This document shows positions 1-33,634 of a DNA stretch of 33,634 nucleotides, one piece after another. The position numbers were made by a program, and so were the translations under genes. Source of the stretch: a virus; IMG/VR virus record IMGVR_UViG_3300043466_001197, positions 1 through 33,634 of that record, one strand, 5' to 3'. How positions within the stretch are numbered: the first letter of the stretch is position 1; the number at the start of each line of letters is the position of its first letter. The notes beneath the pieces were generated by a model. It ran no database searches and was not told the DNA's origin. It saw only the letters and a list, made by a program, of their open reading frames with translations.

Positions 1-256
1 CTTCTTTGGCGAAAATGTCAGCAAGATGCGCGTGAATCGCTGTTCCCACCGCAGCCGGCCACACTTCGCTGCTGTCATTGACTTTCGGCCAATTGAGCAT
101 CTTGTAGGAAAGCCGGCGAATACATTCCACGCCAATCTCACTTGCACCAATGGCAACCTGTTGGCTGCGTGGTGCAAAGGTGGATGCCTTCCTGATTGTT
201 TCAATCAGTTCAAGATATATCTCCTGTTTTGGCGTGTCATGTAATTGTTCAAACAT
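1..256 (-). CDS. Cas4/RecB-like PD-(D/E)XK exonuclease, N-terminal part (cut by window edge)
   Basis: Read on the minus strand from an ATG at 256, the frame is open to the window edge and gives about 85 residues. It holds the segment IGVECIRR (Cys near residue 45) and, near the end, VGTAIHAHLADIF, which matches the first motif (GTAxHxxL/E) of RecB/Cas4-type nucleases. In Cas4-like enzymes one N-terminal Cys joins three C-terminal Cys to bind an Fe-S cluster. The matching C-terminal half (GTVDLYD, DWK, QxxxYxxG and three Cys) lies at the opposite window end on the same strand. The start is favoured because the ATG overlaps the stop of the upstream 34-codon gene by one base. Expected role: 5'-3' exonuclease in phage recombination and DNA processing. 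The catalytic Asp and Lys are not in this half. Confidence 0.85.
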   Translation of the reverse strand, partial: MFEQLHDTPKQEIYLELIETIRKASTFAPRSQQVAIGASEIGVECIRRLSYKMLNWPKVNDSSEVWPAAVGTAIHAHLADIFAKE

Positions 257-360
257 CACATTTCCCATTCTTCATCTTCGAAATCATCATCATCGGGTTC
301 GATGGTGGGTTCAACGTGTAACGGAACAACTGGTGATTCCCAGTTCGGAATGATGGTCAT
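256..360 (-). CDS. 34-residue acidic peptide
   Basis: A small ORF from ATG 360 to TGA 258-256. Its start overlaps the stop of the preceding gene (ATGA, 4 bases) and its stop overlaps the exonuclease start by one base, so it sits as a coupled link in the operon. The peptide begins MTIIPNWESP and ends in a strongly acidic tail with four Asp in a row followed by FEDEEWEM. No family is recognised. Its placement directly before the exonuclease suggests a small partner or simply a coupling cistron; function unknown. The two perfect overlaps are the main argument that it is translated. Confidence 0.6.
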   Translation of the reverse strand: MTIIPNWESPVVPLHVEPTIEPDDDDFEDEEWEM

Positions 361-668
361 TCTTCGACCAGTGTGAATCTTCGAACAGTGCTTTTGACGT
401 TCAACACATCAAGAATCTGCGGTGGCAGAATTTCTTTGGCGTGCTTGACATCAAAGCGTGTTTGTTCATATCGCGTGAATCGAACGACCTGGCGGTTTTG
501 ATACATCGCCACTTCATTCTCACCGATTGCAGATTCAAGGTGGCTTCTGGCCACATCAGCAACTTCTTGCCATTCTTTGATTTTGGCTAGGGCGTTTTTG
601 TATTGGTCAAGCCACGCTGCGGTGTTGTCATCTAAATCCACAACACCAACATTTGTTTGTTGTGTCAT
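357..668 (-). CDS. Small recombinase-associated protein (YqaJ-accessory-like)
   Basis: A 103-residue protein. The start at 668 (MTQQTN) is chosen because AAAGGAA lies about 7 bases upstream; an upstream in-frame ATG at 725 lacks this and would overlap the previous gene. The sequence has an N-terminal helix rich in charged residues (WLDQYKNALAKIKEWQEVAD), then a compact basic segment (RQVVRFTRYEQTRFDVKHAKE) and a C-terminal STVRRFTLVEE. This pattern resembles the small domain that accompanies or is fused to YqaJ-type phage recombinases (residues near RxVxW and a final 'S.RRF'). It lies two genes before a RecB/Cas4-like exonuclease, consistent with a recombination accessory role. The assignment is inferred from pattern only. 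Confidence 0.6.
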   Translation of the reverse strand: MTQQTNVGVVDLDDNTAAWLDQYKNALAKIKEWQEVADVARSHLESAIGENEVAMYQNRQVVRFTRYEQTRFDVKHAKEILPPQILDVLNVKSTVRRFTLVEE

Positions 669-682
669 CCCCCGGTTCCTTT

Positions 683-1054
683 CTAGTAGAAGCGATGCTG
701 AGAGAAAAATCTCCAAGCATTGCAAGGATTGACATGCCTTCTGTGGATGTAAGACAAAGTTGCAACCAACTGTGCCGTTCCATCTTTCTTCTGCGGTTCC
801 ATCCCTAGTCGGCGGCGGGTTCCATCAAGCAGCTGCCCGATGCCTTTGGCCGTACTCTTGGGATTCTTGCTCAGAACATTCCACCGGCTTTCTCTTGTCA
901 GTAGTTTGTCTAAGCATTGAAATTGCTTTTTGGTCAGCAATCTCTTTGCCAGCACCTTTGGATGTGGTTCGTCAAGGTACACAAATTTTGTGATGACCTG
1001 TGGTTCCACTGGGGTTGCCGGCTTTGCGTTTATCGTATCCACGAACACTGACAT
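683..1054 (-). CDS. Lysozyme/transglycosylase-like protein with upstream signal peptide
   Basis: The 123-residue frame from ATG 1054 contains LLTRESRWN (candidate catalytic Glu55), NPKSTAKGIGQLLDGT (65-79) and TLSYIHRRHVNPCNAWRFF (99-117). This is the order seen in lysozyme-fold transglycosylase-like proteins of Actinobacteria and their phages (ESxWN, NPxSxAxGIxQ, YIxxRYxxPxxAW). It should cleave peptidoglycan. The ATG overlaps the WhiB stop by one base (TGATG). However, the same frame continues upstream without a stop for about 30 codons and encodes a basic segment followed by FLALIAIGALMSVFV and an INA-KP cleavage-like site, a textbook signal peptide that the ATG start would cut in half. 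No ATG, GTG or TTG lies upstream; the only start-like codons are ATC at 1114 and 1111, just after AGAAAGGAAG. The true start may be non-canonical. Confidence 0.7.
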   Translation of the reverse strand: MSVFVDTINAKPATPVEPQVITKFVYLDEPHPKVLAKRLLTKKQFQCLDKLLTRESRWNVLSKNPKSTAKGIGQLLDGTRRRLGMEPQKKDGTAQLVATLSYIHRRHVNPCNAWRFFSQHRFY

Positions 1055-1518
1055 CAGCGCACCGATGGCAATGAGGGCGAGGAAACGATTGACGAAGATT
1101 TTTCTGTTGATGATGCTTCCTTTCTTCCAGCAAGGGATTTGATTGCAGCAAGTTCAAGCTCGCTGAATCCCATCGCGCTTGCAATTTGGTGTTGCATCAA
1201 TCCACGATTTTCTAGCCGTTCAATTTGATTGGCCAAATATTGAATGTCTGGTTTTCTTTCCGTCAAACCCGCAAGAAATGCGCGTTCTTCAGGTAGTGAA
1301 CCAGCCCAAACTCCATGATTGATGCCTTCCCTTATGGCGTAGGTGAAGCACTCCTTTCTGTGTACGCATTGACTGCATATCTTCCGCAATGCATGGATGA
1401 CTTCAGCGGTTTGCTGTTTGTTATCCGGGAAGAACATGTCAGGGTCAATGCCGTTCTTTGCACATTCCGCCATTGGAAATCGCGGCAAGTGTTGAACGAA
1501 GATTGCAATGTCGTTCAT
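1054..1518 (-). CDS. whiB: WhiB-family transcriptional regulator
   Basis: A 154-residue protein with all WhiB hallmarks: Cys19 (AECAKNG), then CSQCVHRKEC giving Cys48, Cys51 and Cys57 (C-x28-C-x2-C-x5-C), which ligate a [4Fe-4S] cluster, followed by GINHGVWAGS (65-74), the G-V/I-W-G/A-G turn used to contact the sigma factor region 4. WhiB proteins bind the housekeeping sigma factor of actinobacterial RNA polymerase and change promoter choice. The C-terminal 70 residues form a longer basic, Ser-rich tail than usual. The ATG overlaps the preceding stop as ATGA. Within the early region it probably redirects host transcription or times phage genes. The family call is very secure. Confidence 0.96.
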   Translation of the reverse strand: MNDIAIFVQHLPRFPMAECAKNGIDPDMFFPDNKQQTAEVIHALRKICSQCVHRKECFTYAIREGINHGVWAGSLPEERAFLAGLTERKPDIQYLANQIERLENRGLMQHQIASAMGFSELELAAIKSLAGRKEASSTEKSSSIVSSPSLPSVR

Positions 1519-1850
1519 CGGTAGCCCGCTTTTTTGAGCAGTTCTACCAATGCCCCAAGTGTGAGGATGGCTGGCCAGCTCTCAATGGTTTTGGAACCTG
1601 TGCCATCCAATCGAAGAACAGCCACCGCAAGGTGGTCTTCCTTCGAACGCTCTTTCAGTTGTTTCATCGCTTCTGCAATCGGAAATCCCCTGCGAGCTTT
1701 CACTTCAAAATCAACATTTTTGATGTTGATGATGTCGCTGCCTTGGGAACCCGCACCCGCGCTAGTGGCATATTCATATCCATTCTCTTTCAAGAAGTCA
1801 GCCACCATCCGTTGCGATGCATAGCCCCGATGCTTGCGATGATTGGTCAT
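1515..1850 (-). CDS. Holliday-junction-resolvase-like PD-(D/E)XK nuclease
   Basis: 111 residues. The order GYASQRMVADFLKENG, then SQGSDI (Asp39) and FEVKAR (Glu49-Val-Lys51), fits the minimal PD-(D/E)XK core of archaeal Hjc-like and phage resolvases, where Asp and E-x-K bind the metal. Such proteins resolve branched DNA before packaging or during recombination. The gene is coupled on both sides by ATGA overlaps (with the 68-residue gene upstream and WhiB downstream). A restriction-like or VRR-NUC-type nuclease is the main alternative; the fold is more certain than the exact substrate. Confidence 0.72.
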   Translation of the reverse strand: MTNHRKHRGYASQRMVADFLKENGYEYATSAGAGSQGSDIINIKNVDFEVKARRGFPIAEAMKQLKERSKEDHLAVAVLRLDGTGSKTIESWPAILTLGALVELLKKAGYR

Positions 1851-2053
1851 AGTGTTTTCAGATACTCCATCCAGAGTTCTTCACGCTCGCGAAGATACGA
1901 GCGATTTTTGGTGATGGCAAAAAGAATCTGTCTGATGGTTTCGCATTCTGGATGCTTCCACCAAATCGAGCATTTGCCATCCTCAATGTTGGTGCAGGTG
2001 TAGAACTCACCTTCGATGAGCGCCACGACCTGCACGATTGTGTCAGGATTCAT
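1847..2053 (-). CDS. Hypothetical protein (68 aa)
   Basis: The ATG at 2053 overlaps the previous stop (ATGA) and its own stop overlaps the resolvase-like start, so it is a well-embedded operon member. The sequence has a beta-rich N-terminal half (TIVQVVALIEGEFYTC, two Cys, CSIWWKHPEC) followed by a helical charged C-terminus (NRSYLREREELWMEYLKTL). The four Cys at roughly 20, 28 and 37 plus the His could bind a metal, but the spacing is not a standard zinc ribbon. No family recognised. Confidence 0.7.
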   Translation of the reverse strand: MNPDTIVQVVALIEGEFYTCTNIEDGKCSIWWKHPECETIRQILFAITKNRSYLREREELWMEYLKTL

Positions 2054-2283
2054 GATACCGGCTTCAAATAATCCGGGCGAGAACCTGACGGATGTGCAGC
2101 CCCCGCGCTGCTGATTCCCGCCCGAAAGCTATGGATGACAGAATATAAATCCTCAATTTCTTCGTAGGATTTGCGCAGCTGAGTTTCAAATCTGACTTCT
2201 GCAACTGCATGGCCGTACAGGTAACAAAAGCTGCACATCACAACGACAAGAAGGCCTAGTGCCATGATGTATTCGGCAATCAT
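2050..2283 (-). CDS. Small single-pass membrane protein (77 aa)
   Basis: The start at 2283 (MIAEYIMALG) is chosen because it overlaps the preceding stop as ATGA. Residues 5-25 (YIMALGLLVVVMCSFCYLYG) form one hydrophobic transmembrane helix, followed by a charged probable coiled coil (RFETQLRKSYEEIEDLYSVI) and a Gly/Ser/Pro-rich tail. The layout resembles small phage membrane proteins or spanin-like proteins, but there is no lipobox and it is far from the lysis genes, so no function is assigned. It is part of a chain of tiny coupled genes between 3283 and 1847. Confidence 0.68.
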   Translation of the reverse strand: MIAEYIMALGLLVVVMCSFCYLYGHAVAEVRFETQLRKSYEEIEDLYSVIHSFRAGISSAGAAHPSGSRPDYLKPVS

Positions 2284-2480
2284 GATTTTGCTCTTTCGAT
2301 GATGCTGATGGCAACGTTTTGGTCTGCTGGCCAAAAAGTATTTCGGCATTTGCTCTCACCTTCACCTGATTCAATGGTGATGATGTCAATCCCGAAAACG
2401 CTGGTGAAGATTGCTGAAACTTTGCCGGTGAGTGAAATCAACACTTCATCCCCGACTTGTGGAAATGCCCCCTTGCTCAT
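2280..2480 (-). CDS. Hypothetical protein (66 aa)
   Basis: The start at 2480 (MSKGAFPQVGDEV) overlaps the stop of the 51-codon gene upstream and has AGGCGG a few bases before it. The protein looks like a small beta-barrel: QVGDEVLISLTGKVSAIFTSVFGIDIITIES, a pattern reminiscent of SH3/KOW-like 'GDxV...G.V' modules. A C-terminal region has one Cys and WPADQNVAISIIERAKS. No specific family can be named. The longer frame to 2705 is rejected because it overlaps two well-supported small genes. Confidence 0.65.
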   Translation of the reverse strand: MSKGAFPQVGDEVLISLTGKVSAIFTSVFGIDIITIESGEGESKCRNTFWPADQNVAISIIERAKS

Positions 2481-2632
2481 TTCTGAACCGCCTTCCCCAA
2501 CGCTTTCATTTCGCGCTGGTGCTTGTTGATGCTCTGAAGTTCTTCTTCGATTCTGTCTTTCGGCGTGTAGATGACAAGCCAACCCATCACAGCTGCCATG
2601 CCTATCCACCCCGCGATATACCAACCAATCAT
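2477..2632 (-). CDS. Small membrane protein (51 aa)
   Basis: An ORF from ATG 2632, overlapping the upstream ribbon-helix-helix stop as ATGA, to a TGA overlapping the next ATG. It encodes MIGWYIAGWIGMAAVMGWLV as one transmembrane helix (residues 3-22) followed by a charged helix (KDRIEEELQSINKHQREMKA) likely to form a coiled coil. Both flanking overlaps support translation. Function unknown. Confidence 0.65.
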   Translation of the reverse strand: MIGWYIAGWIGMAAVMGWLVIYTPKDRIEEELQSINKHQREMKALGKAVQK

Positions 2633-2823
2633 TTTTTACCCTTTCCCTTTGTATGCACAAGTGTATTGACACCCTTGTGATTTCCCTTTGCCGACACGCC
2701 CACATAATTCGTGAGCGAATCGCGCAGAATCTCGCTGACAGTTACGCCATCCCGCTGGCTTTTCCTGACAGCTTGATTCCACACATCATCTTCAATCCTG
2801 AATGCACGAAGATTTTTTGCCAT
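2629..2823 (-). CDS. Ribbon-helix-helix (CopG/Arc-like) DNA-binding protein
   Basis: 64 residues with the RHH pattern: a short beta strand (NLRAFRIED, residues 4-12), helix A (DVWNQAVRKSQRDG), the V-T-V-S-E turn and helix B (EILRDSLTNYV). Such proteins dimerise and insert the paired strand into the DNA major groove. The C-terminus is Lys-rich (HTKGKGKK) and may add non-specific DNA contact. ATG 2823 directly follows the upstream TAA and is preceded by GAGGGGAAG. As the only small regulator among these early genes it is a candidate repressor of the two promoter modules upstream (around 3603-3660 and 4719-4776); that link is inference. Confidence 0.75.
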   Translation of the reverse strand: MAKNLRAFRIEDDVWNQAVRKSQRDGVTVSEILRDSLTNYVGVSAKGNHKGVNTLVHTKGKGKK

Positions 2824-2958
2824 TTATTTCTTCCCCTCATTGAGTATTTGATTGATTGCTGCATCTAATTCAACACGCTGTTTGCCGGTTTTGTAGGCAT
2901 ATCGGAACAAATGTGCGGATATGACCCAAAGCAATCCTGCGATGAACCATTCCTTCAT
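2824..2958 (-). CDS. Small membrane protein (44 aa)
   Basis: ATG 2958 overlaps the previous stop (ATGA) and TAA 2826-2824 abuts the next ATG. The peptide begins MKEWFIAGLLWVISAHLF, a single hydrophobic helix, then a basic stretch (RYAYKTGKQR) and a short amphipathic helix. It resembles the other one-helix proteins in this operon (51 and 77 aa) in layout, though not clearly in sequence. Function unknown. Confidence 0.62.
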   Translation of the reverse strand: MKEWFIAGLLWVISAHLFRYAYKTGKQRVELDAAINQILNEGKK

Positions 2959-3116
2959 TCTGATTTCGCAATCATCCGGTGATTGCATTCAGGGCATTCA
3001 TGACCCAAAATGCGGCGCATTTTTGGATTCTTGAATGTTGATTTTGGCAGCACTTCATATCGAACGAATCCATACATCTGCGCTTGGCACTTCGGGCATT
3101 GTGGCATCTGTGTCAT
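2955..3116 (-). CDS. Small zinc-ribbon protein (53 aa)
   Basis: Start at 3116 (MTQMPQCPKC) has GGAG six bases upstream and overlaps the preceding stop. Two CxxC knuckles, CPKC (7-10) and CPEC (about 40-43), are separated by about 30 residues with a basic middle (KNPKMRRILGH), the layout of a zinc ribbon. Phage proteins of this type often bind nucleic acid or RNA polymerase. Exact role unknown. Confidence 0.68.
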   Translation of the reverse strand: MTQMPQCPKCQAQMYGFVRYEVLPKSTFKNPKMRRILGHECPECNHRMIAKSE

Positions 3117-3283
3117 TTCAACTCCTGCAATCCTTCAAGCCAGGAAGGAAGCATCGCGATGGTGTTCACCAGTACCGCTTCCCACAGTTCTGAATCAGGA
3201 TTTTCTGCGGCCATCAAAAAGTTTTCAGCAACTTGATGGAACATCTCGCGATATTCGATGGCGATAGCTTTATACATTCCCAT
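3113..3283 (-). CDS. Hypothetical protein (56 aa)
   Basis: An ORF from ATG 3283 (MGMYKAIAIEYREMF), four bases after the upstream TAA, to a TGA overlapping the zinc-ribbon start. It appears all-helical: KAIAIEYREMFHQVAENFLMAAENPDSELWEAVLVNTIAMLPSWLEGLQELK in two amphipathic stretches. No motif recognised. Support comes from its tight fit between two genes. Confidence 0.6.
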   Translation of the reverse strand: MGMYKAIAIEYREMFHQVAENFLMAAENPDSELWEAVLVNTIAMLPSWLEGLQELK

Positions 3284-3285
3284 AA

Positions 3286-3564
3286 TTATGCACCAGCCTT
3301 TTCGATAGAAATCAATCGGTCATCAACAGTCAAAATTGCTTTCTTAAATCGTGAACGCATATTTGCTTCAGGGCGGATGTACCAAACAATTCCTGAATCT
3401 TCTGAAGTTTTGATGAATCCCTCATGCACATCAATGATGTCAGTTGCATAACCATCCCATCCTTGGCGATACATGGTCACGCGAGCGAAATAAAAACCTT
3501 CTTCTTCAACCAAGTGTTGTTGAATTGGGCTTAGTTTTTTTGGTGTTGTGATTGTTGTTGTCAT
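3286..3564 (-). CDS. Hypothetical early protein (92 aa)
   Basis: Start at 3564 (MTTTITT) has a strong AAAGGGAG site and overlaps the stop of a 13-codon leader ORF as ATGA. The protein has GFYFARVTMYRQGWDGYATDIID and a final beta/charged part ending IEKAGA. Its 3' end and the following start signal are nearly identical to those of the 88-residue gene at 4237-4503, and both lie downstream of copies of the same promoter module, so the two may be diverged duplicates (shared GFY and GW/GWxG patches). Function unknown; position suggests early host takeover. Confidence 0.72.
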   Translation of the reverse strand: MTTTITTPKKLSPIQQHLVEEEGFYFARVTMYRQGWDGYATDIIDVHEGFIKTSEDSGIVWYIRPEANMRSRFKKAILTVDDRLISIEKAGA

Positions 3565-3602
3565 TTCTTGCTCCCTTTTCTTTGAAGCCACCTTAGCTTC
3601 AT
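3561..3602 (-). CDS. 13-codon leader ORF
   Basis: The ATG at 3602 sits exactly where the promoter module places the transcription start (six bases after the TATCGT -10 element), as for the homologous module where this ATG starts a 62-residue gene. It encodes MKLRWLQRKGSKK and its TGA overlaps the ATG of the 92-residue gene. The ribosome binding site of that gene lies inside the leader, so translation of the leader could open or couple it. Too short to be certain; the exact promoter fit and stop/start overlap are the evidence. Confidence 0.45.
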   Translation of the reverse strand: MKLRWLQRKGSKK

Positions 3603-3660
3603 GTATATACGATAAGGCCGGATGCCCTATCAGCGCAACCCCAAAGGGGTGTTTTGCCAA
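3603..3660 (-). promoter_or_regulatory. Leaderless-type promoter module, copy A
   Basis: On the minus strand: a conserved block GGCAAAACACCCCTTT, then -35 TTGCGC (3638-3633), an 18-base spacer, -10 TATCGT (3614-3609), and six bases (ATATAC) before ATG 3602. Copy B at 4719-4776 has the same elements at the same spacing. The spacing puts the likely start of transcription on the A of the ATG. Conservation extends upstream of -35, suggesting an operator or activator site. Confidence 0.7.
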
Positions 3661-3698
3661 AAATTTTTTTGCCCCATTTGTCCGATTCCCCCGGCTGC

Positions 3699-3749
3699 CC
3701 CTCACAACCCCGCTGCCTAGGCGATGCCCCGGCAATGGGGCTGTGAGGG
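3699..3749 (-). terminator. Strong stem-loop after the 157-residue gene
   Basis: In minus-strand RNA, CCCTCACAGCCCC (3749-3737) pairs with GGGGTTGTGAGGG (3711-3699), 13 pairs with one G-U, with a loop that contains a further small GCCCC/GGGGC hairpin. It follows the stop at 3761 by about a dozen bases and precedes promoter copy A. There is no immediate U-run (the nearest T stretch is around 3660-3670), so it may be a rho-assisted terminator, an RNase barrier or a boundary element rather than a classic intrinsic terminator. Confidence 0.55.
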
Positions 3750-3760
3750 CTTCTGACGGC

Positions 3761-4234
3761 CTATCCCAAGACCTGAACGATGGTGCAGTTCTCAGGGGTA
3801 AGAACGTAGGCAGCGGGAACGCGGTGAGGGGTTGGGCGCAATCCTTCGCTGAGTTTGATGCGTGCTTCGGTGCGCACCTTGGCGATTTGATAGCCCTTAT
3901 TTTTGGCAGCACGTTGGCCAGTGCCAACCCATTGGATGACTTCGCCGCGATTTTCCGCATCATCGAATGATGCAAATACGCCGTAAGAAATTCCAAACTT
4001 GGTGTTGATTTTGCGGCATGGAACTAATGCACCATGAGCATCAACGAGAGTTTCAAATTCTGACATCCAGTTGTCATCTGCTAGTTGTGCAAGCGCTGCA
4101 TATTCATCTTGCGCAACGGAAGATGCCCATTGGGAAAGAAATCCATCGGTATCGCTATTTTCCCAAGATTTGCGATTGCGCTCCTGAGCATCTTCTGCCT
4201 TTGCGCGATATTCGGCTGCTGTGAGTTTCTCCAT
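3761..4234 (-). CDS. Hypothetical protein (157 aa)
   Basis: Start at 4234 (MEKLTAAEYRAKAEDAQERNRKSWENSDTDGFLSQWA), two bases after the TAA of the previous gene. The N-terminal 60 residues are helical and acidic; the middle (LVPCRKINTKFGISYGVFASF) and end (RVPAAYVLTPENCTIVQVLG) are beta-like. Length and composition resemble unnamed proteins in actinophage early regions, but no function is known to me. It is the last gene of the transcript starting at promoter copy B, before the 3699-3749 stem-loop. Confidence 0.75.
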   Translation of the reverse strand: MEKLTAAEYRAKAEDAQERNRKSWENSDTDGFLSQWASSVAQDEYAALAQLADDNWMSEFETLVDAHGALVPCRKINTKFGISYGVFASFDDAENRGEVIQWVGTGQRAAKNKGYQIAKVRTEARIKLSEGLRPTPHRVPAAYVLTPENCTIVQVLG

Positions 4235-4236
4235 GA

Positions 4237-4503
4237 TTATGCACCAACCTTTGCTGATTTGTTTTCGATTTTTTCAATAATCATTTTGGTGTATTGCATC
4301 GGATTGTGCTTGCGAATCAAATAATTTTTTGCATCTTTCAAAGTGTCAAATTTCCAACCACCAAATTCGCCATCAACTTCTGTGATGTACCAACCAGTTG
4401 AACCGCGACCCCATAATTCTTCTCCTTTGTAGAAACCAATTCGCTCACCAGTTGATGCAATGGTGTCGTTGTAGATGTCTTTGCTGAATGTAACTTTTGC
4501 CAT
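4237..4503 (-). CDS. Hypothetical early protein (88 aa)
   Basis: Start at 4503 (MAKVTFSKDIYND) with AAAAGGGAG upstream; the longer frame to 4542 has no such site and overlaps the previous gene. It is Lys-rich with GFYKGEELWGRGSTGWYITEVDGEFGGWKF in the middle and ends SAKVGA. The last 6 codons, the stop and the downstream start are almost the same bases as at the end of the 92-residue gene (3282-3302 versus 4233-4253). Possibly a paralogue. Function unknown. Confidence 0.72.
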   Translation of the reverse strand: MAKVTFSKDIYNDTIASTGERIGFYKGEELWGRGSTGWYITEVDGEFGGWKFDTLKDAKNYLIRKHNPMQYTKMIIEKIENKSAKVGA

Positions 4504-4529
4504 TTTTGTTTCTCCCTTTTTGTTGTTGG

Positions 4530-4718
4530 TTACTTGTTCCACTGTTGTTCAACAGTTTCGTTCTCTGGTACAAAAAACACAAACCATCCGTTCAAGTCTG
4601 CTTCAAATACCCACATGCCATCAACAACAGTTTCGTTCAATTTTGCTGCACGATTCCAAGCTGATGTGTGTGATGCATAGTATTTGGTTGAACCATCTTT
4701 GTTTGTGTAAGTTTTCAT
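4530..4718 (-). CDS. Leaderless early protein (62 aa)
   Basis: ATG 4718 (MKTYTNKDGSTKYYASHTSAWNRA) has no ribosome binding site; it lies six bases after a TATTGT -10 element, so the mRNA should begin with the start codon. Leaderless translation is common in Actinobacteria. The protein is small, Tyr/Trp-rich (GMWVFEADLNGWFVFFVP) and probably beta. It is the first gene after the terminator that closes the late sugar cassette. Function unknown. A longer frame to 4754 would run through the promoter and is rejected. Confidence 0.7.
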   Translation of the reverse strand: MKTYTNKDGSTKYYASHTSAWNRAAKLNETVVDGMWVFEADLNGWFVFFVPENETVEQQWNK

Positions 4719-4776
4719 GTATATACAATAAAGCCGGAAAGCCACCCGGCGCAAGTCAAAAGGGGTGTTTTGGCAA
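4719..4776 (-). promoter_or_regulatory. Leaderless-type promoter module, copy B
   Basis: On the minus strand: GCCAAAACACCCCTTT block, -35 TTGCGC (4754-4749), an 18-base spacer, -10 TATTGT (4730-4725), then ATATAC and ATG 4718. It matches copy A base for base in most positions, including the unusual gap of six bases to the ATG. The central TGTATATACA is a perfect 10-base palindrome in this copy and could also be bound by a dimeric regulator. Confidence 0.72.
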
Positions 4777-4816
4777 AAAAAATTGCCCCCGCCGGGAAGG
4801 GCAGGGGCAGGGGCAA
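4775..4816 (-). terminator. Rho-independent terminator of the late operon
   Basis: Downstream of the epimerase stop at 4830, minus-strand RNA forms TTGCCCC (4816-4810) pairing with GGGGCAA (4789-4783), with a C-rich loop, followed directly by a run of eight U (4782-4775). This is a standard intrinsic terminator and separates the late transcript from the early promoter that follows. Confidence 0.82.
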
Positions 4817-4829
4817 ATGTCGGGTTTGT

Positions 4830-5711
4830 CTAAATGACACCCGCCAGCGCCCTGGCAATTCCTTCTTCTAGGGCGATTTGGGGCGTGTAGAAGGTGTTCA
4901 TGTAGGTAGGGTCACCAACCCGGTATGAAACTCCCTTGGGGGCACTCTGAAGCCGTCTGAAGGTGGGTTTGTAGCCGGCTTCTTCGGCCACCATTGCAGC
5001 CAGCGTGTTGAAATCCGTTGCCCGCCCGGTGCAAAGGTTGGCAACCTCCACATCGGCTTCGATTCCAGCCATCACCGCCCGCACCACATCTTCAATGTGA
5101 ATGAAATCGCGGGTCTGCGTTCCATCGCCCCAGATGTCGAACGGATTGGCGAAATCTTTCCCACGCTCAATGAAGGCGCGGAATGGGTAGGCCGGGTCTT
5201 GGTCGGTTCCATATCCGCTAAAGGGTCGGAAGATGGAAACCTTCAATCCTTCTTTGCGAACATAATTTGCCAGCATCTCGCCAGTGAGCTTGACCCATCC
5301 ATAAGTCAAATCTGGATTCTTGATGTTGCTCAAATCAATATCGCGTTCTTGCAGCATCACGCCAGGATGTTCTTGCAAAAATGTTGGATATGCCGCCGAT
5401 GATGAGAAATAAACAATCCGTTTTGGTTTTGTTCGTAGCGCCCACTGAAAGAAGTCGCTATCAATGGCAAGGTCAGAGGCAACCGCCATTGGTTGTCCTT
5501 CGATGGTGGCGCGGCCACCGACTATCGCCGCGAGATGAATCACAAGGTCGTATTGAATTTTATTGAAGGAAAAGAAATGTCTGGCATCCATCGAATGATA
5601 GGTCTTGCTGATGTCAATGCGCAGAACTTCATTGCGCCTGTCTTGTGCAAAGTATCGCTGGAATGCCCGACCAACAAAACCTTCGCTGCCAGTGATAAGA
5701 ATTCGCATCAT
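4830..5711 (-). CDS. NAD-dependent nucleotide-sugar epimerase/dehydratase (extended SDR)
   Basis: 293 residues of extended short-chain dehydrogenase type: Rossmann motif ITGSEGFVG (6-14), VIHLAAIVGG (57-66), SSSAAY (103-108) with the catalytic Ser, and Y137-G-W-V-K141 catalytic YxxxK, then FRPFSGYG and DGTQTRDFIHIEDVVRA in the substrate half. This is the order of UDP-glucose 4-epimerase, dTDP-glucose dehydratase and GDP-fucose synthase relatives; 'IVGG' and the short length lean to a GDP-fucose-synthase-like or UDP-sugar epimerase. The start overlaps the glycosyltransferase stop (ATGA). With the two glycosyltransferases it probably makes or tailors a sugar for a phage or host surface glycan. 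Substrate not determinable here. Confidence 0.88.
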   Translation of the reverse strand: MMRILITGSEGFVGRAFQRYFAQDRRNEVLRIDISKTYHSMDARHFFSFNKIQYDLVIHLAAIVGGRATIEGQPMAVASDLAIDSDFFQWALRTKPKRIVYFSSSAAYPTFLQEHPGVMLQERDIDLSNIKNPDLTYGWVKLTGEMLANYVRKEGLKVSIFRPFSGYGTDQDPAYPFRAFIERGKDFANPFDIWGDGTQTRDFIHIEDVVRAVMAGIEADVEVANLCTGRATDFNTLAAMVAEEAGYKPTFRRLQSAPKGVSYRVGDPTYMNTFYTPQIALEEGIARALAGVI

Positions 5712-6430
5712 TGCCCCGTTTCGTAATATGGCGAATTTGTTTGTGCTAAATGAACTTTTGCATCATCGGTGAAAACGAATGTGTCATCAGCATTGAGCGC
5801 TGCACCAATGTGACACATCGTATTGATTCGCGAGATGGGGAAGTTGCGCCGTTCGCTTTTCCCTTCCACCGCGCTGTTGTAGTAGTCATCATGAATCAAC
5901 ACTTTGTCTTTAATGCGCGGATAAATAACGGATGCCAGAAAGTCTTGGTCTGTCATGTAGTAATCGCGGGCGCTCTGGCGATAGGAATCAATTAGCTCTT
6001 TCATGTCTTGCAGCTTGTTGGTATAAGCCGAAAACATCCCGGCGCTGATGAGATAGTTGTGACCTGTCGGGTGGTCTTTCATGATGTGTGCATCAAATAG
6101 CGATTTCTTGAAATGCGTATGCGCCACTGCTTCGCGCTGGCCTAGCCGCGCATCAACATCCCGGCACAAAACTACATCAGCATTTTCATCGCTGAAGGCG
6201 TAATACCGCCACAACCGGGCGAAATTGTCTTCTGGTTCATCCATCTCAATGATGCGGGTGTTGGTCATCAAATCGAGCGTTTGCCGGATTGCTGTGGGAA
6301 CCGATGCGCCGGTGTAGAACCACACCTGTGCTTCGGGGAAGAATTCCTGCGCCAACAAAGCATTCTTGATTGCGCCGAAGGTGTAACGGTCAGCGCTCCC
6401 GTAAAGGGAATATGAAATGACTTCGTTCAC
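5708..6430 (-). CDS. Probable glycosyltransferase (GT-A fold)
   Basis: 240 residues. The start MNEVISYSLYG, then a DxD motif at 91-93 in VVLCRDVDARLGQRE, which in GT-A enzymes binds the metal and nucleotide sugar, and DQDFLASVIYP further on (acceptor/catalytic side). The opening 'SYSLYGSADRYTFGAIKNALLA' is typical of a family of small glycosyltransferases that act on cell-surface or phage glycans. It overlaps its neighbours on both sides (4 bases each), forming one unit with the other glycosyltransferase and the epimerase. Sugar and acceptor unknown. Confidence 0.78.
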   Translation of the reverse strand: MNEVISYSLYGSADRYTFGAIKNALLAQEFFPEAQVWFYTGASVPTAIRQTLDLMTNTRIIEMDEPEDNFARLWRYYAFSDENADVVLCRDVDARLGQREAVAHTHFKKSLFDAHIMKDHPTGHNYLISAGMFSAYTNKLQDMKELIDSYRQSARDYYMTDQDFLASVIYPRIKDKVLIHDDYYNSAVEGKSERRNFPISRINTMCHIGAALNADDTFVFTDDAKVHLAQTNSPYYETGQ

Positions 6431-7095
6431 CGAAGTGCTGCCAACAACTCTTGATATTCAAGTGACTTAATGTATTCGACAAATCTTGCTTGGTCACGAC
6501 TAGAAAGCTGCAAGTTGTTCACTTCTTGATACAACGCATCCATTTCACCTTTGCCGGCGAATGGGTGCATGTGTTCAATGATGACATCACCCAAATATCG
6601 GATGGCTTGCAAATCAATTCCCAATTGCAACCAAAAGTTGTCAAGGAATAGATGTTCAAATCCCGGTGGAACCATCCCGCCCAATGCATCTACGATGTTT
6701 GCGGTCATCACAATTTGGGTGGGAAGCCTGTGACCTTGCAGAAGGTCGTTCCCATAGACCAACCCAACGGGCATGTCTTCCAATTCTGATGCAAAGATTT
6801 CATCCCAATGTGGCGTTCGTGGTCGGTGGTCATCGCCCATGAAGCCAAAAAATGAAAATTCACCCCGCAAGGCTAAGGCGGCGCGGTTTAATGGTCGCGC
6901 CATTCCTTTTCCTTCGCGGGGTAGCTGAATCAATAATGGAATGGAAAGTTTGTTGTATTCATCAAGTTGTGGGTCATCATCATCAACGACAACAACCAGC
7001 GTGCATTTGGCTTTCGTGTCTTCAAATGCTTGCATCAATGCTTGGATGTTTCGTGGTCTGCTTCTCGATGGAACAATGATTGCCAAATCACTCAT
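6427..7095 (-). CDS. Family-2-like glycosyltransferase
   Basis: 222 residues from ATG 7095 (MSDLAIIVPSRSRPRNIQALMQAF), a typical GT2 opening; the longer start at 7152 would lie deep in the DUF6378 gene. VVVVDDDDP (34-42) is the nucleotide-binding acidic strand end and FMGDDHRPR (85-93) the second DxD-like motif. The downstream half has an amphipathic EHMHPFAGKGEMD. It overlaps DUF6378 by 8 bases and the next glycosyltransferase by 4. Likely transfers a sugar in the same pathway as its two followers. Confidence 0.85.
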   Translation of the reverse strand: MSDLAIIVPSRSRPRNIQALMQAFEDTKAKCTLVVVVDDDDPQLDEYNKLSIPLLIQLPREGKGMARPLNRAALALRGEFSFFGFMGDDHRPRTPHWDEIFASELEDMPVGLVYGNDLLQGHRLPTQIVMTANIVDALGGMVPPGFEHLFLDNFWLQLGIDLQAIRYLGDVIIEHMHPFAGKGEMDALYQEVNNLQLSSRDQARFVEYIKSLEYQELLAALR

Positions 7096-7351
7096 GAGAG
7101 ATTTCACCAGCAATCGCAAAATATGCAGCGCCGTCAATATAGGAATCTTCATGCTCTGGTGTTTGAACCAACCTTGCGGCTTTGACCATCGCCATGCACA
7201 GCGCTGCTTGCGCTGGTGTGATTTCTTTTTCCAGAATCACTGACCACAATGTTGCAATCCGCTGATGATTGATAAGCGGGTGGCCGTACTCTTTCTGCCT
7301 ATCGGTATGAATCAGCCGTTTGGCTTCATCAAGAATGTTCCCCCGGTTCAT
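7088..7351 (-). CDS. DUF6378-type phage protein
   Basis: 87 residues: ILDEAKRLIHTDRQKEYGHPLINHQRIATLWSVIL (6-40) and PAQAALCMAMVKAARLVQTPEHEDSYIDGAAYFAIAGE match the pattern of DUF6378 proteins (DRQxxYG, EN/NHxRIAxLW, KxARL, DSxxDxAxYxA). These are widespread in phages, all-helical and MazG-like in look, so a nucleotide-processing role has been suggested for relatives but is unproven. It follows the holin and leads into the sugar cassette. Confidence 0.85.
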   Translation of the reverse strand: MNRGNILDEAKRLIHTDRQKEYGHPLINHQRIATLWSVILEKEITPAQAALCMAMVKAARLVQTPEHEDSYIDGAAYFAIAGEISHE

Positions 7352-7355
7352 TTCT

Positions 7356-7574
7356 TTACTCCTTTATTTTGCCGTATGTTTCATCTTTTGGATTCAACGC
7401 TCGCATGATAACAGGAAGGAAGGAAACCCAAACGCCGTTGGCTACCATCTTCCAATCATCTGCTGAGAAATCCCAAGGTGATTTGCCGATGGTTGCCATT
7501 AAGGTGATGACAAGAACGAGCAGTGCCCGAAAGTATGTTCCGGCAGCTGCAATCAACTTTGGATTCATTTTCAT
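7356..7574 (-). CDS. Holin-like membrane protein
   Basis: 72 residues with hydrophobic segments LIAAAGTYFRALLVLVITLMATI (8-30) and VANGVWVSFLPVIMRAL (about 45-61) and a charged tail (NPKDETYGKIKE). The start overlaps the M15 peptidase stop (ATGA). A two-helix membrane protein directly after the endolysin is most simply a holin that releases it or triggers lysis. Gene position and topology, not sequence identity, support the call. Confidence 0.7.
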   Translation of the reverse strand: MKMNPKLIAAAGTYFRALLVLVITLMATIGKSPWDFSADDWKMVANGVWVSFLPVIMRALNPKDETYGKIKE

Positions 7575-8041
7575 TTTTTCTCCGGCTTCCCAAGGCCAAG
7601 TGCCTTGATGTGTTTTTTGGTTTCTCCCGGTGAAAGGATGACTTCGAAATGCATATCATCTGGCCGATTTTTGTATGTATAGCCGCCGCGCAATCCGTAC
7701 TTCTTGCACAGTTCATCAAGAATGATTCTTTGTTCTGGTGTGAAGGTATCACGCTTTCCCAGTGGATGACGGCGGGCGTTCAGGTCAATCGCGCTGCCCG
7801 AACTATGATTGGAAAGTGAATCTTCTGACCCTCTGACCAAGCGAAATGCGTATCCCCAATCATCAAGTTCGCCTTTGTCAATCTTTTCGACACGCTCATT
7901 GAATTCTTTTGCAAAGTTGATGAGTAGTGGTGCTGCTGCTTCTGCAACGCGAACTTTGATGTCAGTGCCAGGAATGGGATATGACTTGATTTTGATTGCT
8001 TCAGGATTGGGTGAAGCTGGCCAGCCGTTTTGTGATTTCAC
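7571..8041 (-). CDS. Endolysin: M15-family D,D/L,D-peptidase (VanY-like)
   Basis: 156 residues. SNHSSGSAIDLN supplies zinc ligands His79 and Asp86 and DDMHFEV supplies His131, the SxHxxGxAxD ... H pattern of M15 peptidases, which cut peptide stems of peptidoglycan. The Arg/Ser segment FRLVRGSEDSLSNHS precedes it as in family members. No signal peptide, so it needs a holin, and holin-like genes lie on both sides. The start is GTG 8041 (overlap GTGA with the upstream gene). Expected to act in late lysis; no separate cell-wall-binding domain is present. Confidence 0.92.
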   Translation of the reverse strand: MKSQNGWPASPNPEAIKIKSYPIPGTDIKVRVAEAAAPLLINFAKEFNERVEKIDKGELDDWGYAFRLVRGSEDSLSNHSSGSAIDLNARRHPLGKRDTFTPEQRIILDELCKKYGLRGGYTYKNRPDDMHFEVILSPGETKKHIKALGLGKPEKK

Positions 8042-8235
8042 TTTTTCTCCATCAGGATGGTCATAATTTGTTGAACTTGCGTTTCCAATCTTGTGACGGA
8101 ATCTTTGAGGCTGCTGCCACCATTGGGGCGAAGTTCATTCAAATAATGTTTGACCAGCCATCGAATTGTTGCCAAAAATGCACTGGCAATCGCGATGATG
8201 CTGACAATCAACCCCGCCCAGTCTGTTGGTGACAT
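8038..8235 (-). CDS. Holin-like/membrane protein with C-terminal coiled coil
   Basis: 65 residues: DWAGLIVSIIAIASAFLATIRWLVKHYL gives one transmembrane helix (6-25), then ELRPNGGSSLKDSVTRLETQVQQIMTILMEKK, a coiled-coil tail. The KHYLxELRPNGGSS join is typical of small membrane proteins located beside endolysins in actinophages. It overlaps the M15 gene by four bases. It is either the holin or a partner of the 72-residue protein downstream. Confidence 0.75.
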   Translation of the reverse strand: MSPTDWAGLIVSIIAIASAFLATIRWLVKHYLNELRPNGGSSLKDSVTRLETQVQQIMTILMEKK

Positions 8236-8244
8236 CTTTATTCC

Positions 8245-8496
8245 TTACCTGTTGGATACGAAAAACCCACAGCTCGCTGTGCCTGATGAAGTGATTCCGT
8301 ACATTTGCTCTGTTGGTGTAAGTTCAAAAATTATTTTTTCCCCGTTATCAATTTTGAATCCAGTGGCATCAGTGAGGTTGTTTCCCCCAACAAAGAATGC
8401 ACCTTGCGCACCATGAATGTGAATTGTTCGATATGTGGTGCCAGTGCCAACAATCAGCGTTGGTGATGTGGTGATGGTGACTTGACCTGACTGCAT
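8245..8496 (-). CDS. Small virion-associated protein (83 aa)
   Basis: ATG 8496 is preceded by AGGAGA. The protein is an all-beta sandwich by look: MQSGQVTITTSPTLIVGTG, TIHIHGAQGAFFVGGNNLTDATGFKIDNGEKIIFELTPTEQMYGITSSGTASCGFFVSNR. The scheme (a value, 'VGG.N.T...G..I..GE...F.L.....LY.I..SGT') resembles small phage structural proteins found near tail fibres. Location between the tail block and the lysis genes fits a capsid or tail decoration; not provable here. Confidence 0.65.
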   Translation of the reverse strand: MQSGQVTITTSPTLIVGTGTTYRTIHIHGAQGAFFVGGNNLTDATGFKIDNGEKIIFELTPTEQMYGITSSGTASCGFFVSNR

Positions 8497-8575
8497 TTGT
8501 CTTCTCCTAGGGGGTCAGAATAATCTTCCCAAGTTGGGATGGATTCGGTGGTGCAATCCCCGGTGAGAACTGACA

Positions 8576-8806
8576 TCAGTTGGCGATTGCGGCAGCTTCT
8601 TCTTCAGAAAGCCCAAGCGCTGCCAGCTTTGCCAGCGCCGATGCCTTCGCTTCGGCTTTGGCGGCGGCGGCTGCCTCACGCTCTGCTTGCTCTGCTTCAA
8701 AAGCAATGCGGTCTGATTCCATCTGCGCTATTTCGTCACTAGATAACTCCACCACTGTTTGCTCTCCGGTTGAGCAATCCACGATGAGTTTGGTTGGCTT
8801 TTCCAT
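8576..8806 (-). CDS. Ala-rich coiled-coil protein, possible UGA readthrough to 8507
   Basis: 76 residues to TGA 8578-8576. The N-terminus (KLIVDCSTGEQTVVELSSDEIAQME) is a small beta unit typical of a phage tail-associated family, followed by a long Ala/Glu helix (residues 28-75). The ATG overlaps the upstream stop by one base. The same frame continues after the TGA for 22 sense codons to TAG 8509-8507, encoding a Pro-rich end SPGIAPPNPSQLGKIILTP that looks like protein rather than noise. No start codon can serve that part, so readthrough or a frameshift would be needed. The shorter form is taken as the main product. Confidence 0.72.
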   Translation of the reverse strand: MEKPTKLIVDCSTGEQTVVELSSDEIAQMESDRIAFEAEQAEREAAAAAKAEAKASALAKLAALGLSEEEAAAIAN

Positions 8807-9048
8807 TATTGCTCCTCAATCATTCCGGTTTTTTTAATTTGTAACTGTAAATCTGTTAAATCTTTTACATCCCATTGTTCATACCATTTTCCATTTATTT
8901 TTTTTGGAGGTAGTCGAACATATTCTTGCTCAAATGTGATTTCAGGTTTTGTAGTATCGTGAATTTCTGCCCAGTTAGCATCAGGGTCAAGTGCAACATC
9001 ACCTTCACATAAGCCCCATTCACCAGTGTTTTCGTTAATGTAATCCAT
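8806..9048 (-). CDS. Hypothetical tail-region protein (80 aa)
   Basis: Linked to its neighbours by TAATG overlaps on both sides. The sequence is acidic, with DYINENTGEWGLCEGDVALDPDANWAEIHDTTKPEITFEQEYVRLPPKKINGKWYEQWDVKDL. Small acidic proteins after a large fibre gene often act as fibre chaperones or attach to it, which is a reasonable guess. No named family recognised. Confidence 0.7.
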   Translation of the reverse strand: MDYINENTGEWGLCEGDVALDPDANWAEIHDTTKPEITFEQEYVRLPPKKINGKWYEQWDVKDLTDLQLQIKKTGMIEEQ

Positions 9049-10664
9049 TAGATATTCAACACCCCGTTTGTGTAACTTGTAGTTGATAGTGAATAAGTCA
9101 CTCCAGTTGTGGTAGTCGTGCTCCAGCTTAAATCTGACGGGCTAAACGTGGCCTGTGTTGGTGCCGTTGTGTCCGTACCAGTAGCAGTCAGCGCTGCATA
9201 AGAAATGTTATTTGATGTATAACCCGCAGGGAAGGTATAAGTTCCAGTTTTACTTCCATCGGTAGGAACTTGTAATGCCGCACTGGTGGAAGCACTTGAA
9301 CCATTGACCCTTGCTGTCAAAACAATAGTGCTGTCGTTTGGTGTAATTCCATTTTCGTATGTGCTAATCCATTGAATTGTGTTTGAGTTTGATGTAATGC
9401 TTCGTTGAAGTTGAACACTTCCTGAAGAATTATATTTTATCCACCAGCCAATGTAGCGGTCTGTTGGGAACGCCCAACCTGAAACATAAACATTGCTTGT
9501 GCTGTCCACCCAAAGCCCAAATGGTGATGGTGAACCATAAGTTCTTCCATCACGCCACAAGACGTTGAACGAACTGTCCATTTTTGAAACATAAATATAA
9601 GATGACATAAACCCGACAACATAAATATTTCCGCTGCTATCTACAAATATACATCTGCCATATCTGTCACTGCTTCCAGTTTCAGTATAAGCAACTTGCA
9701 ATGTTCCAGAATTATTGTATTTGGCATACATCAACAAAGTTTTTGTTGAACCTACGTTTGCAATATCTCCGGTTATATAAATGTTTCCTGAAGAATCAAG
9801 TGCGATGCCGCGACCAACAGCAGCGCGATTGTTGATTTGCAATTTTTTCTGCCATTGAACTGTTCCTGATGAATTCAACTTCATAATTATTGCCGCTTGA
9901 AAACCTGTTCCAGTGTCTGATGTTCCAACTGCATAGATGTTTCCTGAAGAATCTGTTGTCAAGCCGTTAATGGTATTCACAACACCAGAACTATCATTGC
10001 TCCTAAATAATAAACGCCAATTCGCACTTGTCATTGTTGAATTAAATGATTGAATAAATGCATTGAAATTAGTTCCATCTGAATGCTGTCCAGCAACAAT
10101 GATGTTGCCATTGACATCTTCTGTGATTGCGTTAGGAATTGGTGTACCAACTGACCACGTTTGCAATGCCTGGAAAACATTTGAACCAGTATTGGTTCTT
10201 CCCATAAACCAGTTTCGAACGTTTTGCGCTCCTGCCGCAAAATGATTGCCAGAACTATCAACAAATGTTGAACGAACAGTATATTGTGAACCAAAACCAT
10301 CATCAAGGCTTGCAGTATTAGCCAAGAAATTAGCCGCAACAATTGTGACACTATTACTTGCTGAAGAATAAACCCCAGTTCCCACAGAATTGATTGGACG
10401 AATTCTGAATGTATAAGAAACGCCGGGTGTTAAACCTGAAACAGTGATTGGGCTAGAAGTTCCGGTGGCAGTAACATTTCCAGGTGATGAAATAACTCCA
10501 TAAGAAGTTGCACCCGTTTGTGCAGTAAATGCAACTGATGCACTTCCAGCACTTCCAGCAGTTGCGGTTGGTGCTGCCATAAGTGCTGGATACCCGGTAT
10601 CAAAAGAAGCAAACTTCTTGTTTCCGGTGGTGAAATTTGAATTATTGAATCGTGTGATGGCCAT
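9048..10664 (-). CDS. Tail fibre/receptor-binding protein: FN3 domain plus SBBP-type beta-propeller
   Basis: 538 residues. After an N-terminal attachment segment (1-30), residues about 31-110 form a fibronectin type III domain (VSGLTPGVSYTFRIRPINSVGTG). From about 125 to 430 there are repeated DSSGNIYxxG-like units (VDSSGNHFAAG, DVNGNIIVAG, DSSGNIYAVG, DSSGNIYITG, DSSGNIYVVG, DSTSNVYVSG), i.e. SBBP/beta-propeller blades. The C-terminus is Thr/Ser-rich and may form a shaft or tip. Strong GGAGGGG site upstream. Such proteins are expected at the tail tip to bind cell-surface carbohydrate or protein. The fold is clear, the receptor is not. Confidence 0.8.
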   Translation of the reverse strand: MAITRFNNSNFTTGNKKFASFDTGYPALMAAPTATAGSAGSASVAFTAQTGATSYGVISSPGNVTATGTSSPITVSGLTPGVSYTFRIRPINSVGTGVYSSASNSVTIVAANFLANTASLDDGFGSQYTVRSTFVDSSGNHFAAGAQNVRNWFMGRTNTGSNVFQALQTWSVGTPIPNAITEDVNGNIIVAGQHSDGTNFNAFIQSFNSTMTSANWRLLFRSNDSSGVVNTINGLTTDSSGNIYAVGTSDTGTGFQAAIIMKLNSSGTVQWQKKLQINNRAAVGRGIALDSSGNIYITGDIANVGSTKTLLMYAKYNNSGTLQVAYTETGSSDRYGRCIFVDSSGNIYVVGFMSSYIYVSKMDSSFNVLWRDGRTYGSPSPFGLWVDSTSNVYVSGWAFPTDRYIGWWIKYNSSGSVQLQRSITSNSNTIQWISTYENGITPNDSTIVLTARVNGSSASTSAALQVPTDGSKTGTYTFPAGYTSNNISYAALTATGTDTTAPTQATFSPSDLSWSTTTTTGVTYSLSTTSYTNGVLNI

Positions 10665-10675
10665 TGTTTCCCCTC

Positions 10676-11206
10676 CTAACTGCTGCTGATGCCGTATAAA
10701 TCAAAACGTGAACCTGAAACGAAATTGCCACCGCTAAAATTTAGAGTGAGTGACGATATTGCTGAAGTATTTGATGACAAACCAGCAATTGCCGCTGCAT
10801 ATGCTGCCTCTGAAGTGGTGGCATTATTTTCAGAAATTGCTGTGCTGGAAAGAATTTTATTTGTTGAGCCAGCATAGTTGGGAAAATATGTTTCGCTAGA
10901 ACCAAAGGTGTTTGTGGTCGTGCTGGAAGTGCTAAGCCAACCAATAAAATTTTTGGTGGCTCCATATTGATTTCTAGCAGATAGCACGCCGGTTGTGTAT
11001 CCAAAAACCTCTGCATATGTGTTTCCGCTTGTCAAAGAATTTATTTGCACAAGAATTCCATCATATGTTGCTGATGTGCTACTGCTTCGTGCTGAAATCG
11101 TCAAAAGTAAATCAGCATAATTTTGTGGGATAGAACTAAAAGTGACACTGCTTTGCGCACTTGTCAAAACTTGTTTGGAAATGGCGGTATAGGTAGGGGT
11201 TGGCAT
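10676..11206 (-). CDS. Tail-tip/virion adhesin-like protein, tandem paralogue 3
   Basis: 176 residues starting MPTPTYTAISKQVLTSAQSSVTFSSIP. It shares with the next two genes upstream the TFSSI(P/S) start block, YAGSTNK, an SNTSAISSL strand and the terminal SGSRFDLYGI. AAGGAGAG lies before the ATG. This beta-rich family occurs near tail fibre genes of aquatic phages as far as I can recall; likely a jelly-roll-like appendage on the virion. Exact role unknown. Confidence 0.75.
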   Translation of the reverse strand: MPTPTYTAISKQVLTSAQSSVTFSSIPQNYADLLLTISARSSSTSATYDGILVQINSLTSGNTYAEVFGYTTGVLSARNQYGATKNFIGWLSTSSTTTNTFGSSETYFPNYAGSTNKILSSTAISENNATTSEAAYAAAIAGLSSNTSAISSLTLNFSGGNFVSGSRFDLYGISSS

Positions 11207-11215
11207 TTTCTCTCC

Positions 11216-11731
11216 TTACGCCGAATTTTTGATTCCATAGAGGGTGGCGCGGGAACCAATAGCAAAATTTCCGCCATCAGAAGTAAAAATTGCAACAGTT
11301 GTGATGGCAGATGTGTTTCTCCACAAGCCAACTGTTCTATTCACTTCACCACTTGAATTTTTTTCATTTGCATATGTAAGCAAACAAGTTTTGTTTGTGC
11401 TTCCAGCATAAGAAAAAATATCCAAAGTTACCATTGCAAATGTGTCGGTTGCTGTTGGCAACACAAAATCTGCTGCTGCGGAAATGGAAGTTGCACTGCT
11501 TGACCTTGAACTTGTTGCCAAACTTCCGGTTCCATACAGGGCAGTTCTTGAATAAGAAGTTCCAGTGTCAGAATTAAATCGCACATACGCATTTTCTGAT
11601 GTAGTGCATCTACCAAGAAAAACAACACGAAGGTCTGTATATGAACCACTGATGGAACTGAAAGTGATATTTGTTGCTGCTGTTCCCAGTGTGGTGGTGG
11701 CCAATGGCTCGTATGTCACTCCTGCTGGCAT
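11216..11731 (-). CDS. Tail-tip/virion adhesin-like protein, tandem paralogue 2
   Basis: 171 residues, opening MPAGVTYEPLATTTLGTAATNITFSSI and closing ITTVAIFTSDGGNFAIGSRATLYGIKNSA. The middle contains VRFNSDTGTSYSRTALYG and YAGSTNKTCLL, closely echoing its neighbours on both sides. Start overlaps the preceding stop (TAATG). The three-gene tandem suggests duplication followed by divergence, as in host-range determinants. Confidence 0.77.
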   Translation of the reverse strand: MPAGVTYEPLATTTLGTAATNITFSSISGSYTDLRVVFLGRCTTSENAYVRFNSDTGTSYSRTALYGTGSLATSSRSSSATSISAAADFVLPTATDTFAMVTLDIFSYAGSTNKTCLLTYANEKNSSGEVNRTVGLWRNTSAITTVAIFTSDGGNFAIGSRATLYGIKNSA

Positions 11732-12327
11732 TATGCTTCCTTGATTCCGTAGAGGGCGTATCGGGTGCTTGTTGTCCAGTTTGAAGCATCTTCATTTTTC
11801 AATTCAATGCTGGTGATTGCGCTGGTGGACATCCACAACCCGCTGTAAATATAGATACGACCTGAACCATTGTTGTCAAAACCAGATAAAGCGCGAATGG
11901 TTTTATTTTTGCTAGTTGAACCATAGTCAAGAATATCCACAATGGTGACAGGAATTCCGTTCGCACTACCGGCGCTGGAAGCGTAGATGGAATACCAGGC
12001 AAAAGTTTGCGATGCAGCACCAGTTGCGGTCACTGTTGCACCATCTCCATATATAAGGTGAGATGCGTAATTGCTTCCCGAATCTGAATTGAAAGTAATG
12101 CGGGCATTAGAAGCACCCCCGCCTGAACCATAAGTATATCCGCGCAGCTGCAAGTGTTTGAAGCCGCTAGGGATGGAACTAAAAGTGATGGTGCTGCTTG
12201 AACCCGTTCCAGTAGCCGTTGCAATTGATTCATAGGATGGCGGCATATATGCCGAATTTCCAGCGAGCATTGAACGATACTTCGGAAAATTCTGAAGTAT
12301 TGATGACTGCTTGGTTGTGGTAATCAC
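11731..12327 (-). CDS. Tail-tip/virion adhesin-like protein, tandem paralogue 1
   Basis: 198 residues. GTG 12327 gives an N-terminal extension (TTKQSSILQNFPKYRSMLAGNSAY) before the family block (PPSYESIATATGTGSSSTITFSSIPSGF). An internal ATG at 12246 aligns with the starts of paralogues 2 and 3 and is the alternative. The body has ARITFNSDSGSNYASHLIYGD, a Gly-Ser middle and SAITSIELKNEDASNWTTSTRYALYGIKEA. The longest of the three, so perhaps the one anchored to the tail; that is inference. No Shine-Dalgarno motif precedes the GTG. Confidence 0.75.
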   Translation of the reverse strand: MITTTKQSSILQNFPKYRSMLAGNSAYMPPSYESIATATGTGSSSTITFSSIPSGFKHLQLRGYTYGSGGGASNARITFNSDSGSNYASHLIYGDGATVTATGAASQTFAWYSIYASSAGSANGIPVTIVDILDYGSTSKNKTIRALSGFDNNGSGRIYIYSGLWMSTSAITSIELKNEDASNWTTSTRYALYGIKEA

Positions 12328-12329
12328 TA

Positions 12330-12659
12330 TTAGGAGATTTCGCTGCCAAATGCTGTAAAGGTAAGGTTCGCAGTGGAAGCATAAACAGTTAGCACGTCAG
12401 TTGCCCCCATTGTGATTCCTAGTGTCAGCGCAGTGGAATCAGATGCGCCCACAGTGACATCATAGGCAACATATTGTGAATTTGCCAATGTTGCGCCAGC
12501 AACACGAACTGCAATTCTAAATGTTGCGGCTGTGGATGTAAGGTTGGCAACAACAACAGTGGAAATCACTGCTTGGGTTGCTGAAGGTACTGTGTAAAGT
12601 GTTGTTGCTGTTGTTGCGCTTGGATTGGATTGACCAAGCACCTTGTACGTTGTAGGCAT
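12330..12659 (-). CDS. Small beta-sandwich virion protein (109 aa)
   Basis: 109 residues: TTYKVLGQSNPSATTATTLYTVPSATQAVISTVVVANLTSTAATFRIAVRVAGATLANSQYVAYDVTVGASDSTALTLGITMGATDVLTVYASTANLTFTAFGSEIS. This is an all-beta scheme (TLYTVP..., VANLT..ATFRIAV, L.P/ Y.YDV.VGA, GI.M...D.L.VYAS...ltF..FG.EIS) that matches a small family placed between tail fibre genes in many dsDNA phages. It may be a fibre base or a decoration protein. Confidence 0.72.
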   Translation of the reverse strand: MPTTYKVLGQSNPSATTATTLYTVPSATQAVISTVVVANLTSTAATFRIAVRVAGATLANSQYVAYDVTVGASDSTALTLGITMGATDVLTVYASTANLTFTAFGSEIS

Positions 12660-12662
12660 TCT

Positions 12663-13142
12663 TTATGCTCCCATCATGAGAAAAATATCTTGTAATCCAG
12701 CGCCACCGGAAGCGGCAGCCCATTTCATTCCAGTTGCTTGTGCAGAATCAGCTGTCAAAACAAAGTTGTTTGTTCCAACGCCCAATGCGCTTGCTGTTCC
12801 AGAACCCGTTCCAACAAGAAGGTCACCTTTTGCAGTGGTTGCAAGTGTCAGTGAAACAGTTCCACTTGTACCACCGCCAGCAAGACCAGATGTTCCTCCA
12901 GTTGTTACGCCAGTGATGTCACCGGAACCATAGGAAACCCAATTTGTTCCATCATAAATTTGGAAATCATTGGTGTCAGCAAGATAAGAAAGATTTCCTT
13001 CGCTTGGTGATGGATAGGCAGATGTTCTCGCTGCTGAACTAGCAAAAGTCATCACAGATTGCGCCATTAAGTAGCCATCAACTTGTGCTGCCGTTAGCGG
13101 GTCACCCGCAATGAAATCTTTGTAGCCTAGAGGTGCTGCCAT
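12663..13142 (-). CDS. Tail fibre-like protein (159 aa)
   Basis: 159 residues. The N-terminus (APLGYKDFIAGDPLTAAQVDGYLMAQSVMTFASSAARTSA) followed by EGNLSYLADTNDFQIYDGTNWVSYG resembles the N-terminal 'L...D....Y.DG..W' unit of phage fibre proteins. The rest has fibre-type Gly/Thr repeats, GVTTGGTSGLAGGGTSG, and the KGDLLVGTGSGTASALGVGTNNFVLTADS...GMKWAA motif common in phage fibres and spike stems. Likely a tail fibre or fibre base. Confidence 0.75.
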   Translation of the reverse strand: MAAPLGYKDFIAGDPLTAAQVDGYLMAQSVMTFASSAARTSAYPSPSEGNLSYLADTNDFQIYDGTNWVSYGSGDITGVTTGGTSGLAGGGTSGTVSLTLATTAKGDLLVGTGSGTASALGVGTNNFVLTADSAQATGMKWAAASGGAGLQDIFLMMGA

Positions 13143-13179
13143 GTTCCTTCTTCCTTATCCTGTGAGAATTGTACCGCAA

Positions 13180-14427
13180 TCAATATGAAAGGGCGTTTTG
13201 GTCAAGAACGCCATACGCCGGGGAATCCAAAATAAAAACGCTTTGAATTTGCGGCAACGCTGTTTCGAGCGTGGTGACCCATGAGAACTGTGAAATGTTG
13301 TGTTGGATTCCCTGCACCAACAATTTTCTGGTGACTGCGCCGCCCGGAAGTTCGCGGGTCACCTGAATGGGTGCAAAGAAGTCAATCGAAAGCGCTGCTT
13401 CAATACGTTCTGATTCGGTGTTGTCCGAACAGTCCAACACCACTGAATCAATCCGCATCTCGCTGTCTTTACGCGAGAAAAGAAAGGTGTTGGCTTGGTC
13501 GAATGCTTCTTCATCTGTTTGCATCAGAAGGTTCTGGCGAAGTCTGGTTCGCTGGAAATAGGAATCAATGGATGACTGGTCGAAAGCAATCTGTGCTGTT
13601 CCATTGACCCGTTGTACCGATACATAGTTCACCAGCTGAGTGTCATCAAGATTGAACTGAACATCCTGATATGAAATGTCTGTTCCCAACCCATCATCGG
13701 TGAAAATGGTGGGAATGCCAACGATGGCAGTGGAAAGGTTAGTGCGATTGATGAAGGTTGCTTGGCCTAGTTCGTCAAAATAGAAGGCACCTAGTTCGCT
13801 ATCATCAACAGTCAAAACCGCATCCAGCGCGCTTCGGTTTCCGCCAGGGTCAGCTTGAAGGGTGCTTGAACCCGTTTGGATATTACGCATCGAAGAAGGC
13901 CACGCAATTGCATCAAGAATTGCATTGATTCGAGCGCCACTATCTTGCACGCCAGCACCGGGAACTGTTGTGACAGTCGAAAGATTCAACAACGCTTGAC
14001 CATCCACCGCATCAATGAACACTCTTGCAAGTTCTGTTCCGTTGGGTGCTTGATACCTAAATGACTGAATATATCCACTGAAAACATAATACTTCACAGA
14101 ATTATATGTTCCAGAGATTCTAATTTTTCGAAGCGGTGTGAGCAGTCCATAGTAGGGTGATGAAGTGTTGTCGGGATTGAACAAACCTGTCTCATCAACA
14201 ATTATTACACTTGCAGTTCCAGTGCTGAAGTTATCTGCAATGCGATTGTATCCGCGCCGAATTTGAACCGATTGTGTTTGTGTAGAAACATCTGCAATCA
14301 CAGTTGCAGCATCACCAAGAACGCCGGTGTCCAGTGGTGTGGATGGGTCATCGAGCAGAAGAACAGTTCCGAAGGAAGCTCCATTGGAAAAGTTGATTTC
14401 CACACCAAGGATTGCTGGTGTTGCCAT
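13180..14427 (-). CDS. Minor tail/tail-hub protein
   Basis: 415 residues, directly after the tape measure (TAATG overlap). Opening ILGVEINFSNGASFGTVLLLDDPSTPLDTGVLGD followed by RRGYNRIADNFSTGTASVIIVDETGLFNPDN and a beta-rich body with FSGYIQSFRYQAPNG. This start is typical of the baseplate hub or distal tail proteins that follow tape measure genes in actinophages ('RGR...D.F..G.a.v.l.N.dG.F.P.n..SPY.g.l.p...i.i'). It likely forms part of the tail tip. Position and pattern agree. Confidence 0.82.
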   Translation of the reverse strand: MATPAILGVEINFSNGASFGTVLLLDDPSTPLDTGVLGDAATVIADVSTQTQSVQIRRGYNRIADNFSTGTASVIIVDETGLFNPDNTSSPYYGLLTPLRKIRISGTYNSVKYYVFSGYIQSFRYQAPNGTELARVFIDAVDGQALLNLSTVTTVPGAGVQDSGARINAILDAIAWPSSMRNIQTGSSTLQADPGGNRSALDAVLTVDDSELGAFYFDELGQATFINRTNLSTAIVGIPTIFTDDGLGTDISYQDVQFNLDDTQLVNYVSVQRVNGTAQIAFDQSSIDSYFQRTRLRQNLLMQTDEEAFDQANTFLFSRKDSEMRIDSVVLDCSDNTESERIEAALSIDFFAPIQVTRELPGGAVTRKLLVQGIQHNISQFSWVTTLETALPQIQSVFILDSPAYGVLDQNALSY

Positions 14428-16550
14428 TAGCGGCCACCATTAGGAAGAACAGTTGTTGTGCCATTCTTCTGTGCTTGGTTCACTGAATCAATAATGAGCC
14501 GCTGCAAATCTCCGACACCATAAACAGGTGCATTGATGTTGATGGTTGGTTGTGCTTGTGGAATCATTGTGATGGAACCAGAACTAAATGGAATGGATGA
14601 AGAAGGCATTGGCGGCGGTGTTGATGATGAAACTCCACCATATTTGCCGCCAGTAATCGTGGAAAGAACATTGCGTGCGGAATCTAAGATGCCTTGCATT
14701 GCCTTATCAACTGCGGCTTGACCAACCTTTAATTCAGCAACACTTGTTCCAACAGGAATTTGTGCAATTGCTTGACCAACGATATTGGCGGCATTTTGTG
14801 CGGCAATTGCTTGTTGAACTGCTGTTGGTTGGGATGGTGCGCCGGTTGTGGCAACTTTGCCACCAGTTCCGGTTCCGGTCAGTTCAGTATTTTTTGCTGA
14901 AGTAAGATTGGCAATGTACGCAAGAAGTTCTTTGTTGAGTGAACCAAATGCAGTTTGAAGCAAATCAACATCGGTGATTCCAGCATCCACCATTGCTTTG
15001 ATGCCGGCTTTGATTGCTGCGTTGTAGGCTGCGGCTGCTTCAGCAGCAGTTGCAAAACTTCCTGTTGTTTGATTGGTGACTTCGCGGATTGATGCAGCAA
15101 GGATATTGACTGATTCCTGCGCAGTGTTTCCAGCGGTTTGAAGCGCAACAAGCGCTGTTTTCTTTTGTTCATCTGTCGCATCTGCGCCAACTTTACGAAC
15201 AGCGGCAGCAAATAAATTGACAGATTCCAAATCTTTTGTGGGGTCAATTCCTGCGCTTTGTGCAAATTTCAAAACTGCGGCTTGGGTCTTTTGTTCAGCT
15301 GTTAGCGCTTTTGCATTCTTTGCGGTTTTGTCGCTGTTCTTCTCCATCTCAGCCATGATTTGTTGAAGCGTTCTTGTTGGCTTTATGGTTCCATTTGTTG
15401 TGCCAGATGTTGCTTTGGTATTTTTGGCAACCTTAGCTGCTGATTTGTCTAACTTGTCAAACAATTTGTTGGCTGCATAAATAGATGCACCCATCGCAGC
15501 CACAGCCGCCGCAGCGCCAGCGGCACCGGCGGCAACGCTCACACCGCCCGTTGCAAGTGCGGTTGCGATTCCAGCGGTTGCAGCAGCAGTGCGAAGTGCT
15601 TTCATTACTGCAACAAGTTTTCCAACTGCTGATGCAAAGGCAATGACTTTTCCGGCTACGAATGCGCCGGCAAGCAAACTTGCCACAGCAACAATGACTG
15701 GTCGCATTTTGTTCAACGTGGTGAAAATTTTGGAAATGAATCCAAAGAAATCTTTGACGATAGGAATGATGAAGGTGAAGGCTGTGGCAACCATATCACC
15801 AAACTTGGCAATGCCCGCTGTCAGTTTTTGCACCTGACTTTCGGCGTTGCCACCTTCGCCGATGATGGCAGCGATAATTGCTTGACCAACAGATTCCTTG
15901 GCTTCATCTGCTGCAATCTTGATTTTTGCTAGGGAACCACCGAATGATGCGGCGGCAACTGCTGCTTGACCACCAAACTTCTTGTTGAGTTCATCGGTGA
16001 TGGCAACCAAATCGCCAGACTTCAAAAGTGTTTTATCTAATCCTGCACCAAGTCGGGAAAGTCCAGTGGTATTTCCTGAATATGCACGAGAGAGGGAAAC
16101 CACTACTTGGTCAAGTGATTTGCCAGTTCCGGCGCTAACATCTAACGCAAGCGCAAGTTGTTCTTGTGCAAGTCCAGCATCGCCAAGAACTGTCACAAGT
16201 CTTCTGAAGGCAGGAATCAACTGGTCTTCAGATACGCCCAAAGCTGCTTGTTGTGATTCAATAAAGGCACCCACTTGTGGGATGGCAAATGCCTGACCAA
16301 CACTTTCAAGTGTGCGGCCTAATGATGCCAGCGCTTTATCTTCTTCGGCGGCAGCCTTTATGCCTTCGCGTGCAATACGTTGTGCGAAAAATCCCACGCC
16401 AGCAGCAGCACCAGCAAAAGCAAGTTTGGTTCGCTTGGCCATCGTGTCGAAACTTCTTTCAAGTTTCTTCGCATCCTTGACGGCGGCCTTGGTTCCCTTG
16501 TCGCTGTATTGGGTGATGATTCTTGCAACTACTGCGCCGACATTAGCCAT
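14427..16550 (-). CDS. Tail tape measure protein
   Basis: 707 residues, the longest tail gene, placed after the chaperones. N-terminal coiled and Ala-rich helices (KAAVKDAKKLERSFDTMAKRTKLAFAGAAAGV), a conserved-looking globular part with LSRAYSGNTTGLSRLG (153-168), hydrophobic segments around 255-275, 283-315 and 330-358 that would cross the membrane during DNA entry, and a Gly/Thr/Pro-rich C-terminus ending TVLPNGGR. Its length predicts a tail of about 100 nm if the usual 1.5 Angstrom per residue holds. Its ATG overlaps the previous gene by 8 bases. Confidence 0.93.
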   Translation of the reverse strand: MANVGAVVARIITQYSDKGTKAAVKDAKKLERSFDTMAKRTKLAFAGAAAGVGFFAQRIAREGIKAAAEEDKALASLGRTLESVGQAFAIPQVGAFIESQQAALGVSEDQLIPAFRRLVTVLGDAGLAQEQLALALDVSAGTGKSLDQVVVSLSRAYSGNTTGLSRLGAGLDKTLLKSGDLVAITDELNKKFGGQAAVAAASFGGSLAKIKIAADEAKESVGQAIIAAIIGEGGNAESQVQKLTAGIAKFGDMVATAFTFIIPIVKDFFGFISKIFTTLNKMRPVIVAVASLLAGAFVAGKVIAFASAVGKLVAVMKALRTAAATAGIATALATGGVSVAAGAAGAAAAVAAMGASIYAANKLFDKLDKSAAKVAKNTKATSGTTNGTIKPTRTLQQIMAEMEKNSDKTAKNAKALTAEQKTQAAVLKFAQSAGIDPTKDLESVNLFAAAVRKVGADATDEQKKTALVALQTAGNTAQESVNILAASIREVTNQTTGSFATAAEAAAAYNAAIKAGIKAMVDAGITDVDLLQTAFGSLNKELLAYIANLTSAKNTELTGTGTGGKVATTGAPSQPTAVQQAIAAQNAANIVGQAIAQIPVGTSVAELKVGQAAVDKAMQGILDSARNVLSTITGGKYGGVSSSTPPPMPSSSIPFSSGSITMIPQAQPTININAPVYGVGDLQRLIIDSVNQAQKNGTTTVLPNGGR

Positions 16551-17112
16551 CTATTTTGAAACCACGCAATCCTTGGTTTGTATCTCTGACAGTATCCTGC
16601 ATTATTTTGACAATCTTTCGCTGAACATCTCCCCTGTCTTCCCAGACAGCACGCCAAACAAGGCGGCGAGATTTTCCAAACATGTTGCCAATTTTCTGAC
16701 TGAATGGTGATTGTCTGTTGTTTCTTCCAGCAATTTCAAAAATGACACCAGCAGCAGATTTGTTTTTCAATCCGTACAAGTTGGTTCGATAGTTTGCATC
16801 CACGCGACCTTGTGCGGTTGTGCGTGAAATACCAGCTTTCACTTCGCCTTCAATCCACGCTGGCCATCCTGCGCCACCGCGTACACGACCTGCTTGTGCC
16901 GGAACATTCCGCCAACCACTCAGGGGTGTTCCCCTGTGACTTCTGCTGGCATTTGAAACAAATCCTTTGGCGGTTTGTTCCAGCACAACCATTTCTTGCC
17001 GGATGGATGAATTCATGCGGCGATAGGCTTTTGCATCAAATTTTTTCAGCTGATTGATTGTTTGCTGAAATCCTTCAACTGTGACTGTTGCATGTAATCC
17101 CTGTTCTGCCAT
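16543..17112 (-). CDS. Tail/neck assembly protein (HK97 gp10-like)
   Basis: 189 residues. It begins with a helix (GFQQTINQLKKFDAKAYRRMNSSIRQEMVVLEQTAKGFVSN) and continues with SGWRNVPAQAGRVRGGAGWPAWIEGEVKAGISRTT and VIFEIAGRN, the K.GI..., 'FE.AG' pattern of HK97-gp10-like proteins, which help complete the head-tail joint or the tail tube end. It sits between the frameshifted chaperone (TGATG overlap) and the tape measure gene, an order seen in some actinophages. Alternative: another tail completion component. Confidence 0.68.
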   Translation of the reverse strand: MAEQGLHATVTVEGFQQTINQLKKFDAKAYRRMNSSIRQEMVVLEQTAKGFVSNASRSHRGTPLSGWRNVPAQAGRVRGGAGWPAWIEGEVKAGISRTTAQGRVDANYRTNLYGLKNKSAAGVIFEIAGRNNRQSPFSQKIGNMFGKSRRLVWRAVWEDRGDVQRKIVKIMQDTVRDTNQGLRGFKIDG

Positions 17113-17515
17113 CAGCCACCTTGCCTTCGCGCTCTATCTTTCAAATATGCCACGATTGCTTCAAAAATCCCCGGTGGTGCATCCAATAAGGAAACCGGGT
17201 CAATACCTGTTTCAGCCGCGATTGCCGCAATCGTAAATGTTAGGCTTTCGCGGTGGATTCGAAAGAATCGTCAGAAATCAACTCCACAGAAACAAGTGAA
17301 TCAAGAAATTCATCACCATAAGGTTTGAGAACTTCACCACTTCGTTTCACTGCTTCGTAAGCAAGGAAATACAAAATCTCCATGCGCTGACTTTCAAGTG
17401 CTTTTCCTATCCCCATTCCGAACTTCTGTTCGCAAGCCACGATGATTCGTGGGCTTAGAGGATAGGAATCGCTCTTGTCATTCTTTCGATTGACCTGAAT
17501 TTGTAAGCCATCCAT
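17112..17515 (-). CDS. Tail assembly chaperone long form via -1 frameshift
   Basis: After the short chaperone stop at 17240, the -1 frame is open from before 17243 to TGA 17114-17112, encoding LTFTIAAIAAETGIDPVSLLD and a helical rest ending KDRARRQGG (43 codons from CTA 17243). No start codon is present where needed, and its stop overlaps the next gene as TGATG. Programmed frameshifting between two chaperone ORFs ahead of the tape measure is near universal in long-tailed phages. The likely slip lies in GCGAAAGCC just before the stop (-1 reading C-GAA-AGC), with TCTTTCGAA further upstream as an alternative. Confidence 0.75.
17240..17515 (-). CDS. Tail assembly chaperone, short form
   Basis: 91 residues from ATG 17515 (MDGLQIQVNRKNDKSDSYPLSPRIIVACEQKFGMGIGKAL). 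It is helical with an acidic C-terminus (SLVSVELISDDSFESTAKA). Located between the major tail protein and the tape measure gene and followed by an out-of-frame extension, it fits the gpG-type chaperone that coats the tape measure protein before tail tube assembly. The pattern 'R.iv.fE...g' and 'e....LAY.A.kr' is typical of chaperones in actinophages. Confidence 0.82.
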   Translation of the reverse strand: MDGLQIQVNRKNDKSDSYPLSPRIIVACEQKFGMGIGKALESQRMEILYFLAYEAVKRSGEVLKPYGDEFLDSLVSVELISDDSFESTAKA

Positions 17516-17536
17516 GATGACCCCCCATTTCTTTTT

Positions 17537-17947
17537 TTATGCAGTGGTTTTTGTAATTGTTCCGCTGATTGGCCAAGTTACGGATGCGGTGCTGAGTTCG
17601 CCAACAGCGCCCGAAATTGGTGACCACTCTGTAACAAGCGCAGAAAATACGTACTGCGGGTTTCCAGCACTTGTTGCAGATGATGTTGGTTTGATTTTCA
17701 TTGTGGTGACTGAGCCAATCAAAGGATAGATTGTTGCCTCAATTGAACTTGTTGCGAAATCTTGGTGGAATTCCAAGGTCACGCTGTTGTCGAGCAATCC
17801 GCCAACACGGGTGATTGCGGTGTTGCCCATTGCAGTGGTCTGTACTTCATTGACTGTGCTGTTCAGCGTTACTGAAGCAACGTGGTCGCTGATGTCTGTT
17901 GATGTGTTGATAAGAACTTGCACATCGGTGAGAACGATTCTTGCCAT
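17537..17947 (-). CDS. Major tail protein
   Basis: 136 residues: RIVLTDVQVLINTSTDISDHVASVTLNSTVNEVQTTAMGN, TRVGGLLDNSVTLEFHQDFATSSIEATIYPLIGSVTTMKIKPTS and WSPISGAVGELSTASVTWPISGTITK. This is the tube-protein scheme of small phage tail proteins (D.S.H...V.l......e..TaMG.....V.gL....ltl.f.QDf). It is preceded by GAAGGAAAG and placed just upstream of the chaperones. Forms the tail tube. Confidence 0.9.
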   Translation of the reverse strand: MARIVLTDVQVLINTSTDISDHVASVTLNSTVNEVQTTAMGNTAITRVGGLLDNSVTLEFHQDFATSSIEATIYPLIGSVTTMKIKPTSSATSAGNPQYVFSALVTEWSPISGAVGELSTASVTWPISGTITKTTA

Positions 17948-17962
17948 TTCTTTCCTTCCGGC

Positions 17963-18361
17963 TTATCCGTAGATTGTTAATCGGTACCTATAACTGAGAA
18001 AAATCTGGCCATTGGATTCGTATGAACCAGATTCAGCTGATGTGACACGCAATGTTTGGCAAGTGCCACCCAAAGTTCTGTCACCTTCAATTGCTGCTTT
18101 TATCGAACCCGTACCAGAACCGGCAAGATATGCATCAAGGCGGTTTTGTCCGGCACGTTCCGAAAATCGCTGAACAATCACAATCACATCAACATTTGCA
18201 AGGTCTAACCCTCGCGCATTGTCAATGTCAAATGTGAAATCTAATTGACCCACAATTGCTGTTGGTGGGTTTATTTGGTCGGGTATTAGGTCATAACAGC
18301 GAAGACCTGAAATTGTTTGAAGTCTTGCTTTTAATCCATCACGAACCTGTGAAGGAATCAT
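17963..18361 (-). CDS. Tail terminator/tail completion protein
   Basis: 132 residues: VRDGLKARLQTISGLRCYDLIPDQINPPTAIVGQLDFTFDIDNARGLDLANVDVIVIVQRFSERAGQNRLDAYLAGSGTGSIKAAIEGDRTLGG. This scheme, with an early helix, 'P.aiv....', the central strand V.V.V.R...R.aQ..Ld.YL...G..Sik.AIe.D.tLGG, is that of tail terminator proteins in actinophages. It lies between head-tail adaptor and major tail protein as expected, and overlaps the adaptor by four bases. Confidence 0.8.
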   Translation of the reverse strand: MIPSQVRDGLKARLQTISGLRCYDLIPDQINPPTAIVGQLDFTFDIDNARGLDLANVDVIVIVQRFSERAGQNRLDAYLAGSGTGSIKAAIEGDRTLGGTCQTLRVTSAESGSYESNGQIFLSYRYRLTIYG

Positions 18362-18972
18362 TTGACCATACCTGCAAAACGGCGAAGCGGTTTGATAAGT
18401 GCTTCAACATCTGCATCAAGTTTGGCAAGCAATCTAACTGTTCCCAACTCTGGTGAACCGGCAATTCCAAATGGAGATTGTCGGCGCAAAAACATTCTGG
18501 ATGATTGTATCAAACACGCAGTTTTGATTTCTTTTGGAATTGCTGACCATCCCCAAATGCCTCTCACGCGAAGACTTTGTGGAAGACCAGCTGTGAAAAT
18601 GTATGCGCCAACTGCAAGAAGTTTGTTGTATGGCCAACCCTTGCGTGGATTGTTGATTGGTTCCACCATGTAGTCGGTTGTTGTCCAAACAGTATCCCAT
18701 GAGAACTGAAGATTTTCATCTGTGGCAATTTCAGTGATGGTTACGATGTCATCAATTTGAACGTAATACATGTCAATTGGGCTGTAATATCTGGAAACAG
18801 GTGATTGTGATGTTCCGTCTTGATAGAAGAAGCGGTCACAATAATCATCAATCATTCGGCTGGAACTTTCAATGGCAAGTTCTAGCGCTGCATCATCAAC
18901 TGTGTCACCAGTATCAATTGCAAGTGCTGATTTTAATTCTGCAAGGGTGCAGTATCCGTTACTGATTGCCAC
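18358..18972 (-). CDS. Head-tail adaptor (gp6-like connector)
   Basis: 204 residues from a GTG at 18972 (AISNGYCTLAELKSALAID) with AAAGG about ten bases upstream. It opens with the T-l-aelk.al motif followed by D.ALE.AIe.SSRMIDDYCDRFFY, the helical signature of HK97-gp6/SPP1-gp15-type adaptors, which sit under the portal. The later half has RGIWGWSAIPKEIKTACLIQSSRMFLRRQSPFG, also typical. Good match in order and motif. Confidence 0.88.
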   Translation of the reverse strand: MAISNGYCTLAELKSALAIDTGDTVDDAALELAIESSSRMIDDYCDRFFYQDGTSQSPVSRYYSPIDMYYVQIDDIVTITEIATDENLQFSWDTVWTTTDYMVEPINNPRKGWPYNKLLAVGAYIFTAGLPQSLRVRGIWGWSAIPKEIKTACLIQSSRMFLRRQSPFGIAGSPELGTVRLLAKLDADVEALIKPLRRFAGMVK

Positions 18973-19066
18973 GCTTGATGACCTTTCTTTCTTTTTTCCC
19001 GGTCATTGCTCTTTCCAATTCCGGCTGAATGCTTGCTGTTTCCTGCGCTTTTGAAATTTTACGCAT
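18959..19066 (-). CDS. Small basic ORF (35 aa)
   Basis: In the interval between the glycosyltransferase stop at 19059 and the adaptor, ATG 19066 (or 19078) leads to a peptide MRKISKAQETASIQPELERA followed by a Lys/Arg-rich end, stopping 14 bases inside the adaptor. No ribosome binding site is visible. Small basic peptides do occur here in related phages, but nothing else supports it. Confidence 0.35.
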   Translation of the reverse strand: MRKISKAQETASIQPELERAMTGKKERKVIKRGNQ

Positions 19067-19799
19067 CAGGCTGAACATCGAAAGTTTTTTCACTTCTACC
19101 TTTCAACGCTGGCGCGACATTGTGTTGCCAAAATTCGTGGTGCGCTTCTTGAACCCAATATGTTTTCAAGTGAGGAAGAATCACGCCGGTGTGGGCGTAT
19201 ATGGAAAATCCAAGTTGTTTGGCGCGGCGGCAGAAAAGCAAATCCTCGCCTACCCATTCGCCGTTGATGGCTCCATCCCAGAACCAGCACCAGTCTTTGC
19301 CTTGATGCTCTGTGGCAACTTCTCGCATCTTTTCAAGAACTGAGCGATGAACCAAAAGACATCCAGTTCCAGCTGCATCAATTTCAAAGATTGAGTTTTT
19401 GTCGTATTTGTAAAGCGGGAGAAATCCGTTTTCTTGTTCCATGAAGATTGCCGGCAATGGCTGTGGGTATAACCAGCCAACATCGAAAGCTGCAAAGACA
19501 AGACCGGCAACAATTGGTCTTTCGGTATGGTGTGCTGCCTCAATAAGTTTGTCAAAATTTTCCACACTCAACTGTTCATCTGAATCAATCATCAAAAGCC
19601 AGTCAGAATCAGTTGTGTCCAAGAAGTGCTTGACCACACGATTTCGTTGTTTTGATAATAATCCAGAACCCTTGATTCGAATGTGAGAACCAAGGCGGTT
19701 TGCTCTTGCTGCGCTTAATTGCATCATCGAGAAAGCGAAGGAACCAGACACCATTCCTGGGTCGCAGGTTCCAATGGATACTTTGTGATTTGACTTCAT
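19059..19799 (-). CDS. Glycosyltransferase within the head gene block
   Basis: 246 residues. VSIGTCDPGMVSGSFAFSMMQL and LLSKQRNRVVKHFLDTTDSDWLLMIDSDEQLSVENFDKL, with the D72-S-D74 metal motif, is typical of GT-A glycosyltransferases that act as phage or cell surface enzymes; GEWVGEDLLFCRRAKQLGFSIYAHTGVILPH gives the second catalytic region (E/D and a His). It lies between major capsid protein and head-tail adaptor in the late operon, so it is expressed with structural genes; it may glycosylate a virion protein such as the capsid, or change the host surface. Its GGGGGAAT ribosome site may be held in an RNA structure. Confidence 0.82.
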   Translation of the reverse strand: MKSNHKVSIGTCDPGMVSGSFAFSMMQLSAARANRLGSHIRIKGSGLLSKQRNRVVKHFLDTTDSDWLLMIDSDEQLSVENFDKLIEAAHHTERPIVAGLVFAAFDVGWLYPQPLPAIFMEQENGFLPLYKYDKNSIFEIDAAGTGCLLVHRSVLEKMREVATEHQGKDWCWFWDGAINGEWVGEDLLFCRRAKQLGFSIYAHTGVILPHLKTYWVQEAHHEFWQHNVAPALKGRSEKTFDVQPDA

Positions 19800-19800
19800 A

Positions 19801-19890
19801 ATTCCCCCGAATTATTAGGGGCAGAAGAAGCAACAGCCGGGGGAATCTGTCACTTCTTCTGCCGATTTTTTCTGACTGGAAAGCCAGAAA
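19801..19890 (-). promoter_or_regulatory. Hairpin/pseudoknot region between capsid gene and glycosyltransferase
   Basis: The interval of about 100 bases holds three elements. A hairpin CTGG-CTTT-CCAG with flanking TTTCTG/CAGAAA lies just after the capsid stop (about 19869-19890). A perfect 11-pair stem GGCAGAAGAAG/CTTCTTCTGCC joins 19863-19853 to 19830-19820. Its loop contains ATTCCCCCG (19846-19838), which is the exact complement of CGGGGGAAT (19809-19801), the ribosome binding site of the glycosyltransferase, giving a possible nine-pair pseudoknot that would hide the site. On the plus strand the same stem is followed by a T-run. Confidence 0.55.
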
Positions 19891-19902
19891 GTTATTCAAT
19901 CA

Positions 19903-21246
19903 TTAGAAGGTAGGTGTTGCTAATCCTGAACCAGAAATGATTGAGTTTGCTAATGGATAGCGCTCGCCGGTGTAGGCAGCGAATCCGTACACAACAGTTT
20001 TGATTGTGAGTGAACCTGCGCCAGTTGCATCGAATGTCAATGCGAATGGTGAACCAGGTTGCTCCCAAAGATGATTCTCGCGAGCATCAATCACATAAAT
20101 TTCATCCTGATTGGTGGTGGTTCCATAGGTGGTTCCAATGTTTGCATCAGTGATGATTGGAAGGCCAAGAAGTTGGTATCCGCTGTTGCCATAATCGGCA
20201 ACGCCAGCGCCAACACCAACGGCGTTCATTGCGCCATTTGCTGATGGAACAACAAGTGGTCGGCCAGTTGAATCAGTAGCCGCAAGCAAGAATGCAAGGC
20301 GGCGTGGGTGCATCACAACGTGAGTTGGCTTTGCAAATACGTTGCTCTCAATTTGCTGGAGCGAATCGGCCAACTTTGGATAAAGCAACGCAACTGTTGG
20401 TGCGGTGCTTGTGAAGGTGACTGCATTTCCACCTGAATTGCGAAGACCCTTGATGGTTCCGGCTGTGCCAGCGCCATTGAGGATTTGATTGTCGAGAGTG
20501 GTGTGCCATGAACGGATAAGGTCATTGACAACGAATTGGTCAATGCCAGTTCCACGCTCAATTGCTTGGCGGGAAATGTCTTGCTGACCAGCGATGGTGC
20601 GAACGTTGATTGTTAATAGTGTGTCATCAACATCTGTTTCAGAAACAGCATCGTTCTGTGTTACCTGAACAGCGGTTGAAGAACCTGTGGTCATGCGGCT
20701 GATGTTGAGGGTCATACCGGCAGCAGGTAGTGAGTGCTTGGTGGTTCCGAAATCAGCAAATGGTCGGCCAGCGCGTGCATAAGTTGCAGCAAGGTCGGTC
20801 AAATACTGTGGAACAACAAGACCTTCAAATTGAGCAGTTCCGACATCGCGGCGCTCAATGGATTCCTCACGCATGTGACGTGCAAGGCGCTCTTGTGCGC
20901 CGAAGTCGCTGCGGAATTGTGCATTGAATGCATCCTTGACGAAGGAATGGTCTGCTTGTGCGGTGTAGGTGCGTGCTTCGCGAGTTACGCGAGCAGGGGC
21001 AGATGGCATCACAACGGATGCAACAGCGGCGCGAGCTTCAGCAGCTTTTGCATCTGCATCTGCTTGTGCCTTTAAGGTTTCAATCTTTGAATCGAGCGAA
21101 CGACTTTCTTCCACCAAAGCATCATACTTGGCGGTTTCGTCAGAGGTGAGGTCTGTGCGATTCTCAGTTGCAACTGCATCGAGAATTGCATCCATCTCAG
21201 CCTTGACAGCATCGCGGCGCTCAATCACTTTGTTGATGTAAGACAT
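19903..21246 (-). CDS. Major capsid protein (HK97 fold)
   Basis: 447 residues. Residues 1-75 form a charged coiled-coil (INKVIERRDAVKAEMDAILD...SLDSKIETLKAQADADAKAAEARA), the scaffold-like delta domain removed by the prohead protease. The remainder has the phage capsid pattern: VGTAQFEGLVVPQYL, FADFGTTKHSLPAAGMTLNISRM, DISRQAIERGTGIDQFVVNDLIRSW, KPTHVVMHPRRLAFLLAATDSTGRPLV and PIITDANIGTTYGTTTNQDEIYVIDARENHLWEQPG. AGGAGA precedes the ATG. The gene follows the protease, as normal. Confidence 0.95.
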   Translation of the reverse strand: MSYINKVIERRDAVKAEMDAILDAVATENRTDLTSDETAKYDALVEESRSLDSKIETLKAQADADAKAAEARAAVASVVMPSAPARVTREARTYTAQADHSFVKDAFNAQFRSDFGAQERLARHMREESIERRDVGTAQFEGLVVPQYLTDLAATYARAGRPFADFGTTKHSLPAAGMTLNISRMTTGSSTAVQVTQNDAVSETDVDDTLLTINVRTIAGQQDISRQAIERGTGIDQFVVNDLIRSWHTTLDNQILNGAGTAGTIKGLRNSGGNAVTFTSTAPTVALLYPKLADSLQQIESNVFAKPTHVVMHPRRLAFLLAATDSTGRPLVVPSANGAMNAVGVGAGVADYGNSGYQLLGLPIITDANIGTTYGTTTNQDEIYVIDARENHLWEQPGSPFALTFDATGAGSLTIKTVVYGFAAYTGERYPLANSIISGSGLATPTF

Positions 21247-21332
21247 TTATTCTCCTGTGATTGATTGTTTGATGAAGTGGTGGCAACGACAACCTGCGGC
21301 GCGTAAAGGGTGCAGGGAAGCAACCGGCTTCA

Positions 21333-21348
21333 ATTCGGCTTTTGCCGA
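21333..21348 (-). other. Small hairpin between protease and capsid genes
   Basis: TTCGGC-AAAA-GCCGAA is a perfect six-pair stem with a four-base loop, a few bases after the protease stop at 21352. It has no U-run, so it is more likely an RNA processing or stability element that lets the capsid message outlast its neighbours than a terminator. The remaining 85 bases to the capsid start hold only the AGGAGA site. Confidence 0.5.
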
Positions 21349-21351
21349 AAA

Positions 21352-22866
21352 CTATTTGACAACATTGCGAAGCGCTTTGGCATATCGCAATGAGATTTTT
21401 CTTCCTTCTTCTTCCGTTGCTTCTGGCAGCGGGTCAATGTAGCGAAGTTCTGACATCTTGTGACCAACAAGTGTTTCGGTTGGCCGCCATCCATCGCGGA
21501 ATTCTTCCCACACGCGAATGAGAACAGCAGGGTCATCTTCTTCTGCGGTAATACTGAAATCTGAATCGGGGATTCCAAGAACCCCTTCTTCCATAATGTG
21601 TTCGATTCTTCCGCGAGCAGTTCCGCCGGATGAATCCCATTCAACAAAATCGCCGACTTCTTGTCGAGCTTCTTCTTCCATTTCTCCATTGCCAACAAGA
21701 ACCGACATGGATTCAACAGCCTTCATCACATATTCATGACCTTCTGAAAGGTCATCAAAGATTGCTTGCAAAAGCATCAAAGATTCGCCGCTGACTTCGC
21801 GACCTTCTTTGATTGCGCGGATTGCACTGGCCAACTTCTCGCGAGCTTCAACAGAAGTTGCAGGGTATGCAGGATAAGTGACAACAGAAACATCACCATC
21901 TGCAAGTGATACTTCCTTCAATGTGCGTTCGCTGCGGTCTGAGTTCCAAGCCTGACGAATAACGCGGAAGGCGAAGCTCATTTGGTCTAAATCACCACGT
22001 TGAACAAGTGCATACAAATCGCGACCTTCTGTGGTGTTTGCAATGCTTGCATCAAAGCGAAGACCAACTTCATCTTCTGTCAATGTAAGGGTTCCATTTT
22101 TGGTTCGTGCTAATGGAAGACCTTCGTGATTGATAAGCAATCGAACATCTGGCATTTCAGAAAGTGTCTTGCGAAATGCGCCCGGTGCGATTCTCTCAAC
22201 AAAAGGAAGCGGAACGGATGGATTATTGAAAACCGCTGCATATCCTGAAAGGCGCATGGTTCCATCTTCTGCTGCTCTTGCTTCAATGTTTTGAACCGCG
22301 AATGTGCGGCGCTCAATCTTTTTTGCCACTTGTTTGCTCCTTGAATTGGCGGCTTCTGCATCTAATTCGGCAACTTTGCGTTGCGCCCATTTCATTGCTC
22401 TGTCGCTCTCGCTCTTTGGATAGCCGCCCCAAAGTGCGTGTGCAACCATTCCCGGTGTTGGTTTTGTTTCATCGCCTACTTCTGGCGAATCCAAATCAAC
22501 CATGTGACGGGCAAACCATGCAGCCATTCTGCGTGCTTTGCTCTCACTCACCGACCCATCTGCCATCTCTCGCGCTTCGCGTTTGGTCTTCTCTGTTAGA
22601 CCATCGCCCCCAAAACCTTCACGAATCCATTCCAAGCCGCGCTGTGCGTTTTGTCGAATGTACGTTGGAACAGTCAAATCAACCTGGCGTTTGTTCACTT
22701 CGCCACCTGGTTCCATATCTTCTGAAATGGAAACCGCAACCATCTGGTCAATCGCATCTTGCTTGTTTTCATGACAACCAATTGTTGTGTACGAACCATC
22801 AGTTTCTTCTTTTACTGCCGCCCATCCGCTGCAATCACTTTGCTTATCGCTGATGAAATATGGCAT
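21352..22866 (-). CDS. Multidomain prohead protease (U35-type) with N- and C-terminal extensions
   Basis: 504 residues in three parts. Residues 1-50 form a small unit (CSGWAAVKEETDGSYTTIGCH). Residues 60-170 form a helical unit (VPTYIRQNAQRGLEWIREGFGGDGLTEKTKREAREMADGSVSESKARRMAAWFARH and ALWGGYPKSESDRAMKWAQRKVAELD). Residues 190-350 hold the HK97-type protease with FNNPSVPLPFVERIAPGAF, INHEGLPLART (His247), GRDLYALVQRGDLDQMSFAF (Ser297) and YPAYP. Residues about 405-490 (VGDFVEWDSSGGTARGRIEHIMEEGVLGIPD) look like the SH3/XkdF-type module seen in phage proteins. It cleaves the capsid delta domain and other prohead proteins. Usual proteases are about 200 residues, so this is a large fusion. 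Confidence 0.9.
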   Translation of the reverse strand: MPYFISDKQSDCSGWAAVKEETDGSYTTIGCHENKQDAIDQMVAVSISEDMEPGGEVNKRQVDLTVPTYIRQNAQRGLEWIREGFGGDGLTEKTKREAREMADGSVSESKARRMAAWFARHMVDLDSPEVGDETKPTPGMVAHALWGGYPKSESDRAMKWAQRKVAELDAEAANSRSKQVAKKIERRTFAVQNIEARAAEDGTMRLSGYAAVFNNPSVPLPFVERIAPGAFRKTLSEMPDVRLLINHEGLPLARTKNGTLTLTEDEVGLRFDASIANTTEGRDLYALVQRGDLDQMSFAFRVIRQAWNSDRSERTLKEVSLADGDVSVVTYPAYPATSVEAREKLASAIRAIKEGREVSGESLMLLQAIFDDLSEGHEYVMKAVESMSVLVGNGEMEEEARQEVGDFVEWDSSGGTARGRIEHIMEEGVLGIPDSDFSITAEEDDPAVLIRVWEEFRDGWRPTETLVGHKMSELRYIDPLPEATEEEGRKISLRYAKALRNVVK

Positions 22867-22875
22867 CGGCCTTCC

Positions 22876-23406
22876 TTACATGAGAAGAAGAAGTTCGTTG
22901 TCTTCTTCAAGGATAGAGAATTCAATCATACTTGTTGCACTTGCATTGAACACATTGAAAGAAAGTGCATTGCCAGTTACTACATTGACAGGCTTTTGAA
23001 CTTCTTCCTTTGGAACAAAAATGTTTGGTTGAATAAATTGAACCGAACCAGTCAGCGCATCTGTGCTTGGTGCTGGTGGTGGAAGCACATTTGCGTTTGC
23101 CAGTAAGCCGCCAAGGTCAGATGTTGCAGTGGCAAGAACTGTTCGTGTTGCTGCTGCCGTTGCTGTTAATCCACCAAAAAGCGCAGTTGCCGAATCTGGA
23201 TTGATGATGGTGGCAGTTGCTTGTGCCGTCAAACTTGCTGATGCATCTGCTGTGGCAAATGTTGTTCTTGTTGCAGTGGCCGTTGCTGTTAGCACAAAAC
23301 TGGCAGTGCCAGCGCCTTCTTCGGTAAAAGCAAAATCTCCATCTAGGCCATAACTTGTTGAATCTAGCGGTGAAACATCAAGTTGAAACCGCAGGAACTC
23401 AGCCAT
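22876..23406 (-). CDS. Hypothetical structural protein (176 aa)
   Basis: Between portal and protease genes. After SPLDSTSYGLDGDFAF come two Ala/Thr-rich segments that are internal repeats: GTASFVLTATATATRTTFATADASASLTAQATATI and LFGGLTATAAATRTVLATATSDLGGLLANA. The C-terminal part has SVQFIQPNIFVPKEEVQKPVNVVTGNALSFNVFNASATSMIEFSILEEDNELLLLM. Beta-rich with repeats, so a decoration or neck fibre protein is plausible. No family recognised. Confidence 0.62.
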   Translation of the reverse strand: MAEFLRFQLDVSPLDSTSYGLDGDFAFTEEGAGTASFVLTATATATRTTFATADASASLTAQATATIINPDSATALFGGLTATAAATRTVLATATSDLGGLLANANVLPPPAPSTDALTGSVQFIQPNIFVPKEEVQKPVNVVTGNALSFNVFNASATSMIEFSILEEDNELLLLM

Positions 23407-23415
23407 GCTTACCTA

Positions 23416-23799
23416 CTAACTGGCAACAGTAAGTGATGCGGTCAGTGAACCAGAAGGAATTGTGAAAGTATCTCCGGCGGTGTATGCGTTGCCAGTCATT
23501 GTTCCAGAGAACAAGAAGTTTCCTGTTGATGCGTTATCCCATGCAGTGAAGTATGTTGCATCTTGGCTTCCTGCAATGTTTGTCCATGAAACATCTGCAT
23601 CAGATGAAATTGAACCCCCGGATGCGGCAGCAAAAGTGCAAGCCTTGCGCGTTGTTTCGGTTGCTGCATTCGCAGTTCCATTTGCGCCGGGGTCACCGAC
23701 ATGCAATTTCACATATACGTTCGCAACAGAAAAACTTGTTGCATTCCCAACCGAATCAAGAAGCGCGTTTGCAAGGTAGGCGCTCAATCCTGTTGCCAT
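23416..23799 (-). CDS. Small virion-like protein (127 aa)
   Basis: 127 residues: GLSAYLANALLDSVGNATSFSVANVYVKLHVGDPGANGTANAATETTRKACTFAAASGGSISSDADVSWTNIAGSQDATYFTAWDNASTGNFLFSGTM and a beta end TAGDTFTIPSGSLTASLTVAS. The 'YVKLHVGDPGANGTANAATETTR' segment is typical of a small family encoded near portal or tail genes in actinophages. Probably a head decoration or minor virion protein; not proven. Confidence 0.72.
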   Translation of the reverse strand: MATGLSAYLANALLDSVGNATSFSVANVYVKLHVGDPGANGTANAATETTRKACTFAAASGGSISSDADVSWTNIAGSQDATYFTAWDNASTGNFLFSGTMTGNAYTAGDTFTIPSGSLTASLTVAS

Positions 23800-23802
23800 G
23801 TT

Positions 23803-25473
23803 TTATCCTTCCACTTCTTCTTCAATGATTCGAACAATTCTGTTGTGTTCATCGCGTTCAACTGTGCGAATCACTTTTCTTGGTGATGGCTGTTGAAGAA
23901 CAATGTTTGGTTCCACCTCAACTGTGAACTGCGGTGCATCCATGTGAACCTGTGGTGCTTCCATGTTGAGAACTGGTGCATCAACGTTGAGAACTGGCGC
24001 ATCCACACGAACTTCTGTGTTTGGAATGTTGATGATGGTTTCTGGTGCATGAACATCAACGTTTGGTGCGCTGCGCTCGCTCTTGACTTCATAAACAGCG
24101 CCAGGGTCAGTGGGGTCAATCTGCGCAACCTGCTGAAGTTGTGTTGATGGAATTCCAGTGTGCTTGATTGGCTCAATGCCAACAGCAGAAAGAACTTCGC
24201 TTGGTTCGTAGCCAACCTGAACAAGTCGTGCTGCAATTTCTGAGCGAAGATTGAATCCGACATCGCGTGCATCAGCTGCATCAATGTTCTGCAATGGCAC
24301 GCGGTATTGGTCACCGGCTTCACCAATTGGTGAAAGGTCTTCCACCGAACGCACATCGTTGAGTGAAAGGAATCCTTCACGCAAGCCTTTTGTGTATGCC
24401 TCGTAACGCTCCAATGTGGTTCCACGCAATAGTGCATCAAGATTGAATTTCACAAAACCATCGGGTTCTGGAAGTAGCGTTGAAAGTGCTTGCTCTAATC
24501 TTTCAAGCAATGGGCGCAATGAGTGCTGAACAAAAGAAAGGTTCTGTGCTTCAACAGAAGCAAATGACATCGCACCAGCAACAGGATGTCCAAGAAGTGA
24601 AATTGGAACCCGGAACAACCGGGCGATTTCTTCCACACCGAATCGGCGGGCTTCAAGCATTTGTGCATCTTGTGCATTGATGGTCAATGGTCGGAAGTCA
24701 GCGCCACCTGAAAGGATGCCAACTTTTCCTGCACGATATGGTGAAGCGTGGTCAATCTGCCAGTTGGTCACAATCTCTTTGGCTTGTTCTTCAGTCAATT
24801 CGTTTGGCGAAACGATAACGCCACCAGGGTTTGCTGCATTGCCAAAATATGATGCCGCATAAATCTCAGCAGCCATCGCACCGCCAACGCTCATGCGAGC
24901 TGCGCCGATTGGTGACAATCCAAGAAGATGTCCAGGAAGTCGGAACATTGGGATGTGCAAGATGTCATTTGGCGTGAGAACTTCAGAAACCTTGGTGTAT
25001 GAATTCCGCACTAGATAGGAAAGCGGATAACCTTCAAGATTACGGTGAATTGTTACATCATCAGGGTGGAGAACATAGAGTTCGACCACTTCTCCCATAT
25101 CATCGCGAACAGTCAGAATGAAAGCATTTCCATGAAGGTTCAACGAAGTGATGATTTGTTCGATGAATTCAAGTCTGGTGGATTCTGGATTTGGCTTGTT
25201 TATCCAAACAGGTTGTTCGCCAAATGCTGCTGCATAAGAAATGCGATTACGACCCCGGCGAACATACGCGCCAAGGGGAAGTGAAGAAATGGTGTCACCA
25301 AGTAGGCGCACGCAAGCATAGACCGCTGACATTCGAAGTGCGGTGTCAGGTGTGACATCAACACCAGCAGGGGTTGTGTAGGCAGGTCGGCCAGGAATCA
25401 GTGGTTCGACATATTGGGTGTTTGCGCTCTGTTGGCGCTTTTCAAGATTCCGCAATGATTTTGAAATGCTCAT
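23803..25473 (-). CDS. Portal protein (HK97 family)
   Basis: 556 residues. Motifs in order: VTPDTALRMSAVYACVRLLGDTISSLPLGAYVR (40-72), LNLHGNAFILTVRDDMGEVVELYVLHPDDVTI (111-142), NDILHIPMFRLPGHLLGLSPIGAAR (169-193), NPGGVIVSP (215-223), QMLEARRFGVEEIARLFRVPISLLGHP (271-297) and FVKFNLDALLRGTTLERYEAYTKGLREGFLSLNDVRSVEDLSP (340-382), the standard portal set. Residues 471-520 add a C-terminal run of seven-residue VxAPx repeats (NVDAPVL, NMEAPQV, HMDAPQF) not part of the core. The dodecameric portal is the DNA entry door of the head. Confidence 0.95.
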   Translation of the reverse strand: MSISKSLRNLEKRQQSANTQYVEPLIPGRPAYTTPAGVDVTPDTALRMSAVYACVRLLGDTISSLPLGAYVRRGRNRISYAAAFGEQPVWINKPNPESTRLEFIEQIITSLNLHGNAFILTVRDDMGEVVELYVLHPDDVTIHRNLEGYPLSYLVRNSYTKVSEVLTPNDILHIPMFRLPGHLLGLSPIGAARMSVGGAMAAEIYAASYFGNAANPGGVIVSPNELTEEQAKEIVTNWQIDHASPYRAGKVGILSGGADFRPLTINAQDAQMLEARRFGVEEIARLFRVPISLLGHPVAGAMSFASVEAQNLSFVQHSLRPLLERLEQALSTLLPEPDGFVKFNLDALLRGTTLERYEAYTKGLREGFLSLNDVRSVEDLSPIGEAGDQYRVPLQNIDAADARDVGFNLRSEIAARLVQVGYEPSEVLSAVGIEPIKHTGIPSTQLQQVAQIDPTDPGAVYEVKSERSAPNVDVHAPETIINIPNTEVRVDAPVLNVDAPVLNMEAPQVHMDAPQFTVEVEPNIVLQQPSPRKVIRTVERDEHNRIVRIIEEEVEG

Positions 25474-25613
25474 TCACTTGCTCTTTCTGCAATCCATACG
25501 ATGAAACCGCCAAGGCCAATCAATGCAACCGGAACTGAAACCATGAGCAGACCGGCTGCGGCTATCGCCAAGCCAATCATCTCCACACCAATCAGAATCC
25601 AACTTTTCTTCAT
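25470..25613 (-). CDS. Small membrane protein (47 aa)
   Basis: ATG 25613 directly after the large terminase stop, TGA overlapping the portal ATG. MKKSWILIGVEMIGLAIAAAGL and PVALIGLGGFIVWIAERASE form two hydrophobic helices joined by a short turn. A hydrophobic mini-protein between terminase and portal occurs in several actinophages; its role is unknown. Confidence 0.7.
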   Translation of the reverse strand: MKKSWILIGVEMIGLAIAAAGLLMVSVPVALIGLGGFIVWIAERASE

Positions 25614-27194
25614 TTATGTCCTCACAGAGAAATATCTTGCAACGGGTTTTGCTTTTTCTTGTGGTTGTGTTGCTCTGTCGTAGCCAAAAATTGCTGCAAC
25701 AGCTGCATCCACCTTGCGTTTGGAAGATGCCTTGGCAACCATCACGCCACGCGAAGATTGCTTGGTGACACAGTTTCCGATATGCCGCGCAAGTCTTTCA
25801 TCACCATCATGAGTGAATGATTGGTTCATTACTGCTTCAAAAAATTTCTGTGTTGCGGGAACCATACGTTCTGCGCTGTTGGGATAACTGACAACTGGCA
25901 ATCCATCTTCATCCAAAAGCATCATGGTTCTTTGCCAGCGTGCCGGGTCGAAGACTACTTCGCGAACTTGATAGTTGGATTCGCGGCAAGCATTGATGAT
26001 GGTTTGTTCAACTTCTGCAACGGGAACATGCCAACTGGAATCTGCATCTGCTGGTTTTTCCCAAATATCAACAACCATCAAATGCGGCTTTTCGCCACCT
26101 AGCATCCACGCAATCAACGCTGTTGAATCGTTACTGAATGCACCATCAAATGCCAGAATGACTGTTTCACCTGGTATTGGGTCGCGGTCTTTGTCGGCCA
26201 GTGCATCCCATGAACCATCAGGAAGCCAAGCGGTTGAAGTGCTGACAAACATGTTCATGCGCTTGGTTTTGAATTCTGCTTCTGGCGTTCTCAAAACTGC
26301 GCTGTGAAAATCTTCTGCATCCACGATGTCATTGAAGCCGGGGTTGGCTTCCGCCCATGCCAGTGGGTCTTTGAAGTTGGCATCGGCGCTCGCCGGTTCC
26401 CACCATGCAAAGAAAAATGACGGGTCATCAATTTCGCCACTGATGATTCGCTTGCCGTATTCGTAAAGCGAGAAGCACAGTGAATCTTGGCCGTTGGCTG
26501 CTGTTTTGACACCGGCGGTTGTGATTCCAAAAAGCAAGGAATCTGCGCGAGCGCCACCAGCAAGTGACATGACATCCCAAAGTTCTCGCGTGGGTTGTGC
26601 GTGAACTTCATCGAAGATGATGACTGGCGAAGGGTTCAAACCTTCTTTGGTGTAAGCCTCAGCAGATAGAACGCGATAGACCGAACCTTTGTCTGGAAAT
26701 TCGATGGCATCACGATACAACTTGAACATCCGCGAAAGTTCGTCATCCAACTCAACCATCCGCCGCGCTGTTCCAAAAACGATTCGTGCTTGGTCGCGGT
26801 CTGCTGCACAAGAAAGAATTTCTGAACCTTGGCCGCCTAGTGTTAAACCTGCAAGACCAACACCGGCTGCCAATTGCGACTTGCCATTTTTGCGTGCCAT
26901 ACCAACGAGTGCTGCGCGATGTTTGAATCTTCCATCAGGTCGGCGTGCGAGCAGATGTGAAAGTAATTCGGTTTGGAAAGGTCGAAGCTGAAGCAGTTCA
27001 CCTGCTGGTGCTGCAATCGAATCTTTGGTGACCCTGCAAACTGTTTCAATGAAGGCTGAATAAAGTTCACCATCACCACGTTTTTGGTCAGATGCCGAAA
27101 CTGGTGTCAGCCATCGTGGTGGCCAGGTGTTATTAGCGGCTCTCTTTTTGCCGGATGAGTTCTTCAAGTGCTGTTGCCCGCCGTACTTCTGCAA
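25614..27194 (-). CDS. terL: Terminase large subunit
   Basis: About 526 residues: ATPase with GMARKNGKS (98-106, deviant Walker A), VIIFDEVHA (191-199, Walker B) and the coupling ITTAG (224-228), then a nuclease with AFDGAFSNDST (Asp350 metal ligand) and a C-terminal KRKVDAAVAAIFGY (Asp near 503). It packages DNA through the portal. The start is uncertain: the frame begins with a TTG at 27194 lacking a good ribosome site, and another TTG at 27167 is possible; both overlap the small terminase. The conserved part begins near residue 22 (TWPPRWLTP). Confidence 0.94.
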   Translation of the reverse strand: MQKYGGQQHLKNSSGKKRAANNTWPPRWLTPVSASDQKRGDGELYSAFIETVCRVTKDSIAAPAGELLQLRPFQTELLSHLLARRPDGRFKHRAALVGMARKNGKSQLAAGVGLAGLTLGGQGSEILSCAADRDQARIVFGTARRMVELDDELSRMFKLYRDAIEFPDKGSVYRVLSAEAYTKEGLNPSPVIIFDEVHAQPTRELWDVMSLAGGARADSLLFGITTAGVKTAANGQDSLCFSLYEYGKRIISGEIDDPSFFFAWWEPASADANFKDPLAWAEANPGFNDIVDAEDFHSAVLRTPEAEFKTKRMNMFVSTSTAWLPDGSWDALADKDRDPIPGETVILAFDGAFSNDSTALIAWMLGGEKPHLMVVDIWEKPADADSSWHVPVAEVEQTIINACRESNYQVREVVFDPARWQRTMMLLDEDGLPVVSYPNSAERMVPATQKFFEAVMNQSFTHDGDERLARHIGNCVTKQSSRGVMVAKASSKRKVDAAVAAIFGYDRATQPQEKAKPVARYFSVRT

Positions 27195-27594
27195 CCCCCA
27201 GTTGCGACCTGCTCACAGGATTGAAGCCCAAAACTGTCAGCGATTTCTGCAATGCATCAGAGAACGATACCAACAACTTTCCGTCTGCAACATCTCTTGT
27301 TGTTCGATAAACCTGCCGCGCAAGTGCAACATCGTCAGCCAATCGGCAAGCGCTTTCCACTTGCTTCATGTCGCTGATTGGTGAAAGCCAAGTGATTGCG
27401 GTGTTCCAAGTTTTTTCCCAAAGGTCGCGACCTTCAAGCCCAAGGTCGGTTGGTGGTTCGGGAACCGATGTTGCCATTGGCAAAACTGTGACTGTTGCAA
27501 TCTCAGGAAGTTTGCGCCCACCCGAATCGGTGCTTGGCGTTCTGCCGGTTTTGCGCTTTTGCTCAATCGGCTTTGGCGGTCTTCCTGCTGGCAT
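27133..27594 (-). CDS. terS: Terminase small subunit (P27-type)
   Basis: 153 residues from ATG 27594 (MPAGRPPKPIEQKRKTGRTPSTDSGGRKLP), preceded by AAAGGA. The basic, Pro-rich start GRPPKP...K..GR... and the helical body (LGLEGRDLWEKTWNTAITWLSPISDMKQVESACRLADDVALAR ... LQKSLTVLGFNPVSRSQLGV) match P27-family small terminases, which recognise the packaging site and feed DNA to the large subunit. The in-frame ATG at 27645 is rejected in favour of the one with a ribosome site. Confidence 0.85.
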   Translation of the reverse strand: MPAGRPPKPIEQKRKTGRTPSTDSGGRKLPEIATVTVLPMATSVPEPPTDLGLEGRDLWEKTWNTAITWLSPISDMKQVESACRLADDVALARQVYRTTRDVADGKLLVSFSDALQKSLTVLGFNPVSRSQLGVAEVRRATALEELIRQKESR

Positions 27595-27772
27595 GTCCGT
27601 TTTTTCCTTTTTGTTTTTGTTGTCATAAAAAATCACAAATAACACATAAATCCGAAATCATAAATTCTGAGATTTTCTGCGTTATTGGGTACGCGGGGTC
27701 TTTGTCGGTTATACAACCCGCAAAATAGGCGGGTACTGGGGGATGCCCGGAAGGGGGTATATGTGGGGGTTT
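27595..27772 (-). other. Non-coding interval between HNH and terminase genes; candidate cos/promoter region
   Basis: The 178-base gap has no convincing ORF. It is GC-rich near 27720-27772 (runs of five or six G on the plus strand) and AT-rich near 27600-27670. A six-pair stem ACCCGC/GCGGGT with a seven-base loop (27716-27721 with 27729-27734) is the clearest structure. On the minus strand TTATGATTT, TTATGTGTTATTTG and TTTTTTATGAC form AT-rich tracts that could hold a promoter for the terminase. An HNH gene next to a small terminase is typical of cos-type phages, so the cohesive-end site may lie here. No sharper call is possible. Confidence 0.45.
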
Positions 27773-28063
27773 CTACCTTCTGCCCGAATTGTGACTTCTG
27801 CACAAAACGCGAAGATTTGACCAAACCGAAATGCCGCCATCAGACAAAGGAATGATGTGGTCAGTGGTGAGGTCTTTGGTCGTGCCGCACATTTCACAGA
27901 AGGGATGGGCGGCAATCATTTCTTTTGACATCTTCTGCCACGCCGACCCATAACCTCTTTGAGTTGATGATGGGCGATTGCGTTCTTTGATTCGTTGGCA
28001 AGCTGTGCAACGTGTTGAACGTGTGAGCGATTGGCAGTCCACACATGGACGATTCATCTTCAT
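27773..28063 (-). CDS. HNH endonuclease
   Basis: 96 residues from ATG 28063, overlapping the endonuclease VII stop as ATGA. Zinc knuckles CVDC (7-10) and CTAC (19-22) come first, then FCEMCG (55-60), TTDHIIPLSDGG with D68-H69, N83 (SNLRVLC) and H91 (CRSHNSGRR), i.e. the full HNH fold with its structural zinc. In long-tailed cos phages such an HNH protein next to terminase stimulates specific genome cleavage in packaging. The upstream in-frame ATG at 28153 is rejected. Confidence 0.92.
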   Translation of the reverse strand: MKMNRPCVDCQSLTRSTRCTACQRIKERNRPSSTQRGYGSAWQKMSKEMIAAHPFCEMCGTTKDLTTDHIIPLSDGGISVWSNLRVLCRSHNSGRR

Positions 28064-28419
28064 GGCTTGTGGGTGCGTAGGTACTGGATAGCTTTGGTCA
28101 TTGTGTTTGGATTGTCTTTGAAATATCCAATTCCAAAATTGCATCGAACACAAAGCAATCCACGAAACTTTCCAGTGTTGTGGTCATGGTCAATGCTGAA
28201 CTTTCTTCCATGCTCTACTTCACCAACACCACAGATTGCGCACAATCCATTTTGTTCTGCAATCTTTTGTTCGTAATAATCAAGCGACTTCTTGCGGTAA
28301 CTCTTTCGACATTCCAGGCACATTCGCATTCTGTTTGTGCCGTTATTGCCTTTGGTCGTGTAGAAGTTATCTGTTGTTTTTATTTGCTGACAATGTGAAC
28401 ACTTATGTTCAGAAGTCAT
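28060..28419 (-). CDS. Endonuclease VII-like recombination endonuclease
   Basis: 119 residues from ATG 28419 (MTSEHKCSHCQQIK). An N-terminal CxxC unit (CSHC ... CLEC) precedes AEQNGLCAICGVGEVEHGRKFSIDHDHNTGKFRGLLCVRCNFGIGYFKDNPNTMTKAIQYL, the recombination endonuclease VII (His-Me finger) core with zinc Cys pairs, the DHDH motif and the N-x-G-x-G-x-F-x-D-N end. It resolves branched DNA and clears concatemers before packaging. It stands in line with the HNH nuclease and terminases. Confidence 0.92.
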   Translation of the reverse strand: MTSEHKCSHCQQIKTTDNFYTTKGNNGTNRMRMCLECRKSYRKKSLDYYEQKIAEQNGLCAICGVGEVEHGRKFSIDHDHNTGKFRGLLCVRCNFGIGYFKDNPNTMTKAIQYLRTHKP

Positions 28420-28594
28420 TTTCCTTGTCAATGATGTCTTCATCATCATCTTTGTCATCTGGCATTGCTGAATATGCAGCAAGCGTGGATTGAACTGCGC
28501 GTGATAGCAAACTTTCAATCGCATCAAACGAAAGCACATTGTCTGTTTCAAGTTCTGTTGTGACATCACCGATTGTCACTGCAATGGAAATCAT
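28409..28594 (-). CDS. Hypothetical acidic protein (61 aa)
   Basis: ATG 28594 overlaps the previous stop as ATGA; the stop lies 11 bases inside the endonuclease gene. MISIAVTIGDVTTELETDNVLSFDAIESLLSRAVQSTLAAYSAM is followed by a strongly acidic end (PDDKDDDEDIIDKENDF). Could be a partner of the following nuclease. No family recognised. Confidence 0.7.
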   Translation of the reverse strand: MISIAVTIGDVTTELETDNVLSFDAIESLLSRAVQSTLAAYSAMPDDKDDDEDIIDKENDF

Positions 28595-28848
28595 TTGCCA
28601 ATCAACTCCAACCTTGCATCCAATAATCCATCAATGAATTGATTGATGATTTCTTTTTCTTTTGGTGTGAAATCCAAGAAAAGTTTTGCTGTTGTGGCAT
28701 GGTTCAACGCTTCATCCACTTCTTCAATGGAGATGGGAAAGGATTGTTGAGCCATAAGAAACCCCAAGAAATGTTTCGGTGATAGATACACCCTAAGCGC
28801 TGCAATTGTAGCATAGAGTTGTGACATCACTTCGTTTGGTGACATCAT
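28591..28848 (-). CDS. Hypothetical helical protein (85 aa)
   Basis: ATG 28848 overlaps the stop of the HTH gene (ATGA). All-helical by look: EVMSQLYATIAALRVYLSPKHFLGFLMAQQ, EEVDEALNHATTAKLFLDFTPKEKEIINQFIDGLLDARLELIGK. No motif seen. In the replication/nuclease stretch. Confidence 0.68.
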   Translation of the reverse strand: MMSPNEVMSQLYATIAALRVYLSPKHFLGFLMAQQSFPISIEEVDEALNHATTAKLFLDFTPKEKEIINQFIDGLLDARLELIGK

Positions 28849-29618
28849 GATGAAACGAACTCTTGCCTTCGTGCATCCATGATTTGATGAACATTAAACT
28901 TCCCGCCGACCTTCTCAATCCCATGTTTGCGAATGATGCGATACACCTGCCGCTTGCTTACTCCCAACCACAGACAAATGGCTTGGATGTCCAACATGAA
29001 TGGTTTGCTTCTATCGGTGGCAACCACCGCAATCAATCGAATCACTGACCAGTAAGTTCCACAGCGGCGGCATTCGATGTCAGCTTCAAGGTCTTGCGCT
29101 TCCACTAGCAGCGGGGTTCCGCAGGGAACATCCTCATCAATCTCAGCGGGGCATGGGATGCGCCTTGGGGTTTCGACATATCGGCGAGCAGCTACCATCC
29201 CGCGACTGTGGATTGTTTTGACTTCATCAAAGAAATCTCCAATCCAATCCTTTTGGATTCCCCATGTCAGATGTATCAGATGGAAATTGCAGGTCTTCTC
29301 CACTTCTCGCTCGACCTTATCGGGCGGAAGCAATCCAGGTTTGGTCAGTTGCAGCTCATCCCGAATCAGGGATTCCCATGACCAAAGGATGCGCAGCATT
29401 TCGGTGGCCATACTGAAATCCAGGGCAGTGACATTGATGCCAATCGAACGCTCCGATGGTCTGCCACCTTTGCCGGTTCTGACAGGTTCAATGAAGAATC
29501 CCGCTTCATGATGCAATCCTGGAAGGTCGCGAAGATAGACCCGAAGTCTAGATTCGCACTTCCTGCAAAGATAGGTTTCTTCTTGGTTGGTGTTGCGCTG
29601 GCACTTTTGACATTCCAT
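28845..29618 (-). CDS. Zinc-ribbon and helix-turn-helix DNA-binding protein
   Basis: 257 residues. An N-terminal zinc ribbon (C3, C6, C18, C21 in MECQKCQRNTNQEETYLCRKC), a helical middle (ATEMLRILWSWESLIRDELQL), a second metal site (IPCPAEIDEDVPCGTPL with IECRRCGTYW), and a C-terminal winged HTH resembling excisionase/MerR types (LDIQAICLWLGVSKRQVYRIIRKHGIEKVGGKFNVHQIMDAR, about 205-250). This arrangement is found in a group of actinophage proteins placed near the primase. It should bind DNA; regulation of replication or of the late operon are options. Start overlaps the preceding stop as TAATG. Confidence 0.8.
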   Translation of the reverse strand: MECQKCQRNTNQEETYLCRKCESRLRVYLRDLPGLHHEAGFFIEPVRTGKGGRPSERSIGINVTALDFSMATEMLRILWSWESLIRDELQLTKPGLLPPDKVEREVEKTCNFHLIHLTWGIQKDWIGDFFDEVKTIHSRGMVAARRYVETPRRIPCPAEIDEDVPCGTPLLVEAQDLEADIECRRCGTYWSVIRLIAVVATDRSKPFMLDIQAICLWLGVSKRQVYRIIRKHGIEKVGGKFNVHQIMDARRQEFVSS

Positions 29619-29995
29619 TAGAACGGAATCCTTCCATCATCATCGCCGCCGCCGGTTGGCTTCTGGCGTTTGCCAAAAAATTCTTGATGCTTTGCCATCG
29701 CCCGAAGGCTGTGGCAGCGATGCTCTGCCAGAACCACGAATGACCCGGCGCTGTTGTTGATGACTTTCTTGTGCCACCAGTTCACTCCATAGGCATCCCG
29801 AATCGAAACCCAAAACTGCCCGTTCGATTCCGGCTGGCACAAATAGGTCATGCACCCTTCTTCAATCGCTTTTGCTTCTTCAAAATAGTTGAGTGACTTG
29901 GCATCAAGTTCAATCAGAATCTTCCCGCGAAAGTACCCTGACCAAACTGCGGCGCGGCAACTTTTACACCAAGAAGATTGGAAAACATCATCCAT
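29618..29995 (-). CDS. Hypothetical Cys/His-rich protein (125 aa)
   Basis: The frame is open from a TTG at 30067, but that part covers the palindrome of the iteron region, so it is doubtful. ATG 29995 (MDDVFQSSWCKSCRAAVWSGYFRGK) is chosen; a GTG at 30034 after GGGGGGGAAT is the alternative. The body has WCKSC, YLCQPESNGQFWVSIRDAYGVNWWHKKVINNSAGSFVVLAEHRCH, likely a small metal-binding domain, and a Gly/Asp-rich C-terminus (PTGGGDDDGRIPF) resembling acidic tails of ssDNA-binding proteins (DDDxxPF). That tail and its position right after the iterons suggest a role at replication forks, which is inference. Confidence 0.65.
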   Translation of the reverse strand: MDDVFQSSWCKSCRAAVWSGYFRGKILIELDAKSLNYFEEAKAIEEGCMTYLCQPESNGQFWVSIRDAYGVNWWHKKVINNSAGSFVVLAEHRCHSLRAMAKHQEFFGKRQKPTGGGDDDGRIPF

Positions 29996-30023
29996 GAGAG
30001 ATGGCCAAATTCGCCGCTTCGGG

Positions 30024-30136
30024 TATTGACCCACATTCCCCCCATAGGGGGGGGAATGATGGGTCAATAGAAACCCCTACGCCTTGCCACTTTATTGACC
30101 CGCTATTGACCCATTGACCCGCACTGTGGGTCAATA
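30024..30136. repeat. Iteron cluster: six TATTGACCC elements with a nested palindrome
   Basis: TATTGACCC occurs at 30024-30032, 30093-30101 and 30104-30112 on the plus strand, in reverse form (GGGTCAATA) at 30061-30069 and 30128-30136, with an eight-base copy ATTGACCC at 30113-30120. The first two copies are the outer arms of a longer inverted repeat that continues inward through CATTCCCCCC (30034-30043) and GGGGGG...AATG (30047-30058). The cluster starts right after the stop of the primase-helicase gene. Iterons of this sort mark replication origins or multi-site operators. Confidence 0.75.
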
Positions 30137-32200
30137 CTAAATGGAAACTGAATTCAATGGTTGCCAAGGTTCATCTCCTTCGTTATCGCGAAGCCATGTG
30201 AACAATTTCGCCCTACCTTTTTCCCGATAGCCAAGCAATCCATCATTCGCCAGTGACATCAGCGCAGCTTTGACCGCATCTGTTCGATGCGGGATTTCCT
30301 CGCTCATAAGGATTTGATTTTGGGTCATTTCAGTTCGATGGCTTTTCATGTATTTGAGAACTGCCGAACGGACAATCTCGCGTTTGTCTGGCATCGCTTC
30401 CGGTGTCGCACCGGCGAAGTGGATGCCCACGCCATCGCCATTGGAAGCAAGATGAACTGTTCCCAATTGAGTGGCTTCAAGGCAGATGGCACGCACGAAG
30501 CCAGGGCGGTCTTTCGTGACCTTCAATCGCAACTCACCAGAACCACCCCGACCAAATGGCATGACCATCTCCACCGCAATCGCGCAGCCGTCAATGTCAG
30601 CACGTTTGGCTTGTGCGCCGATGGCATAGTTCCCGCGTGAATCTTTGGATTTGGTAACGTGGTCAATCGTTACCACCGCAGCACCAAAGTTGCGAAGCGG
30701 GCGCAATACCATCTGCGAGAAGTAGGTGGCATCCTTGTTCTTCTCCAAATCAAGACCCATCAGATTCATCGCCGCATTAACACCATCCACCACCACCAGC
30801 GTTGGTTTGCTTTCTTCCAACGCCACCTGAAGAAAATCCCGAACTGCCACATCAAAGGCATCATCGGGATTGGAATACCGGAAGGTGCGCAGATGACTTT
30901 GTTCGATTCCTAGCGCCTTCAATCGGCTTCGGATGCCATGCCGCGAATCTTCAAAGTCAAGATAGAAAACAGGATTGCCTTCCATCAGTTGTTCGACTAC
31001 CGCAGCGAGCGCCACCCACGTCTTTCCCGATTCACTTTCACCAAACAGCGCATTGATTTTTCCGGGATAGAAAACCGCATTGCCATCTTCCCGGCGGAAG
31101 ATTGTCGGCTGGATGTCCTGCCCGTCATCTTCCCAATCCATTTCATGAGGAATCCAACTGGATTCAGGTTTGGGGTTTCCTTCTTCATCCAGCGGTGTTA
31201 TCAAAGCAGGTGAGGAAAGAACGGGGGTTGCCATCGCGATTCCGCCGAAACCCATCTTGCGAAGTTCTCTGGCAGCTGCGCGGAAATCTCCTTGATGTTC
31301 TAAGTGCGCGAAAGCTGCAAATTTTGAATAAGGTTTCTCTGCTTCAAAGGTCGTGCTAGTGGTGAAGACAAACAAATTGTCACCGCCGTTGCGACCTGTG
31401 GTGGCGCTGATGCCCGTTTCTTTTCCAGGTCTGCGCCAATAGGTCGTTCCTTTTGCGGTGAAGACTTTCTTCCAACCAAGCGGTTCGAGTATTTGCTCCC
31501 ATTGCACCCGCTGGTTGTAATCATCACCGGGCGAAAGCGTTCCATCATTGCTTGGCGCAATCTCATGTTTGATTGCTTCGACCTGTGGCATCGAATCGAA
31601 TGCATGGAAGATTGCGTGCAGCGCTTCTCGTTCTGCCAAGGTCAATGTCGGAATGGATTCTGGCGAACCATGCAAGATTTTCCATGCGCCGCCCGATGGA
31701 TGAATGGCACCGGCAGATGGCGCAACAATCACAAATCCACCTTCGCCGCGTGTTTCGACTAGAACTTCCACGCCGCCGTTCTCACCTGGTCGGCGGGCAA
31801 TCTTGGTGTTGCCGGGAACTTCTCCATCGCTGATGCGATACAACCAATGCAATCCGCCCGATGGTGTCACTTCGATGTATCCATCATTGATGGTTTTCCA
31901 AATGTCAGCAAGGCCGCTGGCGGCGGCGATGTCGGCGGCTTGTTCGTGGATTCCTTCTGCCACTGCGCGACCTTCAAGTTCCAGCATTTCCAGATTGCCG
32001 CTGACCTTGCCGCAGATTAGCCCCAGGCCATCTTGCGGTTTGGAGAACCACCGCATCAAATCATTTGCTTCAGGTTGGCGTTCTTGATATTTCTTCCAGC
32101 TATCAATGCCCGGTCTTTTGCTGCCGTCATTTGCAACTGGCACAACAGAGATGCCCGCCGTTGCAAACTTCAGCGCTTGGGTCAGAATTTCTTGGCTCAC
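30137..32200 (-). CDS. Bifunctional primase-polymerase/RepA-like helicase
   Basis: 687 residues. Residues about 5-175 form an archaeo-eukaryotic-type Prim-Pol domain: GLICGKVSGNLEMLELEG with Glu74 and Glu76 where many members have Asp, SGGLHWLYR (114-122) and ETRGEGGFVIVAPS (149-162). Residues about 365-560 form a RecA-like (AAA_25) helicase: Walker A GESESGKT (387-394), FYLDFED (412-418), LVVVDGVN (468-475) and the DHVTK arm. The C-terminal about 60 residues look like a winged helix (HRTEMTQNQILMSEEIPHRTDAVKAALMSLANDGLLGYREKGRAKLF). The GTG start has AGGGAGAA upstream. It should prime and unwind phage DNA, probably with host polymerase. Confidence 0.9.
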   Translation of the reverse strand: MSQEILTQALKFATAGISVVPVANDGSKRPGIDSWKKYQERQPEANDLMRWFSKPQDGLGLICGKVSGNLEMLELEGRAVAEGIHEQAADIAAASGLADIWKTINDGYIEVTPSGGLHWLYRISDGEVPGNTKIARRPGENGGVEVLVETRGEGGFVIVAPSAGAIHPSGGAWKILHGSPESIPTLTLAEREALHAIFHAFDSMPQVEAIKHEIAPSNDGTLSPGDDYNQRVQWEQILEPLGWKKVFTAKGTTYWRRPGKETGISATTGRNGGDNLFVFTTSTTFEAEKPYSKFAAFAHLEHQGDFRAAARELRKMGFGGIAMATPVLSSPALITPLDEEGNPKPESSWIPHEMDWEDDGQDIQPTIFRREDGNAVFYPGKINALFGESESGKTWVALAAVVEQLMEGNPVFYLDFEDSRHGIRSRLKALGIEQSHLRTFRYSNPDDAFDVAVRDFLQVALEESKPTLVVVDGVNAAMNLMGLDLEKNKDATYFSQMVLRPLRNFGAAVVTIDHVTKSKDSRGNYAIGAQAKRADIDGCAIAVEMVMPFGRGGSGELRLKVTKDRPGFVRAICLEATQLGTVHLASNGDGVGIHFAGATPEAMPDKREIVRSAVLKYMKSHRTEMTQNQILMSEEIPHRTDAVKAALMSLANDGLLGYREKGRAKLFTWLRDNEGDEPWQPLNSVSI

Positions 32201-32409
32201 AAATTTCTCCCTTTGTAGTCACTCTCTCGCTCCACCGCGCCATTGGGATTGTCATCCTTGTATTGGTGGTCAATCAAATCAAATCCACGCGCACGCAGAT
32301 TCTTCAGCAAACGTTCGGTCATTCTTCCTGGTGAATCAGGAAGTTCATCGCGATATTCATCCCACAGCGCCAGTGCTAGTGCGCCGTAGTCACTTAGTTC
32401 TTTCCCCAT
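32197..32409 (-). CDS. Hypothetical protein (70 aa)
   Basis: ATG 32409 (MGKELSDYGALALALWDEYRDELPDSPGRMTERLLKNLRARGFDLIDHQYK) overlaps the zinc-ribbon gene by 16 bases, and its stop overlaps the primase GTG as GTGA. Helical N-terminal half, basic middle, polar end. No motif seen. Tight coupling to the primase suggests a replication accessory. Confidence 0.65.
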   Translation of the reverse strand: MGKELSDYGALALALWDEYRDELPDSPGRMTERLLKNLRARGFDLIDHQYKDDNPNGAVERESDYKGRNL

Positions 32410-32561
32410 CCGGTTCCCTTCAAAATAATATCTGGCGCGGAAAAAACTTTGTTCATCAAGCACTTGCAATCTTCACACAACGCATGGTGCTTTTCGCTCA
32501 TGGAAAAGATTCGTTCTTCATTCTTTTCACATCGCGGGCAAACAAATTGATACGCGGGCAT
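32394..32561 (-). CDS. FmdB-like zinc-ribbon protein (55 aa)
   Basis: ATG 32561 has GGAGAA in front. MPAYQFVCPRCEKNEERIFSMSEKHHALCEDCKCLMNKVFSAPDIILKGTGWG: a pair of CxxC knuckles (8-11 and about 29-32) with the P-x-Y-x-F-x-C start, H-rich middle and final F.......G..KG.GW that is characteristic of the FmdB/'putative regulatory' zinc ribbon family. The longer frame to 32663 runs through the tRNA-like sequence and is rejected. Likely a small nucleic acid-binding protein. Confidence 0.85.
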   Translation of the reverse strand: MPAYQFVCPRCEKNEERIFSMSEKHHALCEDCKCLMNKVFSAPDIILKGTGWGKN

Positions 32562-32577
32562 TTCTTCTCCTTTCGCG

Positions 32578-32646
32578 TGCGGTGGCAGGAATCGAACCTG
32601 CGCAAGAAAAGGGAATAACTTGCGACCACCCACCGCTAAGACCGCT
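32578..32646 (-). tRNA. tRNA-like element, degenerate (T-arm and acceptor preserved)
   Basis: Read on the minus strand, a perfect T-arm GCAGG-TTCGATT-CCTGC (32601-32585) is followed by CACCGCA, whose first six bases pair with GCGGTG (32636-32631), and a five-pair anticodon-like stem GCAAG/CTTGC encloses TTATTCCCTTTT. With this fold there is neither a D-arm nor a variable loop. A full-length model from 32646 gives a weak D-arm and poor anticodon stem. So it is either a decayed tRNA gene, a tRNA mimic, or a remnant attachment site. No CCA is encoded. Confidence 0.45.
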
Positions 32647-32654
32647 GATGCAAT

Positions 32655-32672
32655 CCCCTGCACCAGCGGGGG
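32655..32672. terminator. Hairpin following the ssDNA-binding-like gene
   Basis: CCCC at 32655-32658 pairs with GGGG at 32668-32671, with a GC/GC inner pair and ACCA loop. It is followed by TTTTT on the plus strand, so it would end transcription running against the operon; on the minus strand the same hairpin has its A-run first and no U-run after. It may insulate the operon from antisense transcripts or form part of the tRNA-like transcript. Confidence 0.45.
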
Positions 32673-32675
32673 TTT

Positions 32676-33131
32676 TTACTTGATAGGCGTTGCGCCTAAC
32701 TTTTTCAGCAGCTCTGCAATCTCAGGGCTGTTGATGTCCGGCGTTGCCGCCGGCGCTGGCGTAGCTGCTGGCGCTGAAGCACCAAGCGCTGCTTGTGCTT
32801 TGGCAATTGCACCTTCTTCACCTGATGCATCAATCAGAATCCAAGGTGCGCTTTTGCCAGGTTTGGCCACACCTTTGCCGACCCTGGCCAGCACTTTCTG
32901 GCCAATCTTGGGTTTGAGTGCATTCTTCAACGCAACATTGAAGAACAACACATCACTGTGTCGGGTTCCAGAATCCACTTCAAGCAGATTCACTTGCACT
33001 GCATCAGTTACGCCATGCACTGTGTTGATGTCAGCTTTGAATGCGGTTGGCTCAATCACCAGAAGTTTTCCTTCTAGGTCGGCAACCTTCACCCCGGTGG
33101 TCGGGGTGGATGGTGCTGAGAACATTTCCAT
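32676..33131 (-). CDS. Possible ssDNA-binding/replication protein (151 aa)
   Basis: ATG 33131 (MEMFSAPSTPTTGVKVADLEGKLLVIEPTAFKADINTVHG) is chosen because AAAGGA lies six bases upstream; 33137 is nearly as good. The body (LLVIEPTAFKADINTVHGVTDAVQVNLLEVDSGTRHSDVLFFNVALKNALKPKIGQKVLARVGKGVAKPGKSAPWILIDAS) is an OB-fold-like beta protein followed by a Pro/Ala linker and a short helical end (SPEIAELLKKLG). Genes of this type lie beside the Cas4-like exonuclease in actinophages, which suggests an SSB-like partner; not proved by motif. Confidence 0.6.
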   Translation of the reverse strand: MEMFSAPSTPTTGVKVADLEGKLLVIEPTAFKADINTVHGVTDAVQVNLLEVDSGTRHSDVLFFNVALKNALKPKIGQKVLARVGKGVAKPGKSAPWILIDASGEEGAIAKAQAALGASAPAATPAPAATPDINSPEIAELLKKLGATPIK

Positions 33132-33150
33132 GTTCATCCTTTCTCTTTGT

Positions 33151-33634
33151 TTATTTTTTGGGGTTTCCAAATTTCGTGTCACCGGGGCAGCCGGCTGCTA
33201 AGTCTTCAGAATATGGTTTGAAGTAGGGGCAATACATGCACAAGCGGTCTGAACTGCTTGGGATTTGCTCCCACATTTGCGGATTGTTTTCCACATCAAT
33301 CATGGAAAGCATCGTTTGGATGTCATCTATTCTGGCAAGCGCCTTTTCTGCTTCCTCGCGGTTGTATGGATGCAAATCAACAACCATGTCAGATAAAGAA
33401 CCCGAAGTGGGAAGATACACCAATCCCACAAAAGAAACAGGTGCGCCTTGATTTTCTTTGCCGTACCCATACAGCTGAACCTGTGTGATGTGTTGATTCG
33501 TTCCACCGCTGCGCTTTCTCTTTTCTAGGCCGGAAGTTCCGGTTGTTTTCCAATCCAGCACGATGCCGCGCCGTTTGTCATACAAATCCACTGTGCCATA
33601 TATGCCACCGCGAATTTGCACGCGCTGTTCGACT
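33151..33634 (-). CDS. Cas4/RecB-like PD-(D/E)XK exonuclease, C-terminal part (cut by window edge)
   Basis: The frame is open from the window edge (VEQRVQIRGG) to the stop at 33151. It holds GTVDLYDKRRGIVLDWKTTG, with the metal-binding Asp of motif II and D-W-K of motif III, then QVQLYGYGK (motif IV-like QxxxYxxG), and the C-terminal Cys set LCMYCPYF...AAGCPGD. With the Cys of the N-terminal piece at 1-256 this gives the four Cys of a Cas4-type Fe-S cluster. The GTG at 33621 is internal, not the true start. Acts in DNA end processing and recombination. Confidence 0.88.
   Translation of the reverse strand, partial: VEQRVQIRGGIYGTVDLYDKRRGIVLDWKTTGTSGLEKRKRSGGTNQHITQVQLYGYGKENQGAPVSFVGLVYLPTSGSLSDMVVDLHPYNREEAEKALARIDDIQTMLSMIDVENNPQMWEQIPSSSDRLCMYCPYFKPYSEDLAAGCPGDTKFGNPKK

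Follow-up and report, generated by a model that had tools for sequence, protein, structure and literature searches.

A repeat cluster directly behind a PrimPol/RecA-fold helicase gene as a probable replication origin in a group of phages

Introduction

Nearly all genes of the virus record analyzed here (33,634 bases; hereafter the window, i.e., the whole stretch of DNA under analysis) lie on the minus strand, and six copies of a nine-base word are crowded into 113 bases straight behind one of them, a gene for a PrimPol/RecA-fold helicase. This arrangement raises two questions: whether the cluster is the site where replication of the phage starts, and which protein reads the repeats. A preliminary description, made from the letters alone, had proposed an iteron origin or a cooperative operator, with an adjacent zinc/HTH protein as a candidate binder. 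In iteron-type origins, a DnaA box is frequent, not universal, and an AT-rich unwinding region is expected beside the repeats; plasmid iterons often double as autoregulatory sites. In P4, the alpha protein binds iterons at ori and crr.

Results

The repeat cluster

The copies and coordinates given in the preliminary description were correct: five copies are exact, one matches in eight of nine bases, and the orientations are mixed (Table 1). No base separates the cluster from the TAG stop of open reading frame 30137-32200 (-). In the direction of transcription, TATTGACCC comes first, then three GGGTCAAT[A/G] copies, 23 bases of spacer, and two copies in inverted orientation that tip the arms of a hairpin. 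With three tandem direct copies, an inverted one and a pair facing each other around the hairpin, the label "iteron" fits only loosely. The hairpin arms are 20 nt long and 80% complementary, and the predicted DNA fold of 30020-30140 has a z-score of -5.9. The spacer is possibly a site for strand opening or priming; a GGCAAGAG-like word is found at this position in several other clades. The gap that holds the cluster, described earlier as the one sizeable gap of the replication block, is indeed sizeable (141 bp), but the gap at 27645-28060 (414 bp) is larger, the only one in that block to exceed it.

Table 1. Coordinates of the cluster and of the genes around it in the window
Feature	Position	Strand	Remarks
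Repeat 1 in transcription order, TATTGACCC	30128..30136	-	Directly behind initiator stop codon; conserved in L002, one base different in L005
Repeat 2, CATTGACCC, 8/9 match	30112..30120	+	Same in L002 and L005
Repeat 3, exact, one-base overlap with repeat 2	30104..30112	+	Same in L002 and L005
Repeat 4, exact	30093..30101	+	Same in L002 and L005
Conserved 23-base spacer, AAGTGGCAAGGCGTAGGGGTTTC on - strand	30070..30092	-	No difference among the three close relatives
Repeat 5, exact; outer part of hairpin 5' arm (- strand)	30061..30069	-	
Repeat 6, exact; outer part of hairpin 3' arm (- strand)	30024..30032	+	
Hairpin, inverted repeat with C-run/G-run core	30024..30069		Loop of 6 nt; repeats 5 and 6 form the tips of the arms
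Initiator gene, 687 aa	30137..32200	-	PrimPol, residues 9-183; RecA-fold ATPase AAA_25, 379-519 (Pfam); C-terminal winged helix
C-terminal winged helix of initiator, residues about 606-669	30194..30385	-	Putative repeat binder
Small gene starting just past the cluster	29618..29995	-	phrog_10480
Zinc/HTH protein gene	28845..29618	-	phrog_908, phrog_1467, phrog_1568

The densest repeated 8-mer of the whole genome is the one in this cluster, with 6 copies versus a null maximum of 3 (250-bp windows). Outside the cluster, TATTGACCC occurs without mismatch just once more in the window, at 17197-17205 (-). Allowing at most one mismatch, there are 16 matches to TATTGACCC in the window, whereas 100 shuffles gave 4.8 on average and never more than 10. 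The 8-mer ATTGACCC occurs outside 30020-30140 as 8 scattered single copies (1-1.4 expected), none of them clustered, and 4 of the 8 are in-frame Ile-Asp-Pro codons. As side observations, the copy at 17197-17205 sits in the intergenic gap 17113-17239, and the excess of scattered ATTGACCC copies is weaker in two close relatives than in the window.

Several other signals were sought. On inspection, the gap contains no clear AT-rich unwinding stretch and has the GC-rich hairpin instead; no DnaA box was found in the cluster of the window or in its clade. A DNA similarity search of the cluster against phage and plasmid collections gave no significant match. Cumulative GC skew, suggested earlier as a check, showed no turn at 30 kb in the window and is uninformative, because almost all genes are on one strand. 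The 13-nt inverted ends at 30023-30035 and 30125-30137 raised the possibility of a tiny mobile element, which was ruled out, given that the segment is found in a single place and its position is shared.

The initiator

The motor of the initiator matches Pfam AAA_25 and, weakly, RecA/KaiC, and a fold search leads to KaiC, RecA and RAD51. The C-terminal domain is modeled as helix-helix-helix-strand-strand with a core pLDDT of 83-89, the prediction for a classical winged helix, and its fold matches are to Hop2, BlaI and ArsR-type folds. The winged helix evolves far more rapidly than the motor: identity is about 25% in the former versus 53% in the latter.

Conservation in close relatives

The cluster is at the same position in three close relatives. 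Two IMG/VR relatives, L002 and L005, with initiator proteins 93% and 90% identical to that of the window, have the same segment. Between the window and L005, 131 of the 141 bases in the gap are identical, 108 of them consecutively, compared to 50% identity at fourfold-degenerate sites of the adjacent gene. A recent exchange of the segment alone might also produce this identity, but the exchange would have to end at the same borders; of the two readings, strong selection is the simpler.

Occurrence across related loci

The survey covered the best 80 of 437 IMG/VR candidates, obtained with an ATPase-domain alignment, and one locus from a MinS1 search; 78 loci were testable, and the sample leans to closer relatives. 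Among these 78 (from the best 80 of 437, plus one), at least three copies of one 8-mer lie between -260 and +520 relative to the stop in 76 loci, and at least four copies lie in the same region in 65. Control blocks of equal size (n = 552) included 32 with three copies and none with four. Since the loci are related by descent, their counts are not independent; dereplicated with a cutoff of 85% nucleotide identity, they come down to 25 lineages, all of which have at least three copies and 22 at least four. The main motif is represented by 341 copies inside clusters versus 11 outside in 540 kb, which is below the random expectation. Scanning the genome and its relatives, proposed earlier as a check, showed a cluster confined to this site: the motif is not equally dense elsewhere, and the repeats are conserved in related phages.

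The repeat words are clade-specific (ATTGACCC, TCGGTCAA, ACTTGACC, AACCGAACC, CCGTTCCG, ACTGTTCC, ACCGATAC, ACCGATCC, CTCGTCCC), and the anatomy is constant across clades: direct copies and one inverted copy are followed by a spacer and by a hairpin of C-run, short loop and G-run tipped by an inverted pair. The shape of the hairpin is kept with other stem letters, with compensatory changes between clades. A perfect DnaA box (TTATCCACA) adjoins the repeats in 25 loci, which belong to three motif clades; it is at most 20 nt from the stop and sometimes inside the last codons of the gene, versus 2 such boxes elsewhere in 514 kb. Among the traits of iteron-type origins, several copies of a short word that adjoin the initiator gene and are confined there were found.

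About 15 loci have the repeats and the hairpin within the initiator reading frame, where translation gives a repetitive tail of the type NLTDLTD...DRNLTDFAPPYKGGRSVKSV; in L037, L038, L040, L047, L048, L059, L072, L074, L075, L079, L083, L089, L091, L099 and L100, the cluster occupies the last ~150 bases of the gene. Coding or noncoding, the DNA segment is retained, which serves as an internal control. A similar translated tail, EPVGEPVGEPV, is present in Dagobah (L020), and the initiator gene of Actinomadura terrae (L118:4994-5153) has nine translated GGAACCAC copies within its final 260 bases. In seven loci (L049, L058, L063, L066, L067, L071 and L094), an extra stretch precedes the repeats, 150-290 bases past the stop; in L049, this stretch is a small open reading frame with cysteine pairs.

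Farther afield, seven of eight more distant loci from actinobacterial genomes have a cluster. So do the named phages MinS1, Dagobah, Karkharias and PeggyLeg03, as well as P8625; in MinS1, Dagobah and P8625, it is at the same gene end. Bridgettevirus phages have a cluster, too, but the argument from the winged helix is not extended to them because their initiators end in a different C-terminal sequence. Not every PrimPol phage obeys the rule: no clear cluster was found behind the gene in Zuko, Hendrix, Rasputia, Dulem virus 38 and phi40:1. In Zuko and KimJongPhill, direct repeats (CGGAACAG, CAGAACGC) are found in a divergent gap of ~750 bp upstream of the primase operon (L025:1192-1938, L026:1297-2047), possibly a different layout of origin or operator. 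Two loci, L084 and L095, truly lack the cluster though they keep the same winged helix; at L084:4969-5200 and L095:2633-2860, it is replaced by another sequence, similar in both. Most other loci that seemed to have no cluster have one, either within the translated end of the gene or past a small open reading frame that has been inserted. Among the other hits of an IMG/VR search for the motif with no gene anchor, three (L003, L006, L007) are tandem direct repeats and L008 resembles repetitive coding sequence; these were judged from their sequence to be unrelated and were set aside.

Coupling of the repeats to the winged helix

Similarity of the motifs tracks identity of the winged helices when helicase identity is allowed for (partial r 0.45, permutation p 0.001; reverse 0.24). 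The clearest case is that of L041 and L042. Compared to L043-L046, these two loci are mostly 90-100% identical over 1.6 kb of the gene. Identity drops to about 50% over the codons of the winged helix and to 40-56% over the repeats; behind the cluster it is back to 89-98%. Compared to L050-L052, they match at 81-100% across the winged helix and the repeats. Judging from these identities, the winged helix and the repeats have evidently been replaced together, as one cassette, in an otherwise foreign backbone. It should be noted that the swap counts as one event because L041 and L042 are nearly identical, and that the argument for coupling puts much weight on this single event. Taken with the correlation, it suggests that the repeats are read by the winged helix of the initiator itself.

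Discussion

We consider it very probable, at roughly 85%, that replication of the phage starts at the 113-base cluster directly behind its initiator gene and that the winged helix of the initiator binds this origin. From comparison of sequences, we infer binding, unwinding, priming and origin firing at the cluster. The C-terminal winged helix would bind the nine-base repeats, both the tandem three nearer the initiator gene and the inverted two at the base of the hairpin. This binding would load the ring of the RecA-fold motor, which may open the DNA at or near the C-run/G-run hairpin, and the N-terminal PrimPol domain would then make the first primers. In the sister clades, host DnaA probably assists via the adjoining DnaA box. 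Some points weigh against this reading: the cluster of the window itself has neither a DnaA box nor a clear AT-rich stretch, GC skew has no turn there, L084 and L095 have the winged helix but no cluster, and such clusters may function in autoregulation as well.

The origin half of the "origin or operator" that had been proposed is thus backed by the position of the cluster and its confinement, by repeat words that covary with the winged helix, and by the perfect DnaA boxes of sister clades; the binder suggested at the time is not supported. The operator half, taken as a cooperative operator on which a phage regulator controls the genes from 29995 downwards while replication starts elsewhere, is improbable. 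It would account for the location of the cluster in the gap ahead of the next gene start and for TTGACC, which is near a -35 word, within several copies; besides, plasmid iterons are often autoregulatory as well. However, the coding strand of the gap has no sigma-70-like promoter, the ~15 loci that translate the cluster in frame exclude a simple promoter region there, and no copies lie ahead of other genes. Furthermore, the repeats move with the winged helix of the initiator, and DnaA boxes adjoin the cluster. More improbable still is binding of the repeats, as origin or operator, by the zinc/HTH protein. Its gene is kept beside the cluster in 36 of 89 loci, including the group of the window, and has a weak match to phrog_1568, a DNA-binding family; but good clusters occur without it in the TCGGTCAA clade, the ACTTGACC clade and those named actinophages that were tested, so it is not the general binder, and the swap in L041 and L042 is explained by the winged helix of the initiator alone.

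We attach very little credence to the least probable reading, in which the segment, at the end of the initiator transcript, acts as a structured RNA or terminates transcription. The strong predicted fold, calculated as DNA, and the compensatory changes that keep the hairpin between clades would be expected of such an element. Yet no terminator was called in the segment, there is no T-run behind the stem, and the segment gave nothing above the family threshold in Rfam, only sub-threshold chance matches. Moreover, the repeats outside the hairpin, which need no RNA structure, covary with the DNA-binding domain.

The design of the putative origin is already known, because SaPI Rep, SCCmec Cch2 and pRN1 share the layout. 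As outlined in PMC7581432 (citing Ubeda et al. 2007), the C-terminal domain of SaPI Rep recognizes a short-iteron origin directly downstream of its own gene. The window likewise has its repeats straight behind the initiator gene; a C-terminal DNA-binding domain is predicted for the initiator, and in L041 and L042 this domain was exchanged together with the repeats. Unlike the window, which is a phage, SaPI is a satellite island, and its relative Cch2 is placed by the same outline in the D5/MCM-like group (PMC7581432), whereas the motor here is of the RecA fold (AAA_25) and is fused to PrimPol. The C-terminal domain of SCCmec Cch2 binds direct repeats just downstream of its gene, and the CCPol-MP primase favors start sites within that origin (PMC7581432). 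That system differs in having separate primase and helicase, a 3'-to-5' Cch2 helicase and only three 5-nt iterons, and no C-run/G-run hairpin like that of the window is described for it (PMC7581432).

In pRN1, the ORF904 gene encodes PrimPol, SF3 and winged-helix domains, and a required stem-loop element of about 100 nt is directly downstream; its authors proposed the same arrangement for phage BIP-1 (PMC4234260). The window shares with pRN1 the combination of PrimPol and C-terminal winged helix in one protein and the stem-loop directly behind the gene. However, it has no SF3 helicase but the RecA fold instead, and the stem-loop of pRN1, which has no iterons, shows lower conservation than the sequence on either side, in contrast to the strong conservation of the letters in the window. 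The origin of RSF1010, in the part of PMC4234260 that treats RepA, RepB' and RepC, combines iterons with short stem-loops at which a dedicated primase makes primers, and RepA is the unwinding helicase. In that description, RSF1010 is a plasmid with three separate proteins, of which RepC binds the iterons; in the window, a single polypeptide seems to hold all three functions. What differs from the known systems is the fusion of a RecA-fold motor to PrimPol and the combination of the repeats with a conserved C-run/G-run hairpin, and also the breadth among uncultured phages and the natural cassette swap. Among open-licence papers, we found none that describes the origin of this phage group.

We would give even odds to a broader proposal, namely, that initiator specificity in this widespread group resides in a cassette of winged-helix end, repeats and hairpin, which is exchanged between phages as a unit and drives a fast diversification of the origin words, perhaps as a guard against cross-recognition by co-infecting relatives; the motor would be a RecA-fold PrimPol helicase, whereas self-contained origins of this sort are known with SF3.

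These results suggest a rule by which the origin could be placed by sequence in many uncultured phages, at the 3' end of the gene for a PrimPol/RecA-fold helicase. They also point to the protein domain expected to read the origin, and the natural hybrid predicts which half sets the specificity. The pairs of ~10 repeat words and winged helices make up a set for studying how such a domain chooses its DNA. Swapping the cassette would act as an incompatibility switch if this is how co-infecting phages keep clear of each other's origins.
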